Shown here: in pieces, positions 1-64,000 of the stretch
How positions within the stretch are numbered: position 1 is the first letter of the stretch
Layout: each line of letters opens with the position of its first letter
NCBI GenBank assembly: GCA_028554795.2
Contig: CM068838.1
Coordinates: forward strand, 128,065,428 to 128,129,427
From: Sinohyriopsis cumingii
Lineage: Eukaryota; Mollusca; Bivalvia; Unionida; Unionidae
Reading direction: 5' to 3'
DNA: 64,000 bases
The notes under the pieces: model-generated
Seen by the model: only the letters and a program-made list of their open reading frames with translations
What the model was told of the DNA's origin: nothing
Database searches by the model: none
Translations under genes and position numbers: made by a program

Positions 1-498
1 TTCTCGTGCACTGTCAAAATGTTGTCTGCAGCCACTTTATCAGCGAAATACTTTCCATCCATAACCGAAAATCTAATTAAATTCTTAAGCTCACCCAATA
101 CTTGCCTCATGTTTTCGGCACTTAGTTGGATATTTCTCTGAGAACACTCAGTTTCTGCCCAATGCTTCAACGCTTCATATACCTCGTCTTCTTCTGCACA
201 GAGCTCATCCTGGCTTATTACCATCTCTACACACGCTGATGATAGATTTCTGAATGATGAGTGCTTAAGAACAGAACTTCCGTTGTCTTTTATGTACTCC
301 AGACATTTTCTTCGAAGATCATGTTCATCCAGTGCGTGAGCTTGCTGTAGAATGTCGCATACATTATCAAGACTGATTTCTTTTTCCAGCCATTTGGCAC
401 AGCTGTCGACAAGGATCTTGACGGCGTATTTCTTTGCAGCATACAGTAAAGCCAACATCGACTCCCCATCTGGTTCAAATGCCTCAAAGTAAATGAAG
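1..498 (-). CDS. BTBD6-like gene, left copy: BACK-domain exon (partial)
   Basis: This exon runs off the left edge of the window. Its reverse-strand translation begins with the junction residues before FIYFEAFEPDGES and reads without a stop through a BACK-type helical region (LLYAAKKYAV, then SSVLKHSSFRNLSS, then MVISQDEL, then NLIRFSVMDGKYFADKVA). This matches the right copy at 45746-46805 almost residue for residue. The splice acceptor AG is at 499-500. The PHR domain should lie outside the window. BTBD6-type proteins are Cul3 adaptor-like BTB-BACK-PHR proteins; that role is family knowledge. The exon appears intact as far as visible. Confidence 0.85.
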
Positions 499-900
499 CT
501 TAAACATAAAATTGCATAAAACATTTATTACAAATTAGGCTAGGATTATCGTCACTTATTTATATTAGATCCAAAAACGAGCCTTCATATTTCCCATCTT
601 CATCTACCCAAAGACGAAATAAATACGAAGGTGTTTTCTCTATTTATACCTTTCTTTACTATTAGATATATTAAAATAGTCAAACATTAGAAATATCACA
701 CAGTAAAATACAACAAAACCTACATTACAAATCCTCAAGTCTTCTTATTGCTAAATTTGTTTCACCTACAGATGATACCGCAAAGTTTAAGATCATTTCG
801 CTCAAATTTTATCTTTAGGGTTTCTCAATGACTTTTATTTCGTGGACAAATTAGTGTTAGTGCACGTATCTTGAGAAATGTAAAATAGTATTCAGCATAC

Positions 901-1141
901 CTCAGGAGGTGTTTAAAAACGTCTGGCTCAATATCTGGTATGTTTATTGGTCCAGTTTCGTGGAGGGGTCCACACAACATGGCGTAAAAAACGGAACTAC
1001 GACTTACGAGTACATATTTGTGTACGTTCACTTCTTGTTTTTGCTTGCCTACATAGAAAGTGACGTCACAAACCACTTGGTTCTCCAACATGTAGCGATT
1101 GCAGCTTAAAACATCTCGCTGTGCTTGCCAGTCAGTATCAA
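901..1141 (-). CDS. BTBD6-like gene, left copy: BTB-domain exon
   Basis: Internal exon with acceptor AG just above 1141 and donor GTATGC just below 901. The protein starts DTDWQAQRDVL and continues into the BTB fold (NQVVCDVTFYVG, VHKYVLVSRSSVFYAM, INIPDIEPDVF). The right copy has the same exon at 47453-47693 with identical splice phases. At the next junction this copy reads Ser where the right copy reads Arg. The upstream intron, from here to 24231, contains the whole 20.6-kb Polinton. Confidence 0.85.
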
Positions 1142-2214
<1,073 letters not shown>

Positions 2215-2220
2215 GTTGTT
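2215..2220. other. Polinton target-site duplication, left copy (GTTGTT)
   Basis: GTTGTT directly precedes the left terminus AGTAGTGAAG. The identical GTTGTT follows the right terminus at 22795-22800. Six base pairs is the usual duplication length for Polinton integrases. Confidence 0.93.
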
Positions 2221-2523
2221 AGTAGTGAAGGGGGATACCCTAGCGACAATGGGAATTAGCATTACAGACCCCCTTGGGACAATCTGGCGACAATGGAAAA
2301 TTAACATGGAGAAAAATCGTGGGACAATCTGGCGACAAGGGAAATTAACATGGAGAAAATTTGTGGGACTGTTGAGCGACAAGGGAAATTAACATGGAGA
2401 AAAATCGTGGGACTGTTTAGCGACAAGGGAAATTAACATGGGATTTTTTTTAAAAATTTTTTTTTAAAAAAAGGGGTAGGCAATTGAAAAGTCATTCTCT
2501 TTTCGAGAAATATGGCTGGCCCT
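2221..2523 (+). repeat. Left terminal inverted repeat of the Polinton
   Basis: 303 bp, matching the reverse complement of 22492-22794 except for about three positions in the T8A5T9A7 tract at about 2444-2472 (the right copy is T7A7CT7A7). The inner edge falls inside what in the right copy is a histone-type stem-loop, so the left copy keeps only the 3' half of the stem (GGGCC followed by AGCC, read on the minus strand). Confidence 0.97.
2281..2443 (+). repeat. About 44-bp tandem repeat inside the left TIR
   Basis: About 3.7 units starting at 2281, 2326, 2370 and 2414. Each contains the core GCGACAAGGGAAATTAACATGG (first unit GCGACAATGGAAAATTAACATGG), followed except in the last partial unit by GAGAAAA and GGGAC. 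The array is mirrored at 22572-22734. Regular iterons at both termini suggest binding sites for a terminal or origin-binding factor; this is inference. Confidence 0.85.
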
Positions 2524-2574
2524 TCTTCTGCTTCTAATTTCTTCTTTTTCTCCACCAAGTTCTTATTTTCTCTC

Positions 2575-2913
2575 CTACACTCTTTCTCTTCTTTTTTTCT
2601 CCTGCTCTTCTTTCTTCTTCTCTTCCTCTTCTTCTTTCTTCCTCTTCTCATTTTCTTCTTCTTTTTCAATTTTTTCGTTCCATTTGCGTATTCTTATTCT
2701 TTCCTCTTCATCCTCCTTCTCCTCCTTTATCTCTTTCATGACACCACTTATCTTGTCCTTTACCTTTCTTAAATTATTAATTTCCATCTTTACACGATGG
2801 GGACTATAGGAATAGTGGTCTTCAACGAGTCTTATTAACATCTGCTCCATCATTCCTAAATTGTCTAAAACGTCTTGCAATGTTTGCATTTTGTCCATTT
2901 GGTTAGAAGCCAT
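2575..2913 (-). CDS. Polinton accessory protein 1 (coiled-coil, highly charged, 112 aa)
   Basis: Unrecognised protein. The N-terminal 60 residues (MDKMQTLQDVLDNLGMMEQ, MLIRLVEDHYSY) look helical. The rest is almost pure E/K/R and should form a charged helix. The ATG lies 41 bp downstream of a TATAAG box with the shared 27-bp element beyond it. It is the first of three similarly organised left-end cassettes. No complete histone stem-loop follows: only the 3' half of the stem survives, at 2514-2523, because the TIR begins there. The purine/pyrimidine skew makes long frames cheap, but the promoter architecture supports expression. Confidence 0.6.
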   Translation of the reverse strand: MASNQMDKMQTLQDVLDNLGMMEQMLIRLVEDHYSYSPHRVKMEINNLRKVKDKISGVMKEIKEEKEDEEERIRIRKWNEKIEKEEENEKRKKEEEEEKKKEEQEKKRRERV

Positions 2914-2953
2914 CTTCTTTGTAGAATGGTTTGAACGACGAATACTGTGGGTT

Positions 2954-3063
2954 CTTATAGTGAAAGCGCGGACGTGAAGGAAAACATCCCCCTAAAAACA
3001 TAAAATTGATCTTACCTACATCATGACCGAACAACGCGCGGACGTGAAGGAAAACATCCCCCT
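2954..3063 (-). promoter_or_regulatory. Promoter of accessory gene 1: TATA plus two copies of the 27-bp element
   Basis: Read on the minus strand: TATAAG (2954-2959), a 6-bp spacer, then the 27-bp element GCGCGGACGTGAAGGAAAAC plus ATCCCCC (plus-strand text) at 2966-2993, repeated perfectly at 3036-3063. The same element with the same TATA spacing precedes accessory genes 2 and 3. Confidence 0.75.
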
Positions 3064-3293
3064 ACTTTCTCATTTCATATAATAAAACCCTAACTATACT
3101 CTTCACATATGCTAAGAAACAATAAAGAAACCCATAATCTACCATTCACACCAACTTACGTGAACAGTTACTAACACAAACACACAAACACATACACTCC
3201 CACTATTAATAAAGAGTTAATGTTTATATTCACCCTACTCTACCTACACTCATTGGCAAATGGATCGTTATTTCTTTTCTAGAGTATTGGGCT

Positions 3294-3309
3294 AGCCCTG
3301 AAAAGGGCT
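3294..3309 (-). terminator. Histone-type 3' stem-loop of accessory gene 2
   Basis: On the minus strand it reads AGCCCTTTTCAGGGCT: 6-bp stem and 4-nt TTTC loop as in replication-dependent histone mRNAs. It is preceded by AAAAAAC, followed by AGCCCA and then GAAAAGAAAT, which resembles the U7-binding histone downstream element. It lies 27 bp past the stop of the 3336-3767 gene. Confidence 0.8.
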
Positions 3310-3335
3310 GTTTTTTTAACTTCAGAGGCCCCTGG

Positions 3336-3767
3336 TTAATGGTGGCACCTTCCGGGTCTGGCACCACAGACACAACGTCTACTCCAATCATTAGTCCAAT
3401 TCACATGACTTGTTTGAAGAGCAGACGGGGGGTGAGTGGCTTCACTATCCCACTCCTCCGTTTGCGGAATAGTGAACACTTCTTCTTCCCTCTGTCTTCT
3501 TTGTCTTTGTCTTCGTTGTGATTGTGGTTCAGCTACAGGCTGGCGAGATGTCCTTGCCTCAGGTGTCACCTTGCACACAGGGTTCATCATAGGGTGACAC
3601 CTGATCCCTCTCTTTCTTTCATTCTCTTCTTTCATTTTTCTCTCCTCCTCCTCCTGTTCTATTCTCACTTCTTCCACAAGGGCCTCCGCAGTCAGCTCGT
3701 TCAGTAGGTATCTGGCATACTCCAGATGCATCTGAAGTTCCATCAATTTAGTCAGTCTGCTGCTCAT
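3336..3767 (-). CDS. Polinton accessory protein 2 (143 aa)
   Basis: Unrecognised. The N-terminal helix (LMELQMHLEYARYLLNEL) and acidic/basic stretch (IEQEEEERKMKEENERKR) resemble accessory proteins 1 and 3 in layout. The C-terminal half is R/Q/S/P-rich and probably disordered, ending with a Cys-containing tail. TATAAA at 3821-3826 with the 27-bp element upstream; a histone-type stem-loop closes the transcript at 3294-3309. Flanking noncoding sequence on both sides is related to that of accessory gene 3, so the cassettes arose by tandem duplication. Confidence 0.65.
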   Translation of the reverse strand: MSSRLTKLMELQMHLEYARYLLNELTAEALVEEVRIEQEEEERKMKEENERKRGIRCHPMMNPVCKVTPEARTSRQPVAEPQSQRRQRQRRQREEEVFTIPQTEEWDSEATHPPSALQTSHVNWTNDWSRRCVCGARPGRCHH

Positions 3768-3820
3768 TTTTTACTGTTGATCAATCAACAAGGGTAGCTA
3801 GACTGCCCAGCGAGTTTCAA

Positions 3821-3860
3821 TTTATAGTGAAAGCGCGGACGTGAAGGAAAACATCCCCCT
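3821..3860 (-). promoter_or_regulatory. Promoter of accessory gene 2: TATA plus 27-bp element
   Basis: TATAAA (3821-3826, minus strand), 6-bp spacer, then the 27-bp element at 3833-3860, identical to that of gene 1. A decayed second copy (GCGCGGACC) lies at about 3907-3915. Confidence 0.75.
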
Positions 3861-4220
3861 AAAAACAGAAAATTGATCTTACCTAGATCATGACCAAAGA
3901 AACAACGCGCGGACCTAAAAGAAACACTCACTCACTTTTTATGCTACCCATCACTATTTTAAAATTTTTTCATAAATCACTTCAATAGACTATCCACATA
4001 CGCAAAGCAATCCAATCTAACCCCAAATATACACCTCAAACACCAAAAAAGACATCATTTTAATCTACTATCCATACCAACTTACTTAAGCACTTACAAA
4101 CACAACCACACAAACACATACCCTCACATTTTTTTAAGAAAAAGTTAGTGTTTATTTTCACACTACTCTACCTACACACATTGGCAAATGGATGGTTATT
4201 TCTTTTCTAGAGGATTGGGT

Positions 4221-4236
4221 AGCCCTGAAAAGGGCT
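4221..4236 (-). terminator. Histone-type 3' stem-loop of accessory gene 3
   Basis: Minus-strand AGCCCTTTTCAGGGCT followed directly by ACCCA, the canonical histone 3' flank. GAAAAGAAAT follows about 14 nt further on. It lies 33 bp past the stop of the 4270-4644 gene. Confidence 0.85.
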
Positions 4237-4269
4237 GTTTTTTTTTTGTTTGCTATGGCAATCTTTTTT

Positions 4270-4644
4270 TTAGTTTCTAAGAATGCGATGTCCTCTGAGG
4301 ATAGACTTTCTGGCGATAGGTCTGCTTCTTCGGAAAGAGAAGAAGAACTCTTTGGTGTCAATACGGCAATCGACAAAGCCTCTGTCAGGTTCAGGTTGCT
4401 GCTGTTGTTGCTGCTGTTGTTGCTGTCTCTGAAGTCTGTACTTCTCTGTCCATTCTTCTTTCTCCCTGTTCATTTCTTCTCTGAAGAGCTCTTCTATCAG
4501 GTCTTCAGTGACTTTTAGCATTCTCACATTCTCTATTTCTTCTGGCTTCGGTATCAGACTGTTTCTGACCCTATGCAAATTCACGTAGGCTTCGTTGAGT
4601 TTAGCTAGTTTGGAGCACATCTTCTTAGGAGGATGAGTCGACAA
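4270..4644 (-). CDS. Polinton accessory protein 3 (124 aa, polyQ)
   Basis: Unrecognised. A helical N-terminal half (CSKLAKLNEAYVNLHRV, LIEELFREEMNREKEEW) leads into a run of about ten glutamines coded by CAG/CAA, then a basic tail. Same cassette layout as gene 2: shared promoter element upstream, complete histone-type stem-loop downstream. Function unknown; the helical N-termini of accessory proteins 1-3 suggest one diverged family. Confidence 0.65.
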   Translation of the reverse strand: MSTHPPKKMCSKLAKLNEAYVNLHRVRNSLIPKPEEIENVRMLKVTEDLIEELFREEMNREKEEWTEKYRLQRQQQQQQQQQQPEPDRGFVDCRIDTKEFFFSFRRSRPIARKSILRGHRILRN

Positions 4645-4674
4645 TGGATGGTTAGACTGGAAACAACCCCGGTT

Positions 4675-4713
4675 CTTAAAGTCAAGGCGCGGACGTGAAG
4701 GAAAACATCCCCC
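4675..4713 (-). promoter_or_regulatory. Promoter of accessory gene 3: TATA-like box plus 27-bp element
   Basis: TTTAAG (4675-4680, minus strand), 6-bp spacer, then the 27-bp element at 4687-4713. The spacing to TATA is the same as in the other two cassettes. Confidence 0.7.
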
Positions 4714-4841
4714 ACACGGTTTTCGAGCCGCAACGTTCAGTGAGTGTCATGAGAGGGATAGTAAGAAATGAAAGAGCATCAATCCAACATTCTTATAGCT
4801 AAACAAAAGACAAAGGCATTTTTTTTCAAAACACAACATTT

Positions 4842-4847
4842 TTTATT
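4842..4847 (-). terminator. Polyadenylation signal AATAAA after the capsid/protease block
   Basis: AATAAA on the minus strand about 110 bp past the protease stop, in an A/T-rich tract. It contrasts with the histone-type ends of the neighbouring accessory genes. Confidence 0.5.
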
Positions 4848-4955
4848 CAAAAATCACTTAACACTAAACAACAACTCTAACATTTTTAACAATAATCCAA
4901 CATGATAACATCAAACAATTGTTTCAAAACACAACATTTTTTCTCAATTGACAAT

Positions 4956-5516
4956 CTACTTTAAACAGGGCTTACAACGTTGTGAATGAAATTGTGATTT
5001 CCACTGTTGGAAATCATTAGGCCATTGATGGACACTACGTTTCCTAGCTTGAGACAAAAGATAAGCATAATGGTCACAAAACCATCGATCTACTTTCACA
5101 TCGTTTCTAGCAGAAGAACGAGGATCGAAATAAGTCACTGAATGTTCTAAGGAATAGCCTAGGCTGCGATGATGCAGAAAATACACACAGTATTGTCCAC
5201 ACACCAAGGAATCTGTGCCTTGTAATTTCACATTATTGAATCGGGTGGTCTGAGCATTTCTTCTCATAAAGTCGATAACATCGTCGTCCAAAGGGGGCAA
5301 TCCGTACGAATCGAAATATTCCACACATCCTTCTTGAGGAAAGTAGACGGCTACCCAGTGGGTTCCTGGGAGATGACTGTCTTCCGTGTTTATCACGTAA
5401 GCTTGATGGTCTTTAGGTTTGCGATGAGGGAGTTCATCTTTAGCACAGACAACAGGATTCCAAGAAGCCGTATACGAACTGTGGTTCAAAAGGTAATAAA
5501 GTTCCCAGGTATCCAT
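4956..5516 (-). CDS. Adenain-like cysteine protease
   Basis: Polinton maturation protease of the adenovirus endopeptidase (C5, Ulp1-like) group, which processes capsid precursors. The catalytic triad is visible: His in GTHWVAVYF, acid in EYFDSYG, and the Gln/Cys segment LQGTDSLVCGQYCVYFL. I chose ATG 5516 (MDTWELYYLL), which leaves about 186 aa; the frame is open a few codons further upstream only through a GTG. It overlaps the end of the upstream gene (5540) closely, as in a packed transcription unit. Intact. A second stop (TGA) lies four codons beyond the TAG. Confidence 0.9.
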   Translation of the reverse strand: MDTWELYYLLNHSSYTASWNPVVCAKDELPHRKPKDHQAYVINTEDSHLPGTHWVAVYFPQEGCVEYFDSYGLPPLDDDVIDFMRRNAQTTRFNNVKLQGTDSLVCGQYCVYFLHHRSLGYSLEHSVTYFDPRSSARNDVKVDRWFCDHYAYLLSQARKRSVHQWPNDFQQWKSQFHSQRCKPCLK

Positions 5517-5539
5517 TGTTTTGTGTGGTTTTTTCTTCT

Positions 5540-6046
5540 TCACAGGTAATAATACGTCGTCAATTCGATCCTGACTTTTTGCTTGAAAATGTCTGACGAA
5601 TAAACGGTTATTCGTTCTGTTTCCTCACTCTGATTCAGGAGAGCTTCGATACGATGGATCTCTTGAGTGGTTAATGGTGGACAAGAATGTTCACGCAAGT
5701 CTTTATACCACTGGTGCAACACGTCTTTGTTCGAGATGAGACTCCAAGCTTCGTCCAGATACTCGTCCAATTTTTCTTCTTGACTCAACATCAGGCATTT
5801 ATCGTGTTGAATTTGACTGGGATGATCGTTTTGACATCCATAGTAATTTTTCTTGATCAATTCCGTCATTTTATCGGCCAAGTGTTTGGCAAAACAGGAG
5901 ACTAAATGGTTTTTTTGTTCTGGCCATCTCGACTTCATTATGACAACTTCTTCTTCTTTGTCTTGAGATTCTCCTCCTTCCACGGTCTCCTCACATTCCA
6001 TGTCCAAAGTTTCTCCACTAGGCAAAGAGGGATAACAGTCTTCCAT
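5540..6046 (-). CDS. Conserved Polinton protein of unknown function (168 aa)
   Basis: Lies between the major capsid gene and protease, a position where other animal Polintons carry a small protein of this kind. Acidic N-terminus (ECEETVEGGESQDKEEEV), then a helical region (CFAKHLADKMTELIKKNYYG, LSQEEKLDEYLDEAW). No catalytic motif seen. The ATG is only a few bases past the capsid stop and the TGA stop overlaps the protease frame. Possibly virion assembly; inference from position only. Confidence 0.65.
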   Translation of the reverse strand: MEDCYPSLPSGETLDMECEETVEGGESQDKEEEVVIMKSRWPEQKNHLVSCFAKHLADKMTELIKKNYYGCQNDHPSQIQHDKCLMLSQEEKLDEYLDEAWSLISNKDVLHQWYKDLREHSCPPLTTQEIHRIEALLNQSEETERITVYSSDIFKQKVRIELTTYYYL

Positions 6047-6051
6047 GGCTT

Positions 6052-7353
6052 CTAGTAATCTAGAATGACTTCTCTCAAACTGTTGATTTCTATCGTATTA
6101 TCAAATTCTGCATACAGGATGACGTTCACTGTCTCGTCCAGTGGTTTTTTAAACTGAAGATCAACACGAATCTGGCCGGATTTTATAGGGTGGAAATGTC
6201 CCTCGTCGCTGCCTTGGTCTGGAGTGAAATCAAAAGCCCACAAAGCATAGCCTCCTGCATAATCCTCGTACGTAATACCGTGACTGGTGTTGGTTCCTAA
6301 CTGCCCGGTAGCTTCGTACAAGGACAAGTACGACCTCAAGTAATTCTTCTTGTCAAAGTCGGGTTCGAAAGGTCGGGTACACAAGGTCTTGCCATCGCGA
6401 CTGACTTCGATCTTGGACACGTCAAAGTGTTGAAAGTGGAAAGGAGTTTCAGCGAAGGCTCCGTTGAAGGCTGAATTCGAGATCATACCAAGGATTAAAC
6501 GTTTGGGTAACTGTCCTTGAAACAGATGATCTTCGATCATGGATCGCTGTCCCTTGGGAATGGTGAAGGTTTTCACTTCCACGCGACGTATCGGATACTT
6601 GGCGGTCGTTCTGCTCAACGTCTGACTGATGTCGTTTCCCACTTTGGGTAACACTTCCACGCTTCGTACGTAGAGTTTGGCCTCCTCGATTTTGCTTTTA
6701 GGATTGCCAGCACCAGTATCAGCCAACAAATGGAAAGCGGTACTGCTACGATTCAGTCTCAGGCGAAGATTTACCCCGTTTAGCAAATATTTCTCTTGCA
6801 ACCACATGTCCAAATGCAAACGATCCATCAGTTCTAAACTTTGTCCATTTGTGATTTTGCTTCGTCTTTCCTCAAAGCCGTCATTGTCTTTATCTATTAT
6901 GTCAAACTTGGTCGCTTCGTCAGGTTCCCATAGCACACAAGCATTGAGATGAGTGTTCTTGGCATCTATTCCGTACGTCAAGAGATTTTCCAGGTAGGCA
7001 CGGTAAGGGTAAGTATCCATGCTGCTGCTGACCAGTTTGTTGTTCAAGTACAAGTCCACTGAGCTGAACAAGGAATGCATGAAATTGTTGACGGGAGCTA
7101 TATTCTCAGTGTCTTCTACTGCACCATCATCCTTATCTAGAACTTTGACTTTCAAGTACAAGTAACTGCTATTCAGATCGATGTAATCTTCGGGCTGTCC
7201 CTTGATTTCATACTCGATGGGAGCGGAATCGGTCAATGAGGAGACGGGGTGAAATTCCACCCACTGGGATTCTTGCATGGTCATCATGGTGGGGGGCATG
7301 GCAAACAGGTCCAGTTCTGTCTTGGAACAAGCGCAAGACTCTCGGTGCATCAT
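6052..7353 (-). CDS. Major capsid protein (double jelly-roll, hexon-like)
   Basis: 433 aa, intact. Characteristic segments of the animal Polinton/adintovirus capsid family (often annotated F54H12.2-like) are present: WVEFHPVSSLTDSAPIEYEI at the N-terminus, LNSSYLYLKVKVL, LFSSVDLYLNNKLV, YPYRAYLENLLTYG, and the C-terminal VNVILYAEFDNTIEI. The family forms trimeric capsomers. It sits between the pX-like gene and the 168-aa gene, and the order penton, pX, MCP, protease is the usual capsid cluster. The TAG stop is followed within a few bases by the next ATG. Confidence 0.9.
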   Translation of the reverse strand: MMHRESCACSKTELDLFAMPPTMMTMQESQWVEFHPVSSLTDSAPIEYEIKGQPEDYIDLNSSYLYLKVKVLDKDDGAVEDTENIAPVNNFMHSLFSSVDLYLNNKLVSSSMDTYPYRAYLENLLTYGIDAKNTHLNACVLWEPDEATKFDIIDKDNDGFEERRSKITNGQSLELMDRLHLDMWLQEKYLLNGVNLRLRLNRSSTAFHLLADTGAGNPKSKIEEAKLYVRSVEVLPKVGNDISQTLSRTTAKYPIRRVEVKTFTIPKGQRSMIEDHLFQGQLPKRLILGMISNSAFNGAFAETPFHFQHFDVSKIEVSRDGKTLCTRPFEPDFDKKNYLRSYLSLYEATGQLGTNTSHGITYEDYAGGYALWAFDFTPDQGSDEGHFHPIKSGQIRVDLQFKKPLDETVNVILYAEFDNTIEINSLREVILDY

Positions 7354-7366
7354 TTTTTTCTGTGTT

Positions 7367-7786
7367 TCAATAATCGAAAACGTCTAAGTCTCGAACGGTT
7401 CTTCTTGTTTTCTTGGCCTTTCTAGCTTGAAGTCTGGTGAAAGGGTATTTTCTTCGTCGTCTCTTTCTGCCTTGTCCTTGCTGAATGCCTGACTCGGTAG
7501 CGTGCAGGGCATTTATAGGTGTGTCTCGTCGGCCTAAAATGTCTTTACCCGTTTGCAGCAAGACATTTTTGCCAGCCCTCATGAAGGCTTCTTTAGGGTT
7601 TTGTTTGTCGATGATGACATTTTGGAGAAATTCTTTGCCTTGCGTCAGTGCCGCATCTTTCAAGGCGTGCAATCCGCGTATCACCATCGGTTTCAACACC
7701 GGAGCCACCGAACGAAAGGCCGATTTTAACATGTCTCCTAAACCGTGTCCTCGCTGTCGAGCAACCCCTCGGTACACTGGATACAT
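7367..7786 (-). CDS. Small basic capsid-associated protein (pVI/pX-like)
   Basis: 139 aa with an N-terminal GLGDMLKSAFRSVAPVLK amphipathic segment, a mid-region of Ala/Lys helices and a very basic tail (GRKRRRRKYPF, RKAKKTRRTVR). This matches the adenovirus pVI/pX-like small proteins that Polintons encode between penton and major capsid. A strong TATAAAAGG (7881-7889, minus strand) lies inside the end of the penton gene and could drive this gene plus the capsid gene. Terminates with TGA. Confidence 0.7.
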   Translation of the reverse strand: MYPVYRGVARQRGHGLGDMLKSAFRSVAPVLKPMVIRGLHALKDAALTQGKEFLQNVIIDKQNPKEAFMRAGKNVLLQTGKDILGRRDTPINALHATESGIQQGQGRKRRRRKYPFTRLQARKAKKTRRTVRDLDVFDY

Positions 7787-7796
7787 GACTTACTTA

Positions 7797-8729
7797 CTAA
7801 TCGTGAGAGAACCGTTTTCGAAAATGGAGTTTCATCGTGACTTTTCCTTTGGTGAATGGAATATTTTGTCCCAAATCTCCTTTTATAGTAATGTTGACCG
7901 TGTCCAAATAAGACTTGCTGACCGGCAAATAGTGAGGATGAACAAATTCGCGGTGGACGTGGTAAGTGTTTCCACCTTCCTCGTCAGCGTTCGTGGCAGA
8001 ATCCACTTTGAAAGGAATGACACGCAGTAACGGTACGGAGGTGTGTCCCACCACGTTGTACTCCACTACATCGGAATACACAAAGATCAAATTCAGTCCT
8101 TGGTTCAGTTCTACCGGGGTACGAAAATACTTGGCAAAAGACTCGTTGTCGTAAATGATTACTTGCTCACCTTTTAGCTCAACTTTCTTTCTCATCTCCA
8201 TGTCACCGCCCAACATGTCAAACAATTCAGGACAAAATACAATGGACAGGGTTTTACTCCGCTCAAATTTCATCAAGAAGCGACGAGCTACTTTGTGGTA
8301 CTCCATGATGACACTTTTGTTCTTGACAATGTCAAAAGCTTTCCCAAACACGCCATTAAACTTGGAGGCTATGGCGCTGACCAAATGATGACCACTAAAA
8401 TAATAGCCTGGGAGAATGGACAAGTGGTAGGTCGACTTTTGAGTTTTGTCATTATAGGTTTTAATGTCAGATATGGTTGTTCTCTTATCCAATTCCTGTT
8501 GTAATTGCTCGTCAAGAACTTCCACATGAAAAATGTTTTGATTGGGAAGTACATTGTGGACTTGGGTCGGGTGAATGATTTCTACTAAAGCCACTTCCCA
8601 ATGGGCTTCGTGATCTAAGGGGATGGCCTGAGGTAATTTGGCCGTGTAACAGCACAACGTGTTGTGGGGAAACACCTCCATGGAACTGTCACTGGGTAAG
8701 GTTAAGTAAAATTGGTTTTCGTGACTCAT
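7797..8729 (-). CDS. Penton-like minor capsid protein
   Basis: 310 aa, intact. The N-terminal pattern FYLTLPSDSSMEVFPHNT with VALVEIIHP a little further on is typical of the Polinton/adintovirus penton-type single jelly-roll protein. It lies next to the pX-like and major capsid genes, as expected. The ATG overlaps the stop of the preceding membrane-protein gene (ATGA), and the gene ends with a tandem TAG TAA. Confidence 0.85.
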   Translation of the reverse strand: MSHENQFYLTLPSDSSMEVFPHNTLCCYTAKLPQAIPLDHEAHWEVALVEIIHPTQVHNVLPNQNIFHVEVLDEQLQQELDKRTTISDIKTYNDKTQKSTYHLSILPGYYFSGHHLVSAIASKFNGVFGKAFDIVKNKSVIMEYHKVARRFLMKFERSKTLSIVFCPELFDMLGGDMEMRKKVELKGEQVIIYDNESFAKYFRTPVELNQGLNLIFVYSDVVEYNVVGHTSVPLLRVIPFKVDSATNADEEGGNTYHVHREFVHPHYLPVSKSYLDTVNITIKGDLGQNIPFTKGKVTMKLHFRKRFSHD

Positions 8730-9145
8730 AATTTCAGAGTTCTGTGGCTGTCCGAGGGGTTATTACTGGACGTCAGAGGCGTGTCTCCGCCCAAAATGGG
8801 GTTCTGATTGTGGTTGGAGTGGTGACTGACACTGGCACTGGACACAAGGTTTCCGTTCGAGGAGCATTTCAGGGAGGGATTGGGAAGCAGGTAACCGATG
8901 CAACTGCTCAATAAAATGGTCCACAATTATTTGTCTCCTTGTTGAAAACTCAGATTGGCGATGGCTGCCCCGATGACACAATACGCCACGAAGATTTGGC
9001 AGAAAAAGACGATTTGCGTTTTAGGCACACGTTCTCCACACCACACCCACAAGGGTTGTTTTTGTAAATCTTGCACAGAAGAACTAGGTGAAGGAGGAGT
9101 GGTCGACGTAGCTGCGTCTGCTGTGTGAAAGGGCATGATGGTCAC
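8726..9145 (-). CDS. Small Polinton membrane protein, interrupted by an in-frame TAA
   Basis: Starts MTIMPFHTADA. A Ser/Thr/Pro-rich segment is followed by a hydrophobic stretch (VFFCQIFVAYCVIGAAIANL). After TAA at 8927-8929 the same frame continues as LWTILLSSCIGYLLPNP, a motif I recognise from this conserved Polinton membrane protein; both parts are normally one protein. The stop is therefore internal, not a gene boundary. The true end is the TGA overlapping the penton ATG. Function unknown; a virion membrane or host-membrane role is a guess. Confidence 0.7.
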
Positions 9146-10251
9146 TTCTTTTTATAGTCGATGACTTGCGAAGCGTCGATCCAAGAATCAAAACTGGGTG
9201 GATATCCTTTCCAACGTACTTTGACTTCTTTGACACGTCGTTTGCCCACTTTACGGGTTCTGCGTTCGAGAATGCTTTCGATGTCGTACACGTCGTCTTC
9301 TTTTTTGGTCACACGTTGTAACTCGGGCAAATAAAACGTTCCTTTGAGCACTTCTCCGTTCATGTCTTCCAATTTATAGACGGTAGGATAACGGCCATGC
9401 ACTCGTCCAGTGACGCGAAACAATTCGGTCGTCCAGTTAGGTAAGTAACCTTTGTCGAAAGTGCGTTTGGTTTTGCCAATGCGCACCTAATCTCCTACGG
9501 CCAACATTCCACTTTTCTTGGGGACAGCCCTCGTCGGGGACGTACCGAACAGGCGCTCAAACACCAACACTTCGTTGTCGGGAGTCACGTCTTGCGGGGC
9601 ACGTCCGATGCTTCGATGGTAAGATTGGTTGTACGCTTGCACCAGGTGCGGTAAGATGTCGATGTACTTCAGAGTGTGGTGATGCGTAAAATATTTCCAC
9701 ATGCGTTCTTTCAAAGTGCGTTGAAAACGTTCCACGATGCTGGCTTTGGTTTCGGTATTCTAGGTGGTAAAAAAATGAATGTCACGTTTCTTTAATTCTT
9801 TTTGGAAAGCTTGGTTCAGAAATTCGGTGCCTTTGTCCGTTTACCATCGAAGAGGGTGACGACCGCTTTGTTTCAACACCCGTTGCAGGGCTCGCACTAA
9901 CTCGCTGCTCGATTTGGAAGTCAAGGGCACGACCCAGGCAAATTTGGAAAAGACGTCGATGACACAAAACAAATATTTGTAGCCGCGATTGTAGCTGGCC
10001 AAATGAGAGACATCGGCTAAATCGGCTTGCCATTGATGATCGATGCCTTCCACTCGGGTGCGACTTCTGGCAAACTTGCGTCGAATGGGTTTGTGCAAAG
10101 TGTAGGTAGCTTGTTCTTGTAACCATCGTTGCACTTGAGGTAAACGGAGACTTTTCAGTCGACTTTTGGCAGCACGATACAACTTTTGAACTCCTGCGTA
10201 ACCTGCAGGATGTGAGGGATCGTAGTAAATGCTGGATAAGACTTTTTCCAT
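9142..10251 (-). pseudogene. Retroviral-like DDE integrase with C-terminal chromodomain, three in-frame stops
   Basis: One continuous frame of 370 codons. The catalytic core shows HQWQADLADVS (first Asp), FCVIDVFSKFAW, TDKGTEF (second Asp) and NTETKASIVERF (Glu). The C-terminal chromodomain reads YDIESILERR, VRWKGYPPSFDSWI. In-frame stops are TAA 9841-9843 (just before TDKGTEF), TAG 9760-9762 (before NTETKA) and TAG 9487-9489 (between VGD and VRIGKTKRTF). There is no frameshift. It follows the core-like gene by 24 bp. The integrase makes the 6-bp staggered insertion; this copy cannot do so unless the stops are bypassed. Confidence 0.9.
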
Positions 10252-10274
10252 TTTTTATTTTTTGTGTTTGTGTG

Positions 10275-11333
10275 TTAATAAGGCACCCACTCTTGGAAGA
10301 GGCTACTCTTTTTCCCTTGGGGTATTTTCTTGGATTGCAATGCTTTGCGTGTGCGACCGGCAATAGGTGTTGAAGAGGAGGATGTCTGAGCGGGGGATAT
10401 CGGTTCTTGTTTCACTTCTGTCTTCACTTTCTTTTTCTCTTGTGATGAAAAAGGGGTGGCCATCATCTTTTTAATCCATCCAATTCTGGAGGTAGGTGGT
10501 GTTGTTAACTTGCGTACTTTTTCTGGTGGAGTTTGAAACCCTTCTTCTTCTTCTTCTTCTTCTTTTCCTTTTTCTGTCTTGGTCACTGGTTGTGGTGGGA
10601 CTGGTACTGGTGCTGAACTTTTCATCAAGGTCTTAAAATCTTTCAAAGTGGGTAGAGCTGTTTCGTCTAAAGCTTTCTGGTGAAAGGGTTGTAGTCGTTG
10701 CAAGAGTTGACCGTACTTTAGCGATTTTTCTGTTTCGGACAAATCTTGGCGATCCATCAAGGACTGCAATTCGTGTTGTAACTGGGACATCTCGCTCAAA
10801 TTCGGATTGGGAGGTAAATGCGGGGTGCGTTGTTCTTGCCAACGATGGTATTCCATCCATCGTTTGTAAGGCACTAAAGCTAGTTTTCGTCCTTCCATGG
10901 GGTTGTCAAGGGTCGATTCTGAGATCTTGGGACTTCCGAGGCCTTTTGATCTTGCTCCCACCAGTCCTCCCAACATGGTTCCCAAGACTCCTTTCAGTAT
11001 GGGGCCTAACAAGAGGGGCAAAATGCCTCCACGTTGCACTAACATCTTCTTCTTTTGACGAATGGGAATTTTCTTTCGAACCATTTGGCGAAGAACGTGA
11101 CGATGTTTGCTTAAGCATTGTTTCTGGTGTTTGGACAAAGGGATCGTGCCTTTCAAAACGTTCAAACAACATTCGCACACGGTATCGATGACCTCTTTGG
11201 AGGCCGTTTGAATGAGTTTTTTTCGTAGGGGTGGAGAAGCTTTGGACAGGACAGATAACATGTCCCCATGTTTGGCTAAACGTGGTGGCAGTCCTTTCTT
11301 TTTCTTTCCTTGGGGTTTTCTGGAGGGTGACAT
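10275..11333 (-). CDS. Virion/core-like protein A (conserved Polinton protein, RGG-hydrophobic motif)
   Basis: I chose ATG 11333 (MSPSRKPQGKKKK): the upstream ATG at 11414 lies before the TATA box and probable start site. A conserved helical domain (LRKKLIQTASKEVIDTVC, IPLSKHQKQCLSKH) leads to MLVQRGGILPLLLGPILKG, a hydrophobic glycine-rich segment typical of a widespread Polinton protein thought to be virion-associated. The C-terminal third is charged and Pro/Ser-rich. It is paralogous in its N-terminal domain to the next gene (11393-12349). Function inferred only. Confidence 0.65.
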   Translation of the reverse strand: MSPSRKPQGKKKKGLPPRLAKHGDMLSVLSKASPPLRKKLIQTASKEVIDTVCECCLNVLKGTIPLSKHQKQCLSKHRHVLRQMVRKKIPIRQKKKMLVQRGGILPLLLGPILKGVLGTMLGGLVGARSKGLGSPKISESTLDNPMEGRKLALVPYKRWMEYHRWQEQRTPHLPPNPNLSEMSQLQHELQSLMDRQDLSETEKSLKYGQLLQRLQPFHQKALDETALPTLKDFKTLMKSSAPVPVPPQPVTKTEKGKEEEEEEEGFQTPPEKVRKLTTPPTSRIGWIKKMMATPFSSQEKKKVKTEVKQEPISPAQTSSSSTPIAGRTRKALQSKKIPQGKKSSLFQEWVPY

Positions 11334-11388
11334 CTTTGAGTCTTCAGGAGCACCAAAAAAACACTGATACCCTACTTGCTCACAGGCC

Positions 11389-11397
11389 TTTTTTATA
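11389..11397 (-). promoter_or_regulatory. TATA box overlapping the stop codon of the upstream gene
   Basis: Minus-strand TATAAAAAA. The TAA stop of the 11393-12349 gene lies inside the TATA box, so the two functions share bases. Supports the start at 11333. Confidence 0.6.
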
Positions 11398-12349
11398 CTG
11401 GAACGCGTCGCCACTGATTGTCTTTACGTCGTATCAACTTCATGACAGGCATGACACGTCGTGCAGGGGTACGTAACGGACTAAATTGAGCCAGTTCTTG
11501 CTTGGACAAATCCAGTAAACTTTGTAACATGTCCGATCTTTCATGGACTTTGATTTTGGGAGAAGGTACTTTGTGAGCAGCAGCCACTGCCACTAAATTG
11601 GAGGGTCCTGCTACTGGGGAAGTTCTTTTGGGGGTCATCAACGGAGAAGTTCTTGGTGTGATCAACGTCTCCAAGTACTCTTCAGTTCCTGGTGACATCA
11701 ACGGAGAAGTGGATAAACGTGAGGATGCCGGAGACGCAGTCAACGCTGTGGCAGGTCGTGGTTTACAAGTGTAAGGTTGCGTCCTAGCCGAAGTGCCTCT
11801 CTTGCGACTAGTTTTCTTCTGTGGACTTTTCTTTTTCTGGGGACTTTTTTTCTGTTTCTTTTTCTGGGGGCTTCTTTTCTTTTTCCGGGGTGGTGTCTGG
11901 TAAGAGGAGGGTCCTGCCACTGGAGAAGTTCTCCTTGGGGACCTGGTCTTTTTCTTTTTCTTCTTGGGGCTTCGTTGGACTTTTGTCTTGGGGATAACTT
12001 TGGGGGCATTAGGATCCCATCTTAAGAGAGAGCGAATGATGACCCCTCCTAGAGTACCGCTCCCTCCAGGTTTCAAAATGATTTGTTTTTTGGTTTGAGT
12101 GTCGATGCGGGGATCGGCCAGTTGGACCAAAGCGACTTTGTTTCGATCGAAAAAGCGTTTGGTTTGATGAGGAATCTGAATGATTCCTTGGAGTAATTGA
12201 CGTGCCGTCACCGTGAACCATCGTAAGACTTCTTTGAGACTAGCTTCTAAGACACGAGCTCGTGTTTGTGGATTTTTTTCTCGACTGATGCCATACAAGG
12301 CACGAATCAATTTGACGGGAAGATGCGACTGAAGGGACGTCATGTTCAC
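11393..12349 (-). CDS. Virion/core-like protein B (318 aa, very basic)
   Basis: The N-terminal 105 residues are a helical domain (LPVKLIRALYGIS, VLRWFTVTARQLLQGII) that aligns in layout with protein A, including the KKQIILKPGGSG segment opposite KKKMLVQRGGIL. The middle is extremely Lys/Arg/Ser-rich with repeats of SPQKKK and RTSPVAGPS, like a DNA-condensing core protein or one heavily phosphorylated at SP/TP sites. TATAAAAA lies at 12383-12390. Duplicate of gene A with a long basic insert; DNA binding is inference. Confidence 0.65.
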   Translation of the reverse strand: MNMTSLQSHLPVKLIRALYGISREKNPQTRARVLEASLKEVLRWFTVTARQLLQGIIQIPHQTKRFFDRNKVALVQLADPRIDTQTKKQIILKPGGSGTLGGVIIRSLLRWDPNAPKVIPKTKVQRSPKKKKKKTRSPRRTSPVAGPSSYQTPPRKKKRSPQKKKQKKSPQKKKSPQKKTSRKRGTSARTQPYTCKPRPATALTASPASSRLSTSPLMSPGTEEYLETLITPRTSPLMTPKRTSPVAGPSNLVAVAAAHKVPSPKIKVHERSDMLQSLLDLSKQELAQFSPLRTPARRVMPVMKLIRRKDNQWRRVPV

Positions 12350-12382
12350 ACTGTGTGTGAGACAGACGAAAAGGGTCTGAGG

Positions 12383-12390
12383 TTTTTATA
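12383..12390 (-). promoter_or_regulatory. TATA box for core-like protein B
   Basis: Minus-strand TATAAAAA about 35 bp upstream of the ATG at 12349, lying just past the end of the ATPase gene. Confidence 0.55.
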
Positions 12391-12396
12391 GATTTT

Positions 12397-13140
12397 TTAT
12401 GGGGAGTGAAATGAAGTCGAAGACGGAGACGTGTACAGGACAGGCCCTCCGTCTTGGCAGCAGTGGTGAAACAAGTGGGTACGAAATCGCAAATCCTCGG
12501 GGGTCGTAGGTTTCAAATCGACGAGTAAATAGGCGTGTGGCGTTTGAGTGGCATCGTCGTACGCCTGAGTCAGCCAAGGCGTTCCTAACTGTTTGGCTAA
12601 GACTTGCACTTGCGATTTATCTCGAGGGCTTTTAAACAAGACCACGTAATGTGCATTGAGACTGATGGTGCGATGGGCTTTACTTTGTTAAAACAAATAT
12701 TGGGTGATGTAAACGACACTGGCATTACGGTGATGCCCTTTGCGCGTGAACCACAATTTAATTTCTTCTTCGTCTTCTCCTAACATGTCGTCAAAAATGA
12801 CCAAATGGGTTTGACGGGAGTCAGAGACGATGCTGTCGTCTTCTTTAGGAATGCCTTCCACAAACACGATGGAATCGCCTTGACTTTCTCGCAAGAGGTT
12901 GTACGCCGATTGCCACTCTTTGTAACACCACACGATCCGTTGAGGTGGCCGATCGATCAAATGATGTCTATGTTCGATCAAACGTTTGACGAATTCGGTT
13001 TTGCCTGAACCGCTAGGTCCAGCAATGAGCATGTTAAAGGGATGGCGAAGATACAAAGCCTCCCAACTGGCACGATCTAAGTGTTCGTCGATGACTTTGA
13101 CAGTAGAGGAAGAGGGAGCAGAGACAGCAGAGGTAGCCAT
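12397..13140 (-). CDS. A32/FtsK-HerA-type DNA packaging ATPase, interrupted by one in-frame TAA
   Basis: Walker A is MLIAGPSGSGKTEFV and Walker B is HLVIFDDMLGE. The arginine/sensor region reads VVYITQYLF, followed by TAA at 12688-12690. The same frame continues with the family's conserved segment (HRTISLNAHYVVLFKSPRD) and C-terminal HAYLLVDLKPTTPEDLRFRT. So the family-length protein is split by a nonsense codon, with no shift of frame. TATATAAA at 13188-13195. The enzyme pumps the genome into capsids; without the second part it would probably be inactive. Confidence 0.9.
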
Positions 13141-13187
13141 GGTGTGAGAAATGTCACTTGTGACACGAAAACAAACAAGACAAGAGT

Positions 13188-13195
13188 TTATATAC
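13188..13195 (-). promoter_or_regulatory. TATA box of the ATPase gene
   Basis: Minus-strand TATATAAA, 48 bp upstream of the ATPase ATG. Confidence 0.6.
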
Positions 13196-13209
13196 TTTTT
13201 TCAGAACAC

Positions 13210-13215
13210 TTTTAT
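13210..13215 (-). terminator. Polyadenylation signal AATAAA after the small-gene block
   Basis: Minus-strand AATAAA just past the stop of the 13224-13634 frame. It separates the upstream transcription unit from the ATPase promoter. Confidence 0.5.
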
Positions 13216-13223
13216 TGAATGTT

Positions 13224-13634
13224 TCAAATATGAACACGAAAGACAAAAATACATAAAACCCAAATAGTGATGTACAGGAATAAAAAACACATCAAAACAA
13301 TCAAAGTGGAATATAAACAAGTGTCTGTACAACATGTTTTGGGTAACCAAGATGTCCTAGGGACAGTGTGTAATGTTCTTACAGTCTCTACATGAGGTAT
13401 TGTCACACAAGTGTCCTCCCGGAATGACCTTTCAGGCATGTCCATGACAGTCCTGTCCTGAAGCGAGCGCTTGTTCTCGGTGACGGGTTCTTCTGGCACC
13501 GTCACTAACACAGGTTGAAAAGTAACTTTTTTCCTTGAACAACTCTTGTGCATACTGGGCCACTTCTTGGGTCCAAGCCTCAAAACCCCTCTTTTTCCAA
13601 TCACGAACATCTGTCCAATGGGGGTGTAAGTCAC
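13224..13634 (-). CDS. Putative membrane-anchored C-terminal part of a split gene
   Basis: The credible section starts near VTFQPVLVTVPEEPVTENK and ends in a hydrophobic helix (STLIVLMCFLFLYITIWVL) at the extreme C-terminus, as in tail-anchored proteins. It overlaps the 13432-13773 frame. The two meet at the homopolymer GGAAAAAAG near 13530, where a one-base difference would make them continuous. So this is probably the end of a longer protein, by indel or by frameshifting. Function unknown. Confidence 0.4.
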   Translation of the reverse strand: MTYTPIGQMFVIGKRGVLRLGPKKWPSMHKSCSRKKVTFQPVLVTVPEEPVTENKRSLQDRTVMDMPERSFREDTCVTIPHVETVRTLHTVPRTSWLPKTCCTDTCLYSTLIVLMCFLFLYITIWVLCIFVFRVHI

Positions 13635-13773
13635 AAGCTACACACACATCGTCATACACGTCTTGGGTAGCTAAAAGTTGACGAATCTTTTTTTCCTGTT
13701 GAGGTCGAGAAGTATCCAGATGAAACCGCAAGGCTTTGAGCAAAAGGAGTTTTTCGTGACCGTTTAAGGCCAT
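13432..13773 (-). CDS. Middle part of the split gene (hypothetical)
   Basis: Starts with ATG at 13773 after a C5 run (ACCCCCATGG). Helical, Trp/His-containing sequence (KLLLLKALRFHLDTSRPQQ, VACDLHPHWTDVRDWKK). It overlaps both the preceding (13652-13990) and following (13224-13634) frames. No family recognised. Confidence 0.4.
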   Translation of the reverse strand: MALNGHEKLLLLKALRFHLDTSRPQQEKKIRQLLATQDVYDDVCVACDLHPHWTDVRDWKKRGFEAWTQEVAQYAQELFKEKSYFSTCVSDGARRTRHREQALASGQDCHGHA

Positions 13774-13990
13774 GGGGGTATGGTAAGTACTGATCGTAAA
13801 GAGTCCACAAAGAATCGGCTGGTAAACGAAATCCCAGAAAACAAGTCACTAAGACACACACCACTTGTCGTCCCAAATTGAATGGATACAGTTCTTGTAA
13901 TAATCGGTGGTAATGATCCACGGTTTGAATATGGTCATTGAGTTCCTTCCACGGAATCTGTTGGATTACATGTGATAAAAACCTCGGCAT
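13652..13990 (-). CDS. Hypothetical protein, first part of the split gene
   Basis: Starts MPRFLSHVIQQIPWKEL, with its own TATAAAA at 14001-14007 on the minus strand. The useful part runs to about YDQYLPYPHG, after which the neighbouring frame takes over coding character. No family recognised. The start lies within the end of the preceding gene (13935-14453). Confidence 0.4.
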   Translation of the reverse strand: MPRFLSHVIQQIPWKELNDHIQTVDHYHRLLQELYPFNLGRQVVCVLVTCFLGFRLPADSLWTLYDQYLPYPHGLKRSRKTPFAQSLAVSSGYFSTSTGKKDSSTFSYPRRV

Positions 13991-14453
13991 AACAACCTGT
14001 TTTTATATTCTCTTTTTTTCGGATGCAATACACGTACTTTCTAGCCAGATATCCTCGTTCTCCAGTAGGAAATTTAAATGCTCCAAACTGTAACCTAAAC
14101 TTCAAACTTCGTTTAGGAGTTTCCTGTTTCTCTAAGTAGATTCCACGTAAAATATGTTTGTAATCCTTTAACTTGTCTTCCTCAATGCGTTGCACTAGGT
14201 GAATCTCGAAGTAACCAAAATTATGAACATGTCGATCATTGGCGACCTCAAAATTTTGAACAATGTCTGACCACTGAAACAATTTCTGACGAATCAGTTC
14301 TCTTATACCATTCAGGTACCAGTGGTTAAAGATCTGGTGACGTAACGGATGCAATTGTTCTTTACGCTTCACTTGTATTTTGACCAGCTCACGGTAAATG
14401 CGTTCTCTCAACTCCACAGGCAAAGCACGAATGTTCTCTAGGAAAGTATCCAT
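13935..14453 (-). CDS. LPxELxxxIY-box protein 1 (tandem paralogue)
   Basis: 172 aa starting MDTFLENIRALPVELRERIY. The first 70 residues are nearly identical to the next gene (14466-14921), including QLHPLRH and HWYLN. The LPxELxxxIYxEL segment resembles the start of F-box-like or related adaptor helices, which would suit a protein recruiting a host ubiquitin ligase; that is only a resemblance. The C-terminal half diverges and is K/E-rich. Preceded by GACCTATTC before the ATG, as in its paralogue. Confidence 0.55.
   Translation of the reverse strand: MDTFLENIRALPVELRERIYRELVKIQVKRKEQLHPLRHQIFNHWYLNGIRELIRQKLFQWSDIVQNFEVANDRHVHNFGYFEIHLVQRIEEDKLKDYKHILRGIYLEKQETPKRSLKFRLQFGAFKFPTGERGYLARKYVYCIRKKENIKTGCYAEVFITCNPTDSVEGTQ
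14001..14007 (-). promoter_or_regulatory. TATA box for the split gene
   Basis: Minus-strand TATAAAA within the end of the preceding gene, only about 11-17 bp upstream of ATG 13990. Translation might therefore start at a later ATG, such as 13773. Confidence 0.35.
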
Positions 14454-14465
14454 GAATAGGTCATA

Positions 14466-14921
14466 CTAAATCCTCTTTGGTTTGACACAAGAAATGTACT
14501 GTTTGCACAAACATGGTTTTAATTCATTGTCGAATCTAAATCGTTTCACCACTAATCTACACATTACAATTCGTTCAGAAGTTTCCTCTTTCACCAAGTT
14601 GACATTGCGTGAAAGATGTTGGTAATTCGTTAACTCTTCCTCTGGAATTCGATGCAGTACGTTTACAATGTAGTAGATAGAATCGTCAATACCAAACCAT
14701 TCCTTTTTATAACCAGGAGGTCGTTGATCAATGTCTGTCCAATGGAACAGTTTCAACTCAATCAGTCCTTGTATAGCATTCAGGTACCAGTGGTTCAAAC
14801 ACCGGTGACGTAACGGATGCAATTGTTCTTTACGTGTCACTTGTATTTTGACCAGCTCTCGGTAAATCCTTTCTCTCAACTCCACAGGCAAAGCACGAAT
14901 GTTCTCTTGTAAAGTATTCAT
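14466..14921 (-). CDS. LPxELxxxIY-box protein 2 (tandem paralogue)
   Basis: 151 aa, MNTLQENIRALPVELRERIY. Paralogue of 13935-14453. Its ATG overlaps the stop of the gene before it (ATGA), indicating a tightly packed unit. The C-terminal region differs from its paralogue and keeps several Cys. Function unknown. Confidence 0.55.
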   Translation of the reverse strand: MNTLQENIRALPVELRERIYRELVKIQVTRKEQLHPLRHRCLNHWYLNAIQGLIELKLFHWTDIDQRPPGYKKEWFGIDDSIYYIVNVLHRIPEEELTNYQHLSRNVNLVKEETSERIVMCRLVVKRFRFDNELKPCLCKQYISCVKPKRI

Positions 14922-15315
14922 GAATAGGTCAGTCCGTACAATTCACAAAAGTAATCCACATAGTGAGTAATTTCTGACCACTGCCATTCAGGGTAACGTC
15001 CAAGAATGTCACTGAACTCTTTTGATGTAAACGGTCTAAAGCGATATAATAGGATGAATGCACCCTTGACCCAAAGAAATCTAACACACTGGTTGACTTT
15101 TTTCACTTTCCTCTTATGAATTTCTCGACACAAAAGTTCTACAGTGACCCATTGAGATTTCACTCTGGAAGTCCCTGCCAAACTTCCTTGTAAATCTTCT
15201 CTTGCAGTTCTTTAGGTAATGATTCAATATCGTTTTTGAAATGCAGTTTAAATACTGGTCTCGGTAATGTCCAACATTTGACTCCTAGCCAATCTGGTTT
15301 CTTCGTCAACGACAT
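14918..15315 (-). pseudogene. LPxELxxxIY-box protein 3, frameshifted
   Basis: Begins with ATG 15315 (MSLTKKPDWLGVKCW), 10 nt past the BIR gene's stop. It reaches SLPKELQEKIYKEV, the same box as its two neighbours, then terminates at 15160. A second frame entering near 15181 without an ATG runs to 14918 (VTVELLCREIHKRK, FRPFTSKEFSDILGRY) and looks like the rest of the protein. A one-base shift near 15185 separates the two parts. Otherwise unrecognised. Confidence 0.45.
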
Positions 15316-15326
15316 GGTAAGTTCCT

Positions 15327-15965
15327 TCAATGTCTCGGTCCCACTAAGGGTAAGTAATAACAATTCGGTGACCATCGAGCATGTTCTACGTAGGCCGAAT
15401 CTTGCGGTTCCCAGTGGTGAAGTGACACACCGCAACTGAAGCACTTGACTTTATCTCCTTCGCCCAAGTAGAAAAATCCGGCTCTGGCTAATTCTTCGGG
15501 GGTCGGTCCTCCCAGATACTTAGGCCATTTTCCTTTGAACGATTGAAGACGATTTTCAAAGTCGCAGTATTCCGACAAACGCACAGGAAACGAATATTCG
15601 TCTTTCACAGGTTCGTTTCGATGAAGGTTGGGTGACATGAACAGGAGTTTGCTCAGGGCTGGATGACATCCGTAAGGGGGTAGACGTGAAGGTGAACATT
15701 CCCCTTTAAAACGAAACCCAGTAAAATGTCCAAGAGGACGAGCGGCATCACTTTCGCATCCCACAGGTTTGGCACGCACAGCATCACTTTCCATGATAGG
15801 GGTAGGGACACTAAAGTTCCCATGATGCTTTACGCCATCACTCAGGTCACAAGGTACAGCATCGTACCCATCACAAGGCTCACAATCGCATTCCACTTCA
15901 GAAGCCTCACACTTGAATTGAGCCTATCTAAACAACTTGTTCTGTGTTTCTCTGAAAGTATTCAT
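15327..15965 (-). CDS. BIR-domain (IAP-like) protein 2, interrupted by an in-frame TAG
   Basis: ATG 15965 (MNTFRETQNKLFR) is followed by TAG at 15924-15926, then the frame stays open for 199 codons. The first part has acidic Cys-containing sequence (VECDCEPCDGYDAVPCD). The C-terminal BIR domain has the full zinc-binding spacing C-x2-C-x16-H-x6-C (KCFSCG, EHARWSPNC) preceded by ARAGFFYLGEGD. No RING domain. BIR proteins of DNA viruses can block apoptosis; whether this one does is inference. It follows BIR protein 1 by 22 bp. Confidence 0.8.
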
Positions 15966-15987
15966 CTTGTTCGCTCGATCTTGGTAG

Positions 15988-16482
15988 TCACAATGAACTA
16001 TCGATCTTGACCATAGCCCCTTTTTTTACTAGTCGCAATGCAGTCTCCAGCTTGTACATCTTTCCTTTTTTACGTTTTTTATGTCCTGTTCTGGAAGGTA
16101 CCGTCTCTAAGGTACCGTCAACATTGTACCGTAGTGTGATGGGTGGAAAGGCCATAGAAAGGTAAGGGCAGTGCGGAGACCATCGAGTATGTTCCAGAAT
16201 AGCTGAATCTTTATAGATACATAGATCCATTCGTAACTTCAGTCCGCAAGCGAAACACTGTACCTCGTATCCCAATCCTGACTCAGGTCCCAAGTAGACA
16301 AATCCTGTTCTAGCTAAAACATGCGAAGAAGGTAATCCTTCCCTATCCGAAGGCCATTTCTGAAACGTGTCCAATCGACGGGCACAATCACGATAGTCAG
16401 GTAAGAAGACTGGAAAATGGTAGGGTTTGAACTTGGAGTTCTCATCGGGTTTCTCACTCGATTCTTGCTGTGGCGAAGTCAT
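15988..16482 (-). CDS. BIR-domain (IAP-like) protein 1
   Basis: 164 aa, intact, starting MTSPQQESSEKPDENS. A single BIR domain: FLPDYRDCARRLDTF, ARTGFVYLGPES, then CFACG ... EHTRWSPHC with x18 between the second Cys and His, slightly longer than in its neighbour. Basic tail (GHKKRKKGK). No RING. It lies in the same reading frame as the upstream polymerase, separated by the polymerase TAA and eight codons, so readthrough would make a PolB-BIR fusion. Likely modulates host cell death; inference from the domain. Confidence 0.85.
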   Translation of the reverse strand: MTSPQQESSEKPDENSKFKPYHFPVFLPDYRDCARRLDTFQKWPSDREGLPSSHVLARTGFVYLGPESGLGYEVQCFACGLKLRMDLCIYKDSAILEHTRWSPHCPYLSMAFPPITLRYNVDGTLETVPSRTGHKKRKKGKMYKLETALRLVKKGAMVKIDSSL

Positions 16483-16506
16483 CTTTCTGGTAGGGTAACT
16501 ATCCTC

Positions 16507-19500
16507 TTACAACCAATGTTTTATACCAACGTGTCCATACGGTAAGGTGAAATGATTGGGAAGTCTCACTCGCTTCTGGTACACGATTTGATAGACTTTT
16601 TCCAAGGGCCGACTGACGATGTGGTGAGTGGGTAAACGTACAATCTTGTTCGGTTGATAGGTGGTCACTTTAAAGTTTCCATCCTCTCCCGATTGCAAGG
16701 CTTCTTTCAATACCCCAAAGTTGACCACTCGACTGGTACGATAATTCAGAGTCAGTCCTTTCACTTTGCACGTCGTGTGCACTTCTCCTTTTTTGTCCCG
16801 GTATTCGTAGCCGTAATTTTTGGGGCCGCCACTGACGAAACTTAGAATCTTGTCGTCGGGATGCTCGTCTGTCCAGGCTCCTAAACGGTCTCCTTCGATG
16901 TCAGGGTGCTGTTGACTCGGGTGATGGATGTAAATGCAACTGTCCGTGTCAAAGTACAGGACGCGTTCCCCTAACAGTTCTAAAGCTTCGTACAATTTTA
17001 AGCGAGCATGAGCTGTCACGTAAGCCGCAATGATGACATTTCCAAAAGGGTCGTCTTGTACAAAGTCCAGATCTTCTTCGTAACTGACCAAGATTAAATT
17101 CTCTCGAACGACGTCCACGTGTTTCATGTATTTGGTTTTGTCGTGAATCATCTGGAAGTAGCGGGAAGGTTCTGTCAAATATTCCGTCTTGGGTAAACAC
17201 GGTCGTTGTGCCATTTTACCCCACAAGCAATTTAACATCACTTTGGCAAACGATCGCCTGCCTTCGTTTTTCTCGATGTGGTCTAAAGAGATGCCTTCTT
17301 GTTCATAGTATTTCTCTTTGAATTGTATTTGGTCTTCGGGAGTGTGACACCAGGAAGGATAGCCGCTGGCTTCTTGTTTCAGTTTCAAAAAGGCATCCAC
17401 GTAGTCGGCGAAAATGCCTTTCTGACTGGGATCACCCTTGTGGTATTGTTGTTTCTTGGGAAAGTGGCAAATTTCGTACACTTCTAACAGTTGGTATCCC
17501 ATGTCCATAGCTTTGAACAATTCTACGCTGACCCAGGTTCCCGTCAAGGCCCGTTCTTCCTGGGTGTGCTGACAAGGCTGATCTTGGTTGCACGTTTCGG
17601 CACAAGTACGGCACAATGGAAACATCAGTTTGCCTTGACAATGGTGAGGTAAGACGGGATGGTATAGGTTCGTGGGAGGCAAAACTTTGCACTTGATCAA
17701 GCCTTCGTATTGTCGAATGTTTTTCAGGTCGATGTGTTCCGTCAGCAATTGCGGGTGCCCTGTAGGAAAGTGACAATATTTGCACATGTAGGGATACAGC
17801 GAACACACGTCCAAGTATTTGATTTCTTCTCCTTTCTCTTCGTCGGCTTGGTACAGCAAACAGGTGGCATTGGTTCTTCCTCCGTACAAACTATCCCTCG
17901 GGTTCAGTGGGTCCATGAACTGGTAACTTTCCACGAGGCGTTTAAACTCGGGATCGGTTTTCATACGGTGATCGTACTCGTGTTCCCACATTTCCACCAC
18001 TTGGTATCCTTCCTGTTCCAACTTTAGGCGCCGCTGACAAGTGTCCTGGTACAAGTCTTCCATGGTTCGTTGCAAAAACTGATTTTTAGTGCCACGGTCA
18101 GGGTAACAGACGGGACATCCGTAAAATAAGCAACCGTTAAACTCGTACACGATCTTGGGGATTTCTAAGTCCCAGCCATCGACCGAATACGTTCCGATGG
18201 TCTTTTCGCCCCCTCCGTTGCGGGCATGCTGAATCCACTTGTCTTCCTTGTCGCACAAGTAATGTAACCAACGTAGGGCTTTGACCGAGTATTGACGTTT
18301 GACAAAGTGGGCCGTTTGAGGACTGATGACAGCCACGGTGTTTTCAGGCATGAATCGTTGTCGATACACTAAGGAACACGCTTTGGCAATGGTGCAAGCT
18401 TCTTTCAAAGGATCGACCCCTCCGTGTTCCATGAACAGTTCTCGAAATTTTCCACAGCAACGCCGTAAAATGTCCACGTCGGAACGACAATACTTTAGCA
18501 TTTCTTCCTGAAAGTCGAAAGGGTCCGAGGCGTGAGCCTGGTACCAAGCGTAGAAAGCTTCTCGTTGTTCGGTACGCATGTTGTCGGGGTCGTAATAGTG
18601 AGCCTCAGGTAAATGGGGTAGAACGGCGTGTTGATTGGCTTCCGTATTGAAAAAGTGTGGAAAGTACCCTTTAGCCATTTCTGTCATTCCAAACGTTTTA
18701 GGCATTCGACTCAAAGGCATGGCCAAATAGCTCATCGAATCTTTAAACTGTACTTGTCCCACTTGCATGAAAATGATTTTGGCTCCGTTCAAAGTGACTT
18801 TAGGACGTTCGGTGCCTTGTTCCGTATAGTACCTCAAAAGAAACTGTCCATCGTATCCGGAGAAATTGTGAGCCATCACCGTGGCATGACGATGACAATC
18901 TCGGTAAAGTTCGATGTCCTCTTGGCTCCACGTCTTGTCAACGGGGTCTAAGACCCATTGGGCAAAATCGGCTAACGTGTTCGGCCCCCGAAAGATTTTT
19001 TCACACCCTCCAGGAATCTTGCTACAGAGAGGGCAATGACTGAAGATAGGTTCTTGAATGCACTTCTCGCACGCTCGATGAGCCACGCAGAAATTAGGAA
19101 TGTGAATGCCGGTCTCTTGCATGCATTCGAAATCGAAAAAGATGAAATTGCCTTTCTTCTTGTGACCATCCTCTTTCTCTGGTGGGGGTTGGTATTTTTG
19201 CACGTAGCATTGGTGTTCCAAGTCCACGATGTGGTGACAAATGTGACATTTTTTCTTTCCTGAACATACGTGTGCCTTGGTATTATTGGTACGTATGACT
19301 TGTTCACACGTAGGGCACAATCTCAGGAGTTGACAAGCACATTTCTTCTGTGAACCTTGTGTTTTCAGATGTTGTTGGTAACAGGTAGGGCTGACAAACG
19401 TGCGCAGACAAGTTGAACAAGGCACTGGTTCTTCGCTCAGACAGGGTGGAGAGGCCAAACATCCTGAGCATTTCAATCCACAATGCTTGTGTTGCTCTCG

Positions 19501-20550
19501 ATTATTATAACCATGGTCACATTTCTCACAGTAATAACCGTATCCCAGGAATCCGGTGATACTGGTAATGGTATCGAAATGGTCATCGTGATAATAAACA
19601 TGAATGTATTTTCCGTCCTTAAAATCTTACCCTCGAAACAACAGAGGCCCGCGCATTTCTTGAGGGTGCACTTTCAAGGTGTATCGTGGAGCTAGGGCAT
19701 CTTGCAATTTTTGCATCTCAGGAATGCCACAGGGTGTGTCTTTGGACAGGCCAGCTTGTTGCAACAGGAGTTCTCCTTCGTTTCGTTGTTTAGCTCGATC
19801 GGATCGTTGAATAGTTTTCCAGGTTCTTTTCCATTCTACCGTGTCGTTCTTGTTGGCATAGGTTCGTCCCACCACGATGGCACGGGCTAAACACATCTGG
19901 TCATGAGGGTTGTTAATTCGGACGAGACTTGTTTTGGTGTTGCGAAGGTCGTCCACCAATAACATCTTTTTGCGTCCAGTCCCTTGAGGAGGAGAGACGT
20001 GGGTCATGTCCAGTGTGGCTTTACCATCGGTGATGTCAAACTGGTCATTAGATTGTTGTACGTGTTGAATCTTGTCCATGACTTTGGAAGCGGTCAGTTC
20101 TGCAGGGGTGCTAAACTCGATCCAAACAGGGGATTTCAAACCGTCGTGTTGTATGGAAAGTCTCAAGCGAATGTCTTCTTTGGGTTGACATTGTCGCTTG
20201 AGTGCAGTGAGCAAAGAATCCCACACCCCAGTGATGAACACTTCTGCTTTCTCTAACGGCACTTCAGCTTTGAAATCTTTACACTTCACCGTGTATTTGT
20301 AAGCCGTGGTTCTAAATTTTCTAGAGGAGCGCTTTTCCGTCTCTCGAATGGAATAGTATTTTTCAGGGTTGACTAAGGGTGGTGAACTTGGTTTAGAGGT
20401 TTCAAATTCTGGTTCACTCATGTCCTCTTCAAAATCACTGGCATGAATTTGTGCCATGATTTCAGCCCTGGTACGAGGCGATAGATCACGTTTCTGCCTC
20501 TTACTTTCTTCTTCTTCTTCTTTCTTCTCGAATGAATAGGATCGTTTCAT
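16507..20550 (-). CDS. Protein-primed family B DNA polymerase, one in-frame TAA
   Basis: A single 1348-codon frame from ATG 20550 to TAA 16507. Motifs, in order: Exo I FIFFDFECM, Exo II AHNFSGYDGQFLL, PolA DVCSLYPYMCKY, PolB KVMLNCLWGKMA, PolC YFDTDSCIYI. A Cys/His-rich zinc region precedes the exonuclease. The N-terminal part has the conserved Polinton patterns NPHDQMCLARAIVVG and PCGIPEMQKLQ. TAA at 19627-19629 cuts the frame between LLFRG and DFKDGKYIHVYYHD; the sequences on either side normally belong to one protein. The polymerase itself (989 aa after the stop) is otherwise open. It replicates the linear genome from a terminal protein. Confidence 0.93.
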
Positions 20551-20598
20551 CTTGAGTGCAAAACGTCAAATGACTCAAGTTTAAACAACATAGACTAA

Positions 20599-20630
20599 TT
20601 TATAGTCATGGCAGACCAGCGTATATAAAA
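20599..20630. promoter_or_regulatory. Divergent core promoters of PolB and the CCHC gene
   Basis: TATAAA on the minus strand (20599-20604) points to the PolB ATG at 20550. TATATAAAA on the plus strand (20622-20630) points to the CCHC ATG at 20685. The two TATA boxes are 17 bp apart, so the pre-initiation complexes would compete. Confidence 0.65.
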
Positions 20631-20684
20631 GAGTGTGTGTCTTGTCCTTTCACTATTCATTTCACTCTCAAGCCGAGCACAACG

Positions 20685-21134
20685 ATGGAAGAGACTACCC
20701 AGATGGAACGTTTCGTCAGAGCTTTGCGAGGGGTCATTAGAAAATTCTCTTCAGACCAGCCTACGGACTACTCTCCTTCCTTTCGAGATAAAAGTCAAGA
20801 TACTTGCTATATCTGTCAGAAGAAAGGGCATTGGTCTTCAGAGTGTCCAGACCGTCAAAAAAGAACAAAAACAGGGGCTAAAAAAGACAAAAGTCAAGAT
20901 ACCTGTTATTATTGTAAAGAAAAAGGACATTGGTCTCCAGATTGCCCAAAAAAGAAACAAGAGGAGTCAGAAGAAAAGAAGGATTTTTCAGAAGAAGAGA
21001 GGGATTCTTCAGAGGAAGAAGAGGAAGAAAGAAGACAATTCTATTTACAAGAGGCAAAGAAACAGGAGAAGAAAAGAAGAAGGGAAGAAAATGAGGAAAA
21101 GACGGTGAAGAAATTTAAAAAACAGAGAGACTAA
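20685..21134 (+). CDS. Double CCHC zinc-knuckle protein
   Basis: I chose ATG 20685 (MEETTQMERF), which lies past the TATA box; the frame extends upstream only without a suitable ATG. Two perfect retroviral-type zinc knuckles, CYICQKKGHWSSEC and CYYCKEKGHWSPDC, sit about residues 47-87, separated by a basic linker. The C-terminal part is a long E/K/R-rich coiled coil. Probably binds single-stranded nucleic acid; inference. It ends in an ordinary AATAAA at 21220-21225. Confidence 0.75.
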   Translation: MEETTQMERFVRALRGVIRKFSSDQPTDYSPSFRDKSQDTCYICQKKGHWSSECPDRQKRTKTGAKKDKSQDTCYYCKEKGHWSPDCPKKKQEESEEKKDFSEEERDSSEEEEEERRQFYLQEAKKQEKKRRREENEEKTVKKFKKQRD

Positions 21135-21219
21135 ACAAGGAGAAAGAAGAAGTCAATGAACTTTTTATTACAGTGTTGTGTTGTGAATTGTGAATTGGAT
21201 TGTAAAAAATGGATAAAAG

Positions 21220-21225
21220 AATAAA
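21220..21225 (+). terminator. Polyadenylation signal of the CCHC gene
   Basis: Plus-strand AATAAA 86 bp past the stop. It shows that ordinary poly(A) signals and histone-type ends coexist in the element. Confidence 0.55.
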
Positions 21226-21381
21226 TTAATGATATAAGGTAAGTGTCTTTGAGTTTTGATTTTAAAATAAGAACGAAACTTACGCACTCATACACAGACA
21301 CGTACTATAAGGGTAAAATGGGTGGGTTTTTTTTGAGTTATTGGCAAATTGAAATTGTATTTCTTTTCGAGAAATGTGGGT

Positions 21382-21397
21382 GGCCCTGAAAAGGGCC
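21382..21397 (-). terminator. Histone-type 3' stem-loop of accessory gene 4
   Basis: Minus-strand GGCCCTTTTCAGGGCC preceded by an A-run and followed by ACCCACA, matching the metazoan histone stem-loop and flank. GAAAAGAAAT at 21360-21369 fits the downstream element. It lies 30 bp past the stop of the 21428-22004 gene. Confidence 0.87.
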
Positions 21398-21427
21398 TTT
21401 TTTTTTTTTTTTGGTGTAGGGGTGAGT

Positions 21428-22004
21428 TTAAGCAATCAACTTTAACTGCCTTATGCCTTTGCCACGGCCAAGGCCTACTTCTGGACTGCGTAATGTTGAT
21501 GATGATTGGGTTGAAATCACTAAGGGTGGTACGGTAGGCTTAGTAACAGGGTTAACGTGTTTAGCTCGGGAAGGTCGTATTCTCTTCGGTCGTGATAAAG
21601 AAGTCTGATACATTTGTTTCAGACTTCTTAACTCCGCTAAAATGTCCAACAGTACTGTGACCGTTTGATTTTCACCCTCTTGTTTCTTTGCTGCTACTTC
21701 TTCTTGCTGTTGTTGCTGTTGTTTTTTTTCTTACCTCTTCTTCTTGCTGCTGTTGCTGTAGGAGAAAAGCTTGTTCCGCTTCCTTTTGTCGTTGTATAAA
21801 TTTCTCCAATTCTTCTTTCTGTCTCTGTCTAAAATTCTCCACTTGCGGTAATGAAGAAGGTAACGAAGGTTCCGGAACAAATTCTTGCGAAGAGAGAAAA
21901 TCCACAAAATCCCAATTCACCTCTTCTGAAAGTAAGTCCGGGTTCCCTTGGGCGGTCTCCCCTGTTGGTGCACCCCAATGGATCGTTTTCTGAGTTTCCG
22001 TCAT
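21428..22004 (-). CDS. Polinton accessory protein 4 (coiled-coil/polyQ; frame shifts at an A8 run)
   Basis: ATG 22004 (MTETQKTIHWGAPTGE) opens a frame with a helical Q/E-rich stretch (RQRQKEELEKFIQRQKEAEQ) and a short polyQ. At GTAAGAAAAAAAAC (about 21731-21744) coding character passes to another frame that continues to 21428 (TVTVLLDILAELRSLKQMYQ, then a basic tail). Either a one-base indel in the A8 run or programmed slippage. The intervening segment could mimic a GT-AG intron but would be only about 20 nt. Unknown function; shares the helical style of accessory genes 1-3. Confidence 0.55.
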
Positions 22005-22051
22005 GTTGAATCACTGTCGCATAGATTGACTGCACACAAGCGCTAGCGAAT

Positions 22052-22179
22052 CTATATAGACCACGTGACGTCACAGACTGCTCTCTTCGGATTGGATGCG
22101 AGCTGACTGAATTTTGTAACGCGTGTTCGGATTGGTGAATGAACTCAATCCGTTTCAATCCTTCCTCTACCTATAAATA
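22052..22179. promoter_or_regulatory. Bidirectional promoter between accessory genes 4 and 5
   Basis: Minus-strand TATATAGA at 22052-22059 with CACGTG (22062-22067) overlapping the palindromic CRE TGACGTCA (22066-22073). Two CCAAT boxes appear as TTCGGATTGG near 22086 and 22127. Plus-strand TATAAATAA at 22172-22180. The divergent layout with TATA and CCAAT recalls metazoan H2A/H2B gene pairs. Confidence 0.7.
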
Positions 22180-22223
22180 AGCGCAGTTCACTGCATTGAT
22201 TCACCTGTTCTCGTCGCTTCAAG

Positions 22224-22433
22224 ATGTGGACCACAGTTGAGTCATCCACCCTTGTGTCTTCCATGATGTTTAGGACGGACATGCTCATGTATGTCCGATC
22301 CAAGTGGACCGTTGTCCACAGGACAAACACCAGCCTGTGGATACGTAGGATCTACGTTGAAAGACAAGGATGCCTGAAAAGAGTGCTGATTTACGGACCA
22401 ACAGTAAGACGCAGCCTAAGGACAAGAAAATGA
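22224..22433 (+). CDS. Polinton accessory protein 5 (69 aa, basic)
   Basis: A short basic protein (MWTTVESSTLVSSMM, VRSKWTVVHRT, tail GPTVRRSLRTRK) of no recognised family. The case for a real gene is architectural: TATAAATAA 45 bp upstream of the ATG, and a complete histone-type stem-loop 48 bp past the stop. The predicted transcript is about 300 nt, the size class of a small histone mRNA. It is not a histone by sequence. Confidence 0.55.
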   Translation: MWTTVESSTLVSSMMFRTDMLMYVRSKWTVVHRTNTSLWIRRIYVERQGCLKRVLIYGPTVRRSLRTRK

Positions 22434-22481
22434 CCAATGCGGTGCCCTTTATGTTAATGAATACATTAACATAAACCCAAA

Positions 22482-22497
22482 GGCCCTTTTCAGGGCC
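22482..22497 (+). terminator. Histone-type 3' stem-loop of accessory gene 5
   Basis: Plus-strand GGCCCTTTTCAGGGCC, preceded by ACCCAAA and followed by AGCCA, with GAAAAGAGAATGA at 22511-22523 as a purine-rich downstream element. The 3' half and the downstream element belong to the TIR. Confidence 0.88.
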
Positions 22498-22794
22498 AGC
22501 CATATTTCTCGAAAAGAGAATGACTTTTCAATTGCCTACCCCTTTTTTTAAAAAAAGTTTTTTTAAAAAAATCCCATGTTAATTTCCCTTGTCGCTAAAC
22601 AGTCCCACGATTTTTCTCCATGTTAATTTCCCTTGTCGCTCAACAGTCCCACAAATTTTCTCCATGTTAATTTCCCTTGTCGCCAGATTGTCCCACGATT
22701 TTTCTCCATGTTAATTTTCCATTGTCGCCAGATTGTCCCAAGGGGGTCTGTAATGCTAATTCCCATTGTCGCTAGGGTATCCCCCTTCACTACT
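22492..22794 (-). repeat. Right terminal inverted repeat of the Polinton
   Basis: Reverse complement of 2221-2523. The inner edge (22492) lies in the 3' half of the complete stem-loop at 22482-22497, so the purine-rich downstream element GAAAAGAGAA at 22511-22520 is part of the TIR. Confidence 0.97.
22572..22734 (-). repeat. About 44-bp tandem repeat inside the right TIR
   Basis: Mirror image of the array at 2281-2443, base for base. Confidence 0.85.
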
Positions 22795-22800
22795 GTTGTT
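22795..22800. other. Polinton target-site duplication, right copy (GTTGTT)
   Basis: Direct repeat of 2215-2220, immediately outside the right terminal inverted repeat. Confidence 0.93.
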
Positions 22801-24231
22801 TTTCGATATTATTGGAGAGAAAACATTTGTTTTTTTTATTATTCACTGGAAATAGAATATGCGCATTGAACTATAATATTATTCTGGAACTAATGTGAAT
22901 TATTTAAAGGAGTTCTGGACAACGCCATTTGTACACGACATGACTGTTGGCGGACCAGTATATTCGTTGTTTTTGAAACGTAAACAGAATAATTCATTCT
23001 TTTGAACACTAATAAAACTTTCTCTGGATTGGTGTTTGGATTTAATTCATAATACCGTAAGTGCTTCTGAAAGTTTGATTTTTGTAACTTTCTTAAATGA
23101 ACTGTTTGTGAAGTTGCAAACGTTTTGGTTTTGCTTCTTTTTGTTACTAAATTTATGACCATAGAGTCGTAACTATATACTATTTCTAACACGATTTTTG
23201 CCAGGGGGTCCCGAATACTGTCATTTTATTTACGTTTCAAACAAAACTTTACTGATACGGAGTTCATATTTCAATGAGCTAGTCTGACGATAAACTCCGA
23301 ATGATTCCATAAATTTCCGAAAGCTTCGGAGTTACGCCACTTGAAACGACGTACACATAATTAAACCGCTTGGACTTTTGACTTTGTTTAATATTTTGAG
23401 ACATCTTAAAACTAGACATTGCAAGTATTGGATGCAGATGACACTGCTTTCATTTTTTAATGATTGTGCAGTTCTAGTAACTTCACCCCTTCAATGGCAG
23501 TGATCAGGCTCATGGGGTAAAACTGCGGACGGTGGGTTTTGATAATATGCATGGACATACATTTAGTGAGATTTGAGTAGTTTCTGCTGATCACCAATGG
23601 CATATTTGCATTTCAACTTTATAGCTGGCTGTAATTATCAAAGTCAAACAAAAATAAGCCTTTTTATATTGATAGATACAAAAGTTAATTTTATGATTAT
23701 AATGGGAATTTCTGAGACCATGACAAATGGCTTGTCTACAGAGGAAAGTGGATTAAAGACAGTCGGTTCACTGAGATATGTACTATCACAAATCAAAAGT
23801 GATTGTTGTTAAAAAAAGACATATCGTATTGAATCACATATTGAAGAGTAACACGCATATAGTCGTGAATTTAAACTAACATAATGAAACAGAAACCTAT
23901 AAATATCAAATGTCATTTTGAAAATAAGCATACAAATAGATCTGAACTGTTCACTTCGTTTTGCAACGTACCTATTTTCTGCACCGTGCCCTATGCGGAA
24001 ATCCACTACTTTCGATTTCGTTGAGATAGCAAGATATTCGTATGACGTCACCAAAATGATCTAACGATATACATTTTACTGTTGAATCGTATGTGTAATG
24101 TTTGAGCACCTATTTCATTATAAAGATGAGAAATTGTAATATGTTTCATCTTCAAACTTCATTATAAAGAACATTCGTATGTTCTATCTTCACAATATTC
24201 AACAAACCCACTGGTAATATGACAAACCTAC
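22801..24231. other. Intron sequence right of the Polinton
   Basis: AT-rich, no coding signal seen. Sequence at about 23940-24300 is related to 51270-51560, the corresponding part of the right BTBD6-like gene. Confidence 0.6.
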
Positions 24232-24241
24232 CTGCTGCCAT
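24232..24241 (-). CDS. BTBD6-like gene, left copy: first coding exon (ATG exon)
   Basis: Ten coding bases, ATGGCAGCAG, are followed by a GTAGG donor. Joining to the exon at 901-1141 gives M-A-A-V-D-T-D-W in frame. The same arrangement occurs at 51500-51509 for the right copy (ATGGCATCAG then GTAAG, giving M-A-S-V-D-T-D-W), and the two surrounding regions are related. This comparison is the evidence, because the exon is too short to call alone. If right, the left gene spans a 23-kb intron carrying the Polinton in the same transcriptional orientation. Confidence 0.7.
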
Positions 24242-26526
24242 TGTGATCGCTCAATTAAACTGTAAAGGCGTGTTTGATTCGATGAATCTGAAAAACGTGT
24301 TGTTTTCCTTGTCGTTTGCTTACATTCAGTCACTAAATCTGAAAACTGATTTACAAACTAGCACAGTTTGACGAATTCCATTCACTAATTAGATGGTGTT
24401 GCATGTAATGGCTAAGTTAATTTTGACAGTATAACGCTAGTCTACATCAATTTCAATAAATACCTTCGGCAACGGAATGAAGATACCGTGTGCCAGTCTT
24501 ATACCGGAGTGCTATTGTTGATTGATAGATTGAATGTAGTTTTACAGCGCATCAGCACTGTAGTTATATTTAGCGATATAAAAAAGTTATATCATTTACA
24601 GTTGCTATAAGGTTTGTTATCGACCAGCAATAATACAATCAAACAGTTAAAAGTAAAACGATTAGATGGTAAGGGTAAAATATAAAGCTTCCTGATCAAT
24701 GGAGAATGTACATGGTGTGACAATGAATAATTGGACTAAAATATACTTAGTATGAACGACGGTATATACATCACATAAAAATAATCAAAGTGATAACATA
24801 AAAGTTATATCTTGGCATAAATGTTTACTTCCTTCAGGAATTTTAAAATTCAAAAGACGTTTATTATATCAAAAAGTTCCTTCATGTGATGAACATTGTA
24901 ACAGTTATCGCGCGCAGGTTGGAGATCGAAATAATATATCATAAAGAACTAAACAGTGAATGGTTCATTGCAAGAATCGCACTCTGGTGGGTCTATGGTA
25001 TCGCGGGTCTTAATGTCTGTGATCGGCGAATAAGTAAATTAATACACTGAATTTTAAGATATATATCTGTTTATTGCTCGTCATTCTCTATTAAAATGTA
25101 TTTAATTTCCAGTTTAAATCAAATGCTGGAAACGATCGACAAAAAGACGCCATGCAGATTCCAAGTTATGCAATGGGAGTTATTCTGATAATACCGACAA
25201 CAACTATTTTTACAATAGCAGATACTTGTCCTAATGTTGGGCACTTGATGTATATGTTGTCCAAAGATAAATGGACCTGAAAATGGATGCATGGCACTCA
25301 TTATGCCAACCGTGCCGTCCAACAGAACCTTATCAGTTAAATAAAGAATGTATTTGAAACCCCCTGTGACCGGGGGTTAGTTTCAGACCAGAGAACAATT
25401 AATTAGATTTATGGATGCAGGCGGTTTGTTAAATCGCTATACTGTGAACATTTCTAAATATATGGTCGGTGACTGTGGTGATTCTTAATTACACTTTTGA
25501 TTATATGGCAGCCAGACGGACTATTAGGGACACGGTAAACTTCGATTTCATAAGGAACTGTCAAAATTGAAATTTTTCATGAACCAGTAGTCGCACTGTA
25601 GAAGGTCAAATTGACCCCAGATGTGGTGCCTAGTTATTAAAAAGGCGGCAAATATATTTAATCCTGATTGGTTACGCTAAATAAGGGGCGCGTTTCCCAT
25701 ATCAAATATCCTAGTTTTAAAATCGCCACATCGAAAATTTTAATCAGTCTAAGCTTTTCTGCACGAGAAAACAAGTGTAAGAAGACTCCGAGAGTAAATT
25801 TGGGAGAAATTCTCTCCTAAAACTGTTGTCCTAGAGGACTATTGTCGATTAAAAACCGACAAATTTGGTGATAGAAGCGAGGAACGCTGAAAGCTCAAAG
25901 GTATCTGTGACAATTCCATGTAATTTATTGATGCCATATATAATGCTTTGCTGAACTTATTTACTTATACTTGCATGAATATATTTGCTACATTCGTATA
26001 TCGATTTGATTTATGAAGTATAACTGTGTTGAGTTTATGCATAGGAAGTCGTACATTAATTTTCTTTAGATAAGTTTAACGAATTGTTTGAATTTGTCGC
26101 CTTGTTTGCATAAGAATTAGGTTCTAGGAATTTCATTCATTAAAGTAGTTAATATGAGTTACGAGAATCCGTGTGAATTCACCGAATTTATAAGATTTCA
26201 CGTATGATTAAGGTTGAGTGTGTATTGACTGAAACGACGTAGTAAGGCATGTAATGTATTTCATTCATTCACTTGTGTAAATTGAGGCTGGCTAGTAACA
26301 TTTATGCCTCGTGCGGTGTTAATGTGTCTTGTTAATGCCTGATGAATAAGCCATTATACTAATTAGAGTCGTTATAGGACATGTGGAACCGACTCCTTAG
26401 CATCTATTTAGCACCGATAGTAAGATCTGAAAACGAGAGGGGGATAATGCAAGCCCCTGTTATCATAAACAAGAGAGAATTTAGGTTGTCTCTATTTATT
26501 TATTTTAAAAGGGAGAAAATAGCACC

Positions 26527-26660
26527 TGCGACGTATTATCTCTGAGACGTTTTAACTCCTAGACGCATTCTGCGACGTATTATCTCTGCGACGTATTATC
26601 ATGTGACGTAATATGTCTGGGACGAATCCTGAGACGCATGGTGAGAAGTATTATCCGGAG
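26527..26660 (+). repeat. Degenerate short tandem repeat with core GCGACGTATTATCTC
   Basis: About seven imperfect units of 15-18 bp, each with GACGTATTATC or close variants (GAGACGTTTTA, TGACGTAATATG, GGGACGAATCC). No gene in it. Confidence 0.6.
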
Positions 26661-28768
26661 ATCCAGGTATCTGTGAATCTACGTGCCACACACAGAGTTG
26701 GAGACCGAAAGAAACAAGACAGAGGGTAGTCGAATGAAAAGCTACAGTGGAAGTGGAGTGAACAGTAGAAACAGGTTATGCAATTGTACAAGGCATTGAC
26801 TTCCATTGTTCACTCGATCCTTTGATGAACTAATTCTATCAGTAAAAGAGATCGGCTACTTTATCTAAATATATTTGTGGTTTTGTAATTCGGTGAAAGT
26901 TTTATTTCTAGAAGCAGAATATATTCCTGATGTAATGAATTCTCACAGCTGTTCTATGTAATTGATTGAATTGTAGTTTACATGTACGAGGGCTCGTGTT
27001 GGTCTGTTCTATATCTCTGCTCAGATCTCTATCTATTCCACCTATAAGTTTCACCACTTATATTAATATTTACTCGAACCGGTCAATAACATCGATGGTG
27101 GTCAACCTCTAGATTACGAAAACCAAATTAAGCGGACACCTAGAAAGAAGGTACAATCCGTCAACCCATAAACCTCTTGCAAGAAGAGGGGACCTTGTGT
27201 AAGGTTTCTACAAGTGGACTGTGGGTCGCTTACAATCACCAACATGAGCATGAATGTATATGTCGACCTCAGACAGTTTAAACATCTCCCAGTGTTCCAA
27301 CGAAAAGTAATAAATCGTGAAACAAAAATTGTTTTAAGTCAACACCTGTCAATTGCTAAAACCACCAGAAAAAAAAGAACGGTCCATACTTCACATTTTG
27401 ACTTTTGTTTCTCGACCATAGATTCGATTTCCTGGTTCTTGAGATATACTGTAATCATGTCATGTAACTCTTGCAAAACATCATTGGACATAATCAGAAA
27501 CAAACTGGTTAACAGATTTACTAGTGACAGTGACTTTTGAGTAGATATAAATCCTATTTGAGAACATGGGGTACGGCCATTATTTGGTATTCATGGGTGT
27601 ATTTTTAAAATAGTGTACTCGTCAGCAATCACGACATTTTCCAAAAATTAACTGTTGATGCAGAACTATTAACTTTTGGTCATGCAGTGTCTATAAATAT
27701 TCGATAGGTGGCGCTATGCAGAAAAAATGCGGAAAACTTTGAATATTGTGATACCATAGATGTCGTAGGAAGCTACCATAACAAATATCATTATAAATAC
27801 ATGTACGTTAGTATATTACAGAGTAACACTCCAATCTGTGTTCAGACAGCATCATATGATTCTTATGTTGTGATTTTCGGTCTCGATGTATGTGTTTTCA
27901 TCGAGTCTAACAAGAAACATAGTTTCTGCTGGTAGGCTTCAGAGATTTAATTTTCCGCCCATAATTTTTAAATGGCAGAACTGCATGACTTATCCTACAT
28001 GACTTAGGAAAACCACTCATCTTCTCTTCTTGACCGGGTAAAATTAGCTGGGCCAAGTAAAGCGTTACTACGTCCTATTCCCTTGGATGAGCATATTTAG
28101 ATTCGAACCTAAAAATAAATCTGCATGCATTTTTCACCCTGAGCAAGTGCAGAAGTTTAATATCGCTGAACATTTGGCCTGTGTCAGTTGCAAATAGCAT
28201 ATGCCTAATATGACTACGTGTTGTCCATTGAGAACAGGTTGCAATGAAAACGACTTCGTTCATTTTGACACAAGTACCTAAGTAAGATTGATACTAAAAT
28301 GGGAAAACATTATGAACATATTATGTTGCATTCTTCACAGTTACACTTTTCAGTAATTTAGGTATCATTTTGACGTGAGAAAGATTATCTTTCAGTCAGC
28401 TATCACACATCTTTTTGCGACGGACCTCTGAGAAGTTAAGTGAGAGAAAATGTCATAAAGTGTGTGATTTTTCATCTGGTCATACAATATTACACTTCCC
28501 AGTGTCACCGGTATTTTCAAGACCGAATCTTTATTGATGTAATATCATTCCCAATAGAAAAGGCTAGTAGATATTTACATAAGCACGTATGTGGTTTTCA
28601 CAAGGGAAATTTTCCAACATACATTCGAAATGAGTATGCTAAGTGTCTCAGCCGATTCCAACCAACATTTGCAGAGTGCATGCTGATGTAATCTATTTTA
28701 AACAGACAAAGTCAAAACAACAGCTGATCGGTCGAACTCAATTTGGGATATTAACCTAGAAATGTTCC

Positions 28769-28780
28769 GTGTGTGTGTGT

Positions 28781-28811
<31 letters not shown>
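28769..28811 (+). repeat. (GT)n microsatellite
   Basis: About 42 bp of GT with two GC interruptions. Confidence 0.95.
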
Positions 28812-28844
28812 ACTTGGATTGTAACGTAGCTTTAACAATTTTAG

Positions 28845-29005
28845 AGTCATATCACTACAATGGCTGCAGTGTGGCAGTTTATAGTCATGTCTAGCACTAG
28901 GTCATCATGCCGCAGACATGTTGCATCATGTCCCATCTGGTTAAATTAGCTTGACACTAGGCCGAGGCGGACACTCTAACCACTTACACTATCAGAGCAG
29001 TAAAT
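28845..29005 (-). mobile_element. tRNA-derived SINE, reverse orientation
   Basis: On the minus strand: tRNA-like head with GTGGTTAGAGTGTCCGCC (box A region), then a tail containing GATGGGACATGATGCAACAT and CACACTGCAG, shared with the copies at 45306 and 59775. The head and tail are abridged in this copy. Confidence 0.65.
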
Positions 29006-31369
29006 TCTTTTGGCCAATCAGGAATCTTCATTTTCATAATGCCGATGTGTAGCTCTCTAGCATGGAGGCTTGACCAAAAATGGAAAATTATTACAAAGTT
29101 CCATGAAATTTTAGACTATTGGATTTCTTCATTCAGATACAAATGACTGTCATCTTTCTTGTGAAAAATAATTATGTTCTTATATACTTGTCTGCTGGCA
29201 TCTTTACTTTGGCGTGACAATGTAACGTTAAAGCTGCATAGACTTCAAAATGTTGATAATCTCTTAAAGCTTAACAATGTCATTAAGATGCTTGAACACC
29301 TCATTGAAAAGGAAGCTTAAAACACCCAGATTGCTGAAAGGTTTCACTGTGAACGTGAATATTAACAGTAATCAGGGGCTATGTGTGCAACTGCAATTGC
29401 TTTTGTTACATCCCTAGTCTCATGTGATATGTTTACATAACGAGTCATGTTTTAAAACATAATATGTTCATGGTTGTAACACATTTTACTATCAAGCTTA
29501 CATTTGGAACTAGTTGTACTCTAGTGAAAGCATAAGCAGTGTTGTACGTTGAGTGTCATGAGGACAATGACGAGAAATGCTTGAAACTCTACTCAAGTCC
29601 TGCTCCTAGCTCTGATTGTTTGCGTTTATGAGTTGTTTTATGCTGAGTCATTTTGAGGAAATTGGGTCCACTTTTCTCATGTGTAAATTAAATTATTTTA
29701 AAGCGAATTGGCAGCTCTTTAGATGTGAAATATTTCTAATTTTGTTCAGTATATAGTGTTGAAAATTGAAATTTTAAAGATTTAACTCTTTAGAGGAAGT
29801 ATGATTGGTTGGCTCTAAAGGTGGGGGTCATTATATATCGCTACAGAGTGGCTTGAAAAGTAAAAGGGTACTTTAATCCACCCAGGCCGAAAATTATTTT
29901 AGTGCTACCCGAATTACCATTTAGATATTGCTCAGGCTAACTATGTTATAGTTTTATTTCAATCTTGAAACTGTTTGATGACTCTAATCCCTAAATTAAA
30001 ACTATCATTTAGAGAAATGTAAGTAGTGGTTATAAAGGGATATCTCTGCCAAACCGTATTGTGCACTTGGACGACAATGATTCTTACCCCGCCAGACCCC
30101 CGTGTTAGTTTAAACAAAATACAAAAACAACTTTGTTGAGGCAACAGCGTCAATTTCATTATTCATTACCTGTCGAGGAGCTATCATTGAAGCATCATGG
30201 TCGTCAGTCAAGTCATAGTCATGTAAAGTTTCACAAAGACAACGGTTTCTCTGTTTTATTTGTTTTTCTTGTCTATGTTTTGTATTTGCTTTTGAGAAAG
30301 GTTCATTAAGAGTCGAATGCGCTTGCCCTAGCTAGATACTAGTTTTGCACTGTTCCTTGTCAGTTTATTACATTTATCTTAATCAATCCCTGACAAAAGT
30401 GATCCCTTGCTGGATCCAGTACAATTGAACGGACTGTTATCAGCTATATGATTTGTATTCTTCATATATAAGTTTAGGTATTTAACAATCAGTTCTTTCA
30501 TATTTTTGTATTTTGCTTGCGTCAGTAACTTTCGGCATCTTTTTTATAGCGTTTCAACGCAAATGTTTCTGGAACTAGTATATACTTCATAATCTTCGTC
30601 AATAATAGGTTTTACAGTTTTAATATAGTGAAGCTCCTTATAATATATATCTCATTCGACATCATCATAAACCTCAATTCTAGAGTCTTTTTCTGATATT
30701 GCGTTGTTTCCAGTATTAATGTGCTATTCGTTATATTTATCTTTATGGCCGGCAAGAGAGTCTATTAGAACTAGATATGCTGTTGTTAGCAGGTTAGTGT
30801 CAGTACTTTTATCTACCATTTCTAACAGCGTCTTTTTGTCATACTAGTCCAATCCTAGCACACTAAATATTCGATGTTTAACAAATGTGTCTTTAGCTTG
30901 CGATTTTTAAGAAACTCATCTTTCCTTGTTTCAGCTAGATTGTCAAGCTGTCGATCGTTAAAACATATTTTTTTAAAGCTCAAGCAATGTATTTATCAAA
31001 AACTTTTCAACCTTTAATCTCTGTTCCTCGCACTCGCTTACAGGATAGCAGCTGATAAATATATAAAGACACTGATCACTTATCTCAGTTGAGGGTATCT
31101 CATTCCTGAAACTCTGGCAAAGTTGGTACTGTTTTCGGTTAAACTGGGGGAACGTAAAGTTATTTTTATCATTCGAGCAATTATATTCACCGCTCTTGCT
31201 TCCTCAACACGTTCTGGGTCTAGCTGATCAACATCCACTATTTCTATATCCGTTGTCGGGTTAGTATAAAATTATAAAACTCTTTTGCGACCCTGATCGA
31301 TGGAAGATCAGCAAACATTATATATTACAACTTAAATTAAATAGAAGCGTGCTTGCACGCCAGACCTAT

Positions 31370-32860
31370 ACTAGGTCGTCGAGTGTATATATCTGAAACG
31401 ACGTCAAACCTAGGTAAATACCCCTCGTGTTGAGAGTATCAATCCCGAATAGTTCGTACTTGTCTGCGGTTACTGCAAGATTAAGAGTCATATGCTCAGG
31501 AAACGTAATAGGATAATTTGATTTCGCATACGGCATAGTCCAAATTAAATTATCGTTAGATCCTTCTAATCTCCAGTTATAAACATTTCCGAGTGCAACA
31601 CCTCATTTTCCTCGCAGTTGAAATCTCCATATTGCAACGGCTTCATAACATAATATTTTAATTCAAAAGTTATCTAATTCTCCATTTGTGGTCATCTCTA
31701 ACCCATCAGATACAGGGCTGTTAAATGCAAACGCATAATGAGGCTCATTTCCTTGAAAATAACGTGACGCATATACCCCACAACCCCAACAAATATTAAC
31801 AGCATCAGCGAGATGTGGAATATGAAAGACACTATTTTTAGCTCGTTTTGTACTACCACCAATCGCAAGCTATTGGGTAACACTATTCACGTACTGTTTA
31901 TTGACAAAATCAAATGTAGAAACAGGCACATACATAGAAGGTGTTTTGTTGGCAGCCATATCAATCGCACCTGTAAATATGCCTCCAGACTTTTTAAGGT
32001 AATTTGCATCTGCAGAAGTAATTGTACTCGCCGACGCTAAACTTATCTCAACGTCAACATAAAAGTATTTGTAAAATCAAATGGGGCGACTGTGTTACAA
32101 GTAGTTGTTATTTTAATCGAGCCCATGTTTAACATACCTTTTATCGTATCACCAGATTTTCTACTCGTGATGTGATATTTCCTATCATATCGTCGACGTA
32201 ATTTTTATTTGCTAAATCTGATGTTGCTGATGGAATTGCCATAGTTGTTATCTTGTTCGATCCCAAGTTCAGAATTCCCACCACAGTATCACCGGACTTT
32301 ATCACAAACTTATCCTTGACAAACTTATCCTTATCACAAATTTATCGCAAACTTATCCTTGACAAACTTTACATTTGTTATAAAATCGTTATTGGTAAAC
32401 ATTGTCTTATCATGTTGAGTATAAAATATTAATCTCCCGCCCATATATATATATTTCCAGCCTTCGTCCCACCAGCTTGTGGCAGCTTGTTATTATCAAC
32501 CGCGCAAAGTTGTGCGTAACTTACCGCTTGTGAGTTATTTATGTTAGCAGGGGAGAGAGTAATTCGGTCTTACATTGAAATTTCCAGTCATCTTTCCACC
32601 AGTTATTAATAACTTACTAGTACTAAGTTGTGCAAAGGTTACTGCTTGTGAGTTATCTGTATTGATTGGTGGATATGTTATCTTAAGGTCTAGCAGTCGC
32701 TGACCTGACATACTTGTTATTTGTCATTGTATCTCAGATTTTTTTATATAGCTTGTAAAGTTTGCGCCAGCCGTAGTGCTTGCAGTTGTAGTTTTTCATC
32801 TGTTGAGCTAATGATTAACGTACCACATTTTGTGTAATAGCTCATTCTCATTCTTACTGC
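31370..32860 (-). pseudogene. Degraded fibre-like repeat protein of an old Polinton
   Basis: Reverse-strand fragments carry the GGxxTGxxxMxxNKI...YV module known from phage tail fibres and some Polinton or virophage fibres: KSGGIFTGAIDMAANK with FVNKQYVN (about 31885-32000), KSGDTVVGILNLGSNKI with LANKNYVDD (about 32200-32310), and TGGKMTGNFNV (about 32570-32600). Downstream lie possible head-domain pieces (HYAFAFNSPVSDGLEM, NWRLEGSNDNLIW). Many stops and frameshifts. Probably a host-attachment fibre originally; inference. Confidence 0.6.
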
Positions 32861-32954
32861 GAGATATAATATTATGAATACCTAGAATAGAATGAGCATA
32901 ATCAGCTTTGACACGGAACGCTTAATCGAACATTAACATAACCACGACCTACCG

Positions 32955-33530
32955 GACTGTCATTATCTTATAGCAGGACGAACAGGATCGGGAAAAACTA
33001 ATCTTATGATGAATCTGTTACTTAACGACCTCTTCAGCTACGATCTAGTTTATATCTAAACGGACAATCCACTGCAGGATAAATACGGATTGCTTGGATA
33101 ATGAAAAACTAAAAAATGAACTTAGCGTAGGCGATGATATATTTATCATAAAACAATCTGAAGATTTAATTCCAGCTGCCGAGCTAGATTCAGCGAACAT
33201 CAAATATTTATCTTGAATAACATTCCGCTAAGTAATGCTGAGATGGACAAGATAACACCGTATTTTTCATTACTGCCCAACAGAAAATGTAATGCTACCT
33301 ATTTGGCACAAGGGTTTTATAACGTGGATCGATTTATCAGGCGAAATACATGTTGTTTCATATCATTTGCTTGACTAGACAATATCGACGTACACAACAT
33401 ACCATGAGAAAAGTGCGGGTGTGTATTAAAAGACAAAGTGGCCGAACTTTAACATAAAGCTACTCGTGATGGCAGACACAAATTTTTCTTGTTTGATAAG
33501 CTAGCAACAGATCGAAATAGAGTATGTTCA
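32955..33530 (+). pseudogene. Degraded packaging ATPase of the old Polinton
   Basis: Walker A is clear in HYLIAGRTGSGKTNLMMNLL and is soon followed by an in-frame stop (VYI then TAA). Later fragments fit the family: FYNVDRFIRRNTCCF and GRHKFFLFDKLATDRNRV. Several stops and shifts. Confidence 0.75.
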
Positions 33531-33642
33531 GATGTGGGATAGATAAGCGTTTGGACTGTGAAAATTAATCTAACGATAAATATCTGAAAATTAGTTTTAC
33601 TGTCAAAATCTGAAATTAGTCTAACAGAAATAAATTTTCAAA

Positions 33643-34005
33643 AATGTACGCAAAACAAATAGAGGTTCTAAAGAAATGTGTGCAACAAGGGCCTTCAAGA
33701 GGAAGGCTGAGCAAAAACGTTGGGGTCGACAGCAAACTGCTGAAGAAACTGCTAGACTTTTTAAACCAGTGACCGAAGGTGTACTTGGCAAACGGCCAGA
33801 TATTTCTTATCTGAGAAAGGACTACTAGGTCTAGTTGAAGAGGGACAAAAGAATGTTGCCGAAGATATTATCGCAGAAACTTCCTAGGAGCTAGAAGTTA
33901 TAAACAAGCTGCAAACAAAATTATCTGATGATTGTCTAAAACGAACTGTGGTTGTCAAATCAAGACAAGATCAACCTGCAGAAACATATGAAGTTACATG
34001 AGGTG
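33643..34005 (+). pseudogene. Small unidentified ORF remnant
   Basis: MYAKQIEVLKKCVQQGPSRG with SKLLKKLLDFLNQ, then broken frames including AANKIISDDCLKRTVVVKSR. Between the ATPase and penton remnants, so probably part of the old Polinton. Not recognised. Confidence 0.3.
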
Positions 34006-34850
34006 TTATCTACAGATCCTGTTGATCGGTCAGACATATAAGAGATATCATCAAAACGTAAGCAATTATAGGTCAGAGATTCTTAAAAAACTTTCTGGAA
34101 AGTAGTAATATAAAAAACGATTTGTCAAAGGTATGAGAGTGGAGCGATGATGTTAGATCAAAACTTTATGTTCACATCAGGGAATTATGAAATTCCCGAC
34201 GACGTAATTTATGACAACAAAACACTTGAGTATACTGATGACGAGGATTATAACTAAAATAACAATGCTCTTGGGATAATCGTGAAAACGGTTTTCTAGC
34301 AATTTATTTCTTAGATACAATACACAGGTAAAGAAAATCAAACGTAAGCAACTGAAAATACTTTTTCAGTATTCTGACAGAGACAAAACATGAATGTTTA
34401 AGAAAAAAGGAAAAAGAAACATCTTAGAAGAGTCTGCTAATAAAATCTCAGTAAGATCTACCTCGAGGACAAGCAGCAAGATGAATTGTACGATTAAGAT
34501 GATTCATTCAGATCTACACGATCAGGTCATGGAATTAAAATAACTCTCAAGCTGAAATAGTTGACTGGTTGATGTTATTAATAGCATGAAAGGAAGCAGG
34601 AAATAAGAGAACAGAAAACGATAATGAAATTTTTGAAATTTTGATAATCTCAGATCAAATTGTTATCTAACATCCGACGAATATTATATTTTACACAAAG
34701 ATCTTACCGTTGCGATTTGATTCTCGGCGAATTAATTCACTAACCGCAAAGAACGAACTGTCAGCAGTTCACTTTCATCTGTCAAATAAAAAACCTTATC
34801 AACTACATTACTGCTTGATTCATCACTGACTACGTTGGAAGTACAAACTT

Positions 34851-35326
34851 CTCTGTTATTTATAATCCACCAATCGAACATGACAGCGATAAAAATCACA
34901 AAAATGTACTAGAATCACGTTGAAAAACAATTTTCTTGTTGATTTCAGTACCGCCAATAGCGTCGGACCTTTATTAGGTTTGGCTCTAAAACAATACGGT
35001 TCTGAATTGCAAAGTGCTTCAATTTCATATCAGGGTGAGTCACAAGTGGATATAACAGACGTAAATTCGATTTTAACAAATTGCTCTATTGCCAGTGGGT
35101 CATATACAGCAAGTGACAGTAAAGGTCAAACAATTTAATCTTTTTCCTCTAAAATGTCACCAGGTTCGCTGATGCAAGTAACTTCAAGAAAGATAATCCA
35201 CTATCCTGTTAATGTTGAAAATCAAATATCTTCTATCATGATGACACTGACTGATCAATCCGGCCGGCAGCTAAATCTAAATAACGAAATTCTAAAATAT
35301 GATCTGCACTTGAGGTCCATCAACTA
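34851..35326 (+). pseudogene. Degraded penton-like protein of the old Polinton
   Basis: LVDFSTANSVGPLLGLALKQ, VDITDVNSILTNCSIASGSY, then a second piece with PVNVENQISSIMMTLTDQSG and LNLNNEI. This is the terminal pattern of a conserved Polinton minor capsid protein. The frame is broken by a stop near 35138. Confidence 0.55.
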
Positions 35327-35415
35327 ATTGATAGAGTGACCAGAGATGAACAGGATAGATTTTATCAGGCAGTTTGTATAACAAAATGAAACAAAGAAAA
35401 TATTATCACAGAAAT

Positions 35416-35604
35416 ATGGTAAGAGGTTTCTTCGTAAATATATTCTCTAAAACAATTGAAAATGTACCTCGAATTGAAAACAATATAGCGCCTATCGCGT
35501 TAGACGCATCTAAAGCTTTTGCCACTGGGGTCTCCTCTGCGGCCGGTACAGCTATCAGACAGAAGATTATTGATAAAATTAAATGCGTCAGTGCCAATAT
35601 ATAG
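35416..35604 (+). pseudogene. Small pVI/pX-like hydrophobic protein remnant
   Basis: VRGFFVNIFSKTIENVPRIE followed by APIALDASKAFATGVSSAAG. The Ala/Gly-rich helix is like the small capsid-associated membrane-active proteins of Polintons. Sits between penton and capsid remnants. Confidence 0.45.
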
Positions 35605-35872
35605 GGCTACAAAACAAGCAATTTCGAAAATATCACGAAAATAAGAAACTACTAAGGCGTTAAAGAAACGACAAAAAAACAGGCGAACAAATCATCAGAA
35701 AATTAGTAACTAAAACTAGATCTCGGAGTACTAGTACTTCACCAGATATTACAACGTTCTAGTCGGCTGCTTCTACAACCTCAGACCGTAGAGAGTAAGG
35801 ATTTTGTTTAACAATTACTAATAAAAATGACTATAAAAAGTTAATTTGACCTGAACTAGGAAATACCAACAG

Positions 35873-36256
35873 ATGACTCAACAACATAATTTTAATATGT
35901 TGAATATCTCAATGAACATTCAAACGTTCCTAACAAAACAGGCATACAAACATTTAATACAAGAGACGATGACGTTTTTCTGTAAAGCCGTACTTGAAGT
36001 ACGAGTTAGAATCCGACCGACTGCTAATCCACTTGTAAATGTAACTGCCGGTACACAAGTGACACTTAGTAATAACGGTTGGAGTTTGTTTAGAAGTGCC
36101 AGATATCAACTCGCTAATCAAACCGTAGAAGATATTTCCATGCACTTGCCAGAAGAAAGTACTATTCTTAACATAGTTTCGTTCAGCAACGACTACTCAC
36201 AATCTGTTACAATAAATATGTTTTGGTCAAAAGATACTGGAGATGGAAATATTTAA
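35873..36256 (+). pseudogene. N-terminal fragment of a major capsid protein (old Polinton)
   Basis: EVRVRIRPTANPLVNVTAG, then TLSNNGWSLFRSARYQLANQ and VEDI: the first jelly-roll region of a Polinton capsid family distinct from the 6052-7353 protein. Only about 125 residues remain; the next 200 bp do not continue it recognisably, so most of the gene is deleted. Confidence 0.6.
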
Positions 36257-36468
36257 ATTTAGCCCAAATAATGATGATGAAATTGCACCTGGAGCTGCTG
36301 CTGCTGCTGATCTAGTTTAGTTAGAACTTTTCTTATTAATAATACTGTAGAAGTTGGAATTGCTGCGCCAGCTGCAGATGCAAATGTAGATGTTACAAGG
36401 ACTTAGTTGACTGATGCGCGTAATTTTCTTGGAATGACTGCAATTTTATCTAACAAGCAAATATAAAA

Positions 36469-36672
36469 ATGACCACGTATTGCTTGAAGTGCAGAAGTAT
36501 AACGGGAAATAACAACGAAACCCTGGAAGCTACTAAAAATAACCGACTAATGCTGAAAAATATTTGTGTTGCCTGTGGCAAGTAAAAAGAGTATATTTCT
36601 AAATGTGATTCACTATCACCTGGAGATCAAGGAATGTCAAGAATTCCAAATACTATTTTAGTCGACCATTAA
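36469..36672 (+). pseudogene. DUF5679-like zinc-ribbon protein remnant
   Basis: MTTYCLKCRSITGN, NRLMLKNICVACGK: the YCxKC ... CxxCG ribbon found in many animal Polintons. An in-frame TAA at 36583-36585 interrupts it. Confidence 0.6.
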
Positions 36673-36684
36673 ATTATAACAAAA

Positions 36685-37140
36685 ATGCAAAGCCAATTTG
36701 CAAACAAAGCGTTTACGTGTAAATCTGATCATGATATCTGTGCAGATCAGGATAAAATAGTAACTTATTGTCAGTGTTGTAATCAGCGAGTTGTAATCCG
36801 ATCCGGCTTAGACACTCATAATTTAAATGACAAATTACCGAAACCCTGTATGGATGGACACTGCCTTTCCACAAGCACACAGGGCCTTGGAATTTGCTCC
36901 ATAAACAACATGATGAAAATGACAATTCATCCGGGGGAGGAACCGTATAATCAGGTCTATTAAATTGCGATGCGTCACGAAATATGTTACCGTGACAATG
37001 AAAATGATAAATCTGTTTGGGAGCGTATTATGCTTGATGAGCAAAGTAATATGAAACCAAAAGGAATATGAGCGCGAATTGATCGTAAGCTAGTACAAGG
37101 TATCATTGGAGCGAAATATAAACTTGGACTCGGTAAGGTG
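36685..37140 (+). pseudogene. PLA2-like Polinton protein remnant
   Basis: After HPGEEPYNQVY and a TAA at 36961-36963 the frame continues as IAMRHEICYRDN, then LDEQSNMKPKG, IDRKLVQGIIGAKYKLGLG. The MRHxICY segment corresponds to the His-Asp site of Polinton phospholipase-like proteins, here with Glu in place of Asp. Broken by at least two stops. Confidence 0.5.
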
Positions 37141-37149
37141 CATGCGCCT

Positions 37150-38010
37150 CAGTCTCAGTTTGGTTAACATGTACTTTATGGTAACGGATTTAAAAGCCCT
37201 TTGGTACATGAACTTCACAAACCTATATAAAAATGTTTCCTCGACCATGGGTTGTCGCAGTTTAGGTTGATGAAATATGGGCAATACACCTATCTGATAT
37301 GTTGAATATTGCTAAGTCCAACGATAACAACAGGTACCTTATGAATGTTCTTGATATTTGTAGCAAATACACGTTTAGCATACCCGTTAAATATAAACCA
37401 CGAAAACCATAAATGATGCGATGCGAGTTATTATTATCAACACGAAAAGAAAGCCTAATAAAGTATGGACCGATCATGAAGCGGAGTGTTTAATTAGCCA
37501 TTTGAACAGTTTCTGGAACAAAATAACATTACCAAATATATCACTGGAAATGAAGGAAAAAGTGTCATCGTAAAGAGATTTAATTGCACGCTAACAAATG
37601 ATCTACAAACAACTCACAGCCAAAAACGCTAACAGATACGTTGATGATCTGCCAATGATTGTGTTGGATTCAAACAACGCTAGATATAAACCACTTGGAA
37701 TGTCACTCAACGAACGATAACATGTACAGGAGACTCAAGTTTAGCGCGGGTGATAGAGTCAGAATTTCACTAGTCAAAAAAGGTTTGAAAAATGATTCAC
37801 TCCGAATTGGTCCGAGGAAGTATTTGTTGTGAATACAATTTTATCAACAATACCTGTTACATATTGGACGTTTTACGAACAGGAATAACAAAATCCAGAT
37901 CAGGATATATTCATCATTGAGCGAGTAATAGCAACAAAAGGAAAGAGAAGTTTGGTCAAGTTACGGCGACAGTTTTAATAACTGGATACCAACTAGTGAA
38001 ATAAAATATC
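37150..38010 (+). pseudogene. Degraded chromodomain integrase (old Polinton)
   Basis: Pieces in order: VHELHKPI, MLNIAKSNDNN with NVLDICSKYTFSIPV (core with first Asp region), NRYVDDLPMIVLDSN, FTPNWSEEVFVVNTIL, then DQDIFIIERVIATKGKRSLV (chromodomain start). Many stops and indels. Confidence 0.65.
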
Positions 38011-38049
38011 TTTGATCAGATTGTATGATGCATACCATCCAACATCTCA

Positions 38050-39001
38050 ATCCAGTCACTATAAATCTTCTCGTATTTCAAAAGGACAGGCTTACCTTTC
38101 ACTGGCCTGCATAACGATATCAGATATTGTCTTCGCGTTGTTGTTATTGGACATTCTCTCATCAAGTTAAAATTCTTAAAAACAGAAAATCAAATTTTAT
38201 ATTTTTCTACGGCCATACACTTTTAACTATCCACGATTCATAAATGGCGTTTAACAACTGTAAAGTTCTATGTGACCCACTGTTATGCTTTGGGGTGGGA
38301 TGCTCCCAATATTTTTTTGAATTACGGTGGCCTACTGATTTGTTCTATCCTGGCTCTTTTTTGTAGGAAGTGAAATTAGTGATAGAGAGAGGTAAAGCTC
38401 CGAGACCCCAGTCAGCAATACCGACAATTAAATTATTAATAACACAAAGGTAAGAGTAACAATTTAATACAAATTAAACGATATTAATTTCTTTACCAAT
38501 CTTCTTCCTCTCGACCATGTAACAACCTATTTCATCACGTGATTTTAGTGTGAGAAAGCTTTCCACTGTACTTGGTTTCTACTCATCTGTGTTTACTCCG
38601 CCAATTCCGTTCCTCCTTCCGGCGTTCTCCGTACTCCCATTCTTCCTATCTTCTTCCCTTTTTGTCTCCTTTTCTACTCCTCCTTCTCTCTCTCTTTCTC
38701 CAGCAACTAGGCTTGTTCTCGGTCTACTGATTTGTTCTATCCTGTCTCTCTGAGACTCAGGACTTAACTACCCGGTAGTTCTGTCCCCAAAAGCTTCCTG
38801 CGAAAAACACAAGGACGGTAGCATTTGCGTTAGCCATCTCGCCTCACACTACATCAACAATCAATCATCAGATAAAGGCTATCTACATCTTCGGTCACGC
38901 ATTCGTGCACATCGAAAACCACTCACGTTCTTATAGAAAACAACGTTACAATAAAGAGCGGTAACCTACTTAACATGCAGACATCACTAAATTGCGTCAC
39001 A

Positions 39002-39095
<94 letters not shown>

Positions 39096-40000
39096 AATCC
39101 GACGCATTTCTCTACATTACACTCCCACAAGTGTACACAAATATTCAAATATCCATATTATTTAAATTTACACACTGCAACATTTCCAAAGTTACAATTT
39201 AATTCAACAATTGCAAAATCTAGAATATCACATAAATAAATACACTAGTTTACCACGAAGTAACTAAATAACGAATTACACTATTAATTCTGACGAGCGA
39301 GCAATCTACATAATCATAGCTCATTTCTCAAGTACGCATGTAAATTAAACAATACAAGGTAACTCTACGTACAAACGATTCTAGTAAGTAAATATACATG
39401 CTGCACATAATTACAATTACAATGCCGAAACATTCTGCAACAATCTAGCAAATAACTTACTGACCTTTACGAAGCTTTCTGTCCTTGAATGTACAAAGGT
39501 TTTTCCCGCCAAATCACGAGTGGCTCCCAGAGTTATTGCTACAACTTGTCAGCACGATGCTTCACAATGACTAATTCGTTCCCAGCCCAAATGACTGTTA
39601 AATTCTGGTTCGATTGATGGCCCCACCCTTCCTTAGTTCCAACTGGATATCAATTCTACCCCAGTCGGTTGAGTTTAACAGACGAGCCTCAGGCCATCTG
39701 TCAACGCGAGGAGATTTACAACAGCAACAAGAGTCCTTTGTTCTAGCACAAAGCTTCTAACGTCTACATGTTAGTTTGACACCTAACGAACAGAACTCTT
39801 GTACAAACACGAATCACCACGACAGTGCAGGGTCGACATACTCATGGCGCTAACCCATCCCTTTGCTCCTGACTTACGTAATCGCGGGCGGGCAAACGTG
39901 ACAACAACCCCCATAATATCTGATGTTCAGAGACAGTAAAATTAAACATTTTATACCTTGATTTATCTGCGATATAGATTTGTTCATATTGTACAATACC
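38050..40000. other. No gene seen
   Basis: AT-rich with a C/T-rich stretch at 38500-38760 and a long AT microsatellite (39003-39092). The 21-mer CTACTGATTTGTTCTATCCTG occurs at 38332-38352 and again at 38723-38743. A possible unclassified transposon; nothing coding recognised. Confidence 0.5.
39003..39092 (+). repeat. (AT)n microsatellite
   Basis: About 90 bp of uninterrupted AT. Confidence 0.97.
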
Positions 40001-41079
40001 TGATTCATTGCACATGTATCCTCAACGACAGGAAATAAATACGTTTGTATATAATATTCTGAGTGTATGCACTTCGAGTGTAAAACAAACTCTTCGAATC
40101 CTCATGCGCTGTAGTATTTAGATTTCTGGCCATACAGAGATGTTTTTCATGACTGTAAGTGTTGGAATTCAAAGAATTCTGATGCGCTGGCTGATGCTAT
40201 GTATCACGATGTATACCACAGCTATAATCTGATAGTCTTTTTGTGAAGAAGAAATTTGTTTGAGACATCTGATACACAAGGCTTTTATATAAATTACTCT
40301 AATAAAATACCGGACGACATAGGAAGAATCGTCAGACCTAAAATCTTAAATATGAACTTCTTTTTCGACGCTGTCAAGCTGTTAAGGAGCAATATAAAAC
40401 AAGGAAAAAAGTATGTGAGCATACTAGTTACATAACATCCTTATTCAGCGTTTAGCGTGTTACTCACAGATTCTGAGGTACCAGAATTTGAGAAATACCA
40501 AATATTATTTGTTCGATATGACAGGGATACTGTTATTAAGTGGGCTCACTGTTGTCTGACAAGGAAATATCTAAGAAATATTCTAAAAATTGATTTGTGA
40601 ATAAACTGCAATTTTGTGTTAATTTTAAAATATGGACATATTTGTTACTCGATCTAATGTTGTAAATCCCTTTCAGCTTGAAGAGGTTGTAAGAAATATG
40701 TTTCGCAGCCACAGCAACGTGGTAGCTCGTTTTGAAGTAGAAAGAAAAAATAATCTGACTTTGTAAAGAAACATAGAGCTTGATTATAAACTTCGACATG
40801 AAAAGATGAGAGTCGAATACCACAAAGAAACTTTAAGTAAATATGTCAAGTGCGGCTTGAAAAATAAGGACGTGGCAAATATTTTAAATAGCAGGTGATT
40901 GGTACTGAAAGACAATTTAATGTCTTGTTCGTTTTGACGTGGCAGATTTAGTAATGCCATCTGCAACAAATTTGGCTCATCTTGCATCGACGTTAAATTA
41001 TGTAATATGCAGCATAGATTGACCTAAATGACATTTCTTCACCTGTGACAGAATTAGTTGCTACAATAGGACGCATGGA

Positions 41080-41517
41080 TTGTTTGCGAGTAAACTTACC
41101 TTTTCCTCGACGAATATTTTCTTGTTATGTAACAAGGCCCAAATTCTCCAGATGGTTATCGGTTTTACTATTTTCAAGATGATTAACTACCATAATAGTT
41201 TAATTAAGCCCATGAAAAACTTCAAATACAAACCTGTGAGAATAATAAGTAATTTGACTAGTTTTTGTTCCACTGATCCTTACCGTTAGGTAGCCACAAT
41301 TTTTTAAATATCCAATACTTTTCTTTGTTTTAACATTTCGAATAATTCCCTTGTCGTTTGCCTCAGAAAAACCGTAGACTGAATGTGGTTGAAACTCGTC
41401 TTGCAGTGACAAGTTGACGACGCTATTGTCTGTTACACGCCCATTTACATGATAGAATGGCATTCCGTCTGGAATGTCATCACAAAAAGACAAATAAATA
41501 ATGTCTTTGATTAGCAT
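41080..41517 (-). pseudogene. HNH endonuclease-like remnant
   Basis: The reading frame from 41517 gives NVKTKKSIGYLKNCGYLTV and SHRFVFEVFHGL. After a stop the same frame gives VVNHLENSKTDNHLENLGLV and QENIRRGK. This is the HNH pattern of homing-type endonucleases common in Polintons and large DNA viruses. Confidence 0.6.
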
Positions 41518-42923
41518 TTCAGTATATTTATCAGCCTCCTCTGATGTAAAAATTATCTTATAACCAGCTGGAGTTCGAGTCCCAAACTAAGCCTTAGTTT
41601 TAAGATTAATCACAACCCATAGCATATTTCTGCATAGCAGTTGCACTTCTCGTGAAAGTAGAATATCACCTACTCACTAACGGCTGGTACGAGTCCACTA
41701 AGCATACATTTGCTCATGTTGTAATAATAATAAGTTTGTTTATTTAATTTGAACAGCATACTCAATTGACGAAACGTAAACCAGTGATATAGCAATGATG
41801 AAACTTCCCGATATCGCAAAGAGAAGTCTATTTACGACGGAAGGATATCAATGACAAAATCTGCAACCGCATTTGCTGGAAACAGTTGGCTATTTGATAA
41901 TAAAGGTTTGCTAGCAAATTTCTCTACCAAACATTTATACCACCTGCTTCTTCCCAAGCTCGCAACGCGTATGGGTCTAAAGATTATCGTTCAGTCTTAC
42001 GTTACGTGTTAACGCTCGAATAAAAAGCAACACAAGAAAAAGAGAAAACAACAAGCTTTGAAAAATTTAACAAATAACCTATTTCCTTGGAAAAATACTG
42101 TAAAAATGAAAAAATAAGAAGTCACGATTTTAAGAATCAAATCCAAAAGTAATCCAAGAATAATCCACGAATAAAATTTATGAAGTCTTAATATTGAAAT
42201 GTTCTAATGTTCGAGTCTCGACGAAGAATCTAAGATGGAAGGTGATGACGTATGCTGTATCATTTACTGTGTCGAAGTACGCAGTTCCTTGTAGAAACAA
42301 GAAATGTCACTCCGGTTTTGGAAATCCGAATACAATTTTTAAGAAATGTCTTTGTTCAAGAATTATGTATGAGCATTCAAAATATTTCCAGAGAAACGAA
42401 AACATTCTTTTGAATCCAAATAATTTTGAATAAACATTAAAATATAATTCCCAAAATGACACAACAAAATAACACATTTACGTCCCAAAGTTCAGAAGCC
42501 CAACAGAGATTATATCTCTTAAACGATGGTTTAAAACATGAATTTTACGCAAAACAGATGTCATGATAAGGGTCACGTGATCATGTTTAGATACAAAAAT
42601 TCACGTAGCCCCTGTATGTCCTTGATAAGAATCAAGCATTTTACTCCGAGAATAAAAGTTGTTTACTCCACTGAAAACTATTTACAAGTCGAGAGTCACT
42701 TATCCAACACAACCTCGATCTCAACATTGTTATTCCCACAATAAAAGTAAATTAAAAATAACTTGTTCACATGGCTGTTACTAATTTTGAATTGAGGTCG
42801 GTAACCAGGTCAGCCTTATATTAGGATATGAACAGTCAAGGCAAAACGATTTTCTGGAAACAGTATGAGTTCCTAGTAAACAAAATTACAATATTTTGAT
42901 ATATAATGAACTTAAAAAACTTT

Positions 42924-43140
42924 TCTAAGTAGCTGAGGATGGCTTTGTCAATCAAACGCTTACTTTAGAGAAGCAAGCTGCTCAGCAGCGTGAAGAATTT
43001 GCCGATCCTTATAAAACATCAAAATCTAGTCGAATTCTAACAGGGAAACATTTAATATCGTTGTCAGATAATATATTTCTGGAGATATGGAAGAAAATCG
43101 ATGAGTACTCTGCACCTGGTTCAAACTGGAAATTGTAGGA
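42924..43140 (+). pseudogene. Possible Polinton PolB N-terminal region fragment
   Basis: VAEDGFVNQTLTLEKQAAQQ, then LSDNIFLEIWKKIDEYSAPG. The last segment resembles the conserved leader before Polinton polymerases. Short and broken; weak call. It may belong to the same old element as 31.4-38.0 kb. Confidence 0.3.
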
Positions 43141-43959
43141 AATAAAAATAATGTTTCACACTTTTAAATATAATCCATTGTAAAGTATCTTCTATGTCGC
43201 GTTACGAACTAAAATAACAAAAAAAATCAAAATGCTGTATCAGTGTAAACGATTATGATAAAAGAATGTTTCCAATGGGCAGTATTATAGACGATATTTT
43301 CTGCACGAGATCATCCTTAACGCGTATTGAGTTATATTAGTCAGGTTAACAATTTAGACTTTAGCATGATTGTCTTTCTTGTTTCTGAATATCAAATTCA
43401 AAAATTCGAAAATCAAAATAAGCAGCTGTTACTTGGAGGTATTAATGTATTTGATGTACATGATGGTGTCTGTATTATTAACTTGTTTGATGAGATTGTA
43501 AAATTAAATGTGCATACACCAGCCTACTCTTTCCGACACCGATAGAATCGAGAGGAAGGAAGAGTGAAAAGATAGAATTCCTTAGGTCAGTTGTGCAAAT
43601 ATTACAAAATCAAAGTATACGGGTACATAATTAAAACAAAGATAAACAGTTTGTTTGATGCTGACCACTTCCGTGACTTTGTACTGAACATAAATGATAT
43701 TAGTGAAACAAATATTTACTATGTATTTACAGTATAACATAACTATTTGGAGAAAGTCTATAGAGTAAACGTGCTAAGAAAATGAACAATGAGACATAGC
43801 GTATAAGACATAAATATTTTGAGGCTGCAACCACCATAACCAGAAATATAGCAAATAGAGCTTGCTGTATTTCTGGCAGCCACAAAATGGTGAATGAGAC
43901 AAGGAGAAACAAAATGTCTAGCATCAAAGAAAAGAAAATACCAATGTTGATCAAAATGG

Positions 43960-45300
43960 AACTGATGAATTCCCAGATAGAGATTTCTAGTAAAATCCGC
44001 AGTAATTTGATATAAGGGACCGTTTTTAAGCCAACCCTAAATTGCCTGACGAAGAAACTGATTCAATGATAAGCTCATCGAACTAGGAAATCAATAATGA
44101 AATCGACACTGTTGCCTCAGTAAGGTTGTTTTCATATTTTGTTTAGACTAAAATGGGGGGGGGGGTCTGGAAGGAGGTAATCATGCTGTTGTCTTAATAC
44201 AAAATATGGTTTTGGTTAAGAAACCCCTTAATATCACACTACTAACGTATGATTATGAAATCTCATCTTTATCCCCCCAAAAATTAAAATATTCAAGAAC
44301 TGAATATAAAGTACATCAAACGCACACGCACAGTGGTATGTATATTTAATTAAATTGTTTGTTAATCATTTTTTAATTTCTTTTATTCCATTATATGCTA
44401 TTGTAATGTAACATTGTGTGTTGCACTTAACCTCGTCCAAACTAAAAAAGTGTATTGAGCCATTGATGTTTTTAATTATGCAAGCATAAAGGCATAAGGC
44501 ACAGTTTCAAGAGAAGAGGGTTTTATTTGAAAAGATGGTCAAATTCCTTACCTATATACAATATTGATCATGCTCACAAAACGTACACGGACTCTTCGTA
44601 TAACAGTTAACCATTCACCTTGAATGTGCACGAACTTTTAGGATAAATGTTAACCATGCTCCTAGAACGTATACGAGCTCTTAGTATTAATATTAAGCAT
44701 GAACCTTGAGTTTAGGTCCTAACTGTGATGTAAAAACTGTATCATGTTCTTTTCATATCACATAAGTCATCATTTACAAGTTACTCAACATACATATGAA
44801 GATTATTTCAGTACAGCGAGTAGAATTTAATTTCAAAAGTGTGAAATGCCTAGCGGGAAAGATCTTATTCAATAGTACTAGCCGTATGTGTCCAAAGGGG
44901 GCAGACCGCTTAACCAATCGCGTATGTGAAAAACACTTGCGATGAAAAACAATTCACACTAGATAGGTCAGCTTGCCATGGGATGTCAGTTAGGCTGTGG
45001 TAGCGCAGTGTTAGTTAATTATATATATGGAGAATTTCAGAGTAGGAGCAATCGTATAACTATACTAGACGAAAGAGAAAAGTATATACATTCAGGCATG
45101 AAAAACTCACCCAAATATCTTTATGTAAGACGTTCCCTATCCCCACTATGGTAAAACAACAAAATCTTCATTCAAAATGTAACGTGAATCGTGCTGTAAT
45201 TACAGAATCTTAATTTGAAATTACAAGCGAAATCAAGAAATGTGAGGGGTAGTTTGTTTCGCGAATTGCCAATATGATTTAGCTATTTGCTTGTTTCGAT
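43960..45300. other. No gene seen
   Basis: AT-rich intergenic sequence. A G10 run lies at about 44156-44165. Nothing else supportable. Confidence 0.5.
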
Positions 45301-45305
45301 CACTT

Positions 45306-45560
45306 CCGCTGCAGTGGCCTAGTGGTTAGAGCGTCCGCCTTGGAAGCGGTTGGTCGTGGGTTCATACCAAAGACTTACAAAAATGATACTAACAGCTGCC
45401 TCGCTAGGCACTCAGCATTAAGATGTAAGTGTTAGGACTGGTCAGCCTGGTGAAAGGATAATGTGACTGGGTGGGACACCATGCTACATATCTGCGTCAT
45501 GATGCCCCAGTGCTAGACATCAATATAAACTGCAACACTGCAGACATCGTTGCGATATGA
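45306..45560 (+). mobile_element. tRNA-derived SINE
   Basis: tRNA-like head with box A region AGTGGCCTAGTGGTTAGAGC, an anticodon stem CCGC/GCGG with loop CTTGGAA, and box B-like GGGTTCATACC. The tail (ATAATGTGACTGGGTGGGAC, TGATGCCCCAGTGCTAGACA, CTGCAACACTGCAG) is shared with 59775-60005 and 28845-29005. A CA microsatellite follows. Confidence 0.75.
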
Positions 45561-45595
45561 TTGAAATTTTTTTAAAGTTACGGTACAAATCCTAA

Positions 45596-45596
<1 letters not shown>

Positions 45597-45630
<34 letters not shown>
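45597..45630 (+). repeat. (CA)n microsatellite
   Basis: About 34 bp of CA. Confidence 0.95.
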
Positions 45631-45633
<3 letters not shown>

Positions 45634-45745
45634 TTGATCATTTAATTATGATATTAATATAAATATAATCATGTTTTAACAGAAATATACATAATTGCTG
45701 TTAAGAAACTGCAAGACTTTTGAGAAGATAGGAAATTGTCATCGT

Positions 45746-46805
45746 CTACTGCCTTCTACAAAGCAGAAGACCAGGAATCTGGCCACTCAAGACATTAGTG
45801 TCACTTGGTGACAGTGAACTGTCTCTGAATTCAATTGATTGTCCATCTCCCAAGCTAACAACCTGTTCACCATTTGCACCGGACCTAGTCGTAACAGAGC
45901 TCGATATAACAAGTGTTATAGTGTACCACTTCTTCTTTAGAACAACCGGCTCATCGAACAATACATCCAGTAGTTCTCCTTCCGTTAAGGTTATCTGGCG
46001 TTTCATCGAAACAATCGGTTGTTTGGATTCATCAAGTAACTGTACTTCGGTGTCTGAGACACATGCAGTGGGATGTTGCCTGCGACGTCCAACAATTGCC
46101 CCATAAATTACAATGCCATGCAGCAACACTTCTTTTGAACTCTTGAAATCGATGGCCTGTAGTATAGATCCTATAGACAAAGGAATACCAAAGTTTGGAA
46201 ACCTAATCACTCTTTGCTTTTCTTGAAACCTGGGTTTTCTCTCGATATGTAAGAATTCTTTATTTCCAAGATTACTGCTGCTGAAAAAATGTCGAAACAG
46301 GGACACTTTCTCCTCGGCAGTCAAGAGGTTGTCCCCAGCAACTTTGTCCGCAAAATACTTTCCATCCATCACTGAAAATCTTATTAGATTCTTCAACCCA
46401 CCCAGCACATGCCTCATGTTTTCAGCACTTGGTTGAATATTTTTACGAGCGCACTCATTTCCTGCCCAATCCTTTGTCGCTTCATATACTTCTTCTTCTT
46501 TTATCCAAAGTTCGTCCTGGCTTATCACCATCTCTACACACTCTGATGAGAGATTTCTGAATGATGAGTGTTTAAGAACAGAACTTCCATTGTCCATTAT
46601 AAACTCGAGACATTTCTTCTGAAGATCTTGCTCATCAAATGCGTGGGCTTGCTGAAGAATGCTGCAGACATTATCAACGTTGACTCCATCTTTCAGCCAG
46701 TTTGCACACTTGTCAACAAGGCTCCCGACGGCGTATTTCTTGGCAGCATAAAGTAAAGCCAAAATGGAGTCTCCGTCTGGTTCAAATGCCTCAAAGTACA
46801 CGTAC
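45746..46805 (-). CDS. BTBD6-like gene, right copy: BACK-PHR exon
   Basis: The splice acceptor TATAG lies directly above 46805; the exon begins YVYFEAFEPDGDS and runs to TGC CGC CGA CAG stop at 45746. BACK domain: LLYAAKKYAV, LKHSSFRNLSSECVE, NLIRFSVMDGKYF. The PHR domain starts near RFPNFGIPLSIGSILQAIDF and includes LLHGIVIYGAIV, LFDEPVVLKKKWYTI. Predicted full protein about 430 aa, typical of BTBD6/BTBD3/BTBD2 relatives, which act as Cul3 adaptors. Intact. Confidence 0.92.
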
Positions 46806-47021
46806 CTATAAAAACAACTGCATAGATGCATCGCACTACAAAACAGTTCTACATAATGTGGACTTGAATATTTATATCAGGACAAAACGTTTTAATATTT
46901 GTCGGAGTTCATGTCAGAAATTAATGATCATCAACGAACCTTTGCATATCTTGCCAAGTCATACGCTATATGTTGCATGTGCATGTCTTTGACTAGGACA
47001 ACTGCATCATTCTAACTGCAG

Positions 47022-47062
47022 TTTTCACACACACACACACACACACAGACAAACAGACAGAC

Positions 47063-47125
<63 letters not shown>
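47022..47125 (+). repeat. Compound (AC)n/(AGAC)n/(AT)n microsatellite
   Basis: CA run, ACAGACAG units, then about 60 bp of AT, inside the second intron of the right BTBD6-like gene. Confidence 0.95.
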
Positions 47126-47128
<3 letters not shown>

Positions 47129-47452
47129 TATGGTTTCGTTCATTTAGACGTACTTCCTTCGTCGAAATGAAGAAACAATAAATAAATAATCAAATACACA
47201 TTTGTCTTCTATTGCTTTATACTTACTATTTGTATTTTTAACAGACCTTGTTATTAATTACCTTAAAAAGTCAAACGTTATATAAAAAAACATGTTTGCT
47301 TGTTTTTACGTTCCTCTCACATACAGACCGATATGCATTGCGTGAGATCATTTCCTTTACATTTTGTTGTTGGGATCTGTCAATAATTATTTCGTTTGCA
47401 AATCTGCTTCAAAGCAAACCACTTACGAAATGAATAAGATTATTCAGCATAC

Positions 47453-47693
47453 CTTAGAAACCGTTCAAAAACCTGCGGTTCAATATCTGGTATGTTTATT
47501 GGTCCAGTCTCTTGAAGAAGGCCGCAAAACATGGCGTAAAATACCGAACTACGGCTTATGAGGACATATTTGTGTGCTGTCACTTCTTGTCTTTCCTTGC
47601 CGATGAAGAATGTGACGTCACAAGCCACTTGGTTCTCAAACATGTAGCGATTGCTACTCAGAACATCTCGCTGTGCCTGCCAGTCAGTATCGA
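47453..47693 (-). CDS. BTBD6-like gene, right copy: BTB exon
   Basis: Acceptor CTATAG above 47693 and donor GTATGC below 47453. Reads DTDWQAQRDVLSSNRYM, NQVACDVTFFIGKERQEV, AHKYVLISRSSVFYAM, NIPDIEPQVFERFLR and joins in frame to YVYFEAF of the next exon. The left paralogue lies at 901-1141. Confidence 0.9.
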
Positions 47694-48839
47694 CTATAGA
47701 GAAAAGAAGAAAGCATTGAAGTGACGCACACTCATTATAAACACAGTATATAATTACATGCAGCCTTATTGTCCAAATAAATCATCCTTAATGTCTGCGG
47801 ATATCAAGGAACTGTTCAATGTGGCCTATTTTAATTCAAAATACTAAATATCCACAGACTAAAAGGGTTTAATGCTTTATTAAGTGTCACGCCTCAGCTG
47901 TGTAGTCAGCATGGTCTGCGCAGCAATCAAAACCCACATCCTTCTATCATGAAGTAGGGTACGCAAATCACTGAGCCACCTCTGTTTGGCAAAAAGACAT
48001 GCTATAGATTCGTTTCGATATTTTAAAAAGCCGGATCTATATCTGTTCTATCTAAATTAATTTAAAAAAACTCAAGACAGGTATCGAATGAAAGGACGAG
48101 TAACCAATCCCACCAAGTGAAATGTTCATGTCATCGTAAAGATCTACTTGAAAGCAGAAAAAAAGTATATTGGTTTACACAATGACACTATTTCCACCCG
48201 AATGCAGAAGTCCCTCTCATTAAATTCTGAATATACATGAACACTAAAGACTTCAAGTAACACGAACGATGCTTCTTTTGATTTCCACTTCAAACATACG
48301 TTATATTTAGAGGCTGTAGAATAATGTGTAATTCAATATTCGATGAACAAAATCGAAGCGTATACATTCCACGTTATTGAAAGCCATATTATGAGACAGA
48401 CAACAGGCAAGATTTATGATGGTGTCGCTTCCATGCTGATTGTGTCAAACATTTTCTCTGGCTTTGGTTAACTGAAAGTTTAGTGGAATCGCCGTGGAAA
48501 CACTATCCATTTTCAACCAGTATGCAACCTCATACATTAGTCTGTAATTTTATTATTTTGACATATACCGCATTATCTGAAATGGGCGTCAAAACATAAT
48601 TTAAAGAAGTCATAACCTTATTTGTTCATTTTGCTCTGGCATTTTCAAAAGCCTGGTTACTATGTTAAGAATCTCGGTATTTACCTGGTCCGTTGATTGC
48701 TGTTACGACTTTCGTAAAATTGATACAAAAAGTTATCAATGCGTCCTAGTTTAAGTTGGGAGTTATTAAGCACAACCCTTTCTCCGTTATCTATCTATAT
48801 ATATGAACATAAATAGATATATATAGGAAAGCATTGATA

Positions 48840-48916
<77 letters not shown>

Positions 48917-51499
48917 ACCTAGAATTCTTGCGTATTTATATAGTGGCTGGCTGATCTTCATTTTATTGCGTGTAATTACCGGCCAACTCACTGTAACTCA
49001 GACTTGTAAGAGGCTGTTTTAGGAGCATCATTTTATGATTTACTAATTGAAATGTGTCATCTTATCAAAATTATTTCACCATCTTCAACTTTATCTTATT
49101 AATACTAAATTTTAACGATTTTTAAATCAGTTATGTGAGTTGCACTGTCCCGTCGCTAGGAGTCTTTTTCACAGCTGCTATACATTTGGGTTTAGGTTTT
49201 CTTAGCCTGCCCCTCGCAATTACACTGGTAGGATACGGACTTTTCCTATCCATCTGTATGTTGGTCTCGAGATCGTAAGAATGATCACACAACACCCTGT
49301 CTGCCATGAGGCATGGGATTCAATAGGCTTATTCGTATGGAGATCTAGATGGCCTGACTGTTCGCAACATTTCTGCACTTTCTATAACTGTTTTTCTTTT
49401 CATTCTTTCTTTTTTTGTTTGTTTGTTTTTGTTTTGTTTAGTTCTGAATTAAATTTCGGACCGAAATATCGTTTATAGGAAAGCACTGACACGGCTGAAC
49501 GTGTACAGATGAATATCTGTGCATATGTTTATGTTTGCATGGCTGACCTGATTTAAGTTAACACGTTGTCCCAACATTATTCACAATATGTGTGTACATG
49601 CGTGCGTACGTTAGAGGCTTGCTAGTTGAGACGAGCTGACAAGTCTTGTTTTAGGTAAATGCAAAATTTTCTCATATTGGCGCCTTGGTGTTTCTTAAGT
49701 TCAAATTAAATTATAACGGGTTTTAAAAGCACGGAAATATTATCTTTCTAACTATCATAATCTTTTCAGTGACGCAGAACTTCTATTTCATTTCCATTAC
49801 CAATGCAGGTAGGTGCCATTAAACATTAATTCCCAAAGCGAAAATACTTCTACACATCATCGTGGTAGCGTTAGAAATTGACGCTACACAATGAGCTTGT
49901 TTATTTCTGTCACATTCTGGATTTATCAAACTCCCCACGAAAAAAAAAAAAGAAACATTTAGATGCAAATAAAGTCTCAATGACCAAAGATTATTGTTTC
50001 GTCCATGCCTCCATTTAGAGGCGTTATTAGTAATTACTTGGTTGCCAAGCGAGTTTCGCACCGCGCCCACCCCAAGCCCCTTATTGGAAAGGTTAAGTGA
50101 CATTAGATATGTACGTATATTAGACGTATCATTTTTTTTTTCTTTTAATGGGTGCAAGTAGTTTGCAGATATTATTTGGGGGTTAAAATTATTCAGCTGG
50201 CAAATTACACTACGCGGCATAGTTTGGGATTGAAGGGGAAACTACTCTGAATTTATTTTCAAAATAGGTAGCTCGTACATAATGTACGGTATCTCTGTAA
50301 TAAGGTATATATGTAACGCCTACAACTCCACTAGTGCATGCATAAGTAACTGCATTGGTGTCACTAGGGTTGGTGTCACCCAGTGCGGTAACTCATGGCG
50401 TCACCCCCATGAACCTCCTTCCGGCAGAAAAATTAAAAAATTGTGTAGACAGTCCTGTTGGTGTCATCCCCTCTGATGATGTCACCGGTCAGGATGGAAC
50501 CTACCCACCCCCAGTCACGCCAACGGATGGTTGATTCATTGTAAAATAAGTGAATATGTCTTTCGAAAATAATCAATGCGAATAGATAGAAAGAAAGCCA
50601 AATAGACAGGCATGCTATTTTCAAACCTGCAGCCGTGCGTGCTAATGCCTGACAATATGCGATTAATTTGAACAAACGCTGTGTCTGTTTGATGGATAGA
50701 ATATATAGGTTTGATGAGTTTCACTTGACATCCAATATCCTTTGTATGCGAACTTGATTGTTGCCCCTAGCTCTAACTTGATAGCTGCCCCTAGCAACAT
50801 AATAAACATATGGATCTCGGTGGAGACCAAACTTTGAATTAGAATTAGAGTGCGCCTGTTTGAGACTACGATATGTGACATGTCTACACATAAATGCGGC
50901 TTATAGAGAGGCTGTTCTGAGAGGTTCAGTGTGTATATTGTATAAAATTGTGATTGTGGCTTAGAAGGGTATGTCATGTTCGATTATAAATAAAACATTA
51001 AATCTGAATACCTTGCAAGTTGTTACAAAACCCGTAGTGGCGTACTACGGGTAAATGGTGACCGGGGCGACAATGATGGTCCAAAGAGGTTTTGGCGTCG
51101 CAAGACCTCTGGTCAACCGCCCGTCCCCCTCCCCCAACGTTAGTACGCTACATATAAACGCTACAAAAATGTGCTTATCCATCAAACCAAATTCTTAATT
51201 ATAAAAATCAGAGTCAATCTGGAAAACATATGCAACAATGAACGCTATACAGATTATTTGGTCCTCACGGAACCCATTTTTGATACCGCTATTGTACCTG
51301 GAAATGCTCTACTTTCGATTTCAATGAGATAAAAAATATCGAAATGACTTCATACAAAATGTTTAAACAGAGACATTTTACTTTTTAAAAACCCTTTTCT
51401 ATTCTTTAAACATACATTTCATTAGATAGATGTAAAGATATATGTTTGAAATGTTTTCTCATCTAATCAAAAGATTGACTCCAGATCTACCTGGCTTAC
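47694..51499. other. First coding intron of the right BTBD6-like gene
   Basis: 3.8 kb with an AT microsatellite at 48841-48912, a GGTGTCAC-rich fragment at 50358-50475 and a perfect inverted repeat CCCGTAGT/ACTACGGG at 51031-51051. No gene seen. Confidence 0.6.
48841..48912 (+). repeat. (AT)n microsatellite
   Basis: About 70 bp of AT. Confidence 0.97.
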
Positions 51500-51560
51500 C
51501 TGATGCCATTGTGATTGCTTAAGTGGAATGTTGAGGCGTGTTTGATTCAGTCCATATTTG
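51270..51560 (-). repeat. Paralogous copy of 23980-24275 (5' region of the BTBD6-like genes)
   Basis: Shared blocks include CTACTTTCGATTTC, GATGAGAAA-like stretches, TGCCATTGTGAT and GGCGTGTTTGATTC in the same order. This shows that the tandem duplication included the promoter side and first exon. Confidence 0.6.
51500..51509 (-). CDS. BTBD6-like gene, right copy: first coding exon (ATG exon)
   Basis: ATGGCATCAG followed by a strong GTAAGCC donor. Joins to 47693 to give M-A-S-V-D-T-D-W. Supported by the matching arrangement at 24232-24241. Confidence 0.7.
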
Positions 51561-54500
51561 GATTATAGTAGGTTACATGTAATCTGTGTCAATGAATCAG
51601 AAACAAGATTTACAACCAAGCAAAGGCGATTATGGCGATGATAACTGACAAGGATGCCGTTGAATATGACTAGTGTTTAGTTAATGTGGAATACTACTCT
51701 TTGTCAAATTCAGCCGTTACCTTTTGGCATCTACATGGAAGCAACATATACCCCACTGGGTAATTATATTGGTATGAACATATTTGTATTTATGTCATTC
51801 GTAACAGAATGTTTTATAATCACTTGATATGAATTACCAAAAGTGGAATATACATTGGATTTGATGTGTTTTTGCAAAATTCTCCTTTACACGCTTGAGG
51901 AAATAAGATGAGAACAATTTTATTTTAGTTGTGTGACTTAATTTCCAATCTATTTTTAAGAACGTCCGATATTTTGTCTCATTGAGTGAGAATCGTTGCA
52001 GTAAACAAAGAACAGTGGGCACTGGCAAAGTACGGTTGATATTGACCATTCAGATAATAAGCATGTACCCAAATACGCGAGCTACCACCTCACTCCCCCT
52101 ATGTGTTCTATTCGAAGCATGCCACTGTCCCATAATGGGCATGATGTCAAGAAGCGTTTTTGTGGAGTTTCATTCTACGTATGTTGCAGACGATAACATA
52201 TAGCCATTATTGTAATAAATAAAATCATTATATGGAATTTTCAAATCAGAAATAAGTTACTGCAGGGACGTTTTAACTTTTTTTATATCTTTTATTTCAT
52301 TACCGTCAATGTTAATATGACCAGGCAGCCAACAAAGAAAGTTACGTATTTTTTCATCCATCAACTTTCACTAGTATTTAGGATGTTATCTGAATGCCAA
52401 ATTTAAAGCTTTGCAAATTTGTTTTTAAAGAATCCTCGACATGATGTTACTACAATGATGTCGGTCGTACGTTTAAATATGGTTACAATCCTAATTGTCG
52501 AGTGTTTTGTATTTCTATCCGAAAACATTATTTTTCTCACCAAAATTCTGCAGCTGAAACGTATTTGTTCAGATCAAGCTTGTCGCTCACTTCAGAAGGT
52601 CGGTCTTTGATGAACAGTAAAATAATTCACCTGTGTTATTACTGGAGTATTTTGCTAAGCGTGTTTCATTTGACATTGGGCAAGTTTAACTCCATATCAA
52701 GGATACATTTTGTTCAATATACAATCAAAATCACTTTGTACCTAACTTTATTAAACACTATGGTTCTACAGATCGATCAAGGCCCAAGAAGTTTTCAAAA
52801 TAACACTATTTGTCAGGTAATATTTTTGGTCAATTCTGAATAATAAAATAAATCAAAATAGCTCAATTTACTACTATGCGAATCTTAAGCAAACTGAAAA
52901 GAAATATCGAGTGCAAATTATCTCTCTCATACTTAATTGTTTCATTTCGACTTTCTTTAATTAAGTTTGCATAATTGTTGGTCTTTCGATTCATCTCATA
53001 AGTTTCTCGCTCCATTTGTCTTGTTTGCACTCATTCATGGTTGATTTGAATCACTGATTTAAGTACAAGCTAAATAGAAGCACACATCATCCTTAAATTC
53101 AAATAGGATTCTGCAAGTAACGTTTGCTAAAAGGTGGCAGGGTACGCTTACGTAAATTGGCCCCTGGCAAATTTCTTAACTTAAGACTATGGCGTGAATT
53201 TTTCAGCTATTATTGTTTACTAATTAAAGATATCGATATATTTGTGAACTAGGTGTTTATGGCTTGTATTTTTCTTGAAATTGATGTCAGGCATGTACAC
53301 CTTCCATAGCTATTCTGCAGTATGTTGATGGTGAAATACCAATAGTCGGCTGGGAAGAAGTCCAAGCCTCCCATAGCAGTAAACACATGGGTTTGAGGAA
53401 AGTAGAATATCTCAAAAACGGCCTGGATGATAACGATTTTCAATTGCTTCAGCACATTTAGTACGCACTATTTTGCAGAATTGTCATCTAGGAAAAAGAC
53501 TTGTGTTTGCATAGTGAGCATCACAGGGTGTCAAAAATTACATTCGGACGTGAAATTTGCCGGTATAAATTTGGGGTCGGAATGCATAAACTTCTTCTGC
53601 TAGGAACTGCCATTGACTTATCTGGTCAAGTGGATAATATTATTATGCTTTGTTTTAATATAGGAATCCAAAAATATGGACTTTCTGACCTCATGTAGTC
53701 GTTTCGATAAGACCTGGATTAATATAATTGTCTTCATATAATTGGCGAATTTGACTATCCACTACAGAAACAGTTCTACATGTCCATGTATATATTTTTG
53801 ATTGCATATTCATGTTTCGGTCATTAAGTTTGAAGTTTATTCATGCAAAACATTATCAGGAAATTTAATATAACAATTTTTATTGGACCATTTAAAAAAA
53901 GAAAGTTGTTCCAGTTTACCTATCTTTAATAAACACATTTTGGTGAAAGTAAGCCGGTGTTATAAAAGGTTCACTTTTTCTGTCTTTGTCAATACATTCT
54001 TGCCTTCAAGAACAGCTTTAAGTTTAAAGAAATATCTGAAAACATTCTCTACTATAAGGTTGTCTGTAGAATGTTTTACTTTATTAGCATGTTTGATTTT
54101 GATATGTCTTTGCTATGACTCATCCAGGGTTCCGAGGCGGACGCTCTAACCACTATGCCACCAAAGCGGTCAGTGTAGTTTGTAAAGACATGGTCAACTG
54201 GTAAAGATTTTAAACCTATTTATGTGCCTTTACAAAAGATATGTATCCAGATGTCTTTTTAAAAAGCAGTGCTTATTATCCATTTTTAATAATACCGATA
54301 TTTATATCGTTCTCTTTTGTCAACTTGTCTCGACAGCATCATATATGTATATTAATTGTTTTAATTCTCATTTGTGGAGGAATTTACTTACGAGACCGAA
54401 GAATCAGACCACTAATAATAAATTAAGCAACGTATGTACTTGTCACAAAGTGATGAGAAGCATATGAATACCGAACCATTGACAGTAATATCAGTGTGGT

Positions 54501-57440
54501 ATTTATCTCTGTATTTTTTGAGCTCTTATAATTTCTTTCAAATTGATTTTGTCTGTGCACGTATGTGATTTAGAGAGCTTAAAATTATCTTGTACCCACC
54601 AGGTTAAAAAGATTTGTTTACTATCTGGTGCAAAGCTGTTGATTAATGTGATTGTTGGGACATTGTTTCGAGAAAACGCAGCAAAACATATATTTTGTAT
54701 TTTTTTAATAAAGTTTGAGCTAACTTCAGCCTAGAAGTATAGGTGTTACGTATTGGGTCATCCAGTGCACACACTATTTTTATTTTCTCAAAAGTTAACA
54801 TTGATGTGTACAGAAAAAAAAAACACTATAGGATCCTCATTTTTTCACGCACACGTTTTCTTTCTATTAAGTTTTCAAGCAAATATAACCTCAATAGCGC
54901 ACTATATTTTCCACGTCTAGGACTTATCAGTGACAACCTTGTTCTTACATATCTGGTAGTTTTGCATCCGAGTAATAAAATCTTTATTAAGAGTAGCAAG
55001 GCATACGGGTCTGTCTCAAAACATCTTTGAAATGCTTCTCTTTACCGTGCCGTTTTAATGTTTTATATATCCTATTCCAGTTCCTGAAGATTTTCAACCA
55101 CTGGTCATACAAAAACACTCTAACGTCTAAGTGTTTAAAAGCCAGCTGAAATTATTTCTCAAAAGATCACAATTAAATCTGGCTAATGCGCAAAACCTTC
55201 CAGTAAAACCAGAATTTTGAAATAATTGCTACATATTTCTAGAACAACGTAGAAGCTATTTACATGTCTAATGTCACGTACTCCCAGCTGTACTCATAGC
55301 AGTACTCGCTTTTACTCTATGAATCCCACGCTAAGAAAGAATAAATATTTTTTAAAATGTTGTTTACTTTAAATCATGAATCAAGGTCAGGAACTAGGTC
55401 AGCTTTAGATGCAAAGTTCTAATATTAAGTTTTCTAAAAACTGAACTGAATTTCTTGAAAATATCAAATCCAGTAAATAAAATTACAATAGCATGTAATG
55501 GAATTTTAAAAAATGAATACTAACAAAGAAACAATTAAATTAAATCGAAAATAAATTAAATCAAATATACATAACAATTTTCGTACAGACTTTGTCATAT
55601 AGGGTGGCGCATATATTTCAAATTGCATTGTATCTACCAGACACCTGGATATTGGAGGTCTGAATTTCGATATCCAGTACATCAGATGATTATACAAAAT
55701 GTAAGGCAATATATGACATCTCAGATATGCATGTTCCTGCTTCAAAGATGCACCCAAATAGGCTTCCTCCCGCTAAGTAAATATTTGAGGTTTCACCAAA
55801 TATTACGATTTGCTTTTCACACTCAACCATAGCAGGAATTTCAGATCATATGCCTTGCGTCATTTGCTAGTAAAATTAAACCAGACCCCAACTCTTAATG
55901 ATACCGATGGATGGGTTTAGGGTGTGATCTCATCTATTTATTAAATCGTGTAATTGGTGCTGACACGCTTGTCTGCAACAAATTAGTGTACATTTTACCG
56001 CTCATGAATCTTGAGTTAAAGTCCGCTAAAGGGTCATTTCGGCGATATGAACATAATATTTCCGGATAAAACAATATGCTTGACAACTTATAAATCCTTT
56101 GTGATCTTTTCTAACGTGGTGACTGTATACTGCTGTTCCATAAGATACAGCAAACAATCAGATGCGACTTCCTCTCATTCGGTCATCTGAAAGTTCATTT
56201 GGGCAAAATCCAGGGATTTTCAAGCTCAGTCACATGACCAAAGCAGCCAAACCTTTGAAATGAACGGATGAGCGGAAGTCACAATGGTTGGGATTAATGA
56301 GTAGATAATATCAGACCTCCAAACCATCCACCATTATTACGGGTTTGGAGTCCTGATTTATCAAACTATTCATTTGCACATTTCATATTTTTCCAGGCTG
56401 TTCATTTTGCCTGATATTCATGTAATAACATCTAAAGAGAGTTGAATATGCTATTTAGTTTTAGAACTGTAAAAATCTAAAATTAGTGATGAAGGTCTCT
56501 CTTGAACTGCACAGTAAGAAAATTATTCTTCATCATCAATGCTTGCATCTGCTTTCAAAATGTGCATTCTCTATTTAATCCAACATCATATTATTTTTCC
56601 TCTATATTCACGTATTTGGATCAGAAAATTCGCACAGTTTTTATGAGCAGGTGTTGTGATATCTTCTCTCTCACGCAACAGATGTTCTGTAAATTCTCCC
56701 TGTCTGTATACGTCATCAGCTAACGGACCGCATTCGTTCATCAATTATTTAGTGTATTCTTCAATAGTAGAAAAAGCAGATTGCTTACATACATATAATT
56801 AATTTTAATTAAGAAGTTTTCCGATATTTTGAGTTCACGGTTCTCTCAGAAATACTGATGATCTTTTCCACGATCGGTACATTGTTATTTTTCGATCTCG
56901 CTATCATTTTGGTTAGGGTTAGGGTGAATTTGAAAATGAGAAGCAGAGGAACAAAATTAATAGCTTTGCAACTAACATCACAAAATTTTACAAAGACTTT
57001 GTTGTTGATGAAAACATATATAAAAATACTAATTAAAGTAGAATATGACTGTGATCAGCTTCAGCAAAAAATCGTATAAGTATCTAAATGAGTATCACTT
57101 TAACTGCGTCTGTTGTTGTAAAGAATATATTGTTTGATGTGGGACAGTTTAACTGTTATATATAATTAGAACATCACGCAAATTGTGACATGACGTGAAC
57201 AGACAATTGATACTTCATTGAATAATCTGCTATGTGCAGTAAAGGGCAACGTAATTTAGTTGTTCTTATTCTTTGCTGAGTATATGGTTGTTGCGAAAAA
57301 GAATAATTGCAAACTCGTCTTTATCCCCCAGGAAAGCGTAACAGCTCCGATATATAAAAATAGGCGAATAGCAATATAATATAAAAGAAACTTATATTAC
57401 CGTTTTCGAAGTAGAATGGATAAATAAGGTTCAAGACAGA
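51561..57440. other. Intergenic, no gene seen
   Basis: AT-rich. Holds a truncated SINE head at 54117-54180. Short frames have no family features. Confidence 0.6.
54117..54180 (-). mobile_element. tRNA-like SINE head fragment
   Basis: The minus strand reads GGTGGCATAGTGGTTAGAGC followed by GTCCGCCTCGGAACCCTGG, a tRNA-derived head related to the other SINE copies; no tail follows. Confidence 0.55.
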
Positions 57441-57446
57441 CAGAGA

Positions 57447-59765
<2,319 letters not shown>

Positions 59766-59774
59766 CTCCATTTG

Positions 59775-60005
59775 CGCTCCGTTTGCCGAAATGCTCAGTG
59801 CATTCGAGGGTTTGAACCTCGGCCGAGTCATACCAAAGACTTATAAAAATGGTACTAGAAGCTGCATCGCTTGAAGTTCAGCATTAAGAGGTTAGTGTGA
59901 GAACTGGTCGTCCTTGAGTCAGGATAATGTGACTAGGTGGGACATGATGTTACATGTCTGCAGCCTAATGCCCCACTTCTCGACATCATTGTAAACTACC
60001 ACGCT
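59775..60005 (+). mobile_element. tRNA-derived SINE
   Basis: Head with GGGTTTGAACCTCG (box B), then CATACCAAAGACTTATAAAA, GGATAATGTGACTAGGTGGG and TAATGCCCCACTTCTCGACA, parallel to 45306-45560. Confidence 0.7.
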
Positions 60006-60225
60006 TAAAAAAAAATCAAAATCAGTTAGAACTGGGAGTTCAAAGTGAATATATCCCCTCTCATATGTACGTACCAATACTGTAGAAATTCAGTGTTTAT
60101 AACAATCAATCACATGCTCTTTTATTGCAATTTTGGCAGTGGGTACAAGTTCTTGGTTCAGTTAAAAATGACGCAATGTACTTATTACTTACTTGTTTCT
60201 TTTCTTTATATTATACATAAAGCAA

Positions 60226-60780
60226 CTATATTATGATGCAAAATGTCTGATGAATATTTCGCAGAGTATGTGTATCGACCCGATTAAACACAACTAAAAT
60301 ATTACAGCTATTTCTAATCACTTTAAGTATTTGTGTATATCGTTGAGTAACATAAATCACCTCTGTGTTTTTATGCCTGCGTATAGAAAATATTCTTGCT
60401 GGATTTGATTGTTTATCTAACATTACCTCATCATATATCACAAAATTGTTAATAAATCCATCGAGATCACCTACAGATCGGGCTTCATCAATATCGGTGA
60501 CAAAATTAATAATATTATGACCATCTTCGTCCAACAATTTTGCATTATCATTAAAATCTCTAAGTACGTTGTAGCATCTCTGATCATCAACTGACGGAGC
60601 TACTAAATACAACCTATCCCATTTGAGCCATCCCATTATCCGACTAAGTAATAATTGTGTCTTACCAGATCCAGATGGACCTATGATAATTGCCCTGATA
60701 GAATTCGGTAGCGCTGGATGATGCCTGACTCGCTCTTGTTTTTGTGTCGCTGATAAATCAATGAGATTCAGGTTATACAA
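60226..60780 (-). CDS. A32-type packaging ATPase of a third Polinton (C-terminally truncated)
   Basis: 184 aa open frame starting MYNLNLIDLSATQKQERV with the family leader HHPALPNSIRAIIIG. Walker A is IGPSGSGKTQLLLSRI and Walker B is NFVIYDEVMLDKQSN. The RRHKNTEVIYVTQRY segment is also present. It stops after LRNIHQTF, so the last part of the family length is missing or altered. Quite unlike the ATPase at 12397-13140, so a different Polinton lineage. Probably a relic that happens still to be open. Confidence 0.8.
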   Translation of the reverse strand: MYNLNLIDLSATQKQERVRHHPALPNSIRAIIIGPSGSGKTQLLLSRIMGWLKWDRLYLVAPSVDDQRCYNVLRDFNDNAKLLDEDGHNIINFVTDIDEARSVGDLDGFINNFVIYDEVMLDKQSNPARIFSIRRHKNTEVIYVTQRYTQILKVIRNSCNILVVFNRVDTHTLRNIHQTFCIII

Positions 60781-60888
60781 ATATGATAAATACTATGGTT
60801 CTATATTCTGATCGATGTAGAGTATCCACCCCCACAAGTGGATAAACAACAATAATAACAAATCAAAAAAAAAAAAAAAAAAAAAAGA

Positions 60889-61293
60889 TCTGCACTTTCA
60901 GGTAAATGTGTAAAATGTGGTTCAAATAAATATAAATTTATTTCGTCTCGTAGGAAAACAGGTGGTGATATCGTTACATCATTAGAAAAATTACCAGGAA
61001 CTCCATGGGCTAAATACCCAGGAGAAAAAAATCTTCCTGGATATAATTATTGCGGTTCTGGAACTCGACTTGATATCCGACTTGATAAACAAGATCAACC
61101 AAGGCTTGGAGAGTATCTTATAAATGCAATTGATCAAGCATGTCTTGTTCATGATGTAGCTTATAAAAATCCAGATCCTCAGCAACGACATATTGCAGAT
61201 GTGAAGTTGATTCATTCGCCAAATTCCATAAATAAAAAAATCTTTCAGAGAATCATTAGCTATTTGGTTGGTACGATCTGCGACGAAAGGTAA
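60889..61293 (+). pseudogene. Zinc-ribbon/PLA2-like protein of the third Polinton (5' end missing)
   Basis: Starts within the second half of a ribbon (KCVKCGSNKYKFIS), continues GGDIVTSLEKLPG and then a viral-type phospholipase A2-like domain: PGYNYCGSGTRLDIRL (Ca-binding loop region), DQACLVHDVAYKN (catalytic His-Asp) and RHIADVKL. An A-run precedes it and no ATG is visible, so the N-terminus is lost. Such proteins may help virions breach membranes; family inference. Confidence 0.65.
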
Positions 61294-61337
61294 ACTAGTA
61301 TTACTAGCCGATAATTAATCATCCGACTTTTAAAATA

Positions 61338-62313
61338 ATGATAATGGAATCGATTTATTATCGCCAAAGAGGATATTGGAAAAGTAGATCAGCTATTAGT
61401 AAACTCGCTGATGGAGCAAATGTTTCACGTTATGATGCTGCAAATTGGTTAGCACGACAAGCAATATGGCAAAGTTATCCACCACCACCTAAACAAATTC
61501 GGCATGCACATTTTGATGTCAGCGCTCCTAATGAAGTTAATCAAGCAGATGTTTTGTTTTTGCCACACGATATTATTAAACTTGGAAGACGTCAATTACT
61601 TATATACAAATACGAGTTAACTATCATTGACTTTGCAAGTAGATATAAGGAAACAGAGCCGTTATCAACTTAAACAGCAACTGAAGTTTCTTCTGCTTTT
61701 GAATGAATTTATCAACGAGGACCCTTACGATGGCCACAACTAATACAGGTTGATGCTGGCAAGGAAATTATTGGTACAGTATCATCTCTGATGAAAAAAC
61801 ATAACGTCAAAATTAGACGAGGACATACTGCAGTTCTTCGTGATCAGGCAATTGTTGAACGATTTAATCGAACACTTGCTGAGCGGTTATTTGGATATCA
61901 ATATGCGAAGGAAATAATTCAGAAAGATCTAAGATCTCGCAAATGGGTTACAAGATTGCCAAGTGTTTTAGCTTCATTAAATAACGAAATTACTCTCACA
62001 AATGCCATGAAACACGTTAATGCGATTAAACAAAAACATATACCAATACAACGACATGAATTTTCAAAACAAACAGTATTAGGTAATGTGACTGTAAGAT
62101 ATTAATATGAACCCGGTGAACTTAAAGGTGGTAAAAAAGAGCGACTTATCTATTTGGAGTGTGACGACACATAAAATTTCTAGCGTGGTAATATCCACGA
62201 ATAGACCTGCAATCTACAGATTAGATTCAACTGCTTCTCAACGTGGATTTGAACGCGAGCAGTTACAAGTAATTCCTGAAGACACACAATTACCACCGGA
62301 TTTACTTTTGTAA
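61338..62313 (+). pseudogene. Integrase of the third Polinton, with stops and a frameshift
   Basis: Fragments: YRQRGYWKSRSAISKLADG, HAHFDVSAPNEVNQADVLFL, LTIIDFASRYKETEPLST, IQVDAGKEI (second Asp), RDQAIVERFNRTLAERLFGY (Glu region), PGELKGGKK. In-frame stops: TAA 61671-61673 and TGA 61704-61706. After TAA 62103-62105 the coding shifts to another frame ending GFEREQLQVIPEDTQLPP. No chromodomain seen. Confidence 0.75.
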
Positions 62314-62544
62314 ACTAGCACTTCGACGTCGATTACATTCAAGACAGGGCAGCATTACATTTTCGCGTGTATGACCATAATTAATATTGATTCTGTCTAC
62401 GGTAAACTGTCTTGGATTATTTTTAGAATATTCCCATAACATTAATGTGTTACAGCTCGCATAATGATTATTCTGTTGCTGTTTTAATGTCATGATAAAT
62501 TCAGCATCGAGATCAAAGTCGCGTTTTTTTGTTACATTGTTCAT
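62302..62544 (-). CDS. HNH endonuclease-like protein of the third Polinton
   Basis: 80 aa from ATG 62544. FTVDRININYGHTRENVMLP and CLECNRRRS form the HNH-like core (DRI...GHT..N.....CLECN.RR). Short but open. Overlaps the end of the integrase on the other strand. Confidence 0.6.
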   Translation of the reverse strand: MNNVTKKRDFDLDAEFIMTLKQQQNNHYASCNTLMLWEYSKNNPRQFTVDRININYGHTRENVMLPCLECNRRRSASLQK

Positions 62545-62949
62545 AACTAACTATTTTTGTTACTTTATCATTGCCATTGCCAGCAGTTTGATCACAATTT
62601 TCTGTGTAGGCTATGATAATTCTCCCCAGCTGAGATATTCTTCTGACTCGAGACACAGGGAGATAAACTAAGTTTGACCATTCGATACGATCATGGACGA
62701 TCCAAACGTTTGTATCAGAGATGATTAATCCTTGTGAAAAATGAATCGTGATTGCGTAAACTAGCGTTCATGGTGTTATGTCCCTCACTACGTCAGGAGT
62801 TAACACGCTCTCAACAACACTGACAAGAAATAAGAAAATATCATTTAATACAAGATTTTGTTTTTCTGACGATCCTGGTATATCAACGACTATATTCTGT
62901 CGTCGCGTATCTGCTGATTGATAACATAATGGTACGGGTAGATTTTAAT

Positions 62950-63660
62950 TTTTTTTCTTTTTGTAACATAAATAATTGATGTTGAAGTGTATCACAAACT
63001 ATCTTTCTACTTGCAACTATCAAATCATTTGGTCTCCACATTTCCAGAAGTTTTTAAAATGAGTTTCTGAATTTATTTCACGCATTTATTCACATTGAAT
63101 TTTCTTTGGTTGTAGTCTGATTAATGTATTAAACTCTCATAATTCTGGATCAAGTGCTCTATGATCATCAGTTATTTCTTCATAATAATCAACAAAAAGG
63201 TTTAGCTATGCACGTGGAGACTCTCCAACAAAAGGCGCTGGTTGACCATAATCGCTACACATTATTATATCAGTATTTTTGTCAATAACTAAGCAATAAA
63301 TATTTTAACGTTTCTTGCTAACGGTGCATATTTCATCCCAAACAATAACCCCTGGAATATATTTCTCGCCCATTCGTTCACGGGTCCATTTATCTCTCTC
63401 CCTTCCATCAAAAGAATTTGTGATAAGTGTATGATTTAATATTTATTTCTCTGATTTCTCTTGCGAGTCTGTCGCCAGGTGTTAATACAGCTACATCCAA
63501 ATTCCACATAATTCAATCACATGAGTTGTTTTACCAGAACTCCCAGGCCCATTGGGATAAGTTGTTTTATGTCTAGCTACAGGATCATATACCGATGGCG
63601 CAGATGACAATTTTAATATTTGATGTTTTGGTAATAAATATCTTTGATTTGAAAGTCGGT
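62950..63660 (-). pseudogene. Degraded superfamily 1 helicase remnant
   Basis: The reverse strand shows NGPGSSGKTTHVIEL (Walker A), VAVLTPGDRLAREIREIN, PGVIVWDEICTVSKK (Walker B), then CSDYGQPAPFVGESP (motif III-like GDxGQ). Broken frames between. Likely the helicase of the third Polinton or an associated element. Confidence 0.6.
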
Positions 63661-64000
63661 GGATTCAGAATATTTAAGTATATTTCCTTGTCGTATTCTC
63701 CATTCACCCCATAATGGATAAGTGCCGATATGTATTTGTTTCAGCAATCCTGTATTTTGTTATTAGTATAGAATGAATCCGTAGCTACTCTGACAGCAAA
63801 CTCAGAAATTATATTTATTATCGATACTAGATTTTTCGAAACATACGCAAGTATTGAAGATCTTAAATTAATAAACTGCGGTGACTCACCATCAATATAA
63901 CTCACAATTTAACCTAATTTAGTCCCGTCTGATAAATTAACATTACTTCAACTTATAAATGTGTTTCTATTCGTTGTATCAGCAATTATAAAATTGAGCT
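63661..64000. other. No gene recognised at the right edge
   Basis: AT-rich; may hold more of the helicase-bearing element, but nothing is supportable. Confidence 0.4.

Follow-up and report, generated by a model that had tools for sequence, protein, structure and literature searches.

To our knowledge, replication-dependent histone genes are almost the only genes considered to use histone stem-loop processing. The locus analysed here raises the question of whether a mobile element that encodes no histones has come to use it. Within a stretch of 64,000 nt (hereafter the window), an initial annotation had described stem-loops of the histone type at the 3' ends of two genes, C and D, and had taken them to mean that a Polinton had captured histone-type 3' processing. 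The stem-loop reading of C and D was confirmed and was enlarged to four genes with a stem-loop and a purine-rich downstream element, and comparison of sequences supported the interpretation. On this basis, it is likely that the Polinton acquired regulatory modules of the host histone genes and that SLBP and the U7 snRNP process its accessory mRNAs, which would couple them to S phase.

The Polinton insertion and its genes

The boundaries of the element were given by terminal inverted repeats at 2221-2523 and 22492-22794 (303-nt arms, 99% complementary), flanked by GTTGTT at 2215-2220 and 22795-22800 as a 6-bp target duplication. Long terminal inverted repeats and a short target-site duplication are features of Polintons, as is the gene set that was found: a protein-primed-type PolB, an rve integrase, a packaging ATPase, a protease and a capsid protein. 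In all of these the element resembles Polinton/Maverick elements and adintoviruses. Pfam matches were obtained to DNA_pol_B_2 (E 3e-43), a Pox_A32-type ATPase (4.5e-8) and the integrase core (2.9e-7), and weakly to the adenovirus protease (E 0.0086), the integrase and protease matches falling below their curated cut-offs. The capsid protein had 991 relatives, and the names among the best 120 included Mercenaria, Ostrea, Crassostrea, Saccostrea and Littorina. The insertion and its five accessory genes, which presumably are early genes, are as follows.

2221-22794, no strand: Polinton insertion, 20.6 kb, within the window
2575-2913, minus strand: gene L1, open reading frame of 112 codons
3336-3767, minus strand: gene A, open reading frame of 143 codons
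4270-4620, minus strand: gene B, open reading frame of 116 codons
21428-22004, minus strand: gene C, split in the window copy into frames 21672-22004 and 21428-21613 of the open reading frame lists
22224-22433, plus strand: gene D, 69 codons in the window copy

That the encoded proteins are not histones, as the initial annotation had stated, held up. Searches of the window for H2A, H2B, H3 and H4 at 1e-4 gave no match, and no histone family was found among the 20 window proteins scanned with Pfam. The Polinton genes thus differ from replication-dependent histone genes in encoding no histone, and also in lying within a mobile element. The database search with protein D returned a single relative, 83% identical. 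The predicted structure of D was poor (pLDDT 47.6) and was set aside.

Histone-type modules downstream of C and D

Beyond the stop codons of C and D, a stem-loop, a spacer and a purine-rich element were located in the orientation of each gene.

21362-21397, minus strand: 3' module of C, with the stem-loop at 21397-21382, spacer at 21381-21372 and CTCGAAAAGA at 21371-21362
22482-22517, plus strand: 3' module of D, with the stem-loop at 22482-22497, spacer at 22498-22507 and CTCGAAAAGA at 22508-22517

Both of the stem-loops that had been reported at these 3' ends were recovered, each as the same 16-nt GGCCCTTTTCAGGGCC. A scan with RF00032 (gathering score 34 bits), which the initial annotation had proposed, gave 41.2 bits for the C module (E 9.6e-9 for the window) and 33.9 bits for the D module (E 5.1e-6); C was therefore above the gathering score and D just under it. 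Because the D module lies 0.1 bit below that score, a default RF00032 scan reports C only. A poor model score, which had been named as counting against the initial annotation, was not obtained for either module. The distance from stop to stem-loop had been put at 30-50 bp and was measured as 30 nt for C (for the frame ending at 21428) and 48 nt for D. The GAAAAGA element described after both stem-loops was likewise present, as CTCGAAAAGA after a spacer of 10 nt in each case. In stem-loop, spacing, downstream element and short distance from the stop, the modules resemble the replication-dependent histone genes of Metazoa (RF00032, SLBP, U7 snRNP). A perfect 11-bp hairpin, TTATGTTAATG with the loop AATA, was also observed at 22449-22474 (plus strand), after the stop of D and ahead of its stem-loop.

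Further modules at the left end

Two genes with the signal had been noted, and both proved real, but the count rose to four accessory genes and a remnant on a fifth when the left end of the element was included.

4201-4236, minus strand: 3' module of B, with stem-loop AGCCCTTTTCAGGGCT at 4236-4221, a 10-nt spacer and CTAGAAAAGA at 4210-4201
3273-3309, minus strand: 3' module of A, with stem-loop AGCCCTTTTCAGGGCT at 3309-3294, an 11-nt spacer and CTAGAAAAGA at 3282-3273
2476-2529, minus strand: remnant 3' module of L1, reduced to the 3' arm and the downstream element and situated where the left inverted repeat has its inner edge

With RF00032, the B module scored 29.1 bits (match 4241-4196, E 3.1e-4) and the A module 22.5 bits (match 3314-3270, E 0.095), the latter well below the gathering score, so that among the four only C reached 34 bits. 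The L1 remnant, from which the 5' arm is absent, scored 40.7 bits (E 1.7e-7) with the model R1. The terminal inverted repeat has its inner edge within the D stem-loop, and the left end consequently has only the 3' arm of that stem-loop and the downstream element.

For A, B, C and D, the 16-nt stem-loop with a UUUN loop was found on the same strand as the gene, 26, 33, 30 and 48 nt after the stop, respectively, and hence always within about 50 nt. The basal pair of the stem is A-U in A and B where C and D have G-C, which keeps the fold; this A-U pair is a difference from replication-dependent histone genes. A loose stem-loop pattern allowing up to three mismatches matched the window four times, where 0.57 matches were expected; a count of four was attained in 1 of 100 shuffles. 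Of random strand-positions in the element, 5.8% fell no more than 48 nt beyond the stop of a frame with at least 60 codons. There are 49 such frames in the element; a stem-loop lay within 300 nt for five of them (A, B, D and the two C pieces) and not for the other 44. AATAAA follows the stop of some other frames, for example 108 nt on for the protease and 85 nt on for the CCHC gene. One is likewise present 113 nt beyond the stop of gene B, so polyadenylation is possible for this gene; for that reason, and because AATAAA is common in AT-rich DNA, the contrast is only suggestive. When pairs were counted in just the four modules of the window, the result was uninformative (98 of 500 shuffles as high).

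Comparison with the host histone genes

The host histone genes were found in tandem units of about 8.3 kb. Among named database entries, those closest to the host H1 came from Mytilus and oysters, in keeping with a mollusc and probably a bivalve. The H3 genes (30 of the 30 loci examined) and H4 genes (29 copies) carry the stem-loop GGCCCTTTTTAGGGCC followed after 10 nt by CTAGAAAAGA. In one unit, H2B has GGCCCTTTTCAGGGCC, 10 nt and CTAGAAAAGA; H2A has GGCCCTTTTAAGGGCC, 11 nt and the variant element CCCGAAAAGG; and H1 has GGTCCTTTTCAGGACC, 11 nt and CTAGAAAAGA. The stem-loop of C and D is identical to that of host H2B. The downstream element of A and B (CTAGAAAAGA) agrees with the host CTAGAAAAGA in 10 of 10 letters, and that of C and D (CTCGAAAAGA) in 9 of 10. 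Its distance from the stem-loop (11, 10, 10 and 10 nt for A, B, C and D) stays in the host range of 10-11 nt.

RF00032 scored host H4 at 37.7 bits and host H3 at 35.9 bits, both under Polinton module C. A covariance model built from only the four Polinton modules recovered all five host histone 3' ends, with E values from 4.7e-8 to 6.7e-6. After the downstream element, a third stretch is common to both sides, CAATTTGCCA in Polinton C and CAATTTTGCCA in host H2A. In a search for the host U7, the best candidate (29.3 bits, E 0.27) was below the 34-bit cut-off and paired only weakly with the downstream elements; it was not accepted. Passages of an earlier report on bivalve histone genes, for example those of Lucina pectinata, describe a palindrome near the stop codon, with purine-rich elements in some genes (PMC6210712). 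That case differs from the present one in that, in those passages, the genes code for host histones.

Promoters of the accessory genes

The regions before the five genes were compared with the promoters of the five host histone genes.

2966-2988, minus strand: histone-type promoter element before L1, exact match
3036-3058, minus strand: second promoter element before L1, exact match
3833-3855, minus strand: promoter element before A, 23/24 bases as in host H2B
3904-3924, minus strand: 21-nt word common to the host H4 promoter, upstream of A; 0/100 shuffles as high
4687-4709, minus strand: promoter element before B, 22/23 bases as in host H2B
22005-22223, no strand: shared promoter region of C and D, unlike host histone promoters

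The sequence common to L1, A and B, GATGTTTTCCTTCACGTCCGCGC, occurs four times in the window, always before these genes, against an expectation of 0.00. Host H2B carries it with one change over 24 bases (23/24 against L1 and A), the host H1 promoter matches the element region over a longer stretch, and host H2A matches in reverse orientation. No shuffle out of 100 scored as high for L1, A and B against H2B and H1, for A against H4, or for A and B against H2A; for L1, one did so against H2A and two against H4. The comparisons of B with H4 (14 of 100 shuffles) and of L1, A and B with H3 did not rise above the null. The core of the element, ACGTCCGC, resembles the site bound by HINFP, a candidate factor that we take to activate histone H4 genes at G1/S.

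L1, A and B therefore share a promoter element with host histone genes, most clearly H2B and H1, whereas C and D have another promoter. In 10 of 10 tests against the five host histone promoters, the C-D region did not align above its shuffles, and a histone-like promoter for these two genes was rejected. The initial annotation had called the C-D pair built like a histone gene pair. The TATA- and CCAAT-type letters are indeed present in its promoter, but the likeness is a weak one: all five of the host histone genes examined lie on a single strand, and the C-D promoter is unlike theirs.

The promoters bear on an alternative in which the genes do rely on histone-type 3' processing, though for some end other than S-phase coupling. 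An mRNA that lacks poly(A) and is bound by SLBP might be of use for translation under a shortage of poly(A)-binding protein, for quick decay or for escape from silencing. C and D, which have the 3' signal and lack a histone-like promoter, would suit such a purpose. On L1, A and B, however, the promoter element of the host histone genes is present as well, a sign that the whole expression programme is involved and not the 3' end alone, and we regard the alternative as unlikely.

Conservation among genomic copies

The host genome (2.905 Gb, 1138 contigs) was searched with the D region, which gave 41 matches: the window, 38 copies and two pieces of one more copy. The 38 copies and the window were aligned as 39 rows and the two pieces were left out. 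For C, 36 of the 39 rows were used, L014 and L023 having no homologous C end aligned and L015 being truncated. Gene D has 76 or 77 codons in 29 of the 39 rows (window included) compared with 69 in the window copy, and the C frame directly before the stem-loop often has 180-209 codons in other copies.

Absence of the stem-loop from related copies, which had been named as evidence that would count against the initial annotation, was not observed. All 16 letters of the D stem-loop are present in 39/39 rows (33 identical, 36 with all six pairs), among copies that share descent and were found with a query that included this stem-loop. The C stem-loop is identical in 30/36 rows and has six pairs in 34/36. 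Mean pairwise diversity downstream of D was 0.019 in the stem-loop, 0.277 in the next 9 nt, 0.039 in TCTCGAAAAGAGA, 0.029 in GAAAAGA and 0.253 in the following 51 nt; for codon positions one, two and three of D, the values were 0.103, 0.054 and 0.280. Downstream of C (36 rows), the stem-loop gave 0.021, ACCCA 0.011, the next 5 nt 0.234 and GAAAAGA 0.008. Conserved islands with a variable spacer are the pattern predicted by a stem-loop plus a U7 site. In 100000 draws of 16 third codon positions, none was as low as the D stem-loop. Among the 685 windows of 16 nt in 21900-22600, this stem-loop ranks 16th for conservation, and promoter stretches are among those ranked higher. Conservation of the C coding pieces is similar to that of the sequence around them (diversity 0.04-0.08). 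For protein D, mean dN was 0.079 and mean dS 0.647 (719/741 pairs); the dN/dS of 0.12 indicates that the protein is real and under constraint.

These data also bear on whether the modules are relics, that is histone flanks once picked up from the host and now functionless. Sequence identity with the host histone flanks agrees with such an origin, as do the split gene C and the broken L1 module of the window copy. Set against this are the conservation of stem-loop and downstream element while spacer and third codon positions vary, the retention of modules by four genes with differing coding parts, and the A-U for G-C exchange that preserves the stem, and we consider the relic explanation very improbable. 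A chance-lookalike DNA hairpin or terminator, for example for replication or packaging of the ends, is hardly credible either: the D stem-loop does straddle the inner edge of the terminal inverted repeat, but stem-loop, flank and downstream element are exactly as in the host, each module is on the strand of the gene just ended, and the A and B modules are set in from the left end by about 1 and 2 kb.

Modules across the host genome and beyond

RF00032 gave at least 75 matches in the host genome, all of at least 34.5 bits (34.5-45.6), a lower bound because only the best of 589,472 first-look candidates were scored. Thirty of these 75 loci, picked by their stem-loop signal, were fetched and classified, and the other 45 were left out. 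All 30 contain genes of the same Polinton and none contains a core histone; the host histone genes were not among the loci fetched.

A scan with R1 covered the 30 RF00032 loci, the 38 copies, the window and two histone loci, and returned 144 modules, comprising 138 in Polintons and six rows at the five host histone genes. The stem-loop was GGCCCTTTTCAGGGCC in 106 of the 138 Polinton modules, and a recognisable downstream element was present in 124, at exactly 10 nt in 121. A frame of at least 50 codons ended no more than 150 nt before the module in 138 of the 144 cases (median 24 nt). Nearly all Polinton modules (132/138) come after the sequence of D (57), C (53), A (13), L1 (8) or B (1). On 115 distinct module rows, 98.4% of pairs were standard and 14 cells were changed on both sides (0 of 500 shuffles as high); these cells belong to two pairs, a number that 32 of 500 shuffles equalled or exceeded. 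All of these counts are biased by relatedness and by fitting to the model.

In the 30 RF00032 loci, the promoter element (up to four mismatches) occurred 34 times, in 13 loci, and all 34 occurrences are followed on their own strand by a module, at a distance of 410-780 nt. The exact 23-place promoter pattern was found 30,300 times genome-wide (14,960 + 15,340) and not once when read backwards. The 100 element places listed fall into 43 groups, or about 13,000 when scaled up to all places; their spacing suggests that these represent Polinton left ends in the 2.9 Gb.

Beyond the host, the capsid protein and its alignment were searched against viral contigs and found no relatives. The stem-loop pattern matched one of the viral contigs, which is phage-like and has no RF00032 match, and the stem-loop with the downstream element matched none. 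Four distant Polinton contigs (capsid identity 26-44%) contained no module; being diverged and mostly partial, they say little about the spread of the signal. These four contigs sit in assemblies labelled bacterial, some of them from symbionts of marine animals, and are presumably host contamination.

Proposed processing and timing of the accessory mRNAs

According to a published account, animal histone mRNAs are made without poly(A) by a route in which SLBP binds the stem-loop, the U7 snRNP recognises the downstream element by pairing, and CPSF73 cleaves the RNA between these two sites (PMC7026596). If the Polinton modules act as their counterparts in the host do, SLBP would bind the stem-loop on each accessory transcript and the element 10-11 nt beyond it would pair with the host U7 snRNA. 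Cleavage by the U7 snRNP between the two would yield a short mRNA without poly(A). L1, A and B would be transcribed in S phase from their copy of the host H2B/H1 promoter element, and the accessory mRNAs would be lost once DNA replication stops. The accessory proteins would then be made in replicating cells, with host replication resources at hand, where the element may copy best.

We lean, with some reserve, towards a broader reading in which the histone programme was taken over at both promoter and 3' end, giving S-phase mRNAs without poly(A) from about ten thousand loci, enough to compete for SLBP and U7. With some 13,000 inferred left ends in one genome, competition with host histone mRNA for these two factors becomes a real question. 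If non-histone genes of a mobile element copy histone processing, selfish DNA can capture a whole class of cell-cycle gene expression. The Polinton would also be a natural test of which sequence features suffice for S-phase coupling, and the timing of its gene expression becomes directly testable.

The proposed histone-type regulation sets this element apart from the Polinton/Maverick elements and adintoviruses described so far, as judged from the open-access literature matches listed, none of which reported regulation of this kind for a mobile element or a virus. In the passages of one source on Polintons and adintoviruses, 'stem-loop' has 0 occurrences (PMC11071296).

Other features of the window

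Of two neighbouring minus-strand frames in the Polinton, 15327-15794 and 15988-16482, one encodes a protein with a BIR (inhibitor of apoptosis) domain (PF00653, E 2.5e-24), and the other appears similar by eye. The gene at 20685-21134 (plus strand), which adjoins gene C, encodes two CCHC zinc knuckles (zf-CCHC, E 1.2e-13). Two adjacent frames on the minus strand, 13935-14453 and 14466-14921, are paralogous; they have the same N-terminal sequence and no Pfam match. Outside the Polinton, a fragment of a Zot/Pox_A32-type ATPase was seen at 60226-60636 on the minus strand (E 3.7e-4 and 0.018), perhaps belonging to another viral-type element.
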